This document shows, piece by piece, positions 1-47,897 of a stretch of DNA of 47,897 bases. Source of the stretch: Sorangiineae bacterium NIC37A_2 (lineage in GTDB: Bacteria > Myxococcota_A > Polyangia > Polyangiales > Polyangiaceae). Under the pieces are notes generated by a model, which ran no database searches, was not told the origin of the DNA, and saw only the letters and a list, made by a program, of their open reading frames with translations. The translations under genes were made by a program, and so were the position numbers. The DNA is taken from positions 1 to 47,897 of the forward strand of contig NASX01000038.1 in NCBI GenBank assembly GCA_002085155.1. The letters run 5' to 3'. Each line of letters starts with the position of its first letter. Position 1 is the first letter of the stretch.

Positions 1-1
1 G

Positions 2-244
2 GGCATCCGCTCTTTCTGGTCGTCCGGCGGCGGACAGGCGAAGGCGACTCGCGTTGAGGGCATCGCGGTGGTTGTGCTCCTGGCGGGGACTTTTGGCCTC
101 GCTTTTGGGGCCGAACCGGTGCTCCGCTACACGACGGCCGCCGCGTCCGGTCTGCACGGGCCGAAATTCTATATCGATACGGTCTTGTCGGCGAACCCGG
201 TTCTTCGCGGCGGCGGTTCGACCGAAACGGAAGGAGAGCCCTGA
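2..244 (+). CDS. mrpD: Mrp Na+/H+ antiporter subunit D, C-terminal end (partial)
   Basis: An open frame runs from the window edge to a TGA at 242-244 and gives about 80 residues. It contains one hydrophobic helix (AVVVLLAGTFGLAFGAEPVL), then the EPVLRYT and FYIDTVLSANPV stretch typical of the C-terminus of MrpD/MnhD. MrpD is a complex-I NuoN/NuoL-like membrane subunit of the multi-subunit cation/proton antiporter. The next gene is MrpE, starting 3 nt after the stop, as in canonical mrp operons. The body of the gene and mrpA-C lie to the left of the window. The alternative frame over this stretch has no family resemblance. Confidence 0.85.
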   Translation, partial: GIRSFWSSGGGQAKATRVEGIAVVVLLAGTFGLAFGAEPVLRYTTAAASGLHGPKFYIDTVLSANPVLRGGGSTETEGEP

Positions 245-247
245 GTT

Positions 248-739
248 ATGCGCCAGCGCTTGCTTCCCTCTCCGCTCATGTCGGCCGCGCTGCTCGCGCT
301 GTGGCTCGCGCTCGCGCGCTCGACGAGCATGGGCCAGATCTTGCTCGGGCTCATCTTGGCGCTCGTGGCGCCTTGGCTGACCTCGAGACTCCGTCCGACG
401 CGGGTCCGAGTGCGCCATCCGCTCGTGATCGCCCGCTTCATCCTCAGGGTCGGCCACGATGTGCTGGTCTCGAATTTCGAGGTGGCCTTGGGGGTTGTGT
501 TCTGGCGTTTCCGCCGTCCCCAATCGAAGTTCGTCGTCTTACCGCTCGAGCTCAAAGATCCGCTCGGTCTCGCCGCGCTGTCCATGGTGACGACGGTGGT
601 CCCTGGGACCGTCTGGTCGGAGCTCGCGCTCGATCGGAGCGCCCTCTTGCTCCATGTCTGGGATGTCTCCGATGAACAGGAGTTCATCACTCGCTTCAAG
701 GCCCGCTACGAAGCGCCCCTTCGGGAGATCTTCGAATGA
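248..739 (+). CDS. mrpE: Mrp Na+/H+ antiporter subunit E
   Basis: 163 residues, the usual MrpE/MnhE length. Two hydrophobic helices at about residues 8-25 and 28-42 are followed by a cytosolic part with the family's PLELKDPLGLAALSMVTTVVPGTVW segment (first half PLELKDPLGLAAL, then the TxxPGT motif) and a C-terminal HVWDVSDE stretch. MrpE is a small membrane subunit needed for full activity or assembly of the antiporter, which exchanges cytosolic Na+ (or K+) for protons. The ATG is preceded by AAGGAGAG about 9 nt upstream. Its stop overlaps the next start by 4 nt (ATGA), so it is translationally coupled to mrpF. Confidence 0.93.
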   Translation: MRQRLLPSPLMSAALLALWLALARSTSMGQILLGLILALVAPWLTSRLRPTRVRVRHPLVIARFILRVGHDVLVSNFEVALGVVFWRFRRPQSKFVVLPLELKDPLGLAALSMVTTVVPGTVWSELALDRSALLLHVWDVSDEQEFITRFKARYEAPLREIFE

Positions 740-1014
740 GTCCCTTTTTGTATTGGTCGATCCGGTTTGCTCTCGGCTGTTACGCGCTCGCGTCCGTCCT
801 CGTCTTGCATAGGCTCATTCGAGGACCACGGGCACAAGATCGAGTGTTCGCTCTCGACCTTCTCTATTTCCACGCGATGCTGGTCATGCTCGTGCTCGGG
901 ATTCGCAATCAGAGCGACGTCTATTTCGAGGGAGCTCTCCTCATCGCATTGTTCGGTTTCGTGAGCTCGCTCGCCATGGCGAAGTTCATTCTGCGCGGGG
1001 AGGTGATTGAGTGA
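736..1014 (+). CDS. mrpF: Mrp Na+/H+ antiporter subunit F
   Basis: 92 residues with three hydrophobic helices (about 5-24, 37-55, 61-82), the size and topology of MrpF/MnhF. Family features are the loop HRLIRGPRAQDRVFALDLL after helix 1, which matches the conserved RxxxGPxxxDRVxAxD motif, and the helix-3 start EGALLIALFGFVSS. It is a small membrane subunit of the Mrp antiporter. The start codon lies inside the end of mrpE and the stop codon overlaps the GTG start of mrpG (GTGA), so E, F and G form one coupled operon. Confidence 0.94.
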   Translation: MSPFLYWSIRFALGCYALASVLVLHRLIRGPRAQDRVFALDLLYFHAMLVMLVLGIRNQSDVYFEGALLIALFGFVSSLAMAKFILRGEVIE

Positions 1015-1364
1015 GCGAGGTGCCCTTTTGGGTTGAAGTGGTTGTGGCTGCCCTTCTCGTCTTGAGTGGCCTCTTCGTGTTGATCTCGGCGCTCGGCTTC
1101 CTCCGCTTGCAGGACTTCTTCCTGCGCATGCATCCGCCGGCGCTCGCCTACACCTTTGGGAGCTGGTGTGTGACGCTGGCTGGAATCTTGTACTTCTCGA
1201 TGCTGAGCGAGCGCCTGACGCTGCACCCCTGGCTCATCATCATCATGCTGTCGATGACAGTACCGGTGACGACGGTGCTCTTAGCCCGAGTGGCGCTGTT
1301 TCGCCGCCGCGTCGCCGGCGAGCCGAATACGCCGCCGGTGCTCACGCGTCCGGACGACTCCTGA
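1011..1364 (+). CDS. mrpG: Mrp Na+/H+ antiporter subunit G
   Basis: 117 residues starting with GTG, which overlaps the mrpF stop. Three hydrophobic helices are visible (about 7-32, 45-63, 72-93). The segment LGFLRLQDFFLRMHPPALAYTFG matches the MrpG/MnhG signature, in which a conserved GxxRxxDxxxRxH motif follows helix 1. It is the last gene of the operon. The neighbouring CaCA exchanger converges on it with only 12 nt between stops, and I see no clear intrinsic terminator in that gap. Confidence 0.94.
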   Translation: MSEVPFWVEVVVAALLVLSGLFVLISALGFLRLQDFFLRMHPPALAYTFGSWCVTLAGILYFSMLSERLTLHPWLIIIMLSMTVPVTTVLLARVALFRRRVAGEPNTPPVLTRPDDS

Positions 1365-1376
1365 GCCTCGGGCGCC

Positions 1377-2360
1377 TCAGGTGCGGAAGACAATGAGCGC
1401 GGTCATGTAGGCGAGGTATATCAAAAAGAACACGATGCCTTCGCGGCGAGAAACCTGCTGATCGCTCCGGAACACCGGATAACAGGCGATCGCGACCGCG
1501 GCGGCGAGCGGCAGGTCGATCCTCAGCACGTCCTCGCTGACGTCGATGCCGCGGGGAGCCGCGATGCAGGTCAACCCGAGGATGACCAGGATGTTCGAGA
1601 TGCTGCTGCCGATCAGGTTGCCGACGGCGACGTCCCGCTCATCCTTCAAGGTGGCCACGACCGTGGTCGCGAGTTCCGGTGCAGAAGTGCCAACGGCCAC
1701 AATGGTCAGGCCAATGATGGCGTCGGAGACGCCGAACATCTGAGCGATGCTGACGGCGCCTCCCACCATGAGGTCCGCTCCGAGGACGGTCAGACCCATG
1801 CCGGAAACCAAGAGGAGGGTGTTCCAAGCTCCGTGAGCAAAGCCTCGTTTTGCTCCCAGGGCCTCCGGGCTGAACTCTTCGGCGAACTCCTGCTTCGTCT
1901 CGGCGTTCTCTCGCTTGCTCCAGCGAATGAGCGTCGCCGTGTACGCGATCGCCGCGGCCACAAGAATGGTCCCTTCGAGTCTATTGAGAACCCCGTCGAG
2001 GGCCATCAAGTAGAGGCCGACGGCTGAGGCGATCATTACGGGGACGTCGAGCTTGATCGCTTGGAGCTGGAGAGGGAGGGGACGAATCGCAGCGCTCAAG
2101 CCGAGGATGAAGAGGATGTTGAAGATGTTCGTGCCGGCGATGTTCCCGACCGCGAGCCCGCCCTTGTCTTCGAGCACGGCTGCGATGCCGACTGCGAGCT
2201 CGGGGGCGCTGGTTCCGACGGCGACGACGGTCAGTCCAATCATGATCGGCTTGATGCCGAGCATGGCCGCGAGGCGGGTCGCCCCTCGGAGCAGAACATC
2301 GGCTCCGACCACGATGACGACGAGGCCGCCGATGAAAATAAGCGCAGGATGGATCGTCAT
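1377..2360 (-). CDS. CaCA-family Na+/Ca2+ (cation) antiporter, YrbG-like
   Basis: 327 residues made of two homologous halves, as expected for the calcium/cation antiporter superfamily. Each half carries an alpha-repeat: GTSAPE at residues 49-54 with GNIAGTNIFNILFILG after it, and GTSAPE at 224-229 followed by GNLIGSSISNILVILG. The E in each GTSAPE is the ion ligand. About ten hydrophobic helices are visible, with a charged cytosolic loop at about 148-175 joining the halves. Known members exchange Ca2+ or other divalent cations for Na+ or H+ across the inner membrane. It starts 28 nt after the stop of the tandem UspA gene on the same strand, so the two are probably co-transcribed. No good Shine-Dalgarno precedes the ATG. 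The ion specificity cannot be read from sequence. Confidence 0.9.
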   Translation of the reverse strand: MTIHPALIFIGGLVVIVVGADVLLRGATRLAAMLGIKPIMIGLTVVAVGTSAPELAVGIAAVLEDKGGLAVGNIAGTNIFNILFILGLSAAIRPLPLQLQAIKLDVPVMIASAVGLYLMALDGVLNRLEGTILVAAAIAYTATLIRWSKRENAETKQEFAEEFSPEALGAKRGFAHGAWNTLLLVSGMGLTVLGADLMVGGAVSIAQMFGVSDAIIGLTIVAVGTSAPELATTVVATLKDERDVAVGNLIGSSISNILVILGLTCIAAPRGIDVSEDVLRIDLPLAAAVAIACYPVFRSDQQVSRREGIVFFLIYLAYMTALIVFRT

Positions 2361-2388
2361 AAGGAGCGCTCAGAGAGCCTCTGCTCGT

Positions 2389-3342
2389 TCACTTCTTGCT
2401 GCCGCGCGGCGCTGGCGGAACGACCAGCACGTCACAGCGGGCGGCGCGCAGGAGATCGCCGGCGACCGTCCCGAGGAACATGTACGCGGCGCCGGAGTGT
2501 CCGTGGGTGCCGAGGACGAGCAGGTCACTGTCGAGCCTCCTGATGGTCTTTTCGACGACGAGGCGAGCGGAGCCGTATTGGACGTGAGGTTTGAAGGCGG
2601 GGGCTGCCTCGGGACGAATGTTCGCTTTGGCGAGGGCCGCGAGGAGGAGTTTGGTGAGCTCAGCGCCCGCGCTCCTGCGGTGTTCGTCTTTCCGCTCCTG
2701 GGCGAGGTCTTCGGACAGACTTGGATACACGAGCCCCTTGTAAGGAATGTCGAAGGCGTGGATGACGTCGATCTTGGGTCGGGGGGCTGGAAGGACGCGG
2801 AACAGCACTCGGATCACCTCGCTCGCGACCGGATCGAGATCGAGGGCCACTGCGGGTCGACTGTAGAGGTCCCGAGGCGGCTGCCGCACCACGAGGACAG
2901 GGCGCTTGGCTTGCCGGACGACGCGTTCCGCCGTCGATCCGACGAAGGCTTCCCGGAGCGTCCGCCCGCTGCCTCGTCCCATGACGATCAGGTCCGCTTT
3001 GAGGGCCGCCGCTGTCTGCGAGATTTCTTTGGCAGCACTGCCCAGGCTGACACGCGTCTCAACTTGGATCCCCTTGGGGAGCTTGGTTCTGAGGTGTTTC
3101 GCTTCGTCGGCGAGGGCCTTCTGAGCGTCTTTGGCGGCTTTGCGCTCCTCGAGCAGGAGCAGACCTGCTGGCAGAACGTGCAGGAGAGTCACCTTGGCCC
3201 CATCGGCGAGGGGGAGACGCGTGAGTCGGCCAAGGACTCGATCGGAGGCTGGCGTGAGATCGATCGGAACGAGCACCGAGCGCAGGCCCGGCGCTGGGGT
3301 GCTCCTGAGGTAAGTCACGTTCTGCCTGGGGCTTTTGCTCAT
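2389..3342 (-). CDS. tandem-domain universal stress protein (UspA family)
   Basis: 317 residues containing two UspA domains, about 18-155 and 160-315. Domain 1 starts with LVPIDLTPASDRVL and ends with MGRGSGRTLREAFVGST, in which the second Gly of the G-2x-G-9x-G(S/T) ATP-binding motif is replaced by Ser. Domain 2 carries the intact motif GTHGHSGAAYMFLGT before the final DVLVVPP strand. So domain 2 probably binds ATP and domain 1 may be degenerate. A purine-rich GGAG stands about 9 nt before the ATG. It probably heads a two-gene unit with the CaCA exchanger downstream. Usp proteins are cytosolic and linked to stress survival; pairing with ion transporters is common, but the partner here is not known. 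Confidence 0.9.
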   Translation of the reverse strand: MSKSPRQNVTYLRSTPAPGLRSVLVPIDLTPASDRVLGRLTRLPLADGAKVTLLHVLPAGLLLLEERKAAKDAQKALADEAKHLRTKLPKGIQVETRVSLGSAAKEISQTAAALKADLIVMGRGSGRTLREAFVGSTAERVVRQAKRPVLVVRQPPRDLYSRPAVALDLDPVASEVIRVLFRVLPAPRPKIDVIHAFDIPYKGLVYPSLSEDLAQERKDEHRRSAGAELTKLLLAALAKANIRPEAAPAFKPHVQYGSARLVVEKTIRRLDSDLLVLGTHGHSGAAYMFLGTVAGDLLRAARCDVLVVPPAPRGSKK

Positions 3343-3432
3343 GTATCTCCGCTCCTCGGGCGCGAGTCTGGCATAGGGCCCGGCGAGGGTCGATGCCCGC
3401 CTGTTTGCTGCGAAACCGGCGGCTCATGGAGC

Positions 3433-3473
3433 GTTCAAGCCCTCGCCCGGAAGATCCGGGGGAGGGCTTGAAC
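3433..3473 (-). terminator. long hairpin downstream of the lipoprotein esterase
   Basis: A 12-bp perfect stem (GTTCAAGCCCTC with GAGGGCTTGAAC) is extended, after one G-G mismatch, by six more pairs closing on a 3-nt loop. It lies 48 nt beyond the stop of the minus-strand esterase gene and upstream of the divergent Usp promoter region. There is no T tract on either strand, so it could be a non-canonical terminator or an mRNA 3' stabiliser. Confidence 0.55.
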
Positions 3474-3520
3474 TGGATGGTCAGATGCGGCGAGGCACAG
3501 CTGCGCTCGCCGCGATTGGC

Positions 3521-4807
3521 TTAGAGCGAGGAGATGAACTCCCAGGCGATCGGCGGAGTGAAGGCTTTCAGCCCATCTTCGCCGCCTGACATGCCGTCGT
3601 TGATCGTGGAAGGAGTGTGCCCGCCGTCGAAGGTGCAGACCTTGACCGGATAACCTTCCTCACATCCCTCGTACTCATAACAAACGTGGTTTTTGCTCCC
3701 GTTCTGGGCGGTCGGGATGTTCTGAGGAATGGTGCATCCGTTGTCGCCAGCGTGCGTGAGGGAACAGAACTTTCCGCCCGTCTTTTGGCCTTCGTTGTTG
3801 ACCCAAGGACAGGTGCCGTCGCTCATGCCGGTGAAGCTCAGGTAAGCGACCTTGGCGGGTTCGTTCATCGGTTGAGTGAAGTTGTAGTTGGCGGGAGCCA
3901 TTGTGACGACGCCCCGGAGCTTCGAAGCGCGGCCGAGCGAGAGCGCGTGGCTCATCATGGCCCCGAAGCTGAAGCCCGTGGAGAAAACGCGGCTTTCATC
4001 GATGCAGAGGTTCGTCGTCACGAGCTCGAGGACCTCGTCGAAGAGCTCGACGTCGCGATTGTAGTCCCAGGGGAAGTTCCCGATGCCTTGAGGGGCGACG
4101 AAAATGGCAGGGTCGTTCTGCTTCATGGCCTCGCGGTGCAGCCCAAAGTAGGCGTAGTTCTGGGCATTGAAGTTCGGTCCGTCGCCCGCCGGGTATTGTC
4201 CGACCGCATTGCCGTTCGCCGAACCATAGGCCTGATGCCACGAGAAGATCAGACGGTAGGGATGGTCCGGATCGTAGTTCGCGGGGATATCGATGATGTA
4301 CTCGCGGTTGCCGCTGCTCAAGCTGATGCTCTTGCGCGTCGAGGTGGAAAGTCCTCCATTGACCGCAGAGCCTCCCATTTTCATCTTGCTTGCGCCGTCG
4401 CTCACGCCGCAGCCTTGGCTGCGTGTGACGTCGCCCCCAGGATCCATACCAGCGCCGCCCGTGCCTCCGGGATCGGTCCCGCCGGTATTGTCACTGCCGC
4501 CTGCGGCGGCCCCCCCTGCGCCTGCATCGGTGCCACCGCTTGCTGCACCGCCACTCGGCCCACCGGGATCGGCGCCGCCTGCGGGGGCGCCGCCCGCTGC
4601 TGCGCCACCACTGGGTCCACCGGGATCGGCGCCGCCCGTGGGGGCGCCGCCCGCGGCGGCACCGCCAGCCGCCGGCGCACCACCTGCCGCAGCCCCGCCG
4701 CTCGCCGACCCATCTAAACCGTCAGAATCCGATGTTCCCGAACTTCCGCACCCTACGATTCCGACGGACAGACCGACAGCTAACGTGGCAAGCCATTTTG
4801 ATTTCAT
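3521..4807 (-). CDS. lipoprotein with Gly/Ala/Pro-rich tether and PHB-depolymerase/feruloyl-esterase-like hydrolase domain
   Basis: 428 residues. The N-terminus MKSKWLATLAVGLSVGIVGC is a lipoprotein signal with lipidated Cys20. Residues 21-126 are a low-complexity tether of repeated GGAPAGGADPGGPS-like units. The rest is an alpha/beta hydrolase of the LpqC/PHB depolymerase type (COG3509-like): nucleophile elbow GFSFG around Ser280, a likely Asp330 (FTGMSDG) and a likely His397 (FDGGHTPS). Several Cys pairs suggest an exported, disulfide-bonded domain. Family members cleave esters such as polyhydroxyalkanoates or feruloylated polysaccharides; the substrate here is unknown. A paralogue with the same layout lies at 21589-22704. 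It is probably monocistronic, with a strong hairpin after its stop. Confidence 0.85.
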   Translation of the reverse strand: MKSKWLATLAVGLSVGIVGCGSSGTSDSDGLDGSASGGAAAGGAPAAGGAAAGGAPTGGADPGGPSGGAAAGGAPAGGADPGGPSGGAASGGTDAGAGGAAAGGSDNTGGTDPGGTGGAGMDPGGDVTRSQGCGVSDGASKMKMGGSAVNGGLSTSTRKSISLSSGNREYIIDIPANYDPDHPYRLIFSWHQAYGSANGNAVGQYPAGDGPNFNAQNYAYFGLHREAMKQNDPAIFVAPQGIGNFPWDYNRDVELFDEVLELVTTNLCIDESRVFSTGFSFGAMMSHALSLGRASKLRGVVTMAPANYNFTQPMNEPAKVAYLSFTGMSDGTCPWVNNEGQKTGGKFCSLTHAGDNGCTIPQNIPTAQNGSKNHVCYEYEGCEEGYPVKVCTFDGGHTPSTINDGMSGGEDGLKAFTPPIAWEFISSL

Positions 4808-4826
4808 TTGATTCTCCGTGATGAGG

Positions 4827-5726
4827 TCACACTGGCTGAGAGCCTTCCGCCTCAGGCAGCCGACACCGCGAGGAGTTTGACTGTGTGCGATTCCGTTCGG
4901 CAGGTGTGCTCTTCCCCCGCCCCCGCCTGGAGCATTTTATCTTCGGTGAAACGCGAAGGCACAGTCGTCGCGCCGAGTGCGCGCGCCTTAGGCCACTTTG
5001 CCCTGAGAGAGCGCTACCACACAGGGAGACATCTCGGAGAAGAATCTTCTCGGAATCGGTCGCGCGGAGCGCTCGCTCGAACCGGAGCAGCGCCCACTCC
5101 CCCTGGCGCGCCTCTTGGACAAACCGGAGCGAGAGCTTCTCGTAGGTCGCTCGGAGCGCGGGAACCTGTAGGGGAGTAAAGCCGCTCAGAAGCAACGTGG
5201 CAGAAGGAAGCATGGCCTTCGCGATGAACGGTGCGAGCTCGGTGAGAGGCCCTTCGAGAATGTTCGCGACGATGAGATCGAAGCGCGCCCCCCACGCGTC
5301 CGGCAGCTGGTTTGTGAGTTCTATCTCTGTTTCATGACCGTCGAGGGCGCACTGCCGCGCGGCCCAAGCGAGCGCCTTCGGATCGATGTCCGTTCCGACG
5401 ACAAAAGGAACGCCGCGGGCGCGAGCGATGCGCGCGAGGATGCCGGTCCCGGTGCCGACGTCGAGGACTGCGGCGGGACGCTTCTGCCCGAGCATCATGT
5501 CGAGCGCGCCTGCGCAGAGTCGGGTCGTTGGATGAGACCCGTCTCCAAAGACGAAGCCGCCCGCGAGCTCAGCGGGGAGCTCAGGGAAGGCGAGCACGCC
5601 CGCGCCGACCTGCGGTGGCGCTTCGGTCGCGCTGTAAAGGACGACCCGCGGGGCGATGGAACGGGGAGGCACTGCGCGCGGGCTACCTAGCGTTTTTTTC
5701 AGAGTGTAGCGAGGCAAGGGGCCCAT
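4827..5726 (-). CDS. PrmA-like class I SAM-dependent methyltransferase with an unusual C-terminal tail
   Basis: 299 residues from the chosen ATG, which has GGAG 7 nt upstream; two further in-frame ATGs upstream would overlap the divergent regulator gene. The core matches ribosomal protein L11 methyltransferase: FGDGSHPTT, the SAM-binding loop DVGTGTG, the acidic VVGTDIDP strand end, and FDLIVANILEGPL, equivalent to the NANIL/NPPY-type motif. The N-terminal L11-binding domain of true PrmA is largely missing, so the substrate may differ. After WALLRFER, where PrmA proteins normally end, about 80 further residues rich in Arg and Ser follow, looking like read-through into non-coding DNA or the result of a lost stop. 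The methyltransferase assignment is firm; L11 as substrate is not. Confidence 0.78.
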   Translation of the reverse strand: MGPLPRYTLKKTLGSPRAVPPRSIAPRVVLYSATEAPPQVGAGVLAFPELPAELAGGFVFGDGSHPTTRLCAGALDMMLGQKRPAAVLDVGTGTGILARIARARGVPFVVGTDIDPKALAWAARQCALDGHETEIELTNQLPDAWGARFDLIVANILEGPLTELAPFIAKAMLPSATLLLSGFTPLQVPALRATYEKLSLRFVQEARQGEWALLRFERALRATDSEKILLRDVSLCGSALSGQSGLRRAHSARRLCLRVSPKIKCSRRGRGKSTPAERNRTQSNSSRCRLPEAEGSQPV

Positions 5727-5841
5727 GTGCGCTCCGAGATGACCCCGGAAAGGAGAGCACATGCCGCATTCCGAGGGGCGCTTCGCTTTCACGAGGCCAG
5801 AAGCTGTGCGACAATTTTATGTTCGACTGGGGAGAGAAGTG

Positions 5842-6933
5842 ATGGCGGAGCGGGGGCAGAGCTTGCGGGATCGGACCAAGGAGGCGACGCGGGCTCGGCT
5901 TGTCGCCGCTGCGCGTCGCGCCTTTGCGGAGGAGGGCTACGAGGACGTCTCCCTCGCTCGGGTTTGTAGGCTTGCCCAGACGAATCGGGTCGCTCTGGCT
6001 CACCACTTCCCAGGAGGGAAAGAAGAGCTGCTCGAGGCGGTCGCGGATGAAGCTCTCGCCGAGCTCGAAGATCGGATCAGCGCGGCCGACAGTAGCGCCG
6101 ACGGCTGGACGGGGGTGCGAGCTGCTTGTGATGCATACTTGGACGCTTGGGCTGACCCGGCGCTGCGGACTCTTCTCTTTCGCACCGGGCCTCGGGCGCT
6201 CGACGCAGAGTTCATCAGCCTCCATCAAAGGTCCAAAGAGCCGTTTGTGACTCGGCTGGTCCGCGAATGGATCGAGCGGGGGCTCTTGCGGCCGCGTCCT
6301 GTCGTGATTCTTTCTCGATTGTTCGAGGCGATGTTCGAAGAGGCGGGGACACAGATCGTCAGCGCCTCTGATCGCGAGCACACCCGAGCAGAGCTCAATC
6401 GGCTGCTCGCCGAGTGGCTCGAGGGGCTCCGGCGAAAGCCCGGTGAGCTACCCAATGTGCTGGCGACTGACCGTGTAGTGCTCGAGCCTTGGGCCCTCGG
6501 AGACATCCCGGAGCTCGCGGAGCTGTGCGTCGAGAGCGGCCTCGGACAAGTCCTCTTCGCCTCCCAAGCTCGACATTCTGAGCCGCTCCGGCGCCTCGTG
6601 TTCGAGAGCGAGCGTCGCTTCGCCCAGGGAGAGCTTGGGATGTTTGTGGCTCGAGACGGAAGCGGTAGGCCCGTAGGAGTGGTGGGACTTGTGCCACCGC
6701 GGCCGGGAGAGGCCGAGGAACTCGTGGTGGCCGTGGACCGTAGTTTTCAAGGACGAGGCTACGGTCAGGAGATCGCCGAGGCGGCGCTCCGGGAAGGTCG
6801 CGTGCGCGGGTGCAAGCAGGTGCGCGCGACGACCGACGAAACCAATGCGCCATTTGTGCACTTGCTCGAGAACCTGGGCTTCGTGCGAGCGGAGCCGAGC
6901 GGAAGCGCCTTTTTATACGTGCGGGCACAATAG
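5842..6933 (+). CDS. TetR-family regulator fused to a GNAT acetyltransferase
   Basis: 363 residues from the ATG preceded by GGGGAGAG; an earlier ATG at 5761 is possible but has no good ribosome site and adds unrelated sequence. Residues 14-60 form a TetR helix-turn-helix (RLVAAARRAFAEEGYEDVSL, then VALAHHFPGGKEEL). Residues 75-195 are helical, like a TetR ligand/dimer domain. From about 205 a complete GNAT fold begins with DRVVLEPWALGDIPEL; the acetyl-CoA motif A is at 300-308 (R-x-x-Q-G-R-G-Y-G) and ENLGFVRAE near the end is the usual GNAT beta6-beta7 region. Both modules look intact, so this is a true fusion, not a pseudogene. It is divergent from the PrmA-like gene with a roughly 115-bp shared control region. 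The substrate of the acetyltransferase and the ligand of the TetR part are unknown. Confidence 0.88.
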   Translation: MAERGQSLRDRTKEATRARLVAAARRAFAEEGYEDVSLARVCRLAQTNRVALAHHFPGGKEELLEAVADEALAELEDRISAADSSADGWTGVRAACDAYLDAWADPALRTLLFRTGPRALDAEFISLHQRSKEPFVTRLVREWIERGLLRPRPVVILSRLFEAMFEEAGTQIVSASDREHTRAELNRLLAEWLEGLRRKPGELPNVLATDRVVLEPWALGDIPELAELCVESGLGQVLFASQARHSEPLRRLVFESERRFAQGELGMFVARDGSGRPVGVVGLVPPRPGEAEELVVAVDRSFQGRGYGQEIAEAALREGRVRGCKQVRATTDETNAPFVHLLENLGFVRAEPSGSAFLYVRAQ

Positions 6934-7027
6934 GAAATTTGCGACAGCATATCCTCGAGATCAGCGAGGGGCTCGTGCTAGGGATGAGGCATCGGGCCGC
7001 TCTTGCCCGCGTATCTGAGTCTCGCCT

Positions 7028-8785
7028 GTGTTTTTGATCGATAAGCTCCTGCTCGTCGGAAGCCTCTTGATGATCCTCGGGATCCTCTCGAGCAAGTTCT
7101 CCGCTCGTGCGGGGTTGCCGGTCCTGGTCCTGTTCTTGGGCCTGGGAATGCTCGCGGGCTCCGATGGCATCGGGAAGATCGCCTTCGATAACTTCGCCAC
7201 CGCCCACGCGATTGGGACGGTGGCCTTAGCGTTCATTCTTTTCGACGGCGGTCTGCGCACCCCGCTCGAGAATCTCAAGCTCGCCTGGAGGCCTTCGGCA
7301 GCCCTCGCGACCTTGGGCGTCTTCGTGACCTCTGCGGTCACCGGCGTCGTCGCCATGTATGTCCTCGACATCTCGCTGCTCGAAGGGCTCTTGCTGGGTA
7401 GCATTGTTGGGTCGACGGACGCGGCGGCGGTGTTCGCGCTGCTTCGCTCCGCGGGGGTTCATTTGCGCAAGCGCATCGGGGCGACCCTCGAGATTGAGAG
7501 CGGGGCCAACGACCCGATGGCGATCTTTCTGACCGTCGGATTGATCGAGGTGCTCACTGGGGAGGTCGAGCTCGGTCCGGGGCTCTTGCGCCTATTTGTG
7601 ATGCAGATGGGCGTGGGGTTGGGCGTGGGATTCCTCTTGGGGAAGCTGTCGGTCCGCCTCATCAATCGCATCAACCTGGCGGCCGCTGGCCTCTATCCGG
7701 TGCTCACCGCCGCCTGCGGTGTATTTTCGTTTGGACTCGCGGCGGCCCTCGACGGGAGCGGGTTCCTCGCTGTGTATATCGCGGGGATCGTCCTTGGGAA
7801 CAGCAAGCTCGTGTTCCAGAAAGGGACCCTCTTGTTCCACGACGGAATCGCCTGGGCGGGGCAGATCGTGATGTTCGTCGTGCTCGGGTTGCTCTCGTCC
7901 CCCCGGGCCCTGCTTGAGGTCGCGGGGCCGAGTCTCTTGGTCGCTGTGGCTCTGACCTTCCTGGCGCGGCCGCTCGCGGTGCTGCCGATCCTCCTCCCGT
8001 TCAAGTTCAGCGCCCGTGAGCTCACGCTGATCAGCTGGGTCGGGTTGAAAGGCGCGGTTCCGATCATTTTGGCAACCTACCCGCTGATGTCGAACCTGGA
8101 GGCGGGATCAAAGATCTTCAACGTTGTCTTCTTCGTCGTGCTCATTTCGGCACTGGTCCAAGGTGGAACTCTGCCTTGGATGGCGCGAACCTTGGGTCTA
8201 GAAGAGCCTCCGACGCCGGAACCTCCGCTCTCTCTGGAGATCATGGCGCTCCAGGACGTCGACGCCGAGATCATCGACTACGCGGTAGGGGACGAGTCTC
8301 CCGTCGCGGGTCGCCTGCTCCGGGACCTGGCGCTTCCGGAAGGAGCTGTCGTCGCCATGATCGCCCGGGACCGGATGCTGATTCCCCCTCGCGGCACCAC
8401 GGAGGTGCGGAGTCGGGATCATCTTTTCATCGTCGCGAACCGGGAGGCGCGAGCGCCCGTCGACGCCATCTTTGCGCGTCGCCACGGCGAGAGACTCTCG
8501 CTGCCGCGCACGGAGTTCTCATTGCGAGGAACCACGACAGTCGCGGATCTCGCGCTCATGTACGGAATCCCCCTGAACGAAGCGCCGGAGCGTACCCTGG
8601 AAGAGGTCGTGAGGCGGCATTCCATCGACGTCGTCAGCGGGACGACGGTCACCGTCGATGGGGTCCGCTTGACCGTTCGGGAGCTCGTGGAAGGAGAAGT
8701 TCTCTCCGTGGGGCTGCTTCTCGAGGACGAGTTCTTCGAATCCTCCGAGCAGCTGGGCTCCTTAGAGCCCGACGCTCACCCCTAA
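7028..8785 (+). CDS. CPA1-family K+ or Na+/H+ antiporter with RCK_C and CorC/HlyC domains (NhaP2/CvrA-like)
   Basis: 585 residues from a GTG start. About 12-13 transmembrane helices fill residues 1-385, with the CPA1 signature ESGANDP in the middle helix. Residues about 405-480 form an RCK_C/TrkA-C regulatory domain (DAEIIDYAVGDESPVAGRLL, then RDHLFIVAN). The last 90 residues resemble the CorC/HlyC-type domain found at the end of NhaP2. Known NhaP2 proteins exchange K+ or Na+ for protons and are controlled by cytosolic ligands binding the RCK_C domain. The gene's 3' end overlaps the convergent gene by 24 nt. No partner subunit is adjacent. Confidence 0.9.
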   Translation: MFLIDKLLLVGSLLMILGILSSKFSARAGLPVLVLFLGLGMLAGSDGIGKIAFDNFATAHAIGTVALAFILFDGGLRTPLENLKLAWRPSAALATLGVFVTSAVTGVVAMYVLDISLLEGLLLGSIVGSTDAAAVFALLRSAGVHLRKRIGATLEIESGANDPMAIFLTVGLIEVLTGEVELGPGLLRLFVMQMGVGLGVGFLLGKLSVRLINRINLAAAGLYPVLTAACGVFSFGLAAALDGSGFLAVYIAGIVLGNSKLVFQKGTLLFHDGIAWAGQIVMFVVLGLLSSPRALLEVAGPSLLVAVALTFLARPLAVLPILLPFKFSARELTLISWVGLKGAVPIILATYPLMSNLEAGSKIFNVVFFVVLISALVQGGTLPWMARTLGLEEPPTPEPPLSLEIMALQDVDAEIIDYAVGDESPVAGRLLRDLALPEGAVVAMIARDRMLIPPRGTTEVRSRDHLFIVANREARAPVDAIFARRHGERLSLPRTEFSLRGTTTVADLALMYGIPLNEAPERTLEEVVRRHSIDVVSGTTVTVDGVRLTVRELVEGEVLSVGLLLEDEFFESSEQLGSLEPDAHP

Positions 8786-9439
8786 CAGGAGCTGGCCGAT
8801 GAGCAAATTCGCGTTCTGGCGCGAGTTCCCCGAAAACGCCCAGCCGTAGCTCACGCCCCCGTGCACCGCGAACGGGGAACGGGCTCCGTAGGGCCGGTAG
8901 TAGAGGATCGCACCGTTCTTTAGGCCGAACATCTGGGAACCTAAGTCGTAGGCGGAGGCCTGGCCCTCGTCGATTCCCGGCACTGCCTGGCTTCCGATCG
9001 GCATTTGGTGCGTAAAGGCGAGGTGCACCTCGAGCTCGAGGGGGACCCGCGGCCCCCAGCGAAAGCCCACCGTCGGGCCCGCGAACCAGCGCATCCAGCC
9101 GTCGATGTCCGTGAAGGGAATGTTCTGCGTGGTCGCGAGGTCCAGCGCGAAATCAGCGCCCGCTCCGAAACCAAGGCGCACCAGGCGGCTCACGCCGTAC
9201 CCCACGTTGACCCCGAGGCGCGGGCCCAGGGCCATGCCTCCGGCTTCATAGTTCCCTGCAGTTCGTGAATGGGTCAGGAGGGCGAACCCGGCGGGAGCGA
9301 CCGAAGCGTCCACCCGGGCGAGCACTTCATGAGTCACGGGTCTCCGCGCCCTCGCAGCCGTCTCAGCCAGTGCTTGGTCGGGCCAAGCCAATACCCCCAA
9401 ACCGCAGAAAACAAGCGAAGCCAAAGCCGTAAGTTTCAT
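8762..9439 (-). CDS. secreted or outer-membrane-like protein of unknown function
   Basis: 225 residues from the ATG at 9439, chosen because MKLTALASLVFCGLGVLAWPDQALA is a clean Sec signal peptide with an ALA cleavage site; an upstream in-frame ATG would add a basic, non-signal stretch. The mature part has alternating hydrophobic and polar residues with Gly/aromatic turns (LGPRLGVNVGYGVS, VGFRWGPRVPLELEVHLAF) and ends LIGQLLLGVSVGL, all consistent with a small beta-barrel. No conserved enzyme motif was recognised. It converges on the CPA1 antiporter, overlapping its end by 24 nt, and faces the aquaporin gene across a 359-bp divergent gap. Confidence 0.72.
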   Translation of the reverse strand: MKLTALASLVFCGLGVLAWPDQALAETAARARRPVTHEVLARVDASVAPAGFALLTHSRTAGNYEAGGMALGPRLGVNVGYGVSRLVRLGFGAGADFALDLATTQNIPFTDIDGWMRWFAGPTVGFRWGPRVPLELEVHLAFTHQMPIGSQAVPGIDEGQASAYDLGSQMFGLKNGAILYYRPYGARSPFAVHGGVSYGWAFSGNSRQNANLLIGQLLLGVSVGL

Positions 9440-9798
9440 GGGTCCACGTCTAGCACGCCTTTTTTGTTCGCGACTGGATTCGAGCAACCTCTGTCACAAT
9501 GGCGGGCGAGCCGCGCTCCCCACGATTCACTTTGTTGTCACTTCTGTAACGAGTGGCCCGGGTGAGCTCTCATAGCGTCGGAGTTGGGCGGCGGGCCAAC
9601 GGAGACACTCGGTGAGCCAGCGGCGCGCGAAAATGCGCGGGAGGGTAGCCGCCCCGAGAGCGGGCCGAGAGAACGTGCGCGCTCTCGAGTGAGTTAGGGT
9701 GTGCTGATGTGACCCCTCGACGACTCTATCGAAGCTCTGGTAATGATGATGAGAAAATTGGGGTAACCGCGAGTGCGGACCAGAAGAAGGAGCTCACT
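9440..9798. other. divergent intergenic region before the aquaporin gene
   Basis: No convincing gene here. The stretch has GC-rich blocks with a modest inverted repeat (GAGAGCG near 9656 with CGCTCTC near 9680). The last 30 nt carry the AAGGAG ribosome site of the aquaporin. In-frame codons upstream of the aquaporin ATG are open to 9709 but have no ribosome site. Confidence 0.5.
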
Positions 9799-10488
9799 AT
9801 GAAACAGTACGTCGCAGAGTTGATCGGTACGTTTTGGCTCGTGTTTGGGGGATGCGGGAGCGCGGTCTTGGCGGCGGCTTTCCCCGAAGTGGGCATTGGA
9901 CTCTTGGGAGTCTCGTTCGCTTTCGGCCTGACGGTTCTGACCATGGCCTATACCATCGGGCCGATCTCCGGCTGCCACCTGAACCCTGCCGTTTCCGTCG
10001 GCCTCCTTGTCGCCGGGCGTTTCCCGGCGAATCGACTGGCTCCCTACATCGTCGCGCAGGTCATTGGTGCGATCCTCGCGGGCGGCGTCCTCTACGTCAT
10101 CGCGAGCGGTGCACCAGGCTTTGACGTGCACGCGGGCTTCGCGTCGAACGGGTATGGGGACCATTCCCCGGGGAACTACTCGCTCGTTGCAGCTCTAGTT
10201 GCTGAGATCGTGCTCACCTGGATCTTCTTGTTCGTGATCCTCGGCTCGACGGACGAAAGGGCCCCCGCCGGTTTCGCTCCGATCGCGATCGGCCTCTGCC
10301 TGACATTGATCCACCTGATCAGCATCCCCGTAACCAACACGTCAGTGAACCCTGCCCGAAGCACTGGAGTTGCCCTCTTTGCGGGCGGCTGGGCCATCGA
10401 GCAGCTCTGGCTTTTCTGGGTCGCTCCGATCATCGGAGGCGCGCTCGGGGCCGTGACTTACAAGGCGATTTTCGCCGCTGAGAAGTGA
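9799..10488 (+). CDS. aqpZ: aquaporin Z-type water channel (MIP family)
   Basis: 229 residues from the ATG preceded by AAGGAG, which also aligns with the usual AqpZ start. Six hydrophobic helices and two half-helices with NPA boxes are visible: HLNPAVS (Asn62-Ala64) and [11 protein letters not shown] (Asn184-Ala186). The selectivity filter residues are those of water-specific AqpZ: Phe42, His172, Thr181 and Arg187. A glycerol facilitator would have Gly instead of His and an Asp after the second NPA, so water transport is the supported role. It is a single gene closed by a perfect intrinsic terminator. Confidence 0.95.
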
Positions 10489-10498
10489 GAACAAGCTC

Positions 10499-10532
10499 GC
10501 TCGGGCTCTCTTTCGAGAGCCCGAGCCTTTTT
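10499..10532 (+). terminator. intrinsic terminator of the aquaporin gene
   Basis: A perfect 12-bp stem (GCTCGGGCTCTC with GAGAGCCCGAGC) closes on a TTTC loop and is followed by CTTTTTG. It begins 11 nt after the aquaporin stop. The convergent lipoprotein gene ends 9 nt beyond it, so the hairpin may serve both, but only the plus strand has the T tract. Confidence 0.92.
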
Positions 10533-10540
10533 GTGCCGAC

Positions 10541-11485
10541 TTACTTCAGGAGGTTGTTTGCCTCGAGCTCCTGCATCGAGTTCGAGACATTGATCATTGT
10601 GTTGTACGCGTTGATGAGGTCGTCGTGATGCTTCGCGATAGCCTCGGCGTTGTCGGGGGTCTCGGCGAAGGTCCGCGAGGCTTTGGTCGCGATGGAGTGG
10701 AAGCGCTCGACCTGCGTCATGTAGGCCTTGAAGGTCGCGTTGAGCTGGTCGCCCTTTCCGTCAGCGAACCCCTTCAGCGAGGAGTAGATCTCGTTCAGCT
10801 TCGCGAATGACTTCTCGAAGCGCGCCTTGTCGACGCCCTTGAGCAGCTGGTTTGCCTCGAAGTTGAAGGCGCGGAACCAGTAGCTGTAACCTTTGTCCGC
10901 TTCGTATTTCTTGAGCTCGGCGAGGGTCTGCTGGCGCTCAACCTCCGAGAGGGCGTTTTCGAGCTTCTCCATGTTCGCCTGATACGAACCGGCCAGCTTC
11001 ACCATCTTCTCGTGAAGCTCCTTGCCCTTGGCGCCGCCGTCATCCTTGAAGTTCTCGGCGTCGTAGTATTTGTGGGCTTCGGCGAAGGTCGCCACGATTT
11101 GCTCGAGATCGGCGACCGCAGCGTCGGCGAGCGGACCCAGGTGCGTAAGCTTGCTGGAGGCGCCCTTCTTGGCTTCGGCAAATTGTTTCTTGGCCGCGTC
11201 GAGGGCGGTGGAGGCGAAGTTTTGGCGGGGGAAGAGGGTGTACTTCTTTCCGGCCTCGGGGCCCTCTTCGGGGATCTTGCTCATATACTCGGTGAGACAT
11301 TCATGAGGCTTGCCGATGATGGTGTTGAAGCCTTCCGCGTAGTGACCCATGACGGACATGTCTTGGTCGCTGACCGCCGGAGCAGCGGAATCTTCCTTCT
11401 CAGGAAGCACTTTGTTGAGCTTGCTGCAGCCGGATGCGCCGAGGATCAGCACCAAAGCTAGAGAGGGGATCGTGTAGTATTTCAT
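10541..11485 (-). CDS. DUF3829/YiiG-family lipoprotein
   Basis: 314 residues from the ATG at 11485; the signal MKYYTIPSLALVLILGASGC ends in a lipobox with Cys20, which decides this start over an ATG 23 codons upstream. The mature protein is strongly helical and charged, with Ala/Lys/Glu-rich stretches over about residues 60-310 and no enzyme motif. Length, lipobox and phrases such as YAEGFNTIIG and KKYEADKGYSYWFRAFNFEANQLL fit the YiiG/DUF3829 family, whose function is not known. It is anchored in a membrane facing the periplasm. It faces the U32 gene across a 354-bp divergent region. Confidence 0.8.
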   Translation of the reverse strand: MKYYTIPSLALVLILGASGCSKLNKVLPEKEDSAAPAVSDQDMSVMGHYAEGFNTIIGKPHECLTEYMSKIPEEGPEAGKKYTLFPRQNFASTALDAAKKQFAEAKKGASSKLTHLGPLADAAVADLEQIVATFAEAHKYYDAENFKDDGGAKGKELHEKMVKLAGSYQANMEKLENALSEVERQQTLAELKKYEADKGYSYWFRAFNFEANQLLKGVDKARFEKSFAKLNEIYSSLKGFADGKGDQLNATFKAYMTQVERFHSIATKASRTFAETPDNAEAIAKHHDDLINAYNTMINVSNSMQELEANNLLK

Positions 11486-11839
11486 GATAGTCTTTCGTGT
11501 ATCCGTATGGGTCTTCCCAAGGTGTGTGAACACCGGTCCAATCCACCTCCCCACCGTGAGTGATCAGGGAGAGAAAATAGATCGGACCTATCACCCTCGT
11601 AGCAATCTTTTGCAAGTCCTACAATGGGGATCCCCTAGGGGGCCTTCGAGGTAGCGGCTGTCTTCATGACCACGCACGCGCGATCTCGCGCGCGGAGCGA
11701 GATGAGCTTTGGACTGGGGGGCGAGGCGATTCCTTGGCCTTGGGAGCGAGCCGATCTTGGGGGCGGGAGAACCATGGCGCGCGGACGGGGGGTTGGGGCT
11801 CGGGCGACTCGTGCTACAGGGCCGGGACCCAAGGACGAG
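11486..11839. other. divergent intergenic region with overlapping palindromes
   Basis: No gene supported. At 11626-11641 two perfect palindromes overlap, GGGGATCCCC and CCCCTAGGGG. Directly before them on the plus strand stands TACAAT (11620-11625), a fair -10 box, but I see no convincing -35 box at the right spacing. Codons in frame with the U32 gene are open from 11666 but Arg-rich and unlike the family. Confidence 0.4.
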
Positions 11840-14428
11840 ATGACAGCTGTTTCAGCCCAGACCAGCGGACAGGCCCCGCTCGGGCGCCCCGAGATCCTTG
11901 CGCCTGCGGGGACCCTGGAGTCGTTTGCTGCGGCGCTCGCGAGTCGAGCGGACGCCGTCTATCTCGGGCTCGCGGAGGGGTTCAACGCGCGGAGCCGCTC
12001 GACCGCTTTTCGACTCGACGATCTGCCTACGCTGGTGGCCCGGGCTCACGCCGCGAACGTCCGCCTCTACCTGACGATCAACACGCTGGTGTTCGAGCGC
12101 GAGCTCCCCGCTCTCGAGGAACTCTTGCGCAAAGTGATCGCGAGCGGCGTCGACGCTCTCATCATTCAAGACCCCGCGACCGCGTTCCTGGCGCGACGGC
12201 TCTCCAAGGCGATCCGCTTGCACGCGAGCACGCAGATGACGATCTCGAGCGCGGAAGCGGCGACCTTCGCAGCCACGCTCGGCATGGATCGGGTGGTCTT
12301 GCCGAGGGAGCTCTCCGTTCAGGAGATCGCGCGCTTTACGCGGGAGAGTTCCCTCGAGAGCGAGGTGTTCGTTCACGGCGCGCTCTGTATGGCCTGGAGT
12401 GGACAATGCCTGACGAGCGAGGCGTTCTCGGAGCGCTCGGCGAATCGTGGTCAATGTTCCCAGGCCTGCCGTATGCCCTACGAGGCGATCGTCGATGGCA
12501 AGAAACTCGAGCTCGGTGACCTCCGTTATCTGCTCAGTCCTCAGGATCTGGCCGCCCACGAAGTGCTCCCCGAGCTCATGGCAGCCGGCGTGAAGAGCCT
12601 GAAGATCGAGGGCCGCTACAAGGGCCCAGCCTACGTGAGCACGGCCGTCGACTCTTTTCGCAACTTCCGCGATGCGCTTCTGCGCGGGGTGACCGAAGAG
12701 GACTACCGAACTCTCGACCGGGACGTGAAGAGAACTCAGCTCACCTTCTCTCGGGGGGACTCGCTGGGCTTTCTCCGGGGCGACAATCATCAAGCGCTGG
12801 TCGTCGGCACCACACCGAAACACCGAGGCCTTGCGGTCGGAGCTGTGAGAGAGGTGCGCTCCGGGCGGGTGGTAGTGGAGCTCGGCGGCGGGGAGGGAGC
12901 GCTCGAGTCTCTGCGTCCGGGAGTCGGGGTGAAGTTTGAGCCGGTCGGGCGCAGCGCTCCGGAATTTGATCCGGAGGACGCGCCTGGGGGACCGCTCTTT
13001 CGCGCGCGGTCTCTTGGAAAGGGACTCGTCGAGCTTGGTTTTGGCCAACCGGGTCCCGACCTCCGCCGCGTGCGCATCGGCGATGAGGTGCGTTTGACGG
13101 GCGATCCTGAGATCACCCGCGAAGTGGAGCAGCTGCTCGAGCGAGGGGTGAGTGGACGCATCGGTCTTGTGCTCACGATCTCCGGAGGGGAAGGCGAGGC
13201 CCTCTGCGTCGAAGCACGCGCGACCGAGTCCGTCGTGCCGCTCTCGGCGAGCGTCCTTTCGGGCATGAAGCTCACGCGCGCCCGCGGCGGGGCGGGCCTC
13301 GACGAGGCACTGCTTCGAGACAAGCTCGGAGGATTCGGAGGAACCCCTTTCCGACTCGAGGCGCTCGAGCTGAGCGCGCTCGCGCCGGGGCTCTATTTGC
13401 CGGTTTCTGAGCTCAAGCGCCTGCGCAGAGAACTCGCCGAAACCCTCGAAGTTCGACTTCGGTCGCCGCGTCCCTTGCTGATCGAAGCTGGCTCGGGTTT
13501 GCCGAAACTCTTCGAAGAGCTCAGCGCGCCTGTGACGGCGGATGTCGGGGCTCCTGTGCTCGTGCCTCTGTGTCGCACGGAGGAACAGCTCGAGGCTGTG
13601 ATCGCGAGCGGGCTCGGACCGGGCGCTGAGGTCGAGCTCGATTGGATGGAGATGGTCGGGCTTGGGCGCGCTGTCGAGCGTGCTCGGAGCGCCGGGCTGC
13701 GCGTCACTTTGGCCACTGTGCGCGTGCAGAAGCCGGGAGAAGAGGCCTTCGACAGGCGCATCGCGCGCCTCGAGCCAGAAGGCGTCCTCGTGCGCCATTT
13801 CGGCGCGCTCATGCATTTTTCACGGAACCGAGTGGAAAATGGTGCGCGCAAGCTCGCGGTTCATGGCGACTTCTCGCTCAATGTCACAAACTCTCTCACC
13901 GCGCTCCATTTGCTGGGGCTCGGTCTCGAAACCGTCACCGCCTCCCACGATCTCAGCAAAGATCAGCTCCTCGACCTGCTTGAGCGGGTTCCTCGGGGCC
14001 GCGTCGCGATCACTCTCCATCACCACATCGCGACCTTCCACAACTCCCATTGCGTCTACGCGCATATCCTGAGCGAAGGGACCGATTATCGCTCCTGTGG
14101 TCGCCCTTGCGAGGAGCACCGGGTCGCTCTCCGCGACTACGCCGGCCACGAACATCCTGTTGTGGTCGACGTGAGCTGTCGCAATACGATGTTTAACGCT
14201 CTCGCTCAGAGCGCGGCTCCGCTCGTTCCGAAGCTCCTCGAGCTCGGGGTGCGCCGCTATCGCGTCGAGTTTGTCTGGGAAAAGCCGCGCGAAGTGACCC
14301 AGACTCTGCTCGCTTATCGGCAACTATTGGCCGGCGAAGTGAGCCCGAGCCAGGCCCTCGAAGCGGCCTGCGTGCACGAGCGTTACGGCGTGACGACGCC
14401 GCTCAAGCTGCGCAAACAGGCGCGGTGA
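11840..14428 (+). CDS. U32 family protein, RlhA-type with duplicated domain
   Basis: 862 residues from the ATG preceded by AAGGACGAG; the family start motif RPEILAPAGTLESF follows at residue 14. The first U32 domain runs to about residue 310 and includes the Cys cluster HGALCMAWSGQC ... GQCSQACRMPY, which in U32 proteins binds an Fe-S cluster, then LKIEGRYKGPAYV. A middle region of DUF3656 type follows. The C-terminal third is a second, diverged U32 half with its own Cys set (HNSHCVYAH, YRSCGRPCEEH, VDVSCRN). E. coli RlhA, of this type, hydroxylates C2501 of 23S rRNA; other relatives act on tRNA or in ubiquinone synthesis. RNA modification is the best guess; peptidase activity is unproven for this group. 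Confidence 0.88.
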   Translation: MTAVSAQTSGQAPLGRPEILAPAGTLESFAAALASRADAVYLGLAEGFNARSRSTAFRLDDLPTLVARAHAANVRLYLTINTLVFERELPALEELLRKVIASGVDALIIQDPATAFLARRLSKAIRLHASTQMTISSAEAATFAATLGMDRVVLPRELSVQEIARFTRESSLESEVFVHGALCMAWSGQCLTSEAFSERSANRGQCSQACRMPYEAIVDGKKLELGDLRYLLSPQDLAAHEVLPELMAAGVKSLKIEGRYKGPAYVSTAVDSFRNFRDALLRGVTEEDYRTLDRDVKRTQLTFSRGDSLGFLRGDNHQALVVGTTPKHRGLAVGAVREVRSGRVVVELGGGEGALESLRPGVGVKFEPVGRSAPEFDPEDAPGGPLFRARSLGKGLVELGFGQPGPDLRRVRIGDEVRLTGDPEITREVEQLLERGVSGRIGLVLTISGGEGEALCVEARATESVVPLSASVLSGMKLTRARGGAGLDEALLRDKLGGFGGTPFRLEALELSALAPGLYLPVSELKRLRRELAETLEVRLRSPRPLLIEAGSGLPKLFEELSAPVTADVGAPVLVPLCRTEEQLEAVIASGLGPGAEVELDWMEMVGLGRAVERARSAGLRVTLATVRVQKPGEEAFDRRIARLEPEGVLVRHFGALMHFSRNRVENGARKLAVHGDFSLNVTNSLTALHLLGLGLETVTASHDLSKDQLLDLLERVPRGRVAITLHHHIATFHNSHCVYAHILSEGTDYRSCGRPCEEHRVALRDYAGHEHPVVVDVSCRNTMFNALAQSAAPLVPKLLELGVRRYRVEFVWEKPREVTQTLLAYRQLLAGEVSPSQALEAACVHERYGVTTPLKLRKQAR

Positions 14429-14453
14429 TCTCGTCGAGTTCGCTCCTCGGCCC

Positions 14454-14533
14454 GCTCAAGGGCCCCCGGAGAACGGGCTCTTGAGCGCGCACAAAAGGGA
14501 GAGCGCCCACCCCCCGCGAGGGAAGTGGGCGCT
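14454..14533. terminator. two consecutive hairpins between convergent genes
   Basis: Hairpin 1 (14454-14486) pairs GCTCAAGGGCCC with GGGCTCTTGAGC, 12 bp with one G-T pair and a 9-nt loop. Hairpin 2 (14502-14533) pairs AGCGCCCAC with GTGGGCGCT across a 14-nt loop. They fill the 125 bp between the U32 and serine hydrolase stops. Neither has a T tract, so a bidirectional, GC-rich terminator is only a likely role. Confidence 0.55.
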
Positions 14534-14553
14534 GTCGGTTGACGCGGCTCAGC

Positions 14554-16449
14554 TCAGAGGCAGCTGGCGGCGGTGGTGAGAGCGTCTCGGATCGAGAGGC
14601 GAAGGGGCTCCGCTTGGGAGCCGAACAAAGCATCTCTGCCTTCAATGTGAGTAGCATTGTGGACGAACGCGCCCCAGACGTAGTCACGATAGACCATCGC
14701 TGACCCGTTGCACGACGGGATGCGCGCGATGCCGGAGATCGACGCGTTGCTTATGTCTCCCAAATCGATGAGAGGGGGAATGTAGACATGGGGGTAATAG
14801 TGGTGCCCGACTTTGTAGTGGGCGCGCAGCATGTTGTTGAACGCGTTGATCTGAGAGGACGTTCTCCCCAACGCGGTGCCTTCTTCGATGACAATGTTCT
14901 TCAGGGCGTCGAGCGCACTCGCCGAGCCGCCGTCCGCGGGCATACGAGAGAACAGCGCGTCGCGACTGCTCGACTGCACGAAGATGGAGCCATCCATGAT
15001 CCCTTCGTAGAGCCGCAGGGCGTCCCGCAGTGACCAACGGTTTGCGAAGGTCGGGCATCCCGGATAGTCCACGATGTGGATTTTTTGCATGCCTAGGTCG
15101 CGTCCGAACTGTTCGAGGACGGGCTTGCTAAAGAGGTCCATGAACGCTCGGGTTCGATAATTGTCAGATAGGACTTGCATGTGCCAAATCGCGTCTCCCA
15201 TCGACTCCTGAGTGCTCAGAAGAGTCGCGTTCTGGGGGCAATCGACGTTTCCGGGATCATACATGTTGATCGGCGTGTTCAGGGTGAACGCTGCATGCTC
15301 CATCCCTCGCAGGGCGTGAACGGCGATGAGCGTCTTGATCGAGCTCGCAGGATCGTACGCGTAGTCGACGTTCATGCTGCGCTCGATGGGTCCGCCGACG
15401 CGCTTCACCATGAAGCCGAGCTCGCCACGCGGCGAAGAGCCGCGCAATCGCGAGCGGAGCCGAATTGCCTCGGCGTCGGAGTTCTCGATATGCAGCGAGA
15501 CGAAGCGGTTCGGTCCGAGGTATTTCACGTCGAAGACGCGTGTACCCATGGCCTCGGCGCGGGCGTTGACCTCAGCTTCGTTGAAGCCATTCCACCACTC
15601 CCAGAACGTGCCCTCACAGGGCAGGAGCAGAACGTCGAAGTTCTCCTCTGGGGTCGGGTTGATGCTGGTGAGGCAGCCTCCGGTGAAGTTGACGATGGCG
15701 TCGACCTGGGGACTGGTCCGGTCGAAGTACCACCACCAGGCTTTCCCGTCGGCGCCCGAGTTCTCGATGAAAACTGCGGTGTACTTCTTTACGCCATCTT
15801 CGATGTACGATTGCAGGTCGATCGGGCGAGCACCATTGGCCGACGCGATCTCCCCAAGTTCCTCAGGGGTCTTGCCATGAGCCCACCACCAGTTCTTGGC
15901 GTTGGCGCCCGTGTTGGGGACCATAATGGCGGCGAAGCGAGTCCCCGCGGCGGTCTGATAGGCGTGGACGTCGACGATGCGTAGGTTCTGCGAGGCCGTA
16001 GTCACTTCAAGTTGATAGGCGGTTGCGCCGTGGATCCATGAGCTCGTCTGGGCGTGGCTGCCGGTGTTCTGAACCGCCGCGACGGTGAAGAGAAGAGGGG
16101 ACGCGCTCTGGACTTGAAGGCTGACCAAGCGAAAGCCGCTATTGATGAGTGCGTTGACCTGAGCAGAGGTCTGGCCTGTTCGAAACGCCCACTGCGTCGG
16201 CGTCGTGTTGTGCCAGCCATCGACCACAGCTTGATCTGTTTCTCGGACATCCTCCGCCAGGAGGACGCCACCTCCAGTTGGCTCTCCGGAGTCCTCCTCC
16301 TCACCAGTGCTCGGCGCCGCTTCGTAGTCGACCGGGGAGAATTCGTCCTCGCCCGTCCAGACGACTCCTTCGCCGCAACCGGACAAAACCAGGGAAAATA
16401 AGCCAAACCAAGCGCTCAGGGATCGTACTTTTTGGGTTCTTGCGAACAT
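14554..16449 (-). CDS. lipoprotein: tandem BTRD1-like repeats plus beta-lactamase-fold serine hydrolase (polyglycine-hydrolase-like)
   Basis: 631 residues. The signal ends in the lipobox LVLSGC (Cys25), followed by an acidic linker to about 75. Residues 105-327 contain about five repeats of 45-50 residues with a shared pattern: a strand such as RIVDVHAY, then FAAIMVPNTG, then KNWWWAHGKTPEE. This matches the bacterial tandem repeat domain 1 family. Residues 355-631 are a class A beta-lactamase-like hydrolase: PASSIKTLIAVHAL gives the S-x-x-K motif (Ser369, Lys372) and LSDNYRT the S-x-N motif (Ser428-Asn430). No clear KTG box is seen. This architecture is that of fungal and bacterial polyglycine hydrolases, which cut Gly-Gly bonds in flexible linkers. 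The substrate here is inferred, not shown. AAAGGC precedes the ATG. Confidence 0.8.
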   Translation of the reverse strand: MFARTQKVRSLSAWFGLFSLVLSGCGEGVVWTGEDEFSPVDYEAAPSTGEEEDSGEPTGGGVLLAEDVRETDQAVVDGWHNTTPTQWAFRTGQTSAQVNALINSGFRLVSLQVQSASPLLFTVAAVQNTGSHAQTSSWIHGATAYQLEVTTASQNLRIVDVHAYQTAAGTRFAAIMVPNTGANAKNWWWAHGKTPEELGEIASANGARPIDLQSYIEDGVKKYTAVFIENSGADGKAWWWYFDRTSPQVDAIVNFTGGCLTSINPTPEENFDVLLLPCEGTFWEWWNGFNEAEVNARAEAMGTRVFDVKYLGPNRFVSLHIENSDAEAIRLRSRLRGSSPRGELGFMVKRVGGPIERSMNVDYAYDPASSIKTLIAVHALRGMEHAAFTLNTPINMYDPGNVDCPQNATLLSTQESMGDAIWHMQVLSDNYRTRAFMDLFSKPVLEQFGRDLGMQKIHIVDYPGCPTFANRWSLRDALRLYEGIMDGSIFVQSSSRDALFSRMPADGGSASALDALKNIVIEEGTALGRTSSQINAFNNMLRAHYKVGHHYYPHVYIPPLIDLGDISNASISGIARIPSCNGSAMVYRDYVWGAFVHNATHIEGRDALFGSQAEPLRLSIRDALTTAASCL

Positions 16450-16949
16450 CTATTTGCCTTTCTCGGACGCGCCCGGAGGCCGCTGCCCACGAGGGAAGAG
16501 TCGACAACCGGACGCGCTGGAGTTGATGGAACGATGATCCGAATGGAGCACCGCACTCATGGGATGCGCGAAGAGCGAGCATCCCGAGCGTCGGGCGAGT
16601 TAGAGAGATTCGCACGCTCCGTCAACTTGCGAAGTTACCCGATCGCTTGATTTGAGGAGCGCTTCTTTCGGGATGCATACGCGCGCTATCAAGCGCTTGG
16701 CATTGTCTCCGCCTCGATATAACTTGGGCGGTCGAGGTTTTGGTGAAATTGGGAAATGGTGATTCGATGGTGAGAGACAAAATCGTCCTTCCGGGTCGCC
16801 TGGGGTGGTCCCTCGGACGTAGTGTCTTCTCACGAATGAGGGCGCGGGCCTCTTGGGTCCAAGAACGCGCCTCTCGGGGCTAAAAAGGGGTCAAGAGGCA
16901 GCTGTGGCCTGGTCTCGATTGGGGCCAAAAACAGGAGTAAAACTCGCTC
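16450..16949. other. 500-bp divergent intergenic region
   Basis: I see no credible gene. A 77-codon minus-strand frame at 16600-16833 has atypical composition and no ribosome site. On the plus strand TTGGCA (16697-16702) and TATAAC (16718-16723), 15 bp apart, make a weak candidate promoter for the DUF4336-like gene. The segment around 16720-16790 is noticeably AT-richer than its surroundings. Confidence 0.35.
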
Positions 16950-17669
16950 ATGGCGAAGGCTCATGAAAGTTGGACTGTCCTAAAGCATGGCTCGCTCGAG
17001 CAATTGGCCGACAACCTGTGGTTCGTGTGGGGTTCTTTGCCCAACATGTCTCTGAAGCGGAACATGGTAGTCGTGCGTCTGCAGAGCGGAGAGCTCGTCC
17101 TCCATAACCCGATCGCTCTCGATGATGCTTCGATGAAGCAACTTGAGAGTCTCGGTGATCCCGCGCTGCTCGTCGCCCCGAGCGGGTACCATCGCCTCGA
17201 CTCGAAGGTCTATAAAGATCGCTATCCGAAAGCGAAGGTCATAGCTCCGCGCGGTTCGCGTAAACTTGTGGAAGAGGTTCTGCCCGTGGACCTAACGATG
17301 GATGAGTATTCGAGCGTCGACCCGAGCGTTCAGTTCGAGCGTCTCGAGGGCGTGGACGACAAAGAGGGCGTCATGCTGGTGCGATCGGGAGACGGGCTCA
17401 CCCTCGTCTTCAACGACGTGATCTTCAATATGGACAAGAAGACCGACTTTCTGGGCTATCTGTTCACGACGATCCTCGGCTCCGCGCCGGGTCCGCGGGT
17501 CTCCCGATTGACCAAGTGGACGATCATCAAAGACAAGAGCGCCGTCCGCGCTCAGCTGGAGCGGTACGCGTCTCGAGAAGACCTGGTGCGGATGATCGTT
17601 GCGCACGAGAAGGTCGCAAGCGGCCCCGACGCCCGAGCGGCTCTCCGACAAGCGATGACCTATCTCTAA
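16950..17669 (+). CDS. DUF4336-like protein (degenerate metallo-beta-lactamase fold)
   Basis: 239 residues. The opening LADNLWFVWGSLPNMSLKRNMVVVRLQSGELVLHNPIAL and the ALLVAPSGYHRLDSKVYKDRYP segment resemble DUF4336 proteins, which derive from the metallo-beta-lactamase fold. The HxHxDH metal motif is absent; only isolated His residues (HNP, GYHRLD) remain, so hydrolase activity is doubtful. No signal peptide; probably cytosolic. The start has AGGAG about 12 nt upstream, a little far. The gene stands alone, converging on the CDF exporter gene, and nothing around it hints at a pathway. Confidence 0.7.
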   Translation: MAKAHESWTVLKHGSLEQLADNLWFVWGSLPNMSLKRNMVVVRLQSGELVLHNPIALDDASMKQLESLGDPALLVAPSGYHRLDSKVYKDRYPKAKVIAPRGSRKLVEEVLPVDLTMDEYSSVDPSVQFERLEGVDDKEGVMLVRSGDGLTLVFNDVIFNMDKKTDFLGYLFTTILGSAPGPRVSRLTKWTIIKDKSAVRAQLERYASREDLVRMIVAHEKVASGPDARAALRQAMTYL

Positions 17670-17754
17670 AGAGCCTTTCCGCGGACGCTCGACCGGGCGA
17701 GGCCCTACGCGCCGCGGAGCCTTCCTGCGGGGCGCCCTCAGGTCGCGGGCACGT

Positions 17755-18732
17755 TCAGCTCGCGGCGGGGCTGCCCGTGGGGCTCCGCACTTCAATCGTC
17801 AGGTGAGCGAGGGCGAAGCGCTTGAGCTGAGCTCGGTAGACCTCGGGGTCTCGGGGAGTCTTTGACTCGACCGTCGCGATACAGCTCATCTTCGCTCCGC
17901 CGAGGGACCAGACGTGCAGATCGTGGACGCGCACGTCGTCGACCTGCTCGAGGGAACGCCGAATCTCTTGTTCGAGGGGCGCGATGGAAGTCGCGTCGAG
18001 GAGCTCGAGAGCAGCGTGGCGGGCGAGGCTGACTGCCCAGACCACAATCAGCACGCCGCCGACGATTCCCGTAATGGGATCGAGCCAGAGCCAGCCGTAA
18101 TAACGCCCGGCCAAGAGCGCTGCGATGGCGAGCACGCTCGTCAAGGCATCAGCGATGACATGAAGGAGGGCGGCGCGGTGATTGTGATCGTGGCCATGGC
18201 CGTGATGTTGACCGTGGCCATGCCCCTCGCTGTGGGACTCGTGCTCATGGCCGTGCTCATGGTCGTGACCGTCATCGTGACTGTGCAGGAGCAGGGCGCT
18301 CACGAGGTTCACGACGAGCCCGAGCACGGCGACGGGGAGTGAGCTCGCGAAATCGATGTCCTCGGGGGAGATGAGCCGCTCGATGGACTCGAAGGCCATC
18401 GTGAGGGCGACGAAGCCGAGCGCTACCGCGCTCGTGTAGCCCCCGAGCGCGCGCACCTTTCCGGTGCCAAAAGCGAAAGCGGGATGGAGCGCGAAGCGCC
18501 GCGAGAACCAATAGGTCAGGCTGGCGAGGCCGAGCGCCCCGACGTGCGTGGCCATGTGCCAGCCATCGGCGAGCAGCGCCATTGAGCCTGTCGCGTATCC
18601 AAAGGCGATCTCGATGACCATCATCACGGCGGTCAAAAGGACCACCCAGAGCACCCCCCGTTCCCGTCTCGTGGGCGGAGACGGTACGCGAATCGAACAA
18701 TCTTCTCTCGGTTCGCGGTCGGTTTCGGGCAT
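17755..18732 (-). CDS. CDF-family metal cation exporter, DmeF-like
   Basis: 325 residues from the ATG at 18732, which has GAGAGAAG directly upstream; two earlier in-frame ATGs lack this. Six transmembrane helices are visible. The metal site of helix 2 is HMATH (within LADGWHMATHVGALG) and of helix 5 HVIAD, the pattern of the DmeF Co/Ni group rather than the D/H-x-x-x-D of zinc exporters. Between helices 4 and 5 lies a loop with about 17 His residues mixed with Asp, Glu and Gly, a probable metal-binding loop. The C-terminal domain (VDDVRVHDLHVWSLG) is the usual cytosolic dimer module. It exports divalent metal, probably Co2+ or Ni2+, in exchange for protons. No regulator is adjacent. Confidence 0.88.
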   Translation of the reverse strand: MPETDREPREDCSIRVPSPPTRRERGVLWVVLLTAVMMVIEIAFGYATGSMALLADGWHMATHVGALGLASLTYWFSRRFALHPAFAFGTGKVRALGGYTSAVALGFVALTMAFESIERLISPEDIDFASSLPVAVLGLVVNLVSALLLHSHDDGHDHEHGHEHESHSEGHGHGQHHGHGHDHNHRAALLHVIADALTSVLAIAALLAGRYYGWLWLDPITGIVGGVLIVVWAVSLARHAALELLDATSIAPLEQEIRRSLEQVDDVRVHDLHVWSLGGAKMSCIATVESKTPRDPEVYRAQLKRFALAHLTIEVRSPTGSPAAS

Positions 18733-18950
18733 CGCTTCTCTCAGCATACCACCCCGGCGGAGTTCGCAAAAAAAGGCCAAGACGCGCGCCCGAGGTGGGG
18801 AAAACGCGCTGGCCCGAACGATCCGTCGATTTCATCGAAATCGTGCCCCTCGTCTCTCGGGCGCCGCGCGAGTACGACACTCCGAGCGCGCGGGCAAAGC
18901 GGGAGGCAGGTCTGCCGCACCGGACTTCGCGCTCGGGAGAGGAGATAGAG

Positions 18951-19889
18951 ATGTCATACGATGTGGCGATCATTGGAGGAGGCCCGGCAGGGCTTTCGGC
19001 GGCGCTGGCGCTGGGCCGCATGAGGAGAAGGGTTTTTCTTTGCGACTCGGGTCGGCGCAGGAACGCCCGCGCCGTCGAGATTCACAATTTTGTCACTCGA
19101 GACGGCACGCCGCCGGAAGAATTTCGGCGGATCGCGCGAGCAGAGCTCGAGGCCTATCCGAACGTGACGGTGCGCGACGTGCAGATCGATCGGATCGCGG
19201 GGAGCCAAGGAAGCTTCGCTTTGACCTCTGGGGAGGAGACCCTGAGAGCTCGGCGCATCCTCCTCTGCGCTGGAATGGTCGATGAGATGCTTCCGATCGA
19301 GGGATTCAAGGAGCTCTGGGGGCACGCGATCTTCCAGTGCCCCTATTGTCACGGCTGGGAGGTCAAAGAACGGACCTGGGGTTACCTCTTGCGGGCGGAA
19401 AATCTCGGGCACTTCTTGCCCTTCGTGCTCCAGCTGCGCGGCCTCGCGAGGGACGTCTGTGTGTTTCAGGAGGCGGAGTTCGAGCTGCCTGCTGAAGCCG
19501 TGGCGACTTTGAGAGGGGCCGGGGTACGTATCTTTGAGAGTCCCGTTCTGCGACTGGTCGGCAAAGATGAGCAGCTCGAAGCGGTTCTTCTCGCGGATGG
19601 AACGCGTGTCCCTTGTGAGATCTTCTACGCGCACCCGCCACAAAAGCAGGTCTCGCTTGTCGCTTCTCTTGGACTCGAGCTCGACGAAAGTGGCTTCGTA
19701 CGCGTCGATCCCATGACTCGCGAGACGTCGCGTCCGGGCATCTACGCCGCGGGCGATCTGACCACGCGTATGCAAGGGGCCATCATCGCAGCTGCAAGCG
19801 CGATGCAGGCCTCCGCCGTGCTCAACGTAGATGTCACCGCCGAGCTCTTGCGCGAGGGGGCGCTACCTACCGATACGGGGGATCGATGA
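18951..19889 (+). CDS. NAD(P)/FAD-dependent oxidoreductase, thioredoxin-reductase-like
   Basis: 312 residues from the ATG preceded by GGGAGAGGAG; longer upstream frames are Arg-rich and have no such site. The FAD-binding GGGPAGLSAA motif is at residues 9-18. CPYC within FQCPYCHGWEVKE is the redox-active disulfide position of TrxB-type enzymes, and GIYAAGDLTT near the end is the second FAD motif. The NAD(P) loop in the middle (usually GxGxxA) is poorly conserved: only WGYLLRAENLGHF is seen, so the enzyme may accept another electron donor. Length is normal. It converges on the AraC-type regulator 21 nt away. Its substrate cannot be named. Confidence 0.85.
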   Translation: MSYDVAIIGGGPAGLSAALALGRMRRRVFLCDSGRRRNARAVEIHNFVTRDGTPPEEFRRIARAELEAYPNVTVRDVQIDRIAGSQGSFALTSGEETLRARRILLCAGMVDEMLPIEGFKELWGHAIFQCPYCHGWEVKERTWGYLLRAENLGHFLPFVLQLRGLARDVCVFQEAEFELPAEAVATLRGAGVRIFESPVLRLVGKDEQLEAVLLADGTRVPCEIFYAHPPQKQVSLVASLGLELDESGFVRVDPMTRETSRPGIYAAGDLTTRMQGAIIAAASAMQASAVLNVDVTAELLREGALPTDTGDR

Positions 19890-19910
19890 GGAATCAGCCG
19901 CTGGTCAAAC

Positions 19911-20840
19911 TCAGCCTTCGCTCGAAGATGCGCGCGCCGCGCTCGCCGACTCCGCAATTGGCCTCGAGCTCCTCGAAGAGCGGCCGAGGGGCTCGGCCGG
20001 GGCCTTCGCCTTGCCCTGGGCGCGGGCTCGATAGGCGCTCGGAGTGACGCCGTGGACGCGGCGAAACATACGGATGAAGTGGTTCGGGTCGGCGTAACCG
20101 ACGCGCTCAGCGATGATGTCGATTCGCTCATCGGTATGGAGAAGTCGGCGCCGCGCTTCTGTGAGGCGACCCGAGATGATCCACTCGAGCACAGTCTTAC
20201 CCGTGGCCTGTTTGACCGTTGTCGCGACGTGCGCAGGGGACCTTTCGAGGGCGTTCGCGACGTCACGGAGCGAGATCGGCTCGAGGCAATTCTCTTCGAT
20301 GAAGCGAAGCGCGCGACTGGTGAGGGAGGGACTGAGCTGCGCCGCGGCGCCCATTTCCTTACAGTTCGCGCGGGAGACCTCGGTGAGGATGAGCGTCAGG
20401 AGGCTCTGGGCCGCGAGCTCCGCGTGACGCGCGCCCGAGCGGGTGGTCTCGCGCTCCAGCTCAGCGCAGAGCCGATGGAGAGGTTCTTGACGATCGGGCG
20501 TGATTCGCAAAATCGGGGAGGCGCCGAAACTGACGCGGGTGAAGGGGGTGAGGAGCCCTTCCAGGCCTCCGTGTCCGAAGCACGCTGGCGCAAACCGGAT
20601 GCCCCAGGCCTCGGGGCTTTGGCCTTCGATGAGGCGGTGACGCTCGCCGCTCGGGATGACAAAGACATCACCTGCTTCCATTGAGTGTCGCCCGCGCTGC
20701 TGGAGAACTCCGCGGCCGCCCGTCATGAACCCGAGGACCGCGAACTCATGGACGGCAAGGGGGCCAACGCCGCGAGCGGGAACGAGGACTTGGTAGCTGG
20801 CGCGGATGGAGCCGAGGGGGGCAGAAGGAACAGGGGCCAT
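19911..20840 (-). CDS. AraC-family transcriptional regulator with cupin-like sensor domain
   Basis: 309 residues. The first 150 include a cupin-like region (GRGVLQQRGRHSMEAGDVFVIPSGERHRL) of the AraC ligand-binding type. Residues about 180-285 carry two helix-turn-helix motifs: ISLRDVANALERSPAHVATTVKQ and IDIIAERVGYADPNHFIRMFRRVHGVTPSAYR, with the conserved end motif GVTPSAYR. The last 25 residues are a Lys/Ala/Ser-rich tail. It is convergent with the flavoprotein and directly upstream of, but not coupled to, the four-helix membrane gene. Its effector and targets are unknown. Confidence 0.9.
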   Translation of the reverse strand: MAPVPSAPLGSIRASYQVLVPARGVGPLAVHEFAVLGFMTGGRGVLQQRGRHSMEAGDVFVIPSGERHRLIEGQSPEAWGIRFAPACFGHGGLEGLLTPFTRVSFGASPILRITPDRQEPLHRLCAELERETTRSGARHAELAAQSLLTLILTEVSRANCKEMGAAAQLSPSLTSRALRFIEENCLEPISLRDVANALERSPAHVATTVKQATGKTVLEWIISGRLTEARRRLLHTDERIDIIAERVGYADPNHFIRMFRRVHGVTPSAYRARAQGKAKAPAEPLGRSSRSSRPIAESASAARASSSEG

Positions 20841-20920
20841 GGCGTCTCATCCATAGAACGCCGCTCGGGGCCCGAATGCAATCGGGTTGCGAAAAGGAAG
20901 GAGCCACTCTCGCGGCGCCG

Positions 20921-21331
20921 CTACGGGGCCTGACGAAGAAGACCCACGCCTGTCGTGACGGTCGCGAAGATCACGAGCAGAGCGCCGAGATAGAGGAGCA
21001 CCGACAGGGCGGGTAGGTGCGCCAGGCCGAAGAATCCTCCGGACAGGAGCACGGCGGCTGCTGGTGCGGCGATGCGCGCTGCGAGACGCAACTCGGGCGA
21101 CAATGTCGAGTGCTCGAGGGCCATCTGCAGGATCAGGGAAAGGAGGAGGAGGACTCCGGCGTGGGCGTGGCCGGCTCGGTAGAGCGCGGCCTGGGCGGCG
21201 GTGAGCGAGGAGGGGCCCGGGAGGCCGGCGCTTCCGCCCGTGACGACGCCGAGCAGGGTCAGGCCGCCGTAGACGATGGTCGGGACGGTCAGCAGGGTGA
21301 TTCCGAGGAAGAGTCGAGTCTGGTGGTGCAT
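20921..21331 (-). CDS. small four-helix membrane protein under TetR-type operator control
   Basis: 136 residues from the ATG at 21331, preceded by AGGAG at 7 nt; a longer frame upstream would cover the promoter. Four hydrophobic helices are visible at about 5-27, 45-66, 78-100 and 104-130. The second begins with YRAGHAHAGVLLLL, containing a His-Ala-His that could bind metal or haem. I do not recognise a characterised family. Upstream on its strand, TTGACA and TAGACA stand 17 bp apart and each lies within a palindromic operator (see the regulatory entry), so expression is probably repressed by the TetR protein encoded at 22906-23511. Confidence 0.75.
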   Translation of the reverse strand: MHHQTRLFLGITLLTVPTIVYGGLTLLGVVTGGSAGLPGPSSLTAAQAALYRAGHAHAGVLLLLSLILQMALEHSTLSPELRLAARIAAPAAAVLLSGGFFGLAHLPALSVLLYLGALLVIFATVTTGVGLLRQAP

Positions 21332-21345
21332 GTGGTGTCTCCTGA

Positions 21346-21383
21346 CTTGACAGTGTCTATCTTGGCGGCTTGACACTGTCAAG
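21346..21383 (-). promoter_or_regulatory. promoter with two TetR-type operators, TTGACAnTGTCAA
   Basis: Site B at 21369-21383 is cttgacactgtcaag, a perfect inverted repeat with 7-bp arms around one base. Site A at 21346-21360 is cttgacagtgtctat, same core with a degenerate right arm. Their centres are 23 bp apart. Read toward the membrane gene, the -35 box TTGACA falls in site B and the -10 box TAGACA in site A, spaced by 17 bp, and AGGAG plus ATG follow. Repressor binding would therefore block this promoter directly. The same palindrome occurs before the TetR gene. Confidence 0.8.
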
Positions 21384-21450
21384 TGGCGGTGGCTGGACGA
21401 GCCGGCCGGTGGGAACACGGCGAGACGCAAGAGGGCTTGCGCATGAGGGA

Positions 21451-21492
21451 CGACGGCTCGCGCTTGAGGGGGGCGACGGCTCGCGCTCGAGG
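21451..21492. repeat. imperfect 19-bp direct repeat, 23-bp period
   Basis: The sequences at 21451-21469 and 21474-21492 read cgacggctcgcgcttgagg and cgacggctcgcgctcgagg, differing at one base. They lie between the TetR-type operators and the start of the second esterase. A 15-bp palindrome, cgaggcgacgcctcg, at 21488-21502 overlaps the second copy. Both could be regulatory sites or leader-RNA structure; the role is unknown. Confidence 0.6.
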
Positions 21493-21588
21493 CGACGCCT
21501 CGCGTCGCAGCGCTAGAAAATTTCCAGAAAACAGGGGGGAAATTGTCGCTTGTCGTTCAGTGAGGACGGAACTACGATCCGGCCTTCT

Positions 21589-22704
21589 ATGCGCCGCTCT
21601 CCTTTCCGCTATTTTGTCGCTTTCGCCGTTTCGGCGCTTCCTTTGGCCCTCGCTTGTTCTCAGGGTCTCGAGCCCGGAGAAGAACAAGGATCGGGCGGAG
21701 GGGATCCGGGAGTGGGCGGTGTTGCGAGTGGCGGCGGCCCGAGTGGCGGCGCTCCGAATGGTGGGCCGAGCGGCGGCGCAGCTTCCGGCGGTGCTTCTGC
21801 GGGCGGCAGTTCGGCCGGGGGGTCGACGACCGGTGGCAGCTCGGCCGGCGGCTCAGCCGCAGGAGGCGCGTCGACTTCTGATGGTGGTGCGCCCACGACG
21901 ACGGGCGGTACCGGATCCGGAGGGAGTGACACGGGAACCGGCGGCAGTGGCGATGGCGGAGACAAACCGCCAGTCAAGCCCAGCGCCGGCTGCAGCAAGG
22001 GCCAACAAACCTTCACCGTCTCGAACGCCAAGGTCGGTTATCCTCAGGGCTACGATGGCTCGAAACCCTATCCCGTAGTCTTCGCCTTCCACGCTGCAGG
22101 GAACAACAACACGCAGCTCGAGAACCACTTCGGCAACACCGCGGTCGGTCAGAAGAACGTCATGATCTATCTGCAAGCCTCCGGAAGCGGCTGGAATTTC
22201 CAGCAAGATCGGAGCCGCTATGAAACCGCTTACCAGCAGGTCCTCGAGAACGGGTGCGTGGACGAGAACCGGGTGGCGGCTCTCGGACACAGCTCCGGTG
22301 CTCAGATGATCGTGCAGCTCCTCTGCGCAGGCGTGAAGGACTTCGACGCCGTGGTGCCGATCGCCTCCTCTGTTTACTGCAACAAATGGGACCCCGTCCC
22401 GGCTCTCGTCATCCACGGTCTGAACGATCAGGAGCGCTGCGCTTACGGTCTTGACGATTGTGACGGTCGCAAGGACATCGTCCCCTACCGCACGAGCAAC
22501 AGCTGCACTGAGACCAAGGTCGACACCGATCTCAAGGTCGGCACTAAGTGTGGCGGGAACATCGATCCGGGCTGCAAGGAGTTCGAAGGCTGCGGTGAGC
22601 CGACCTACTTTTGCAATCACAACGATCCCCAGTACAGCAACACGAACCACGGTATCCCGTGCTTCGCGGTCGACGTGATCGACGACTTCCTCAGCCGACT
22701 CTGA
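21589..22704 (+). CDS. second tethered lipoprotein esterase, PHB-depolymerase-like
   Basis: 371 residues from the ATG at 21589, chosen because MRRSPFRYFVAFAVSALPLALAC forms a lipoprotein signal with Cys23; an upstream ATG would push the signal inward. Residues about 30-125 are a Gly/Ser/Ala/Thr tether of GGSSAGGST-like units. The hydrolase domain has the nucleophile elbow GHSSG with Ser235, a probable acid Asp280 (VIHGLND) and a His in NTNHG (His354). Twelve or so Cys residues suggest disulfides in the exported domain. It resembles the esterase at 3521-4807 in layout but has a Ser-richer tether and a shorter domain. It is divergent from the operator-controlled membrane gene. Substrate unknown; extracellular esters are likely. 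Confidence 0.85.
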   Translation: MRRSPFRYFVAFAVSALPLALACSQGLEPGEEQGSGGGDPGVGGVASGGGPSGGAPNGGPSGGAASGGASAGGSSAGGSTTGGSSAGGSAAGGASTSDGGAPTTTGGTGSGGSDTGTGGSGDGGDKPPVKPSAGCSKGQQTFTVSNAKVGYPQGYDGSKPYPVVFAFHAAGNNNTQLENHFGNTAVGQKNVMIYLQASGSGWNFQQDRSRYETAYQQVLENGCVDENRVAALGHSSGAQMIVQLLCAGVKDFDAVVPIASSVYCNKWDPVPALVIHGLNDQERCAYGLDDCDGRKDIVPYRTSNSCTETKVDTDLKVGTKCGGNIDPGCKEFEGCGEPTYFCNHNDPQYSNTNHGIPCFAVDVIDDFLSRL

Positions 22705-22729
22705 GACGTTCGTCTTTCGGAAGCGATGA

Positions 22730-22789
22730 GGAGCCCGCAGGGCTCCGCCTTTGACCTCACGGAGCTCCGAGCACAGTGCTCGGGGCTCC
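22730..22789 (+). terminator. paired hairpins after the second esterase
   Basis: The first hairpin (22730-22746) is GGAGCCC-GCA-GGGCTCC followed by GCCTTTG. The second (22761-22789) is a 13-bp stem with one G-T pair around CAG, starting GGAGCTCCGAGCA. They lie 26-85 nt after the stop codon. Tails are only weakly T-rich, so termination is likely but not certain. Confidence 0.6.
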
Positions 22790-22878
22790 GGTCGCTTTGT
22801 GGCTCGGAGTCTCGCGCGTGAGGATTCGGCAGCTGGCCCTGCTCGGGAGAGCCTTGCGGCGAATGCCATCGGCATTCA

Positions 22879-22893
22879 CTTGACAGTGTCAGG
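22879..22893 (+). promoter_or_regulatory. TetR-type operator before the tetR gene
   Basis: The site cttgacagtgtcagg has the same core as the two operators at 21346-21383, with one mismatch between its arms. It ends 12 nt before the TetR start codon, overlapping the likely ribosome site AGG, so it fits an autorepression operator. A separate inverted repeat, GAATGCC-ATC-GGCATTC, stands just upstream at 22861-22877. Confidence 0.75.
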
Positions 22894-22905
22894 TATCCCC
22901 CAAAG

Positions 22906-23511
22906 ATGCCAGCCATGGAGACCGACGCGCGCACCCGCATTCTCGACGCCGCAGTCGCATTGCTCGAGACAGAAGGCCTCGCCGCGCTCAGCATGCGGGA
23001 GGTCGCGCGTCGAGCCGGCCTCAGCCACCAAGCTCCCTATCATCACTTCGGAGATCGCGAGGCGATCCTCGCGGCTCTTGTCGAGATTGGATTTCGGGAA
23101 CTCGAGGCGGCGCTCGCCGCCCATCGAGGGGCCTCCTGCCTCGAGGAGCGCCTTTTGGGACAAGGGCTCGCTTACGTGACCTTTGCCTTGCGCCGGCCTG
23201 CTCACTTTCGCCTCATGTTTCGCCCGGAGCTCGTCCAAGTCGGAAAGTTCCCCGCCGCCGAGGAGGCTGCGGGAGGAGCTTTCTCCGAGCTCGAGGCCAT
23301 GGTTGTCGCTATCCGTCCGAGCCTCGGCTGTCACGTCGAAAGCGATCCTCTGATATCCCTCCATTGGTCGCTGGTGCACGGTCTCGCGCAGCTTCTCCTC
23401 GACGGCCCCTTGGGCGCGCGCTTTCCGAGCGTGGAGGCTCGCCTCGCTCACGCAGAGGCGGTCCTTCGAGCCCACGCGCTCCTGATCTTGGGGGGGCGTC
23501 TGGTTCGCTGA
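22906..23511 (+). CDS. TetR-family repressor with WHG-type C-terminal domain
   Basis: 201 residues from the first ATG; a second ATG three codons later is equally plausible because neither has a strong Shine-Dalgarno. Residues about 8-55 form the DNA-binding domain (TRILDAAVALLETEGLAALSMREVARRAGLSHQAPYHHFGDREAIL). The C-terminal part with GLAYVTFALRRPAHFRLMFRPELV matches the TetR_C_WHG ligand domain. An operator-like palindrome sits in its own leader and two copies control a membrane gene 1.5 kb away, so it is probably the autoregulated repressor of a small local regulon. The inducer is unknown. Confidence 0.9.
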   Translation: MPAMETDARTRILDAAVALLETEGLAALSMREVARRAGLSHQAPYHHFGDREAILAALVEIGFRELEAALAAHRGASCLEERLLGQGLAYVTFALRRPAHFRLMFRPELVQVGKFPAAEEAAGGAFSELEAMVVAIRPSLGCHVESDPLISLHWSLVHGLAQLLLDGPLGARFPSVEARLAHAEAVLRAHALLILGGRLVR

Positions 23512-23541
23512 GGCTCGAGGCCGCTCGCAGCTGGGCGACGG

Positions 23542-25056
23542 TTAGCGGGCGAGCCCGATATTGAGGATGACGACGCCGTGTTCGATAACGGTCACCGAGC
23601 GCATCTCGCGCCCGAAGCCCGGGTGGTCGAAGATGATGCGATAGGTGCCCGGGGCGAGCTCGACCTGGAAGGAACCATCGGGCTCAGCTTCGATCGTGGG
23701 GCCGTCCGGTTCGATCTGAATGGTGGCGGGGAGAGGGCCGCCGAGGACGTCGCGCACGCTGCCGCGCACCAAGCCGCGGGGGAGCGCCTCGTAGAGGAGG
23801 ATCTCGAGGGGGGCCTCGCCTTTCGCTTCGTGAGTCCTCTTCGCGATGTCGAAGCCGGTTGAGTGCACCTCGAGAGAGACAGTCTTGTTCTCCTCAATGC
23901 CCTCGATGCGGAAAGAGCCGTCTTCGTTGGTCCAGACCGAGGGAAGCTGCTCTTCGCCGAGCGCGATGCGGATCTCGGCGTCCGGGATGCCCGCTCCTGA
24001 TTCGTCGATGACGCGCCCGGTGATCTCGACGAGCACGGGCTTCGGCTCCTCCTTCTGAGCGGGGGGCGGGGGAGGCGGTGGCTCTTCTTCGGGCTGGGGG
24101 ACTTTCGGGGCGGGCGGCTGTTTTTTCTCCGGGGCCCAAAGGAGCGCCACCGAAAGACCTGCCCGAGGAGCGATCGGGATCAACTCGCCGCTCGTGAATT
24201 CGGAGGGGCGCGCAGAGAAGCCGAGCTCCAGGCGTCCTTCGAGACCGAGCCCACCTCGCAGAGGATGGCGAGCGCCGATGGAAAGTGTCATCGGAGATTG
24301 CCCGAGGTAGGCGGCTCCCTGGTCGAGCAGGAGATCGGTCCGGAACTCGGCGAGCCAGAGGGTCTTCTCGGGAGGGAGCCTCTGGCTGTAGGCGAGTCCG
24401 AAGCGGAGCTGTGCGCCCGCGCTGGCGCTCAGGGTGACCCGGTCCGCTGCGCTCAGGCGTTCTGGGACATCGATGGCGTATCCGGAGCGGTCAATATGGA
24501 CTCCGAGCTCGACGCCGAGCTCGCTTTTGTCTGTGGGCGTGACACGCAAAAGACCGACGATCGCAGGACTTGTGGCCTCAAAGTCGATCGAAGGGGCGGC
24601 GCTGCCGATGAAACGCGCGTCCACCTGGAGCCCAAGCCCAATGCGCTCTTGTTCCCAGAGGAGGCCGCGCAAGGTGAGTCGAGGTTCGCCCGTGCCGTTT
24701 TCTCCTTCTCCGCGCCAGGAGAACAGATCCAGACGCCCGGAGAAGTCGAGGGCCATCATGCCCCACTTCACAGGTGCATAAGCGACAGCGGCTTCGCCGC
24801 CGAGACGATGCCCGGGACCGTAGAGGCCTGTGAAGGCGTCAATGAATCCGTAGGAGACCCCAGCACGCAGTGCGACCTCGGGCGCTTGGCTCCGAGCTAG
24901 TCCAACTCGGAAAAAACCGGGGAGCGCTCGTTCCGCTGTCCAGAGCGCGGGGGAATCACCCTCCGCCGCCCGCGCCGATCCACAGAAGATCAACAGCAGA
25001 ACGACCCAAGAGCCGAGCGCCACGGAGACCTTGAGGATGTGAGCGAAGGGACGCAA
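23542..25056 (-). CDS. exported protein: beta-barrel-like part, proline-rich linker, two CarboxypepD_reg-like domains
   Basis: 504 residues with a signal peptide ending SARAAEG at about residue 32. Residues 35-310 have the alternating pattern and Gly/aromatic turns of an outer-membrane barrel (LRAGVSYGFIDAFTGLYGPGHRLGG and similar). A linker rich in Pro, Glu and Lys follows (about 312-345, PPPPPPP within it). Then come two Ig-like carboxypeptidase regulatory domains: ITGRVIDESGAGIPDAEI with a Ca-free DGSFRIEGI turn, and VRGSVRDVLGGPLPATI with DGSFQVELAPGTYRIIF. It is probably anchored in the outer membrane. Function unknown. The gene converges on the TetR gene (30 bp gap) and is divergent from the PD40 lipoprotein. 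Confidence 0.75.
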   Translation of the reverse strand: MRPFAHILKVSVALGSWVVLLLIFCGSARAAEGDSPALWTAERALPGFFRVGLARSQAPEVALRAGVSYGFIDAFTGLYGPGHRLGGEAAVAYAPVKWGMMALDFSGRLDLFSWRGEGENGTGEPRLTLRGLLWEQERIGLGLQVDARFIGSAAPSIDFEATSPAIVGLLRVTPTDKSELGVELGVHIDRSGYAIDVPERLSAADRVTLSASAGAQLRFGLAYSQRLPPEKTLWLAEFRTDLLLDQGAAYLGQSPMTLSIGARHPLRGGLGLEGRLELGFSARPSEFTSGELIPIAPRAGLSVALLWAPEKKQPPAPKVPQPEEEPPPPPPPAQKEEPKPVLVEITGRVIDESGAGIPDAEIRIALGEEQLPSVWTNEDGSFRIEGIEENKTVSLEVHSTGFDIAKRTHEAKGEAPLEILLYEALPRGLVRGSVRDVLGGPLPATIQIEPDGPTIEAEPDGSFQVELAPGTYRIIFDHPGFGREMRSVTVIEHGVVILNIGLAR

Positions 25057-25207
25057 TCGAAAGAGGGTCCCACCCCGTTGAAACTCTGTAAAGACTCCGC
25101 AAAATCCGCGAATCCTGGGAAATCCACGGCCCGGGCCGCGTTGATTGGCGGTCCTTGGACCCCGGGCTATCCTGGTCGCGCTGGCGTTTGCCGAGCGGTG
25201 TTCTCCG

Positions 25208-26416
25208 ATGACTCAACCGTCCCAGGTCCTCGCGCGGAGCAGTCGCGTCCGAGCCCGCTCCTCGGTCCGCCGGGTGGTGCTTCGCCTGGGCTTGGTGCTC
25301 TCGGTCACGGGTCTGACTACGAACTGTGGGTACTTCGGGATCGAGCCCTTCGAGGCCTCGGGCACGGGCGGTGAGGATTCGGCGAGCGGCGGAAATTCGC
25401 CGGACGGCGGCGCGAACTCCTCAGGGGGAAGGACCACGGGAGGTCGCGCGAACTCGGGCGGAACCGGGTCGGGGGCGAGCTCCACGACCGGTGGCGCCTC
25501 ATCCGGAGGAGCTAAGACCTCGGGCGGTGCTCCTTGGGGAGGCACAGCGGGGTACGGGGGCGGCGGTCAAGGTGGCGCGTTCCCGGGCGGGGGAGGCGTG
25601 ACGATCGCCGGCGCCTGTTCCAAGGGAGACTTTGGATCTCTGGAACCGATCAGCGGCCTGGCGGTGGAGGGGGATCTGTATGCGCCGAGTGTGACCGCGG
25701 ACGGGCTCCTCTTGGCCTTTGCGGCGAGTACCCCAGGCAGCGAGAAGATCTACATCGCTGAGCGGCCCTCGCGAGGTGAGCCTTTTGGAAAGGCGGTGCT
25801 CGTCGATCTGATGCAGTCGCCGATCTTGGGCACGCCTTTTATCAGCGCGGATGGCCTTGAAATCTACTTCACGCTCGAAGGATTTGGGGGCCCCTCGTCC
25901 CGCGACCTTTGGGTCGTCTGGCGTCAGCATCGCTCGGAAGTTTTCGGCGCGCGCAAGCCGATCGACTCTCTCAACACCATGAGCCGCGAACACTCACCCT
26001 GGCTGAGCTACGATCGGAAGACGATCCTCTTCACGACCTCGCGCCAGACGGATGCTTCGGCGAGTGAAATTTGGTGGGCGACGAGGGAGACCCTCCTAGA
26101 CTATAACTACAACTTCTCGGGACTCGCCCCGGTTCCGACCGCTCGCGTCGACTCGGAAGATCGCTCGCCGTCCCTCTCCCCGGACGGCCTGACCCTGTAT
26201 TTTACCTCCGACCGACGCGGTGAGTTTGACGTCTGGTCGATGAAGAGATCGCGCATCAGCGCCCCCTTCGGCGAGCCGGTTCTCGAAGAGAGCTTGAGCG
26301 AACAGGGCGAAGAAGTCGACGCGCGCCTATCGCCGGATGGCCACGAGATGTTTCTGTCGTCGAGCGGCGACAAGGGCCAAGAGCTCTTCGTGGCGCGGCG
26401 GGAGTGTCAAGACTGA
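25208..26416 (+). CDS. lipoprotein with Gly-rich tether and PD40/TolB-like beta-propeller
   Basis: 402 residues from the ATG at 25208. A basic N-terminus leads into a hydrophobic segment ending LTTNC, a plausible lipobox (Cys near residue 40). Residues about 50-135 are a Gly/Ser/Ala tether. The remaining 270 residues contain several PD40-like repeats with the S/D-x-DG-x-x-L/I-x-F pattern: VTADGLLLAFAAS, ISADGLEIYFTLE, LSYDRKTILFTTS, LSPDGLTLYFTSDRRG and LSPDGHEMFLSSS. This predicts a five- to six-bladed propeller exposed outside the inner membrane, probably a binding rather than catalytic module. It converges on the response regulator, 13 bp apart. Confidence 0.8.
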   Translation: MTQPSQVLARSSRVRARSSVRRVVLRLGLVLSVTGLTTNCGYFGIEPFEASGTGGEDSASGGNSPDGGANSSGGRTTGGRANSGGTGSGASSTTGGASSGGAKTSGGAPWGGTAGYGGGGQGGAFPGGGGVTIAGACSKGDFGSLEPISGLAVEGDLYAPSVTADGLLLAFAASTPGSEKIYIAERPSRGEPFGKAVLVDLMQSPILGTPFISADGLEIYFTLEGFGGPSSRDLWVVWRQHRSEVFGARKPIDSLNTMSREHSPWLSYDRKTILFTTSRQTDASASEIWWATRETLLDYNYNFSGLAPVPTARVDSEDRSPSLSPDGLTLYFTSDRRGEFDVWSMKRSRISAPFGEPVLEESLSEQGEEVDARLSPDGHEMFLSSSGDKGQELFVARRECQD

Positions 26417-26429
26417 GCGTCCGCCGGCG

Positions 26430-27050
26430 TCAGTTCGCAAACACGTAGTGGAAGAATTCAGCGCGGCTCGTGACGCCACACTTGGCGTAGATCTTCGTGA
26501 TGTGCTGGCGGACGGTCTTGTCGCTGTTCTGCTCGAGTTCAGCGATCTCGGCGCTCCGAAGACCCTTCAAGAGATAGCGGGCAATTTGGAGCTCTTTTTC
26601 GGTGAGACCCGCTTCGGCGAGAGCGCGGTCGATGGCGTAGAGGACGCCCGGGCGATCTTCGGTCACCCGCTCGATGACTTCGAGCAGCTCTGCGGCGCGG
26701 AAGGGCTTCTCGAGGAGGAAGGAGGCGCCGGAGTTCAGGGCGCGCTTTACGTTGTCGAGGGCAGCGAAGGCTGTGATGAGGATGACCGGGGCGCCGACGC
26801 CGCGACTGCGGACCGACGAGAGGAGCCGGAGTCCCCCTTCGGCGTCTGACCCGAGCACGACGTCCGTGACGACTGCTTGAACGAAGCTCGCTTCATTGAG
26901 CGCTTCTTCGGCTTCTTCGACGCTCGCGGCCAGGAGGACCGAGTAGCCGGCTTTCGTTAACGAACGACCGAGGGAGGCGCGCGCGTCGTCGTCATCCTCG
27001 ACGAGGAGGAGCGCTCCGTTCTTCGACGTTCCGCCGCTCTGCGCGCTCAT
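26430..27050 (-). CDS. response regulator with LuxR/NarL-type DNA-binding domain
   Basis: 206 residues from the ATG at 27050; codons upstream lie inside the kinase gene, so the long frame is rejected. The receiver domain (13-130) has the acidic pair in LLLVEDDDD, the phospho-acceptor Asp63 (VVTDVVL), Thr93 and Lys115 (EKPF). Residues 148-206 are a LuxR-type helix-turn-helix (LTEKELQIARYLLKGLRSAEIAEL, then SDKTVRQHITKIYAKCGV). It starts 10 nt after the stop of the adjacent kinase, so the two form a two-component system. The neighbouring divergent operon is a metal efflux pump, a plausible target but not demonstrated. Confidence 0.92.
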   Translation of the reverse strand: MSAQSGGTSKNGALLLVEDDDDARASLGRSLTKAGYSVLLAASVEEAEEALNEASFVQAVVTDVVLGSDAEGGLRLLSSVRSRGVGAPVILITAFAALDNVKRALNSGASFLLEKPFRAAELLEVIERVTEDRPGVLYAIDRALAEAGLTEKELQIARYLLKGLRSAEIAELEQNSDKTVRQHITKIYAKCGVTSRAEFFHYVFAN

Positions 27051-27060
27051 TTCGCCCGCC

Positions 27061-28023
27061 TCATGGAGCTCCCCGGAGCTCGAGCTCGAAATAGGACACA
27101 CAAGGGCCGCGTCGGTAGACGAGATCGCCACCCATGGAGCGCGCAAGCGCCCGCGCTGTGGCGAGACCGAGCCCGAGACCATGGGGTTTACTGGACCAAA
27201 GGGGCTCGAAGAGATGTTCGGCGACCTCTTCGGAGACTCCGGGACCGCTGTCTTCGAGCCGGATGCGGACCTTTTCTCCGCTCTGCTCCGCGTCGAGCGT
27301 GATGGAGCCTCCCCGCGTATCGCGCAGGGCCTCGAAGGCGTTGTCGAGCAGGTTGTCCAAGATGATGCGCAGGTACTCGGGACTCGCGAGGGCAGGAGGC
27401 GGGTTCTTCGAGACGCTGAGGCTGATCCCTTGGGCGGAGGCGAGGCTCTCTCGCGCGCGGAGGGTGGCGGCGAAGACGTCTGAAAGTTCCGCTAAGGGAA
27501 GGTTCGGGTTGTGCGCGGAGGGCAAGGAGCGGAGCAGACTCAGCTCGCGAGAGATGCGCTCGCTCTGGGCTTGGGCGCGGTCCAAGAGCCGCTTTCGTTC
27601 CTCCGTTTGGCCCTCACCGAGCTCGCTCACTTCGTCGAGCAAGAGGCCGAGGGCGTGGAGGGGATTTTTCAGCTCGTGGAGGAGCGAGGCCGCGACGACC
27701 CACACGGCTTGGTCGCGCTCGATCTTGCGCAGCTGACTTCGGAGATCTTCGACGCGCTCTTTCTCGAGCTCGGCCATGCGGGCCTTGAGGCGCGACATGT
27801 GAGCGGCGACGGCGAGCAGCGCGCCGGTGAGCGTCGGCAGGACGAAGTCGATCACCGTATGGATCACTTCGATCAGGCTCGCGGGGCTGGACCCGGCGAT
27901 GCCGAGCTGGCGATCGAGGTAGGCGTCGACGATCGTATAGAGGAGCCCGAGCAGCGCGCCCAAGGCGATCTGGAGCCCGAGCTGGCTCGACTGCGTGGGA
28001 GAGGTGGGGGCGGATCGTGCCAC
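27061..28023 (-). CDS. membrane histidine kinase with two helices and no sensor domain
   Basis: 320 residues. Two hydrophobic helices (about 15-34 and 52-76) are joined by only a short loop, so there is no periplasmic sensor domain. A coiled coil (78-108) leads to the HisKA motif LLHELKNPLHAL with His116. The catalytic domain has the N box LLDNAFEAL (Asn228), G1 DSGPGV (258-263), F box LFEPLWSSKP, and G2 GLGLGLA. All kinase motifs are intact. Cognate response regulator follows 10 nt downstream. The stimulus must be sensed in or near the membrane or by a partner; the divergent efflux genes suggest metal or envelope stress, as inference. Confidence 0.9.
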   Translation of the reverse strand: MARSAPTSPTQSSQLGLQIALGALLGLLYTIVDAYLDRQLGIAGSSPASLIEVIHTVIDFVLPTLTGALLAVAAHMSRLKARMAELEKERVEDLRSQLRKIERDQAVWVVAASLLHELKNPLHALGLLLDEVSELGEGQTEERKRLLDRAQAQSERISRELSLLRSLPSAHNPNLPLAELSDVFAATLRARESLASAQGISLSVSKNPPPALASPEYLRIILDNLLDNAFEALRDTRGGSITLDAEQSGEKVRIRLEDSGPGVSEEVAEHLFEPLWSSKPHGLGLGLATARALARSMGGDLVYRRGPCVSYFELELRGAP

Positions 28024-28170
28024 GGGTCGAAAGGGCGCCTTCCGGGGAAAACGGCGAGCTCCCTGAGGTTATCACCGGATGACCTCACTCTCTAAGACGC
28101 CGGGGCGGAGCGGGCATCCGACATTTGTCGGACCCCCCGGGGGCGACCGCCCGGCTAGGCTTTGTGCCTG

Positions 28171-29562
28171 ATGGCGCGCTCGCTTCGTTCTCGGGCTCTC
28201 GGAGCCTCGCTCCTTTTCGCGAATTCGATCCTTGCGGTCGCGATTCCCGCGCGCGCCGAGCCCGGACTGGTGACGGCGCGAGCTGACGCCGAACGGCGCG
28301 CCCCTGCGCCCGCCGCATCCGGACCCGCCGAGCTCGCTCGCGGTGCGTTCGAGCGGCTCGAGGCTGAGCACGCAAGGCATCCCGAGCGACGTCCCGGCAC
28401 CAAGGTGCTCAGCCTGCGCGACGCGCTCCAGGAAGCGGTGAAGAGAGGCCCCGAGGTCCTTGTCGCGCTCGCGCCCCGCGCCTCGCTCCTCCGCGCTGAA
28501 CAAACAGCTGCGCCGACGCTGCTGCAGCCTCCGAGCCTCTCCGCACAACTCGGCCCTCGTTTCCTCGATGACCGCATCGCGCCCGAGTTCATCGTCGGCA
28601 TCTCCCAGCCCCTGTCGCTCTCGCGGCAAGGGGCGCTCCAGAAACAAGTAGCGAAAGGTGAGCTGCGTTTGCAGGAGGAGTCGCTTCGGCTCGAGAAGAT
28701 CGCCGCGGCCATGGCGGCGGGGAACGCTTGGCTTGACCTCGCGCTCACGCACAATCTCCTCGAGCTCAGGAGGGCTTCCCTCGACGAAGCAGAGAAACTC
28801 CGGCGTCTCGCTGAGACGCGGGTGCGACTCGGTCAGGCCGATCCTCTCGAGCTTGCGGTGGCGCGAGCGGAGGCGGCTCGCAGTCGCGCTCTGTTGCTTG
28901 AGGCGGAAGGAGCTCATTTTGCGGCCAGCGCGGACCTCTCGCTGGCGCTCGGTCTGGAGGCGGCTCGGGTGGAGTCCGACGGAGGCTTGCCGCCGCCTCC
29001 CCCATGGAACGAAGGAAAGCGCGCAGAAGAAGAGCGCTGGACGGAGGCGCGCCTCCTCGCGGAAGAGTCGCTCGCGGGAGCTCGCGCGAAGCTCGCCCGC
29101 GCTCAGCAATCTCCGGGTCTCTCCGTCGGCGTGCAGTACCAGCGCGAGGGTACGGGAGAACAGGTCCTGACCGGAACCCTCACCATGCCCCTCTTCGACT
29201 TCAAACCTGGGCGCTACCAGGAGGCGCTGCTCCTCGCCGAACAAGACAAGCTCAGCCAAGCAGCGAAGGGCCAGCGACAAAAGGCGAAGGTCGAGCGCGA
29301 TCGCGCCGCCCACGAAGAAGCCCATGCTCAGGTCCTGTTCGAGTTGCTCTCGAAAGAGGCGCTCCCCGCTGCGCGGCAAGCGGTAAAAATCGTGACAGCC
29401 AAATACGAGCTCGGGGAAGTCGACATCTCGCGCGTCGCGCTCCACCGTCAACAGCTCCTGACCCTCGAAGAAAACGCCGCTGTTGCGCTCGCGGCGGTCC
29501 ACCGAGCCGTCCTCGGACGCCTCAAGGCCACCGGCCTTCTGCTCGAGGAGTACTCCCTGTGA
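28171..29562 (+). CDS. TolC-family outer membrane channel of a metal RND efflux system
   Basis: 463 residues from the ATG; a TTG three codons upstream is possible. A Sec signal peptide ends at about IPARAEPG (residue 30). The mature protein has the TolC pattern of long Ala/Leu/Glu helices in two similar halves, with LSLRDALQEAVKRGPEV at the start of half 1 and ESLAGARAKLARAQQSPGLSVGVQYQ in half 2, as in the CzcC/CusC outer-membrane factors. It is first of three genes with a 4-bp GTGA overlap to the adaptor. Divergent from the two-component system with a 147-bp shared promoter region. Confidence 0.87.
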   Translation: MARSLRSRALGASLLFANSILAVAIPARAEPGLVTARADAERRAPAPAASGPAELARGAFERLEAEHARHPERRPGTKVLSLRDALQEAVKRGPEVLVALAPRASLLRAEQTAAPTLLQPPSLSAQLGPRFLDDRIAPEFIVGISQPLSLSRQGALQKQVAKGELRLQEESLRLEKIAAAMAAGNAWLDLALTHNLLELRRASLDEAEKLRRLAETRVRLGQADPLELAVARAEAARSRALLLEAEGAHFAASADLSLALGLEAARVESDGGLPPPPPWNEGKRAEEERWTEARLLAEESLAGARAKLARAQQSPGLSVGVQYQREGTGEQVLTGTLTMPLFDFKPGRYQEALLLAEQDKLSQAAKGQRQKAKVERDRAAHEEAHAQVLFELLSKEALPAARQAVKIVTAKYELGEVDISRVALHRQQLLTLEENAAVALAAVHRAVLGRLKATGLLLEEYSL

Positions 29563-30737
29563 GCTTCCGCAAAGCTCCCCTCGGCGTGGCTCTCTGTCTC
29601 GCAGCCTTCTCCTGCCGCAGCGGCCCCGCGCCGACCGAGGAAAAAGGAGACAAAACTATAAACTCTAGCCCGAAGAACGCCGAGGCGCCAAGCAGCGGAG
29701 TCCGGAGGGTGCGCGTGCACCCGGACCTCCTGAAAAACGGGCGCGTCGAGCTCGCTTTGGTGGCTCGGGCGGGCGGAGCTTCGGGGGCGCGCGCCGTTGG
29801 CGAGATTGTGCCGAGTCCGGACGGAGAGGCGCTCGTGGCAGCGCTGGTCGGAGGGCGCGTCGCGGAACTCGCGAAACATGAAGGGGATGTTGTCGCCCGC
29901 GGTGACGTACTCGCTTGGATCGAGTCTCCGGACGTCGGGATCGCGCGGGCGGATCTTCTGAAGCTCGATGCGGAAGTGGAGCTCAGTGAAAAGCGTCTTG
30001 CGCGCGCGCGAAGGCTCTCCGAGGAAAACGCCATTTCCCAGAGCGCCCTCGAGGAAACCGAAGCCGCCCTCGCGGCGGCGAGGGCGCAGCGGGCGGCGGT
30101 GCGCGCGCGGCTGAGTGCTTGGGGAGCGGAGAGGGGAGCTGGGTCCCGGGTGGCGCTGCTCGCGCCGATTGCGGGAGAAATTGTCGAGCGGAGCGCGACT
30201 CTGGGCGGGTTCGTGGAGCCGGGCCGGGCTCTCTTCCGCCTCGTTTCCCGCGATCGATTGCGCGCGCGCGTCCTGTTTCCGAGCACCTTTCGTCAGAAAC
30301 CCTCGGAGGGGGAGACCGTGACGATCCGTCGCCCTCAAACGAATTTGAGCTGTCCTGGTCAGGTCTCGACCGTCTCTCGCTCGGTCGATCCTGCGAGTCG
30401 GACTGTGACGGTGTTCTTGGAGCTCGGGTCCGAGTGTTCGGAGCTGCGCGCTCATGACCCCATTGAGGTCGCTCTCGGTCAGACGGAAGGCGCTGCTCCT
30501 TCTGTCGCGCTCGCGAGCGCGCCGAAAGACGCGGTTCTCGATCTCGAAGGCGCGCCCCATGTCTTTGTTGCAGAGGATCCTCCGGGATCATTCGTGGTGA
30601 CGCCGGTGGTGGTCGAGACCATCGTGGGAGATACGGCTTTTATCTCGGAGGGAGTCGCGCCCGGAACGCGCATCGCCGTGCGTGGGGTTCTCTTGCTCAA
30701 GGGAGAAGCTCAGAAAGACCTCCTCGGGGGCGACTGA
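29559..30737 (+). CDS. efflux RND periplasmic adaptor (membrane fusion) lipoprotein
   Basis: 392 residues from the GTG that overlaps the TolC stop; GAGGAG lies 8 nt before it, which settles the start against a longer frame running through the TolC gene. The signal VSFRKAPLGVALCLAAFSC ends in a lipobox (Cys19). The body has the lipoyl half-motifs PDGEALVAALVGGRVAELAKHEGDVVARGDVLAWIESPD and the returning ALLAPIAGEIVERSATLGGFVEPGRALFRLV, around a helical hairpin of about 65 residues, as in CzcB-type adaptors. It links the inner-membrane pump to the TolC channel. Six nt separate its stop from the pump gene. Confidence 0.9.
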   Translation: MSFRKAPLGVALCLAAFSCRSGPAPTEEKGDKTINSSPKNAEAPSSGVRRVRVHPDLLKNGRVELALVARAGGASGARAVGEIVPSPDGEALVAALVGGRVAELAKHEGDVVARGDVLAWIESPDVGIARADLLKLDAEVELSEKRLARARRLSEENAISQSALEETEAALAAARAQRAAVRARLSAWGAERGAGSRVALLAPIAGEIVERSATLGGFVEPGRALFRLVSRDRLRARVLFPSTFRQKPSEGETVTIRRPQTNLSCPGQVSTVSRSVDPASRTVTVFLELGSECSELRAHDPIEVALGQTEGAAPSVALASAPKDAVLDLEGAPHVFVAEDPPGSFVVTPVVVETIVGDTAFISEGVAPGTRIAVRGVLLLKGEAQKDLLGGD

Positions 30738-30743
30738 ACGAAG

Positions 30744-33700
30744 ATGCACCACATCGTCGAGTTCTCCCTTCGGCAGCGTTTCCTTGTCTGCGCGCTCACG
30801 GCGCTCTTGGCGCTGCTCGGCGTGCGCAGTTACCTGAGCCTGCCGATGGACGCTGTCCCGGACATCACGAGCGTCCAGGTTCAAGTTCTGACGAGAGCGC
30901 CCGGACTCTCTCCCGTCGAAGTCGAAAACCTCGTCACCCGTCCGGTGGAACGCGCTTTGGCTGGTCTCCCGGAGCTCGCGATGATGCGCTCGGTGTCCCG
31001 CTCGGCGATCAGCGGTGTGACCCTGATTTTTAGCGACGATGTCGACCTCGAACGAGCCAGGGAGCTCGTCCTGGAGAGGTTGCCCTCGGCTCGGGATGCT
31101 GTGGCTGAGTCCGCGGAGCGCCCCGAGATGGGGCCGCTGACCACGGGACTCGGCGAGGTCTATCATTTCACTCTCGACTGGCCTGGACACTCGGGCCAGG
31201 AACTCCGAGCTCTCTTCGACTGGGAGATTGTGCCCGAGCTCCTGCTTGTACCCGGTGTGGTCGAAGCGAATAGCTGGGGAGGGGACGAGCGGGAGATACA
31301 AGTCGTTGTCGCTCCGGATCGCCTGCTCAGCTTCGGTTTGACTCTCGAAGACGTCGAACGAGCGCTCCAGAGAAGCGGGCACACGGTCGGCGGGGCCGCG
31401 GTCGAGCGCGGCGAAGAGCAGGTGCTCCTGCGGCTCGATGGGCAATACAAGACTCGCCTTGATGTCGCGAACCAGGTGGTGCGAACTTCGCCGGAGGGAG
31501 CTCCTGTGCTCGTTTCGGACGTGGCGCGGGTGATCGAGGGGAAAAAGCCTAGGTTCTCGGCGGCGACGGCGGACGGCGGCGGACCGACCCAGTACGCGAT
31601 GGTGCAGATGGTCGCAGCGGGAAACGCGCGCGACGTCGTCGAGCGCGTGCGACAGCGCCTCTCCGAGCTCGAGACGCGCCTTCCGGAGGGCGTCCAGATC
31701 AAACCCTTCTACGATCGAGCGCGCTTCGTCGATCGCGTTCTCGCGACGGTCTTTCGTTCGCTCATCGAGGGCGGCCTTTTCGTCACGGTGGTCTTGTTCC
31801 TGTTCCTCGGGAACCTTCGAGCGGGGCTCGTCGTCGCCACGATGATCCCGCTCGCGATGCTCGGGGCTTTTGCGCTCATGCGCCTGTTGGGCGTCTCGGG
31901 GAACTTGATGAGCCTGGGGGCGATCGACTTCGGTCTAGTCGTGGATGGCGCTGTTGTGCTCGTCGAAGGCGCGCTCGTAGAGATGGCGCGGACGAAGGTG
32001 AGCACGGGCCACGCGCTCGTCCACGATGCGCGCAAGTTTGGGCGCTCGGTGGCGTTCGGTCTGCTCTTGGTCATCGTGGTCTACGTGCCCGTGCTCCTTC
32101 TCGAGGGAGTCGAGGGAAAAATGTTCCGGCCGATGGCGCTGACGGTGCTCTTCGCGCTCGGTACGGCGCTGATTCTGACCTTCACCTGGATCCCGGCCCT
32201 CGCTTCCCTCGTTCTGAGACCCTCAGCGGCAACGGAGCCGAGCTGGGTGACGAAGCTTCGGGAGCGTTATCGGCCGCTCTTGCGCTTCTTCGTCGCGAGG
32301 CGAGGGCTCGCGCTCGGCGTAGGAGTACTCCTCGCGGGCCTCGCTGCCGCGGCTGCGTCGCGGCTCGGTGCGGATTTCGTGCCCCGGCTCGAGGAGGGAG
32401 ATCTCGTGGTCCAGATCACGCGCCCTCCGAGCCTGTCTCTCGCGGAAGCGGAGGCGGGGACCACAGTGGTCGAGCAGACATTGCTCGCCCTGCCCGAAGT
32501 CGACCGGGTGGTGTCGCGAACCGGAAGCCCCGACGTGGCGACGGACCTCATGGGTCTTGAGCAATCGGACGTTTTCGTGCTGCTCAAGGACACGGCGGAC
32601 GGATTCTCGGCGCAGAAGCGCGAGGAGCTGATCGGACGCATGGAAGAGGCCCTGGTAGCCGCGCTCCCGGGTGCGAGCTTCGGTTTCACGCAGCCGATCG
32701 AGATGCGTATGCAAGAGCTCCTCGGGGGCATCAAGAGCGATTTTGGTATTCGTGTGTTCGGCGAAGACCTGAGTGAGCTGCGCAAGATTGCCGCGGCGGT
32801 TCTTGAGGAAACGGCCGAAGTGCGCGGCGTGACGGACCTGCGCATCGAACCCTCCGAGGGCCTGCCCCTGCTCACCGTGCGCCCTGATCCCGTGCGCGCC
32901 GCGCGTTTTGGCGTCACGCCGGATAGCCTCGAATTGACCGTAGAAGCCCTACGCTCCGGGCGCACTGTCGGGACCTTCTTTGAACAGGGGCGGCGCTTCG
33001 ACGTGGCGATTCGGCTCTCGCCCGAGAGCGCTCCTTCTCCCGAGTCGCTCAGTGAAGTTCGGATCCCGCTCGGACCCGGGCGGGACGCGCGGCTCGGCGA
33101 GGTCGCGGACCTGATCGTCGAGGACATCCCAGCTCAGCTGAGCCGCGAGCAAGGACGAAGGCGCCTCCTCATCGAAGGAAACGTGCGCGGACGGGACCTG
33201 GCTTCCTTCACGATCGAGCTCGAGCGCCGCTTGAGCAGTCTCTCCTTGCCCCCCGGCTACTTCGTGACCGTGGCGAGTCAGTACGACAACCTGAAGGCCG
33301 CGGTGCAGCGCTTCATGATCATCATCCCGCTCACCTTGCTCGCCATTGTGACGGTCTTGAACCTCGTCTTCTCGCGCTTTCGTCCAGTGGGCCTTGTCCT
33401 GCTCAACATTCCCTCCGCGCTCAGCGGGGGCATCTTCGCTCTCTACTTGCGCGATTTACCCTTCTCGATTTCGGCGATGGTGGGCCTGATCGCGGTGATG
33501 GGCGTCGCGACCATGAACGCCGTCGTGCTCCTCACAGCCATCTACGCGCGGGCGGAGGAACAGGGGCTCTTGTCAGCCCCTGCGTCCGGCGAGGGCGCGC
33601 CCGAGGGGCAAGAGAGCGCTCTCGAGTGTGTCGTGCGCGGCGCTTCCGATCGGCTGCGCCCAGTTCTGACGACGGCCGTCGTGGCATCGCTCGGCTTCGT

Positions 33701-33872
33701 GCCGATGGCCTTTGCGAATGGGACCGGCTCTGAAGTGCAGAGGCCCCTCGCGACTGTCGTCATCGGGGGCCTCTCGACTGCGACCTTCCTGACCTTGCTC
33801 GTCCTTCCGGCGCTGGCTTTGCCGAGGAAGCGATGGAAAGAGGGGAAAATCAACCTTCAGCGTCCCATGTAG
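30744..33872 (+). CDS. heavy-metal RND (HME-RND) efflux pump, CzcA-like
   Basis: 1042 residues, the normal length. The N-terminus MHHIVEFSLRQRFLVCALTALLALLGV and the PMDAVPDITSVQVQVLT segment are hallmarks of HME-RND proteins. The helix-4 signature is DFGLVVDGAVVLVEG (about 395-409), with the proton-relay Asp395, Asp401 and Glu408; this is the D-F-G-x-x-x-D-G-A-V-V form linked to divalent Zn, Co, Cd or Ni export, although the last residue is Gly where most have Asn. Twelve helices and two large periplasmic loops are present. With the upstream adaptor and TolC it forms a CzcCBA-type complex spanning the envelope. The stop overlaps the convergent FG-GAP gene by 16 nt. Confidence 0.92.
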   Translation: MHHIVEFSLRQRFLVCALTALLALLGVRSYLSLPMDAVPDITSVQVQVLTRAPGLSPVEVENLVTRPVERALAGLPELAMMRSVSRSAISGVTLIFSDDVDLERARELVLERLPSARDAVAESAERPEMGPLTTGLGEVYHFTLDWPGHSGQELRALFDWEIVPELLLVPGVVEANSWGGDEREIQVVVAPDRLLSFGLTLEDVERALQRSGHTVGGAAVERGEEQVLLRLDGQYKTRLDVANQVVRTSPEGAPVLVSDVARVIEGKKPRFSAATADGGGPTQYAMVQMVAAGNARDVVERVRQRLSELETRLPEGVQIKPFYDRARFVDRVLATVFRSLIEGGLFVTVVLFLFLGNLRAGLVVATMIPLAMLGAFALMRLLGVSGNLMSLGAIDFGLVVDGAVVLVEGALVEMARTKVSTGHALVHDARKFGRSVAFGLLLVIVVYVPVLLLEGVEGKMFRPMALTVLFALGTALILTFTWIPALASLVLRPSAATEPSWVTKLRERYRPLLRFFVARRGLALGVGVLLAGLAAAAASRLGADFVPRLEEGDLVVQITRPPSLSLAEAEAGTTVVEQTLLALPEVDRVVSRTGSPDVATDLMGLEQSDVFVLLKDTADGFSAQKREELIGRMEEALVAALPGASFGFTQPIEMRMQELLGGIKSDFGIRVFGEDLSELRKIAAAVLEETAEVRGVTDLRIEPSEGLPLLTVRPDPVRAARFGVTPDSLELTVEALRSGRTVGTFFEQGRRFDVAIRLSPESAPSPESLSEVRIPLGPGRDARLGEVADLIVEDIPAQLSREQGRRRLLIEGNVRGRDLASFTIELERRLSSLSLPPGYFVTVASQYDNLKAAVQRFMIIIPLTLLAIVTVLNLVFSRFRPVGLVLLNIPSALSGGIFALYLRDLPFSISAMVGLIAVMGVATMNAVVLLTAIYARAEEQGLLSAPASGEGAPEGQESALECVVRGASDRLRPVLTTAVVASLGFVPMAFANGTGSEVQRPLATVVIGGLSTATFLTLLVLPALALPRKRWKEGKINLQRPM

Positions 33873-36061
33873 ACGCTCAGGACGTTCGGATCCTGAGGGA
33901 GGCCGAGTCGGATGACGTCCGTGAGACCGTTGGCGTCCAGGTCGGCGAACTCGGCGTTGCGGAATGAGCGTGTCGCCCTGCAACTGAAAGCGAGTTGACT
34001 GTCTCCCAAGAGCACAAACTCATTGATGATGAGGTCCTGGTGGCCATCCCGGTCGAGGTCGAAAGACCTAACCGACGGATAACCGTTTACGGAAATGAGA
34101 GGCGCTGTCGATGCGAAGAACCCCTGCTGAAGTCCTATAGCAAGATCGATCTTCGAGGTCCCCGGTGTGCGTGAATCGGAGGGGCCCGAGACCGTCTCGC
34201 TGACGATCAGCGCATCGAGCAACCTGTCGCCGTTCAAGTCACCGGCCCAAACCACGTGCATGTCGGAAACTTGCTCGGGGGCGTCGAGGGTTCCGTCCCC
34301 GTGTCCCAGGTGCACAAAGAGGCCGCTTGGCCCTGAGGTATGGAGATCCAGGGTCCCGTCCCCGTCCACGTCAAAGAAGCCAAAGTGCTGTGTGGCTTGG
34401 AGCGGCGCCGCCTCAACCGGCGAGAAGAATGTCCCGTCGCCGGAGCCGAGCAGGATCTGGAACCTGACCTCCTCGTGATCGCCGAAGAGGATCAGGCCGA
34501 GATCGACTGTGCCGTTGCCGTCGAGATCGCCCGAGATGAAGCGGAGCGGGTCGGAGTCGAGCCCGTGCTCGATGCGCCGATACCCTCCCTCCGGCTGGGT
34601 GACGAGAGTTGTTAGGGTAGGGCTACTCGCCGTTCCGGTCACCGTGACCAGGTCGAGCTGAGAGTCTCCGTTGAGATCGAGGGCCTCGACCATCCGGGGT
34701 TCAGCGCCGACTTCATATTCGACGCCAGGGTCGAACGTTCCATCTCCCGCGCCGTCGCGCACAATGATGGTATTGTTTGTTGTCGGGATGACGAGGTCGG
34801 GGAGGCTGTCTCCGTTCAGATCTGCGACAGCAAAGCGTTCGAGCCGAGCTGGGATGTTGGTCACCCTCTCGGCGCTCGCGCCCGAGGAGATACCCTTGCC
34901 CCAGGCAATATACGCGCTTTCGTCCGAGGCGATCGCCAGATCGAGAGCGTCGTCGCCGTTCCAGTCCGCGAGGGAGATGGGGTATCCGTCATTGAGGAGG
35001 AGCGGAGGGGTAAGCCAGGAGTCGAGGAGGCCGTCGCGATTGGTGTCGATGGGGAGTTTCCTGGGAGGCGGACTGTCCTCCCAAACTGAGGCCTTGAATG
35101 TCCCATCACCGTTCCCCAGCGCCACGCCGACTCGGGTCACGGACTGAGAATCGCCGTTGTCGCTCATGACGAGGTCTAAGACGCCGTCGTCGTCGAAGTC
35201 GCCGAAGGTCTCAAGAAAAACCGGTCCCGAATCGAACTGGGCCGAGGCCTCGAAGTCTTCGTTCCCGAGCGCGAGGAAAATCTCCACGCCGCCACGAGAA
35301 CTCCCCAGCGCGAGGTCGGGACGCCCGTCGGCGTTCCAGTCGCCGACCACAACGCTCGGCGCCGCGAGGGCCGTTTGCCAAACTTCTCCTTCGCGGAAGG
35401 ATCCATCTCCGTTTCCCCAGAAAGCTTGAAACGTTCGCTCTCCGACAATGATGAGATCGGTGAGGCTGTCTTGGTTCAGATCGGCAGGTTTGACTCTGAG
35501 GGCCTCCGCCGCGGGTTCGTAGGTTGTGTGGACGGTGAACCCGCCGAGGCCGTCTCCTATGAGAACCATGAAAACATTGGGGTCCGAGCTCGAGACCACC
35601 AGGTCCGGCAGTCCGTCGCTGTTGATGCGAGTTGCTTGAATGTCGGTAAGAAGAGGCAGATCGAGCGCAGTTTCGATGGGGGCGCCAAAGTATCCGCGAG
35701 TGTCCTGGAAAATTGCTCTGATTTTCCTCCGTTCGGCGACGATCCAGTCGAGGCGGCGATCATTGTTGAGGTCTGCTGCCCGATGTGTGACGTGCTCGCT
35801 GAGGTGAGGCTCGGTCCAGACGAGGGGTTGTCCGGGAATGCGCAGCTCGCAGGGACGCTCCGGGGGATTGACGGCGCGCCCCCCTGTTCCTTCCGAGTAG
35901 CTGGACGGGGTCCCTCCTGCGGCTACATTTCCACCTGAGGCCTCTTCTTTCGCCCGGCGGTCGCCGACAACAACCGGGCCGCAAGCGGACGTGGCGAGAG
36001 TAACGGCAAGGAGCCTGGTTCGGAGTGAATTGTGTCCTGAGGAGGTGCGCGAAGAGCTCAT
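33857..36061 (-). CDS. FG-GAP/VCBS-repeat lipoprotein, last gene of the ECF sigma operon
   Basis: 734 residues from the ATG at 36061, which overlaps the stop of the preceding gene (ATGA). MSSSRTSSGHNSLRTRLLAVTLATSAC is a lipoprotein signal. A short tether containing GGNVAAGG and GTGGRA follows. The rest is some twelve FG-GAP/VCBS repeats of about 50 residues, with the calcium-binding pattern D-x-N/D-x-D-G-x-x-D seen in DLNNDRRLDWIV, DLNQDSLTDLII, DWNADGRPDLAL, DFDDDGVLDLVM, DLNGDSLPDLVI, DVDGDGTLDLHT and more. It should fold as one or two seven-bladed propellers on the cell surface, binding Ca2+ and perhaps glycans or proteins. The operon context suggests it is an output or sensor partner of the sigma system. 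Confidence 0.88.
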   Translation of the reverse strand: MSSSRTSSGHNSLRTRLLAVTLATSACGPVVVGDRRAKEEASGGNVAAGGTPSSYSEGTGGRAVNPPERPCELRIPGQPLVWTEPHLSEHVTHRAADLNNDRRLDWIVAERRKIRAIFQDTRGYFGAPIETALDLPLLTDIQATRINSDGLPDLVVSSSDPNVFMVLIGDGLGGFTVHTTYEPAAEALRVKPADLNQDSLTDLIIVGERTFQAFWGNGDGSFREGEVWQTALAAPSVVVGDWNADGRPDLALGSSRGGVEIFLALGNEDFEASAQFDSGPVFLETFGDFDDDGVLDLVMSDNGDSQSVTRVGVALGNGDGTFKASVWEDSPPPRKLPIDTNRDGLLDSWLTPPLLLNDGYPISLADWNGDDALDLAIASDESAYIAWGKGISSGASAERVTNIPARLERFAVADLNGDSLPDLVIPTTNNTIIVRDGAGDGTFDPGVEYEVGAEPRMVEALDLNGDSQLDLVTVTGTASSPTLTTLVTQPEGGYRRIEHGLDSDPLRFISGDLDGNGTVDLGLILFGDHEEVRFQILLGSGDGTFFSPVEAAPLQATQHFGFFDVDGDGTLDLHTSGPSGLFVHLGHGDGTLDAPEQVSDMHVVWAGDLNGDRLLDALIVSETVSGPSDSRTPGTSKIDLAIGLQQGFFASTAPLISVNGYPSVRSFDLDRDGHQDLIINEFVLLGDSQLAFSCRATRSFRNAEFADLDANGLTDVIRLGLPQDPNVLSVYMGR

Positions 36062-36999
36062 CGTGTGGGCGTGGGGCCTCGAACACAGCTGTTGTTGAGT
36101 CGAGCGGCGTACACGTTCGCGGCGGGGGAGTCCTCGGGGACGAGGGCTTGAGCTTCCGCCTGACGACCTAAGCCGCACAGGGCGAGAACTTTGATGATCC
36201 TGCGCTCGAGCAGAAGACTGGCTTCAGAGGCTCCGCGTTCGAGAGTGTCGATGAGACGAAGCGCGCGGGACGGATCGCCGTCTTGCAACGCTCTTTGTGC
36301 GGCGTGGAGCTGCTCGAGCTCACGAGTGAGTGAATGATGAACGGTGCCGATGGTCGCTGAGCGTGACGCGGGCTCGGCCTCCGCAGAGGTCGTCTTTTCG
36401 CCTGCGAGTTCCCGGGAGACGGAAGTCTTCCGAGCGGGGACGGCAGCGGTCCGGGCGGCTGACGACGCATCGGAGGAGATAGGGGAGTCGGGAGTCTCCA
36501 CGTTGGTGGCAGGTGGCTGCTCGCTGTCGCTCGTGTCCCGCTCCGTAGGACCAGGGGCAGCTCCAGTCTCTGGCGTCGGTGGTTCGGCTGTCCGAGGCAG
36601 CTCGACCGCAGAGCTCTCGGACCGGAGCTCCGAGACCACACGGGGCCCGACCCAGACGGAACCGGCGACCGCCACGGCGACTCCAATGACCTTGATCGGT
36701 GCCAGACTGACCCAAGGTGTGAGCGAGACGCTCGATGCTGGCTGCGTCAAGGCGCTCTGGTTCACGACAGAGGTGGTGAGCTCCGCTCCTGTGGGCACGG
36801 GGATGACGTTTGGGTCGGGAACCGGAGGCACGTCGATAGCGGGCAGGCCTGTTACGGCGACCGCGGCGATCCGAGCTTCGATCGCGGCGCGCATGCGCAC
36901 AGGATCGGGGGTTCCGGGGGCGACGGCCCGCCGAGCGCTGTGCAATACCAGACGCTCTAGCTGGTCGAGGTCCTGTTCGCTGGTAGCTCGATCGCTCAT
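36058..36999 (-). CDS. membrane protein, putative anti-sigma factor with periplasmic helical tail
   Basis: 313 residues, overlapping both neighbours by 4 nt. Residues 1-50 are a charged cytosolic segment (SEQDLDQLERLVLHSARRA, then RMRAAIEARI). One transmembrane helix is seen at about 98-118 (IKVIGVAVAVAGSVWVGPRVV). A Pro/Ser/Thr/Glu-rich linker (130-205) precedes a helical, TPR-like end with LEQLHAAQRALQDGDPSRALRLIDTLE. No HxxxCxxC zinc motif is present, so it is not a ZAS-type anti-sigma. Position directly after an ECF sigma gene and the one-helix topology support a membrane-bound anti-sigma role; the sequence alone does not prove it. Confidence 0.68.
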   Translation of the reverse strand: MSDRATSEQDLDQLERLVLHSARRAVAPGTPDPVRMRAAIEARIAAVAVTGLPAIDVPPVPDPNVIPVPTGAELTTSVVNQSALTQPASSVSLTPWVSLAPIKVIGVAVAVAGSVWVGPRVVSELRSESSAVELPRTAEPPTPETGAAPGPTERDTSDSEQPPATNVETPDSPISSDASSAARTAAVPARKTSVSRELAGEKTTSAEAEPASRSATIGTVHHSLTRELEQLHAAQRALQDGDPSRALRLIDTLERGASEASLLLERRIIKVLALCGLGRQAEAQALVPEDSPAANVYAARLNNSCVRGPTPTR

Positions 37000-37598
37000 A
37001 GGGAGGCCCTCCGGGTTGAGACTGCGCGCTCAAGCGCGCTGCGGAACTCGCCGCGTGCGGCTCGCACGCGGGAATACAAAGTGTTCACGGAAACGCCGAG
37101 GAGCTCTGCGACCTCCTGGACTGGCCGATTCTCAACGACACAAAGGACGAAAGCGTCTCGCTTGACCTCGCTCAGGCTTTGACAGAACTGCTGCACGAAG
37201 GCGGCCGCCCGTTCTCCAACCAGGCGTTCGTGAGGATCAGCGGAGAGGTCTCGCTCTTCCCCCGAGAGGGGGTCATGCATCCGGAGCCGCTGCTTGCGCC
37301 TATGGTTTTGGGCGACGCGAAAGGTGACAGCGTAGATCCACGTCGCGAGCGTCGAGCGCCCCTCGAATTCGGGGAGCTTGTTATGGACGATGACGAAGAC
37401 GTCTTGGGTCGCGTCCTCGACGAAGGCGTCGCTGACGCCGAGGGAGCGGAGCGTCCTTGAGACCCTCGGGAAGTGTTCGCGGAAGACCTCGTCGAAGTCA
37501 GGGACCCCTCGCCCTATCGGGCCTGTCCCGGACGCGGGAGTCGTCGGGGCGCTCCGGTCCGGGGGCGGGATCTTGGGAGGGGAGGCGGCAGGAATCAC
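36996..37598 (-). CDS. ECF-type RNA polymerase sigma factor
   Basis: 200 residues from a GTG overlapping the preceding stop (GTGA). After a 30-residue Pro-rich leader, region 2 covers about 33-105 (FDEVFREHFPRVSRTLRSLG, DATQDVFVIVHNKL, STLATWIYAVTFRVAQNHRR) and region 4 about 130-185 (SEVKRDAFVLCVVENRPVQEVAELLGVSVNTLYSRVRAAR). No region 3 is present, as expected for ECF factors. Its stop overlaps the start of the one-helix membrane protein, the usual sigma/anti-sigma coupling. I found no clear ECF-type autoregulated promoter before the operon. Confidence 0.93.
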   Translation of the reverse strand: MIPAASPPKIPPPDRSAPTTPASGTGPIGRGVPDFDEVFREHFPRVSRTLRSLGVSDAFVEDATQDVFVIVHNKLPEFEGRSTLATWIYAVTFRVAQNHRRKQRLRMHDPLSGEERDLSADPHERLVGERAAAFVQQFCQSLSEVKRDAFVLCVVENRPVQEVAELLGVSVNTLYSRVRAARGEFRSALERAVSTRRASL

Positions 37599-38704
37599 GG
37601 CGTGATCGTGAGTGTCTCGAAACCCGAAATTTCTTTAAAAAAGTAGAGGAGACCCAGGGCGGCGGCCCCCCCTGCGTTCGGGCTGTGGACCACGCCCCCG
37701 TCCGAGAGGATAAACCGGTCGGCGACCAAAGGTACGGCCCCTCCGATGGCCCCGAAGAGGTGGATGCGAGCGCCGATTTCCAGGTAGGCCTCCAGATTCG
37801 CAGTGAGGCCGAAATAGAATCCGGTTCCCCCGTGGGGTGGGCGGCTGGCAGGAGGGCTCTCCTCCTCGCCGTGAAGGCCCCCGACCTGCATTCGCAGGCA
37901 GGGGCCTATCCGGAGCGGGCCGAGGCGGGTCTCACGACAGGCTCCGAGAGCGCCCCCGACCCAGTTCATGGCGACGGGGTTCTCCCCGGAACCGAGCTCG
38001 TAGACGGAGCTCGGGATGAAGTTGACCCGGGCGTCGACACGCACTCGCTCGAAGGTCCGGCCCGCCATCAAGACGACTCCGAACGCTTCCTTCGGCAGCA
38101 GTCCTGAGGAAATCTCCGCCATCGCCCCGACGAACCAAACCTGCTCGCTCGCCTCATGATCAGGACGAGGGATCTCGGCTCCGACGGGAGCAACAGGGCG
38201 GGGTGAAGTTGCTCCCTGTACGCCTGGGGTAGTTCCGGGAGCCGAGGCGGCCTCCCGCGTAGGTTCAGGGGCAGGTGTGGAAGGCGCTTCGGGGCTGCCG
38301 AGCGCGAGAGCGACGGCGAGGGCCGAAAACTTCGCGGCTTCCTCACAGTTCGCAAATGAAACGCTGCGTCCGCTCGTCTCGCCTCCCTCTGTGATACCAA
38401 CATGGGCCAAAAATCCGCCTTCTGTCGGCTCGACGACAATGACGACGGACAGCTCAGACCCCTCGGCGATCGGACGGCCGAGGGCCGCTTGGATTTGTTC
38501 CACGAGCTCGCCCCTCGTAGGGCACTCGGGAGGAGCGCTCCATTTGAGCCAAGGGCCTCCCGTTTCGCTCGTCCCTTTCTCGAATGCTGGGGCGGATGGA
38601 GCCTCTTGTGCCCTTGCTGGTTCCGCGAGCGTGCCGTTCGCTCCTACGAACAGGGCCGCAGCGAAGGCCGCGAACCGAATCCATCCTCCCGAGCGCAAAA
38701 CCAC
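37595..38704 (-). CDS. exported outer-membrane-like protein, first gene of the ECF sigma operon
   Basis: 369 residues from a GTG; the signal peptide ends about AEPARAQEAP (residue 33). Residues 50-135 form a compact domain starting WSAPPECPTRGELVEQIQAALGR and ending FANCEEAAKFSALAVALALG, with one Cys at each end that may pair. A Pro/Ala/Thr linker (137-180) leads to a C-terminal part with beta-barrel character (VWFVGAMAEISSGLLP, VGGALGACRETRLGPLRIGPCLRMQ) ending in FFKEISGFETLTITP. This layout recurs next to sigma genes in myxobacteria as I remember it; no function is known. Its stop overlaps the sigma start, so expression is coupled. No strong ribosome site is visible. Confidence 0.75.
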   Translation of the reverse strand: MVLRSGGWIRFAAFAAALFVGANGTLAEPARAQEAPSAPAFEKGTSETGGPWLKWSAPPECPTRGELVEQIQAALGRPIAEGSELSVVIVVEPTEGGFLAHVGITEGGETSGRSVSFANCEEAAKFSALAVALALGSPEAPSTPAPEPTREAASAPGTTPGVQGATSPRPVAPVGAEIPRPDHEASEQVWFVGAMAEISSGLLPKEAFGVVLMAGRTFERVRVDARVNFIPSSVYELGSGENPVAMNWVGGALGACRETRLGPLRIGPCLRMQVGGLHGEEESPPASRPPHGGTGFYFGLTANLEAYLEIGARIHLFGAIGGAVPLVADRFILSDGGVVHSPNAGGAAALGLLYFFKEISGFETLTITP

Positions 38705-38891
38705 TTGAGGCCTGCTTACCTTGGCTGTGGGCCCTCTGAGAAGCAGGAATCTCGTTTCGGGCTTTCAGTGCCGTGTCGTGGAGCTTCGAACGCCGAGCCC
38801 CCTGCGCGGGATTCATGAGGCTCTCCTTCGTTCGCGAAGAACGAAGGGGCTATCTTGACGAAGAGCGATTGAGCAGGCGTACTGTGCCGAG

Positions 38892-40478
38892 ATGGTGGGG
38901 GGAGGACGCGCTCGTCTGGGGACCAGAAGGCCAGGTAGGAGGCTCAAGGTTCCTCGATGCGTGGTGCGCTCTCTCCTCTTCGCTCCGCTCTTGGCCCTCG
39001 GCGGATGCGACGCATCCACGCAGCCGTCCTCGAGAGAGCCGGAGCCCGGCGCGGGCTCTCATCGAACGATCGCATTTGCGGGTGTCGACAGCCTGACGAT
39101 CGTTAGCTTTGACGACCCTGAGAATCCTCGCCCGTTCGAGCTTTTCGCTCCGGGGATGGGCTACCGTCGCTTGCGGGTGGAGTGGAGCTTGGACGGTCGG
39201 GGTCTGACTGTGGTCTCCAGGACCGAGGATCTGTCGTTGAATGAGGGCTTCTTGTTCTCCTCCGAGAACTGGTCCGCGCCCCGGAGAGCTGTCTCCGATG
39301 GAATCTTTTCTTTGCTCTGGGTGGACGCGGATCGATATATCGCGGTGGGCAGCGGCTGGACCCTCTCCGACCTGCGCACTGGAAGTTCTACGACGACTCC
39401 GGCTTCGCAACTCGGTGTGACACAGTGGCCAGCTGATGGTGGCTACTCCTACCTGATTCGCTCTGACGATGCCTACGACTGGATCCATCCGAAGCGCGAT
39501 CCCGTCAGGATCCGCAACGCCGACGTCTTGTCGTATTTCCCCACAAGCGAAGGCGACAGTCTTGTCCTTGTCTATCAAGGGGACAGCGACCCCGACGTGT
39601 CCGACAACAGTCACGTCTTGAGCATGCGCGCTGCGCCGCAAGCAGGATGCACGCCGCGCCAAACCCCAGGAGATTGCCTGCCCCAGCTGCGGGCAGCGAG
39701 GCGCATTCCCGAGACCTCGCTGGTTCTGATTGCGGCATGGTCTCAAGGAGCCGGCGGCGTGTGGCGTTCGATTCTGGTGCGAGGTTGGGGGGAAAACACT
39801 TCCCTCTCGACGGGCGCCGATGAGCCGGGTGTGCTGCGCGCGTCAGGGCCCGACAAGGGAGAAGAATGTGGGCCTGTTGTGGTCGAGGACCGGATCTGGA
39901 TTTTTTGTGTTCTCCCCGGGGGGGGCGCGAGCTTCGAGCGTTTTGAGACGACACAGCAGGGACTGCGGTCGGCTTATGCTGTGAACCTAGCCTCACCAGG
40001 AGCGGTCGTTCTTCGAACCGAGGAGGACAATGTGATTATTGGCCGAATCGAGGCTGAAGACGGGCCTTCCGAGAACTGGCAGGTGCTCGATTTGCGCCAT
40101 GACGTGGAAGCATGGGCCCCCGTGGATCCCAAGGGGGACGTCGTCGTGGGCATGGGGCGGCGAGGCGCGATCTTCTTGGACTCGCCCGATGACCCTCGTG
40201 AAAGGTCAACTCCCTGCGCCCCCTGTGCCTTCACAGCCGTGCAAGACATCCTCGATCCCAAGAGTCCGCGTCTCACGGGGAGCGTTCATGCCTCCTCTTC
40301 GCCGGACAAAAGGGACGTCAACTTCCCCCTGTGGCCAGCCCCCGACGGCAGCGGTGTCCTCATCCGCGAGAGCGGTACCTGGTTCTACGAGATGTTTGAC
40401 AAACCAGGCACCCGATACCCCATCGCGACGCCCCCTGAAGGCGCTCTGATCTCCCTCCCGCCCAGGTGGGGCGAGTAG
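38892..40478 (+). CDS. lipoprotein of unknown function with propeller-like repeats
   Basis: 528 codons from the ATG; the signal LLFAPLLALGGC places the lipidated Cys near residue 39. A GTG at 38961 would give a shorter, more typical signal and AGGAGG lies 19 nt before it, so the true start is uncertain. The mature part has repeated short strands with WSLDGRGLTVVS, LLWVDADRYIAVGSG, DPKGDVVVGMGRRGAIFLDS and PAPDGSGVLIRESG, resembling a degenerate PD40/WD-like propeller. Six Cys suggest disulfides (CTPRQTPGDC, CAPCAF). It is divergent from the ECF sigma operon with a 187-bp gap and may share its regulation. Confidence 0.7.
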   Translation: MVGGGRARLGTRRPGRRLKVPRCVVRSLLFAPLLALGGCDASTQPSSREPEPGAGSHRTIAFAGVDSLTIVSFDDPENPRPFELFAPGMGYRRLRVEWSLDGRGLTVVSRTEDLSLNEGFLFSSENWSAPRRAVSDGIFSLLWVDADRYIAVGSGWTLSDLRTGSSTTTPASQLGVTQWPADGGYSYLIRSDDAYDWIHPKRDPVRIRNADVLSYFPTSEGDSLVLVYQGDSDPDVSDNSHVLSMRAAPQAGCTPRQTPGDCLPQLRAARRIPETSLVLIAAWSQGAGGVWRSILVRGWGENTSLSTGADEPGVLRASGPDKGEECGPVVVEDRIWIFCVLPGGGASFERFETTQQGLRSAYAVNLASPGAVVLRTEEDNVIIGRIEAEDGPSENWQVLDLRHDVEAWAPVDPKGDVVVGMGRRGAIFLDSPDDPRERSTPCAPCAFTAVQDILDPKSPRLTGSVHASSSPDKRDVNFPLWPAPDGSGVLIRESGTWFYEMFDKPGTRYPIATPPEGALISLPPRWGE

Positions 40479-40657
40479 CGGAGGGCCTCTCCCTTTACTG
40501 CTGGAGCAGCAGAGGCGAGGGCGGGACCCGGCGCCCGCTCGCCTTGCCGAACCTGTCGTCTCGGTGTCGACTCGCCTCCGGAAGGCCCGACGGTTAGGCG
40601 CGGCTGCGGCTCTCGTTCGCGGGGCGCCGGGGGTCTTCGGGAGGAAATGCCTGAGCT

Positions 40658-41962
40658 ATGAGTGGTGCCGAAGAAGAAGCGAATCCCGCGCGCGCAAGAG
40701 TAGGGGAAGATTGGCTCGCCGTGATCGTGGCGGGCCTCTTGGTGGCGATGGCGCTCCTTTGGGGCTCGAGCCTCGCCGGGTTCGAGTTGCCTCGTTACAG
40801 CTGGGCGACGGGCGGGGAGCTCGGGGAGCGTGTGCTGTCAGGAGCGAACCTGGGCCGGGTGCTGCAAGTCGGGCTCGTGCTCTATCCGGTTGCGGTTGTG
40901 GGGCTGTGGGCGCTTGGAGAGAGCATCAAGAGCGCGCTGCTCGGTTTTCCCCTCCTTTACGTCGTCGCTGTCGCCGCGCTCATCCTCGCCGGCAACGCCA
41001 CGTTCCATCAGTACGGCCTCGAGTACGTGATCTGGGCGCTCGGCTTCGGTCTCTTGCTCGGCAACACTGTCCGAATCCCAGGGTGGCTCGCCGTCGCGGC
41101 GCGATCTGAGTTTTATATCAAGATCGGCCTCGTCCTGCTCGGTTCGACCGTGCTCTGGCGCGAGATCGTGCGCGCGGGGGTTCCGGGAATTCTCCAGTCT
41201 CTGGTGGTCGTCTTCGTCGTTTGGTCTTTTTCGTTCTGGTTTGCGCGTAAGCTCGGTGTGGACGAGGAGTTTGCGGCGATCCTATCGACGGCCGTCTCGA
41301 TCTGCGGCGTTTCGGCGGCGATCGCGGCGAGCGGAGCCGTGCAAGGGGACCGCAAGAAGCTCTCTTATACGACGACCATCGTCGTCTTGTGCGCGGTCCC
41401 GATGTTGATCGTGATGCCCTGGATCGTTACAGCGTTCGGGATCGACGAGATCGTCGCGGGCGCTTGGCTCGGAGGAACCCTCGATACAACGGCTTCCGTG
41501 GCGGCCGCGGCGGAGCTCGTCGGTCCCGCCGCGACGAAAGTCGGAACCATCGTGAAGTTCTCCCAGAACCTCCTCCTCGGCCTCGCCGCCTTCTTCCTGG
41601 CGATCTGGTGGACCCTACGCAAGCGCGTCGACGTCGAACGCCCGAGCGTGCGCATCATCTGGGAGCGATTCCCGAAGTTCGTCCTCGGCTTCGTCGCCGC
41701 CTCGCTCCTCTTCTCCTTCCTGGTTTCCCCCGAAACCACGAAGCAAGTCTCGCCCGTGCTCGGCGCTCTCCGCACGGCCTGGTTCGCTCTGGCTTTCGTC
41801 TCGATCGGCCTCGAAGCTCGCGTCTCTGATCTTGTACAACTCGAAGGCGGCCGCCCCGCTCTCGCATTCCTCGGAGCCCAAGCCTTCAACGTCGTCTTCA
41901 CTCTCATCATCGCCTACCTGATGTTCGGCGGCTTGCTCCTGCCCGTGCCGGATTTGAAGTAA
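40658..41962 (+). CDS. YeiH/UPF0324-family membrane transporter (putative sulfate exporter)
   Basis: 434 residues with about 11 hydrophobic helices. Conserved family segments are LLLGNTVRIPGWL, EFYIKIGLVLLGSTVLW, STAVSICGVSAAIAASGAVQGDRKK, GAWLGGTLDTTASVAAAAELVG and KFSQNLLLGLAAFFLA, matching the Cons_hypoth698 family. Members are annotated as putative sulfate exporters; direct biochemical support is thin. The ATG has GGGAGG about 13 nt upstream. It is monocistronic, preceded by a GC-rich hairpin-forming leader (40513-40545) that may end the upstream gene. The protein is about 80 residues longer than E. coli YeiH, mainly in the N-terminal part. Confidence 0.88.
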   Translation: MSGAEEEANPARARVGEDWLAVIVAGLLVAMALLWGSSLAGFELPRYSWATGGELGERVLSGANLGRVLQVGLVLYPVAVVGLWALGESIKSALLGFPLLYVVAVAALILAGNATFHQYGLEYVIWALGFGLLLGNTVRIPGWLAVAARSEFYIKIGLVLLGSTVLWREIVRAGVPGILQSLVVVFVVWSFSFWFARKLGVDEEFAAILSTAVSICGVSAAIAASGAVQGDRKKLSYTTTIVVLCAVPMLIVMPWIVTAFGIDEIVAGAWLGGTLDTTASVAAAAELVGPAATKVGTIVKFSQNLLLGLAAFFLAIWWTLRKRVDVERPSVRIIWERFPKFVLGFVAASLLFSFLVSPETTKQVSPVLGALRTAWFALAFVSIGLEARVSDLVQLEGGRPALAFLGAQAFNVVFTLIIAYLMFGGLLLPVPDLK

Positions 41963-42363
41963 AGAGTTTCTCGTACCTACGCTCGAAGGGTACGTTGATG
42001 AATACGGAACTCGCGTAAAGGCTCGTCGTCCGAGTGCGCTGCGGGGTATTCGTAAGGAAACGTCAACCAGCCCTTTTGAGCGCCTCCCTTAGACGGAGGA
42101 GGGCATTGCCCTGCTTTAAATGGCTTGGGGACGAGAAGGTCGATGGTAAAATGAGGGTGAGGGCAGCAAGAGAGCACCTTGGGGGGAGTCGAATCCGTGG
42201 TCTTCGGGCCCCTTTGAGGGCACCTGGCCCGGGAGACAGTTTTTCGTGATCGGTCTATGCCCGTAGTTTCTGGCACAAGGGAGGGGTATTTGACTTTCAC
42301 CCATTTCCCGATCAGGTGCCTTCCTTACGATGAAGTCATCATTCAATCATACCGTTCTTAGGG
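41963..42363. other. lower-GC intergenic region after the YeiH gene
   Basis: No gene supported. A small hairpin (CGTACC ... GGTACG, about 41975-41997) lies just after the YeiH stop and a second (AGGGC-ATT-GCCCT, about 42102-42114) before a TTTAAAT stretch, both weak terminator candidates. Base composition drops to nearer 55 percent G+C here and stays low through the next two genes. Confidence 0.4.
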
Positions 42364-42657
42364 GTGGGGGCCATAGCTACTGCTTGTTCCGACGGAGGAC
42401 AACTCTCCACATCCGGAATCATCGAGCTGGAGCAGCAACTCTCAAAATCGGAGGCCACTAAGCCCGAAGAGAAGTGGATCGACGGGATCCTGTACGAGGA
42501 CATCACCGAGCGCATAGGGCGCAGGACTAGCGTCTTATCAGACGACGCATCGGAAGACCCCCCGAAACCCTTTCATCCGACCGGGGAACTCAAAGAGGGA
42601 CAGAAGCTACCGAGCTTGCAAGACTATGGACCTGAAGGCGTTTATGCAGCTTCATAG
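42364..42657 (+). CDS. small hypothetical protein, perhaps a frameshifted lipoprotein
   Basis: 97 codons from a GTG. The start IATACSDGGQL looks like the end of a lipoprotein signal, but no signal precedes it in frame. An ATG at 42330 (ATGAAGTCATCA) in another frame would supply a Lys-bearing N-terminus, and dropping one G from the GGGG or GGGGG runs at 42361-42369 would join the two. The remainder is hydrophilic, rich in Asp, Glu and Pro, with no known domain. It precedes the 200-residue lipoprotein by 24 nt and has similar low GC, so the pair may be co-transcribed. The reading frame is open, but expression is uncertain. Confidence 0.4.
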   Translation: MGAIATACSDGGQLSTSGIIELEQQLSKSEATKPEEKWIDGILYEDITERIGRRTSVLSDDASEDPPKPFHPTGELKEGQKLPSLQDYGPEGVYAAS

Positions 42658-42681
42658 CAATGACTTTTGAAGGGCAAGGAT

Positions 42682-43284
42682 ATGAAACCTAAACTGATAA
42701 CAATTGCTCTTAGTGCCCTTGGTTTGCTTGTGTCCTGCGCTCAGGACCCACGCCCGTCCGACTCATCCTATGGCGACAACTGGTTTGTTCGTCCTCCCCC
42801 GGGACCGACCGAGAAGGAGAACTTCTGTGAGTGGAGTCCGTACCGCAACGACGTCGAATTGCTTTTTTCGGCCCCATTGGTTGTCGAAGACGGTGATAGT
42901 TATGAGATTCGCATCTCGGCTGATTTCGAGAATCATCCCTCTGACTTCGAATACCCAGAAACGCTCGTTTGCACTGTATCCATCGTTGATGGGGTCTGGA
43001 AGGGAGGCTGCCCCGGCTACACCCCGACAGACCAGCAGTTTACTTTCGACAATATTCCGCACTGGGAATACGATGAGGACAAGCGAGCTATCGGTTTTCG
43101 ATGGTACAGACTCGTCTCTTCCGCGGACATTCGCTTGAAGTACAACGGGGAGGTCGTTTTTGAGGGGCCGGTCGCTTTCGAACAAGGTAAGAGCGAATGC
43201 CATCAGTTCCAGGACTACCCCGAACACCCCGAACACGGCGAGGCATACCGCTTTGCCAAGGCTGAGATAGACACGTCAGCTTGA
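42682..43284 (+). CDS. small lipoprotein of unknown function
   Basis: 200 residues from an ATG preceded by AAGGGCAAGG; MKPKLITIALSALGLLVSC is a clean lipoprotein signal with Cys19. The mature part is acidic with many aromatics and four further Cys (FCEWSP, LVCTVS, GGCPGY, ECHQF), probably two disulfides, and alternating strands such as SYEIRISADF, IRLKYNGEVVFEGPV. It looks like a small beta-sandwich; no family recognised. GC is lower than in neighbouring genes, suggesting relatively recent acquisition or relaxed composition. Confidence 0.68.
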   Translation: MKPKLITIALSALGLLVSCAQDPRPSDSSYGDNWFVRPPPGPTEKENFCEWSPYRNDVELLFSAPLVVEDGDSYEIRISADFENHPSDFEYPETLVCTVSIVDGVWKGGCPGYTPTDQQFTFDNIPHWEYDEDKRAIGFRWYRLVSSADIRLKYNGEVVFEGPVAFEQGKSECHQFQDYPEHPEHGEAYRFAKAEIDTSA

Positions 43285-43522
43285 GCTCGAAAAAGAGACC
43301 AGCGGCGCTTGTGCTGGTTCACGCTGTCCTGACCTCGCTGCTGCGCAGCTTGTGACTGGTCCACGGGATGTCGAGCATGGGGGGAGCGGACGCTCGTCCC
43401 TGGCCCTGCCGATCTCGAGGGCGCCCCCCCTCAACCTTCGCTCGCCCGGTCGGCACGGGACATGGGAGAGTCGTGTGCTCCCATCGACCTTCGCCCCCTT
43501 TCAGGCGCATACTCGGCGGATC

Positions 43523-44408
43523 ATGGACCTCGCGCAGCTGAGGACGTTTGTGGCGGTGCGCGGGAGGGGACGATCACGCGGGCGTCGCTGCGGCTGCATT
43601 TGAGTCAGCCGGCGGTGAGTGCGCACATCAAGAGTCTCGAGGAGGGGCTTGGGCTGACGCTTTTCTCGCGGGTGCCGCGGGGGATGGAGCTGACGGTCGA
43701 GGGCGAGCGGCTTCTTGTGAAGGTTGAGCAGATGCTCACAGCGCATCAGCAGATGCTCGATGAGGCGACGCGCATCAAAGGGAGCCTCTCGGGGCGGCTT
43801 CGGCTCGGCGCCTGTAGTAGCGTCGGGAGCGCCTCGGTCGGTTACCTTCTCAAAGCCGTCGCCGAGCGTTATCCTGACGTTGAGGTTTCCCTCGAACACG
43901 GGAGCTCCGCCGCGATCTTCAGGCGCATCATCGATGGTTCCCTCGACTTGGGGTACTACAACGAAGCGAAAACAGAGCCCTCGGAGCTCAGCACGATCGA
44001 GGTCGAGCGCTTCCAGATCTTCCTCGCGGCAGCGCCGGGCCTGGTTCCGATGCCCGTCGACTGGGAAGGGCTCGCGGCATTTCCTTGGATCTATCCGGAG
44101 GCGAGCGCCTGCTGTGCTCTGGCGGCAGAAGAACTCTTCCGCGCGCACAACGTCCGACCGCGGCGCGTTGTCAGCGTCGATCGCGAAGGGCTCACACGCA
44201 CGCTCCTCGAGAGCCGCATGGGCGTGGGGTTGCTCCACGAGCCGACGGCCTTGCGCGCCCAAGCGCGCGGTGAGCTCGACCTTCTCGCCGTCTCGCCGTC
44301 TCGCCGCGCAAGGTCCGCGTCCTCTTCGCTCACCGCAAGAGTCGCGAGGAGCCGCTCCTCAGCGCGCTCGACGCGATCGCTCGTGAGAGCGCTGGCGCTT
44401 CCTTCTGA
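43523..44408 (+). pseudogene. LysR-family regulator interrupted by two frameshifts
   Basis: The start MDLAQLRTFVAV is in one frame, but the rest of the helix-turn-helix (REGTITRASLRLHLSQPAVSAHIKSLEEG) is in another; one base missing after 43558 (GTGGCGGTG then CGCGGG) explains it. The middle frame carries a full LysR effector domain (LRLGACSSVGS ... GVGLLHEPTALRA). At 44283-44306 the 8-bp unit TCTCGCCG occurs three times; with two copies the frame continues to the normal end KVRVLFAHRKSREEPLLSALDAI and a TGA at 44406. As read, the C-terminus is replaced by an Arg/Ser-rich tail. So the gene is inactive, phase-variable, or has two sequencing errors. Its 3' end overlaps the convergent MFS gene, its likely target. 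Confidence 0.85.
44283..44306. repeat. three tandem copies of the 8-bp unit TCTCGCCG
   Basis: The copies are perfect and adjacent. Eight is not a multiple of three, so gaining or losing a copy shifts the LysR reading frame; two copies restore the family C-terminus exactly. Such repeats are classic slipped-strand sites. Three units are few for high-rate variation. Confidence 0.9.
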
Positions 44409-45829
44409 GCGACCGGGGGCGTGTCGCGCTCATGCGGCCGTTTTTGGCTGCGGGAGGCGATCCTGAACGAAAGGAGCGCGAGCCCAGCCCCGAGGGCATA
44501 AGTAACTCCCGTGGCCCGGGCGATGGCCGCGGGAGCCGCGAGCGCGGCGTCGGGCGCTCCGGCGGCGAAGGCGAAGACAGCGCTCATGAGCGAGGCGCCC
44601 GTGATGAGGCCGAGGTTTCGGGAGAGGTTGAGTAAACCCGAGACGACTCCGCGCTCTTCCCGGGGCACCGAGCCCATCACGCCGGTAGTGTTTGCGGTTT
44701 GAAAGAGGGCGTAGCCTCCAGTGACCAAAGCGAGAGGCGCGACATAACCGGCGACGCCGAGCCCCAAGGAGAAGGAGGCGAGGGAGACAGAAGCGAGCCC
44801 CGTCGAAGCGAGCACCATCGCCCCGAGACTCAGCCGCGTGATCCGAGGCGAGCCAAAGCGATCGACGAGGCGCCCAGCCGCATAGCCCATGAGCGCGGCG
44901 ACGCCCGGTCCGACCGCGAGCACCAGCCCGACGGCACTCGGACCCAGGCCGAGGGCGCCCGAAAGGTAAAACGGCCCGACCACGAGCGTCGTCATGATCA
45001 GCGTCGAGACGAGGGCGCTCGTCGCAAGGCCGCGCCCAATCGCGGGGCTTCTGACCTTTTGGAGGTCGACGAGGGGCGCCTTCGCCTTGAGCTCGACGCG
45101 CACGAAGAGCAAAAGAGCGACAGCGGCGAGAGCGAGAAGGCCGACAGCGGTCGGAAGGAACTCGTGGGAGCCCCGGGTCATGGCGAGGGCGTAGCTCCCG
45201 ACGGAGACACCCAACAGGAGGGTCCCGAGGCGATCGAAGGACGCGGCGGGCTTCGCATCGATACTTGATGTTGCTACAAAACGACTCACGAAGAGGAAGG
45301 CGACCGCAGCGATGGGAACCTGGGACCAGAAGACCGAGCGTACGCCGAGCTCTTCGGTGAGGAGGCCACCGAGAGCGGGCCCGAGGGCTGTTCCGACGGC
45401 GGACATCGAGCCGAGGAGGCCGAGGGCGCGGCCCGTGCGCTTTTTTTCGACGGATACTGAGACGAGGGCGAGGCTCTGGGCCATCATGATGGCGGCTCCG
45501 AGTCCTTGGAGGGCGCGAGCTCCGAGAAGGAAAGGGAAGCTCGGCGCGAGCGAGGCGAGGAGGGCCGCGGCGGAGAAGAGGAAAATGCCGCCGAGGAGGA
45601 GGCGCTTCCGACTGAGAAGATCACCGAGCTTTCCCGCGCTCACCATGAAGGTCGTGACGGTGAGCAGGTGGGCCAGGAGGACCCACTGGACGCTGTGGAA
45701 TGAGACCGAGAGCTCACGGGCGAGGCTCGGGAGCGCGATCGTCACGATGCTGGTGCTGAGGGCGGCGAGCAGCATGGTGAGGCCGAGGCCGAAGAGCGTT
45801 CCGTGAGAGCGGGGAAAGGCTTCGTTCAT
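44330..45829 (-). CDS. MFS drug exporter, DHA2 (EmrB/QacA) family
   Basis: 499 residues with about 14 hydrophobic helices, the DHA2 number. The N-terminal MLLAALSTSIVTIALPSLARELS and motif A-like GKLGDLLSRKRLLLGG between helices 2 and 3 are family typical, as is the motif C-like GSMSAVGTALGPALGGLLT in helix 5. It expels drugs or other small organic cations using the proton gradient. The last 35 residues are Arg/Ser-rich, read through the antisense of the LysR 3' end, and may be an extension rather than conserved sequence. The convergent, broken LysR gene is its probable regulator. Confidence 0.88.
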   Translation of the reverse strand: MNEAFPRSHGTLFGLGLTMLLAALSTSIVTIALPSLARELSVSFHSVQWVLLAHLLTVTTFMVSAGKLGDLLSRKRLLLGGIFLFSAAALLASLAPSFPFLLGARALQGLGAAIMMAQSLALVSVSVEKKRTGRALGLLGSMSAVGTALGPALGGLLTEELGVRSVFWSQVPIAAVAFLFVSRFVATSSIDAKPAASFDRLGTLLLGVSVGSYALAMTRGSHEFLPTAVGLLALAAVALLLFVRVELKAKAPLVDLQKVRSPAIGRGLATSALVSTLIMTTLVVGPFYLSGALGLGPSAVGLVLAVGPGVAALMGYAAGRLVDRFGSPRITRLSLGAMVLASTGLASVSLASFSLGLGVAGYVAPLALVTGGYALFQTANTTGVMGSVPREERGVVSGLLNLSRNLGLITGASLMSAVFAFAAGAPDAALAAPAAIARATGVTYALGAGLALLSFRIASRSQKRPHERDTPPVAQKEAPALSRAIASSALRSGSSRLLR

Positions 45830-45918
45830 GAGCCAGACACTGCTCGCTCGGGCCCCCGTCCATCCAATTGTTTGTTCTGAGGGGAGACCTCAGGATCGCT
45901 GAAGGGGCGAATAGAAGG

Positions 45919-47082
45919 CTACGTTGAGCTCGAGGCGGGCGTCTTGGCGGTGCTCTCGGGCGTCTCGGCGGTGCTCTCGGGCGTCTCGGCGGTGCTCTCG
46001 GGCGTCTTGGGAGGCGGCGAGGTTTCGTCGGTCGGAATCGTCGGCAGCGGCGGGTCGCCCGGGGAGATTTCGAGGTTCTCGTCGGCGCGCGGGTCGTCTT
46101 TCAGGGCGGTCTCGGTCCAGGCCTCGAGCAGATCTTGGAGATCTTGGTTCATGAGGGCGACCTCGGTTTCGAGGTGGTCGAGCATGGCGTCGCGCAGGCG
46201 GAGCGCGTCGATGCTGTAGGTGCCGCCGCGGCCGAAGATGAGCTGTTCGAGAGCGCTCGGGCCAGAGGAGCGCTGACCCTCGCCCGCCTCTTTTTCTAAC
46301 ATCTCCTTCCAGCGGCGCCTGAGCTCGGCGGCGGGAGAGGGACCTTCGACCCGCGGCAAGAAGAGGAGCTTCCAGACGAAGGGCGAAAAGGAGCGATCGT
46401 CGCCGACTCCTGTCCAAACGGAGGCGAGGAGGTTCGGCTCGTGGTCGAGCTCGATCGTCGGCATCGGCAAGAAGAGCGCGCTCGCTCCGAGGCCGGCGGA
46501 GGTTGCGCCAGCGGCGATCCCGACGATGGGTTCGCCGGGGGAATCTTGGTCCGCGAGCTCAATCGCGCCGGCGGCGATGGCTCCGGCGGCGCCGATGGCG
46601 ATGGAGAGGGCGGTCAGGACGGTCTCGTCCCGGGAGTGGCGACTCATCAAGTGTTGTTCGAGCTCTTCGAGGGCGTCGCCGAGACAATCCGAGTAAGCAT
46701 GAGCTGCGGAGATCTCACTCTTCAGGAGCTGCATGCGTGCGAGCACGAACAGCGGCGATTCTTCCTGTGAGCCGAGCGGCGTCTGAAGGCCGGCGGCGTG
46801 AGCCACGCGGTCGCGGGCGTCCGTAAAGGCGGGCCCGGAGGCAGCTTCGGCGAGGAGATCCGCTTCCCGCACCGGCGTCGCGCGCGCGGAAGAAGAAGCG
46901 GCGCTCACAGAAGGAGAGCCGGCGCAGGAGCGCGCGAGGGCCATCGTGCGCGGCGGAGGCGTCTTCGGCGCGGAGCGAGCGCAGCCGAGGAGCGGGAGGG
47001 CAAGAGCGAGGGCGAGCGCGCTCGCGAGAGCGCGTGGGCGGCGCGAGGACGATGCGCTGAGGGGAGGAGGCAGCGCATTCAC
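45919..47082 (-). CDS. lipoprotein of unknown function, coupled to the CLC gene
   Basis: 387 residues from a GTG that overlaps the stop of the CLC gene (GTGA); the much longer upstream frame is rejected because it runs inside that gene. An Ala/Leu-rich signal ends in LPLLGC (Cys about 33). A helical region follows with conserved-looking ARMQLLKSEISAAHAYSDCLGDALEELEQHL, then a Gly/Ala-rich hydrophobic stretch (ALSIAIGAAGAIAAGAIELA, then GIAAGATSAGLGASALFLP) that could be a hairpin in the membrane. The C-terminus carries Pro/Glu/Thr repeats TPESTAE. No known family; position suggests it acts with the channel. Confidence 0.7.
   Translation of the reverse strand: MNALPPPLSASSSRRPRALASALALALALPLLGCARSAPKTPPPRTMALARSCAGSPSVSAASSSARATPVREADLLAEAASGPAFTDARDRVAHAAGLQTPLGSQEESPLFVLARMQLLKSEISAAHAYSDCLGDALEELEQHLMSRHSRDETVLTALSIAIGAAGAIAAGAIELADQDSPGEPIVGIAAGATSAGLGASALFLPMPTIELDHEPNLLASVWTGVGDDRSFSPFVWKLLFLPRVEGPSPAAELRRRWKEMLEKEAGEGQRSSGPSALEQLIFGRGGTYSIDALRLRDAMLDHLETEVALMNQDLQDLLEAWTETALKDDPRADENLEISPGDPPLPTIPTDETSPPPKTPESTAETPESTAETPESTAKTPASSST
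45950..46007. repeat. three tandem 21-bp repeats encoding TPESTAE
   Basis: The unit gtgctctcgggcgtctcggc plus one base recurs with a 21-bp period, the third copy differing at its end. It encodes a 7-residue TPESTA(E/K) repeat at the C-terminus of the lipoprotein. In-frame length changes are possible without breaking the gene. Confidence 0.85.
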
Positions 47083-47897
47083 TGGCGGGGCTCCTTCGGC
47101 GGAGAGGACGGCTTCGCGCGGAGCTTGTCGCGGAGCGCGCGGGGGGACGCCAGAGGTTTTCCGCCTTTGTCCCAGAAGAGTCGCTGGGCCGGATAGATGC
47201 TGCGGTGACCAGAGAGCACGTAGGCGATGGTGCACACGATCGCGACGTGAGGGAAGACGGAGGCGCCGAGCAGCTCGACGGCCATGATCGAGAGGGCGAG
47301 TGGCGTATTCGAAGCTGCTGCGAAAACGGCCGCGAGTCCGACGCCCGCCGAGAGCTCCAGGGGGATCCCAAGGAAACGGCCGAACACGCTGCCGAGGGTT
47401 GCGCCGACGAAAAACAGGGGAGTGACCTCGCCGCCGAGGAAACCCGCGCCGAGCGTGACGGCCGTAAAGAGCAGCTTCAGGGCGAAGGCGAAGACCGGGA
47501 GCTCCGGATCTTCAAAGGCGCGCACGATGGTCGGCACGCCGAGGCCGAGATAGTCGCTCGTCCCGACGACCTTCCAGAGCAGGACCACGATGAGTCCACC
47601 GAGGGCCATGCGGAGCGGCAGGCGCGGGAGGAGAGCTTGGCCGCGGGCCTTCAGGAAATGGGTCAGCTCGATGAAAGCTGCGGCGACGATGGCGACCAGA
47701 CCCGCGAAGAGGATCCACTCTCCGAGCAGGAGCGGCGTGAGGGACATGTGGGGCGGCGCCGGGTAGAGAGTATGACCGATGCCGAGGGCGCGGGTGGTCA
47801 TGTCGCCGACGACGGAGGCCACGAGAGCAGGAACGAGCGCCCGATATTCGATGCGCCCGAGGGTGATGAATTCGAGGCCAAACACGGCGCCAGCGAT
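47079..47897 (-). CDS. CLC-family channel/antiporter, probably fluoride/proton type CLC(F) (partial)
   Basis: 272 residues of open frame, running off the right edge (first codons encode IAGAVFGLEF). It covers the C-terminal two thirds of a CLC protein. The segment LGAGFLGGEVTPLFFVGATLGSVFG is decisive: the G-G-E-V-T-P motif, with Glu and Thr in place of the G-G-I-F-A-P of chloride CLCs, corresponds to the conserved Glu318 and Thr320 of the CLC(F) fluoride/proton antiporters. ASNTPLALSIMAVELLG follows as helix O-Q region. No CBS domains are present. The inner-membrane protein would expel fluoride. The N-terminal selectivity motifs lie off the window, so fluoride specificity is likely but not proven. 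Confidence 0.82.
   Translation of the reverse strand: MAGAVFGLEFITLGRIEYRALVPALVASVVGDMTTRALGIGHTLYPAPPHMSLTPLLLGEWILFAGLVAIVAAAFIELTHFLKARGQALLPRLPLRMALGGLIVVLLWKVVGTSDYLGLGVPTIVRAFEDPELPVFAFALKLLFTAVTLGAGFLGGEVTPLFFVGATLGSVFGRFLGIPLELSAGVGLAAVFAAASNTPLALSIMAVELLGASVFPHVAIVCTIAYVLSGHRSIYPAQRLFWDKGGKPLASPRALRDKLRAKPSSPPKEPRQ

Follow-up and report, generated by a model that had tools for sequence, protein, structure and literature searches.

Four genes on the minus strand of the window (the whole stretch of 47,897 nucleotides that was analysed) look like one copy of a module that is widespread in bacteria and may be a plug-in system for sensing at the surface. The first three encode an outer-membrane barrel protein (OMP), an ECF sigma factor (SIG) and a one-helix membrane protein, here called the relay, and the fourth encodes a lipoprotein, here called the head. 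Across the modules of relatives the relay is constant and the heads are variable. We lean towards the reading that the constant relay and a lipoprotein head, joined by a short tag, make up a multi-copy envelope-to-ECF signalling module. The features are as follows.

37595..38704, minus strand: gene 1, outer-membrane barrel protein (OMP), 369 aa, GTG start, signal-peptide-like N-terminus, with a family of relatives
38294..38557, minus strand: N-terminal domain of gene 1, residues 50-137 (AlphaFold2 block, pLDDT mostly 88-97)
37634..38149, minus strand: OmpA-like barrel of gene 1, residues 186-357 (AlphaFold2 and fold searches)
37595..37598, minus strand: GTGA overlap of genes 1 and 2
36996..37598, minus strand: gene 2, ECF sigma factor, 200 aa, GTG start
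36996..36999, minus strand: ATGA overlap of genes 2 and 3
36058..36999, minus strand: gene 3, one-helix membrane protein, probable anti-sigma, 313 aa, ATG start
36643..36699, minus strand: predicted membrane helix of gene 3, about residues 101-119 (hydropathy scan)
36082..36363, minus strand: C-terminal TPR-like helical bundle of gene 3, residues 213-306 (AlphaFold2)
36058..36061, minus strand: ATGA overlap of genes 3 and 4
33857..36061, minus strand: gene 4, tagged lipoprotein head with FG-GAP propeller repeats, 734 aa, ATG start
35963..35983, minus strand: predicted lipid Cys27 and tag (C-GPVV-VG), gene 4 residues 27-33 (heads alignment)

The three-gene relay

The sequence-only reading had described four genes joined by GTGA, ATGA and ATGA overlaps, and both the coordinates and the overlaps are exact. 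All four reading frames were recovered by a codon-usage gene caller written for this analysis, which is the source of the gene calls and not a published program; it favours a later start site for gene 1, at 38503. Conservation was assessed in the window and 160 stretches of relatives; these 161 stretches hold 148 distinct sigma genes of the module type. A 4-bp overlap joins the sigma and one-helix genes at 100 of 118 junctions in all stretches; for unlabelled pairs of same-strand genes from these stretches the figure is 90 of 412. The corresponding figures are 45/124 for the step from barrel to sigma gene and 30/102 for the step from the one-helix gene to the next gene. Therefore, the only clearly conserved overlap is the one that couples the sigma factor to the one-helix protein. 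Conservation of all three overlaps was rejected, as they occur together in 10 of 95 modules only. The fixed stoichiometry once deduced from tight coupling would apply at best to the sigma factor and the one-helix protein.

The order OMP, SIG, one-helix is found at 111 of the 148 sigma genes. At 8 more the OMP gene precedes a fused SIG-one-helix gene, and at 4 the order is SIG, one-helix, OMP. The remainder are incomplete (OMP and SIG only, 13; SIG and one-helix only, 4; sigma alone, 8, some of these at contig ends). In all, a one-helix gene or fusion adjoins 127/148 sigma genes. Gene order is thus conserved for genes 1-3 of the proposed operon, but not for the FG-GAP gene 4. Most stretches were fetched by an OMP or one-helix match, so that adjacency to these genes is partly due to selection; all six stretches fetched by one-helix matches alone (L126-L131) have an OMP gene beside the module. 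The 127 modules with sigma and one-helix genes come from 50 genomes and the 65 tagged heads discussed below from 35, and because modules cluster by genome the Fisher p-values given here overstate independence.

Several copies can occur in one genome. OMP-type matches number 5, 8 and 19 in three tested genomes, which are 11-13.5 Mb in size; among the 19, a few are close neighbours and might be fragments of a single gene. A contig scan with the sigma factor as query gave one 30% relative. When 60 complete modules with a tagged head are compared pair by pair (E<1e-3), similarity is found for 1770/1770 sigma pairs, 1142/1770 one-helix pairs and 530/1770 OMP pairs, but for 38/1770 pairs of heads after the tag. 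Neither dyads nor 6-mers revealed a common ECF-type promoter in front of 126 OMP genes, which leaves autoregulation hypothetical.

What kind of proteins are these? AlphaFold2 gives gene 1 an N-terminal domain of strand-helix-three strands-helix topology, in which Cys61, Arg113 and Cys120 are conserved columns of the relatives' alignment. The following block (pLDDT 75-98 over residues 191-357) is predicted to be an OmpA-like eight-strand outer-membrane barrel, which bears out the earlier description of gene 1 as barrel-like. Foldseek matches gene 1 to 9fzc (E 1.5e-7). Further matches are the OprF barrel 4rlc (Z 18.2, rmsd 1.7, 129 aligned), OmpA 1bxw (Z 17.0), OmpW 8qxp (17.9) and a designed barrel (18.4), with gaps between Z-scores that are too small for ranking. 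With the whole protein as query, the fold matches listed cover essentially residues 186-357 and none is listed for the N-terminal domain. Gene 1 matches no Pfam family up to E = 1, and Pfam finds no TonB receptor or STN domain in it (E<=1) or in family members (E<=0.01; 22 and 30 members in the families scanned). OmpA and OprF proteins carry a C-terminal peptidoglycan-binding OmpA domain. This domain is absent from gene 1, which ends at residue 369, right past the barrel, and has no Pfam match.

By its domains gene 2 is an ECF sigma factor. Sigma70_r2 and r4_2 score above the Pfam cut-off with no region 1 or 3 family listed, and phmmer matches it to the solved ECF factor SigE and also to SigH. 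Gene 3 is probably a membrane anti-sigma, and we infer that it inhibits the sigma factor. One clue comes from 8 modules, in 3 genomes, in which a single ORF encodes sigma factor and one-helix protein; such fusions support a sigma/anti-sigma pairing. Hydropathy gives gene 3 one helix, as a single segment from near residue 91 in which the hydrophobic run 101-119 was picked by eye; this region has low confidence in the AlphaFold2 model. Among 119 one-helix ORFs, hydropathy counts one helix in 88, two in 22, none in 6 and three in 3. Charge bias does not settle the orientation (K/R 1.15 before the helix versus 1.46 after). The HxxxCxxC motif occurs in 0/119 of these ORFs, in agreement with the label non-ZAS given to the protein earlier. 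Pfam finds no FecR domain in gene 3 (E<=1) or in the 22 and 30 family members scanned (E<=0.01).

The AlphaFold2 model of gene 3 is weak overall (mean pLDDT 63.7), and the block that includes the predicted TPR-like bundle has pLDDT 81-98 over residues 221-310 and 67 for 211-220. Some of 22 one-helix family members have Pfam TPR matches, and a match to BamD is weak. Gene 3 itself has no Pfam family up to E = 1 and its fold search of the PDB gave no match at E<=0.001. The best PDB match of profile A2 was a viral capsid protein (E 0.00027) around a Pro/Ala linker, and was discounted as compositional.

Variable heads and a constant tag

Gene 4 has nine FG-GAP_3 stretches by Pfam and 13 DxDxDxxxD-like loops, the latter being consistent with the calcium-binding propeller read from the sequence. 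Its lipobox is TSAC, with Cys27 after a hydrophobic stretch, and lipidation is predicted. Thr at lipobox position -3 is unusual. An FG-GAP profile matched nothing in the first 40 neighbour stretches. In all 161 it matches three genes at E<=1e-3, those of the window, L147 and L170, of which the last lies on the strand opposite to its module; the next match is in L194 (E 0.006). Pfam FG-GAP_3 is found in 2 of 65 tagged heads, one being the window's. With three genes in 161 stretches, the FG-GAP propeller was rejected as a conserved fourth component. The recurrent fourth element is a tagged lipoprotein and not the FG-GAP domain. In other words, the four-part composition first proposed stands in so far as a tagged lipoprotein recurs in fourth place, but its propeller is not constant.

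What follows the one-helix gene is in most cases a lipoprotein gene, and the body of this protein differs between copies. Bodies seen include FG-GAP, PD40, Kazal, RCC1, IgGFc-binding and arabinofuranosidase domains, and the three modules of the window's own genome have three different tagged heads (FG-GAP, PD40 and seven Kazal stretches). In some modules the next gene is unrelated or on the opposite strand. Lys at +2 is found in 0/65 heads versus 3/44 random lipoproteins; Lys +2 is the inner-membrane mark that PMC3222651 reports for M. xanthus.

What the heads share is a tag, the pair [VIL]-G, placed 4-9 residues past the lipid Cys. In an alignment of 65 heads C27 is nearly invariant and G33 invariant, but these heads were selected for the tag and the two conserved residues are not independent evidence. 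A first rule, C.{2,7}[VI].[VIL]G, was read by eye off set A, where it tags 9/23 next-gene lipoproteins versus 4/62 others (15/33 with a wider lipobox). With the wider lipobox it failed a first hold-out, set B (3/18 versus 1/31 others), and was dropped; a looser variant failed there too (5/18 versus 3/31, p = 0.11). The refined rule, C.{3,8}[VIL]G, was set after sets A and B, in which it tags 26/32 versus 16/90 and 15/18 versus 4/31, and was frozen before a second hold-out, set D. In set D it tags 13 of 16 next-gene lipoproteins, versus 1 of the 24 other lipoproteins of these stretches (p = 6e-7) and 4 of 44 lipoproteins of random stretches (p = 2e-7), the random stretches coming from three genomes only. 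The sole tagged 'other' (L285) is the first gene of a module operon. Outside the 16 are 8 of 24 next genes without a lipobox by rule. Inspection by eye shows five of these (L247, L248, L252, L258 and L282) to have a Cys behind a hydrophobic stretch, and a looser scan tags four of them. This looser scan, in which Phe is allowed, finds a tagged N-terminus in 68/104 same-strand next genes versus 7/316 random-stretch genes, which leaves 36/104 without a recognised tag.

Proposed working and rival explanations

How might such a module work? The N-terminal domain of the barrel protein is probably periplasmic. The one-helix protein would hold the sigma factor with a cytosolic N-terminus, and its periplasmic part would end in the TPR-like bundle. 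The head, as the copy-specific outer domain, would dock on this relay through the short, conserved, strand-like tag beside its lipid anchor. The head would meet a ligand or partner on the cell surface, and the change would then run inwards through the tag to the barrel and on to the barrel's N-terminal domain. The N-terminal domain would alter its grip on the one-helix protein at the TPR-like bundle. The one-helix protein would be cut or reshaped, and the sigma factor would be freed for its target genes. Points that count against this reading are the next genes without a recognised tag, the failure of the first tag rule, the negative promoter search, the charge bias that does not settle the orientation of gene 3 and the weak model of that protein.

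A tentative extension, to which we give somewhat less credence, is that these are phylum-wide plug-in receptors. One constant relay from outer membrane to sigma factor, present in up to well over ten copies per genome, would read unrelated surface lipoproteins that dock by the same tag of a few residues, and a new extracellular domain would become a new input by gaining the tag and a copy of the relay. If the favoured reading of the module is right, it would explain a set of unannotated genes in apparent Myxococcota, bacteria rich in ECF sigma factors. The tag would be a testable rule that links a surface lipoprotein to its sigma factor, and hence a way to ask which sigma factor listens to which extracellular partner.

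In a rival reading the heads are cargo. The barrel and its N-terminal domain might put the lipoprotein on the surface, with the tag as an export or docking signal. The one-helix protein would free the sigma factor according to the display state of the cargo, and the heads would be sigma-controlled effectors or adhesins rather than sensors. Some heads do carry domains of enzymes, inhibitors or binding proteins (arabinofuranosidase, Kazal, IgGFc-binding), one operon holds head, barrel and sigma factor, and the tag adjoins the lipid anchor. However, most relays have a single head (the share of same-strand genes with a tag falls from 68/104 at position +1 to 6/71 at +2), tagged lipoproteins are rare in random stretches (4/44), and 8-strand barrels have little lumen. 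A display checkpoint of this kind is rather unlikely.

More improbable is that this is an ordinary ECF/anti-sigma operon with an outer-membrane stress sensor. The lipoprotein gene would then be a target that is attached only loosely, and the tag would be the phylum's general sorting signal. A general signal sits badly with the enrichment in set D, against lipoproteins of the same stretches (p = 6e-7) as well as random ones (p = 2e-7), and with tagged or tag-like heads in other gene positions (before the OMP gene in L285, before SIG in L127). For M. xanthus, PMC3222651 reports that outer-membrane lipoproteins are without noticeable conservation. Nevertheless, the tagged neighbour is missing from some modules, and a membrane anti-sigma beside an ECF sigma factor is the commonest ECF arrangement according to PMC8999054. 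Finally, gene 4 could be a chance neighbour of a three-gene system to which its FG-GAP protein is unrelated, as the rarity of FG-GAP genes beside modules might suggest (three profile matches in 161 stretches; 2/65 tagged heads). This is very improbable, because gene 4 shares its tag with the other heads, has a 4-bp overlap with gene 3, and is not the only FG-GAP lipoprotein near a module: in another genus (L147) one that begins in a tag-like way is encoded downstream of the module. In L147 an opposite-strand called ORF lies between the two.

Comparison with known systems

Among the literature matches listed, there is no described system with the composition of the favoured module. The closest known systems include the TonB-dependent cell-surface signalling systems FecA/FecR/FecI, FoxA/FoxR/FoxI and PUMA3 VreA/VreR/VreI (PMC11637429, PMC2729926). 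Like the module, these have an outer-membrane component with an N-terminal periplasmic domain, a one-helix anti-sigma and an ECF sigma factor. However, no TonB-dependent receptor, STN or FecR domain is recognised here by sequence. Instead there is a small OmpA-like barrel, a TPR-like end on the presumed anti-sigma and an added variable lipoprotein.

The Dma/Das proteins of Bacteroides, as described in PMC13088901, consist of a sigma-binding domain, a membrane helix, a disordered tether and a beta-barrel, and are paired with an ECF sigma factor. A presumed sigma-binding part, a helix and a barrel accompany an ECF sigma factor here as well, but the barrel there is the C-terminus of the anti-sigma, whereas here it is the separate gene 1 and gene 3 ends in helices. 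The fused pair here is sigma factor and one-helix protein (8 modules). SigX-CfrX-OprF of Pseudomonas is similar in that OprF is part of a proposed complex controlling an ECF sigma factor, and gene 1 has the OprF barrel among its closest fold matches; in contrast, CfrX is small and soluble, and the relevant passage of PMC8999054 describes no variable lipoprotein head. MYXO-CTERM is, as the tag of the heads may be, a surface tag, and occurs on many Myxococcota proteins, but it is C-terminal and the abstract of PMC11980579 shows no tie to sigma operons at its start. The tag of the heads lies at the N-terminus instead, next to the lipid anchor.

Rcs signals into a phosphorelay rather than to a sigma factor, and RcsF is one conserved protein, whereas here the output would be a sigma factor and the input would come from heads that vary behind a constant tag. 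What the two would share is that a pair of lipoprotein and outer-membrane barrel passes information across the outer membrane, as PMC4942254 and PMC7553776 describe for RcsF/OmpA. If the proposed working is right, the module would be the ECF counterpart of RcsF/OmpA, with a lipoprotein and a barrel again carrying information across the outer membrane.

The operon in the window

Four genes run from 38704 to 33857, all on the minus strand, and the window sequence confirms the 4-bp overlap at every junction that the sequence-only reading had described. The source genome is 5.0 Mb in 150 contigs, the window being contig C34. Pfam identifies genes 2 and 4, and neither Pfam nor NCBIfam gives a family match for genes 1 and 3 up to E = 1. 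MYXO-CTERM matches above the cut-off number 2 in this genome vs 0/14 control genomes; this one taxonomic clue agrees with the Myxococcota origin assumed in the sequence-only reading.

The operon and its neighbours in the window
28171-33872, plus strand: RND-type efflux set (outer-membrane efflux protein, HlyD-type adaptor, AcrB-type pump)
36061-33857, minus strand: gene 4, FG-GAP-repeat protein
36999-36058, minus strand: gene 3, one-helix protein, probable anti-sigma
37598-36996, minus strand: gene 2, ECF sigma factor
38704-37595, minus strand: gene 1, predicted barrel protein (OMP)
38825-38847: perfect 9-bp inverted repeat
38961-40478, divergent from gene 1: lipoprotein-like gene, no Pfam match at E <= 0.001
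40658-41962, plus strand: Cons_hypoth698 protein (PF03601), downstream of the lipoprotein-like gene

The efflux set is convergent with gene 4, and their 3' ends share 16 bp (33857-33872). The inverted repeat (CCTTCGTTC, a 5-nt loop, GAACGAAGG; read by eye) lies in the interval that separates gene 1 from the divergent gene at 38961, and is a possible operator.

Conservation of genes 1-3

Genes 1-3 are conserved as a unit. When 59 genomes, that of the window included, were searched with single sequences, relatives of gene 3 turned up in 23/59 and of gene 1 in 19/59. A wider profile search, with seven candidates scored per genome, placed the gene 1 family in 63/282 genomes spread over the phylum. 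Raw counts of OMP-type matches stand at 3 in the window's genome and 0 in a 4.2-Mb genome; four larger genomes (10-13.5 Mb) give 5, 6, 8 and 19. Stretches of DNA from relatives were fetched as sets A (80), B (40) and D (40), and set C consists of 20 random 20-kb stretches from three single-contig genomes; genes in all sets were labelled with profiles built on the window and the 40 stretches fetched first. Sets A, B and D plus the window hold 148 distinct sigma genes of the module type, the module being the barrel, sigma and one-helix gene group. The order is barrel, sigma, one-helix for 111/148 and barrel followed by a sigma/one-helix fusion for 8/148. The remainder are sigma, one-helix, barrel (4/148), barrel and sigma (13/148), sigma and one-helix (4/148) and sigma alone (8/148), and the incomplete modules include some truncated by contig ends. 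Set C contains no module. Modules from the same genome are not independent, so p-values overstate the evidence. One stretch (L123, 3247-8714, minus strand) carries a tandem pair of modules with a small tagged lipoprotein in between.

Gene 1 is predicted to have an N-terminal domain (50-137) and a barrel (186-357; 30 sequences, mean pLDDT 80.9, pTM 0.59). In these sequences Arg113 and Cys120 of the N-domain are invariant and Cys61 nearly so. A structure search with the predicted model finds OmpA (9fzc, E 1.5e-7), and the barrel aligns with that of OprF (4rlc; Z 18.2, rmsd 1.7, 129 aligned) and with OmpA (1bxw; Z 17.0, rmsd 2.4, 148 aligned). The predicted barrel thereby matches small outer-membrane barrels, with similar Z for OmpW, NspA and a designed barrel.

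Gene 3 has a membrane helix by hydropathy; charge bias points to no clear orientation of the protein. Its two N-terminal helices are predicted with moderate confidence, its C-terminal bundle of helices (about 213-306) with good confidence. TPR Pfam models match part of the family (TPR_14 in 4/22 members), a profile search gives a weak hit to BamD (E 0.0033) and the ZAS motif occurs in 0/119 one-helix ORFs. In this analysis the strongest evidence for gene 3 as the sigma factor's partner is the fusion of the two in eight modules of three genomes (L154, L164, L168, L173, L177, L190, L194 and L267; genomes G145, G255 and G260), each a single open frame free of stops and ambiguous residues. Theirs is also the one module junction with a conserved 4-bp overlap (100/118 vs 90/412 unlabelled gene pairs).

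Tagged lipoproteins as proposed interchangeable heads

Gene 4 looks like a swappable head of the relay that these three proteins would form. In set A most genes directly after gene 3 look like lipoproteins whose bodies are unrelated and whose starts are alike: the lipid Cys, a few residues and a hydrophobic-Gly pair (ATSA-CGPVVVGD in gene 4). The next gene is a lipoprotein in 32/45 (A), 18/28 (B) and 16/24 (D), the figures for other genes of those stretches being 90/487, 31/204 and 24/189, and for random stretches 44/312. A first, stricter rule for this tag failed on set B. Widened to [VIL]G beginning 4-9 residues past the Cys, the rule was fixed ahead of set D, a true hold-out. It finds the tag in 26/32 (A), 15/18 (B) and 13/16 (D) next-gene lipoproteins, and in 16/90, 4/31 and 1/24 of the others and 4/44 random ones. 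A looser scan, in which Phe is accepted too, tags 68/104 same-strand next genes vs 7/316 in random stretches, leaving 36/104 without a tag.

The relay is constant and the head variable. When 60 complete modules with a tagged head are compared pairwise, sigma is similar (E<1e-3) in 1770/1770 pairs, gene 3 in 1142/1770, gene 1 in 530/1770 and the head after the tag in 38/1770. Pfam domains in 65 tagged heads include MopE-type motif (6), Dickkopf-type Cys-rich (4), PD40 propeller (4), DUF7107 (3), RCC1 (2), IgGFc-binding (2), FG-GAP_3 (2), Kazal (1) and arabinofuranosidase (1), and the three modules of the window's own genome have FG-GAP, PD40 and Kazal heads. The sequence-only reading, a complete surface-signalling route including an FG-GAP propeller, was right in part. 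Its barrel-like outer-membrane protein, its non-ZAS one-helix protein and the order of genes 1-3 are supported. However, the FG-GAP gene is uncommon beside modules (the profile of the window protein matches three genes in 161 stretches), and it is the tagged lipoprotein that recurs. What is conserved is larger than had been noted: a sigma relay that stays constant, with tagged lipoprotein heads that are interchangeable.

Several variants were seen. In another genus of the same family (L147, 1705-5864, minus strand) two consecutive lipoproteins with tag-like starts follow one module, CNLPKSISFGE (another FG-GAP protein) and then CDLPKSMSFGE; a called opposite-strand ORF separates the module from the FG-GAP lipoprotein. 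In L170 (2184-3833, plus strand) a gene matching the window's FG-GAP profile, with the start AACEEGTPIDAGG and no tag by the rule, is divergent from a barrel-sigma pair. In two stretches the tagged or tag-like lipoprotein sits elsewhere in the operon, before the barrel in L285 and before sigma in L127. In L126 (18-1955, plus strand) a single open frame runs from a barrel end into a tag-like lipoprotein (MACGSGEESVGSDD...), either a fusion or a stop lost in a draft genome.

One clue to location is that Lys at +2, which PMC3222651 gives as the mark of inner-membrane lipoproteins in M. xanthus, occurs in 0/65 tagged heads vs 3/44 random lipoproteins. By analogy with that species, an outer-membrane place for tagged heads is plausible.

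A proposed route from head to sigma factor

Direct observation covers only the parts list, the linkage, the fusions and the tag. The most likely route, whose contacts, topology and direction we infer, runs from head to sigma. The head would signal through its tag to the barrel and N-domain, these would act on the TPR-like end of gene 3, and sigma would then be released. What if the lipoprotein is instead cargo? In this main rival the contacts would be the same, and the relay would check display of the lipoprotein. The regions upstream of 126 barrel genes yielded no shared promoter. Among the matches listed from the open literature, which did not include the central ECF classification, no paper has this composition.

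According to published work, the periplasmic domain of an outer-membrane protein can contact an anti-sigma and guard it from breakdown (FoxA/FoxR; PMC11637429), an anti-sigma can include a barrel domain (Dma; PMC13088901) and a lipoprotein paired with a barrel can pass information across the outer membrane (RcsF/OMP; PMC4942254). The one operon described here holds parts that could do all three, and a head-to-sigma relay is therefore proposed.
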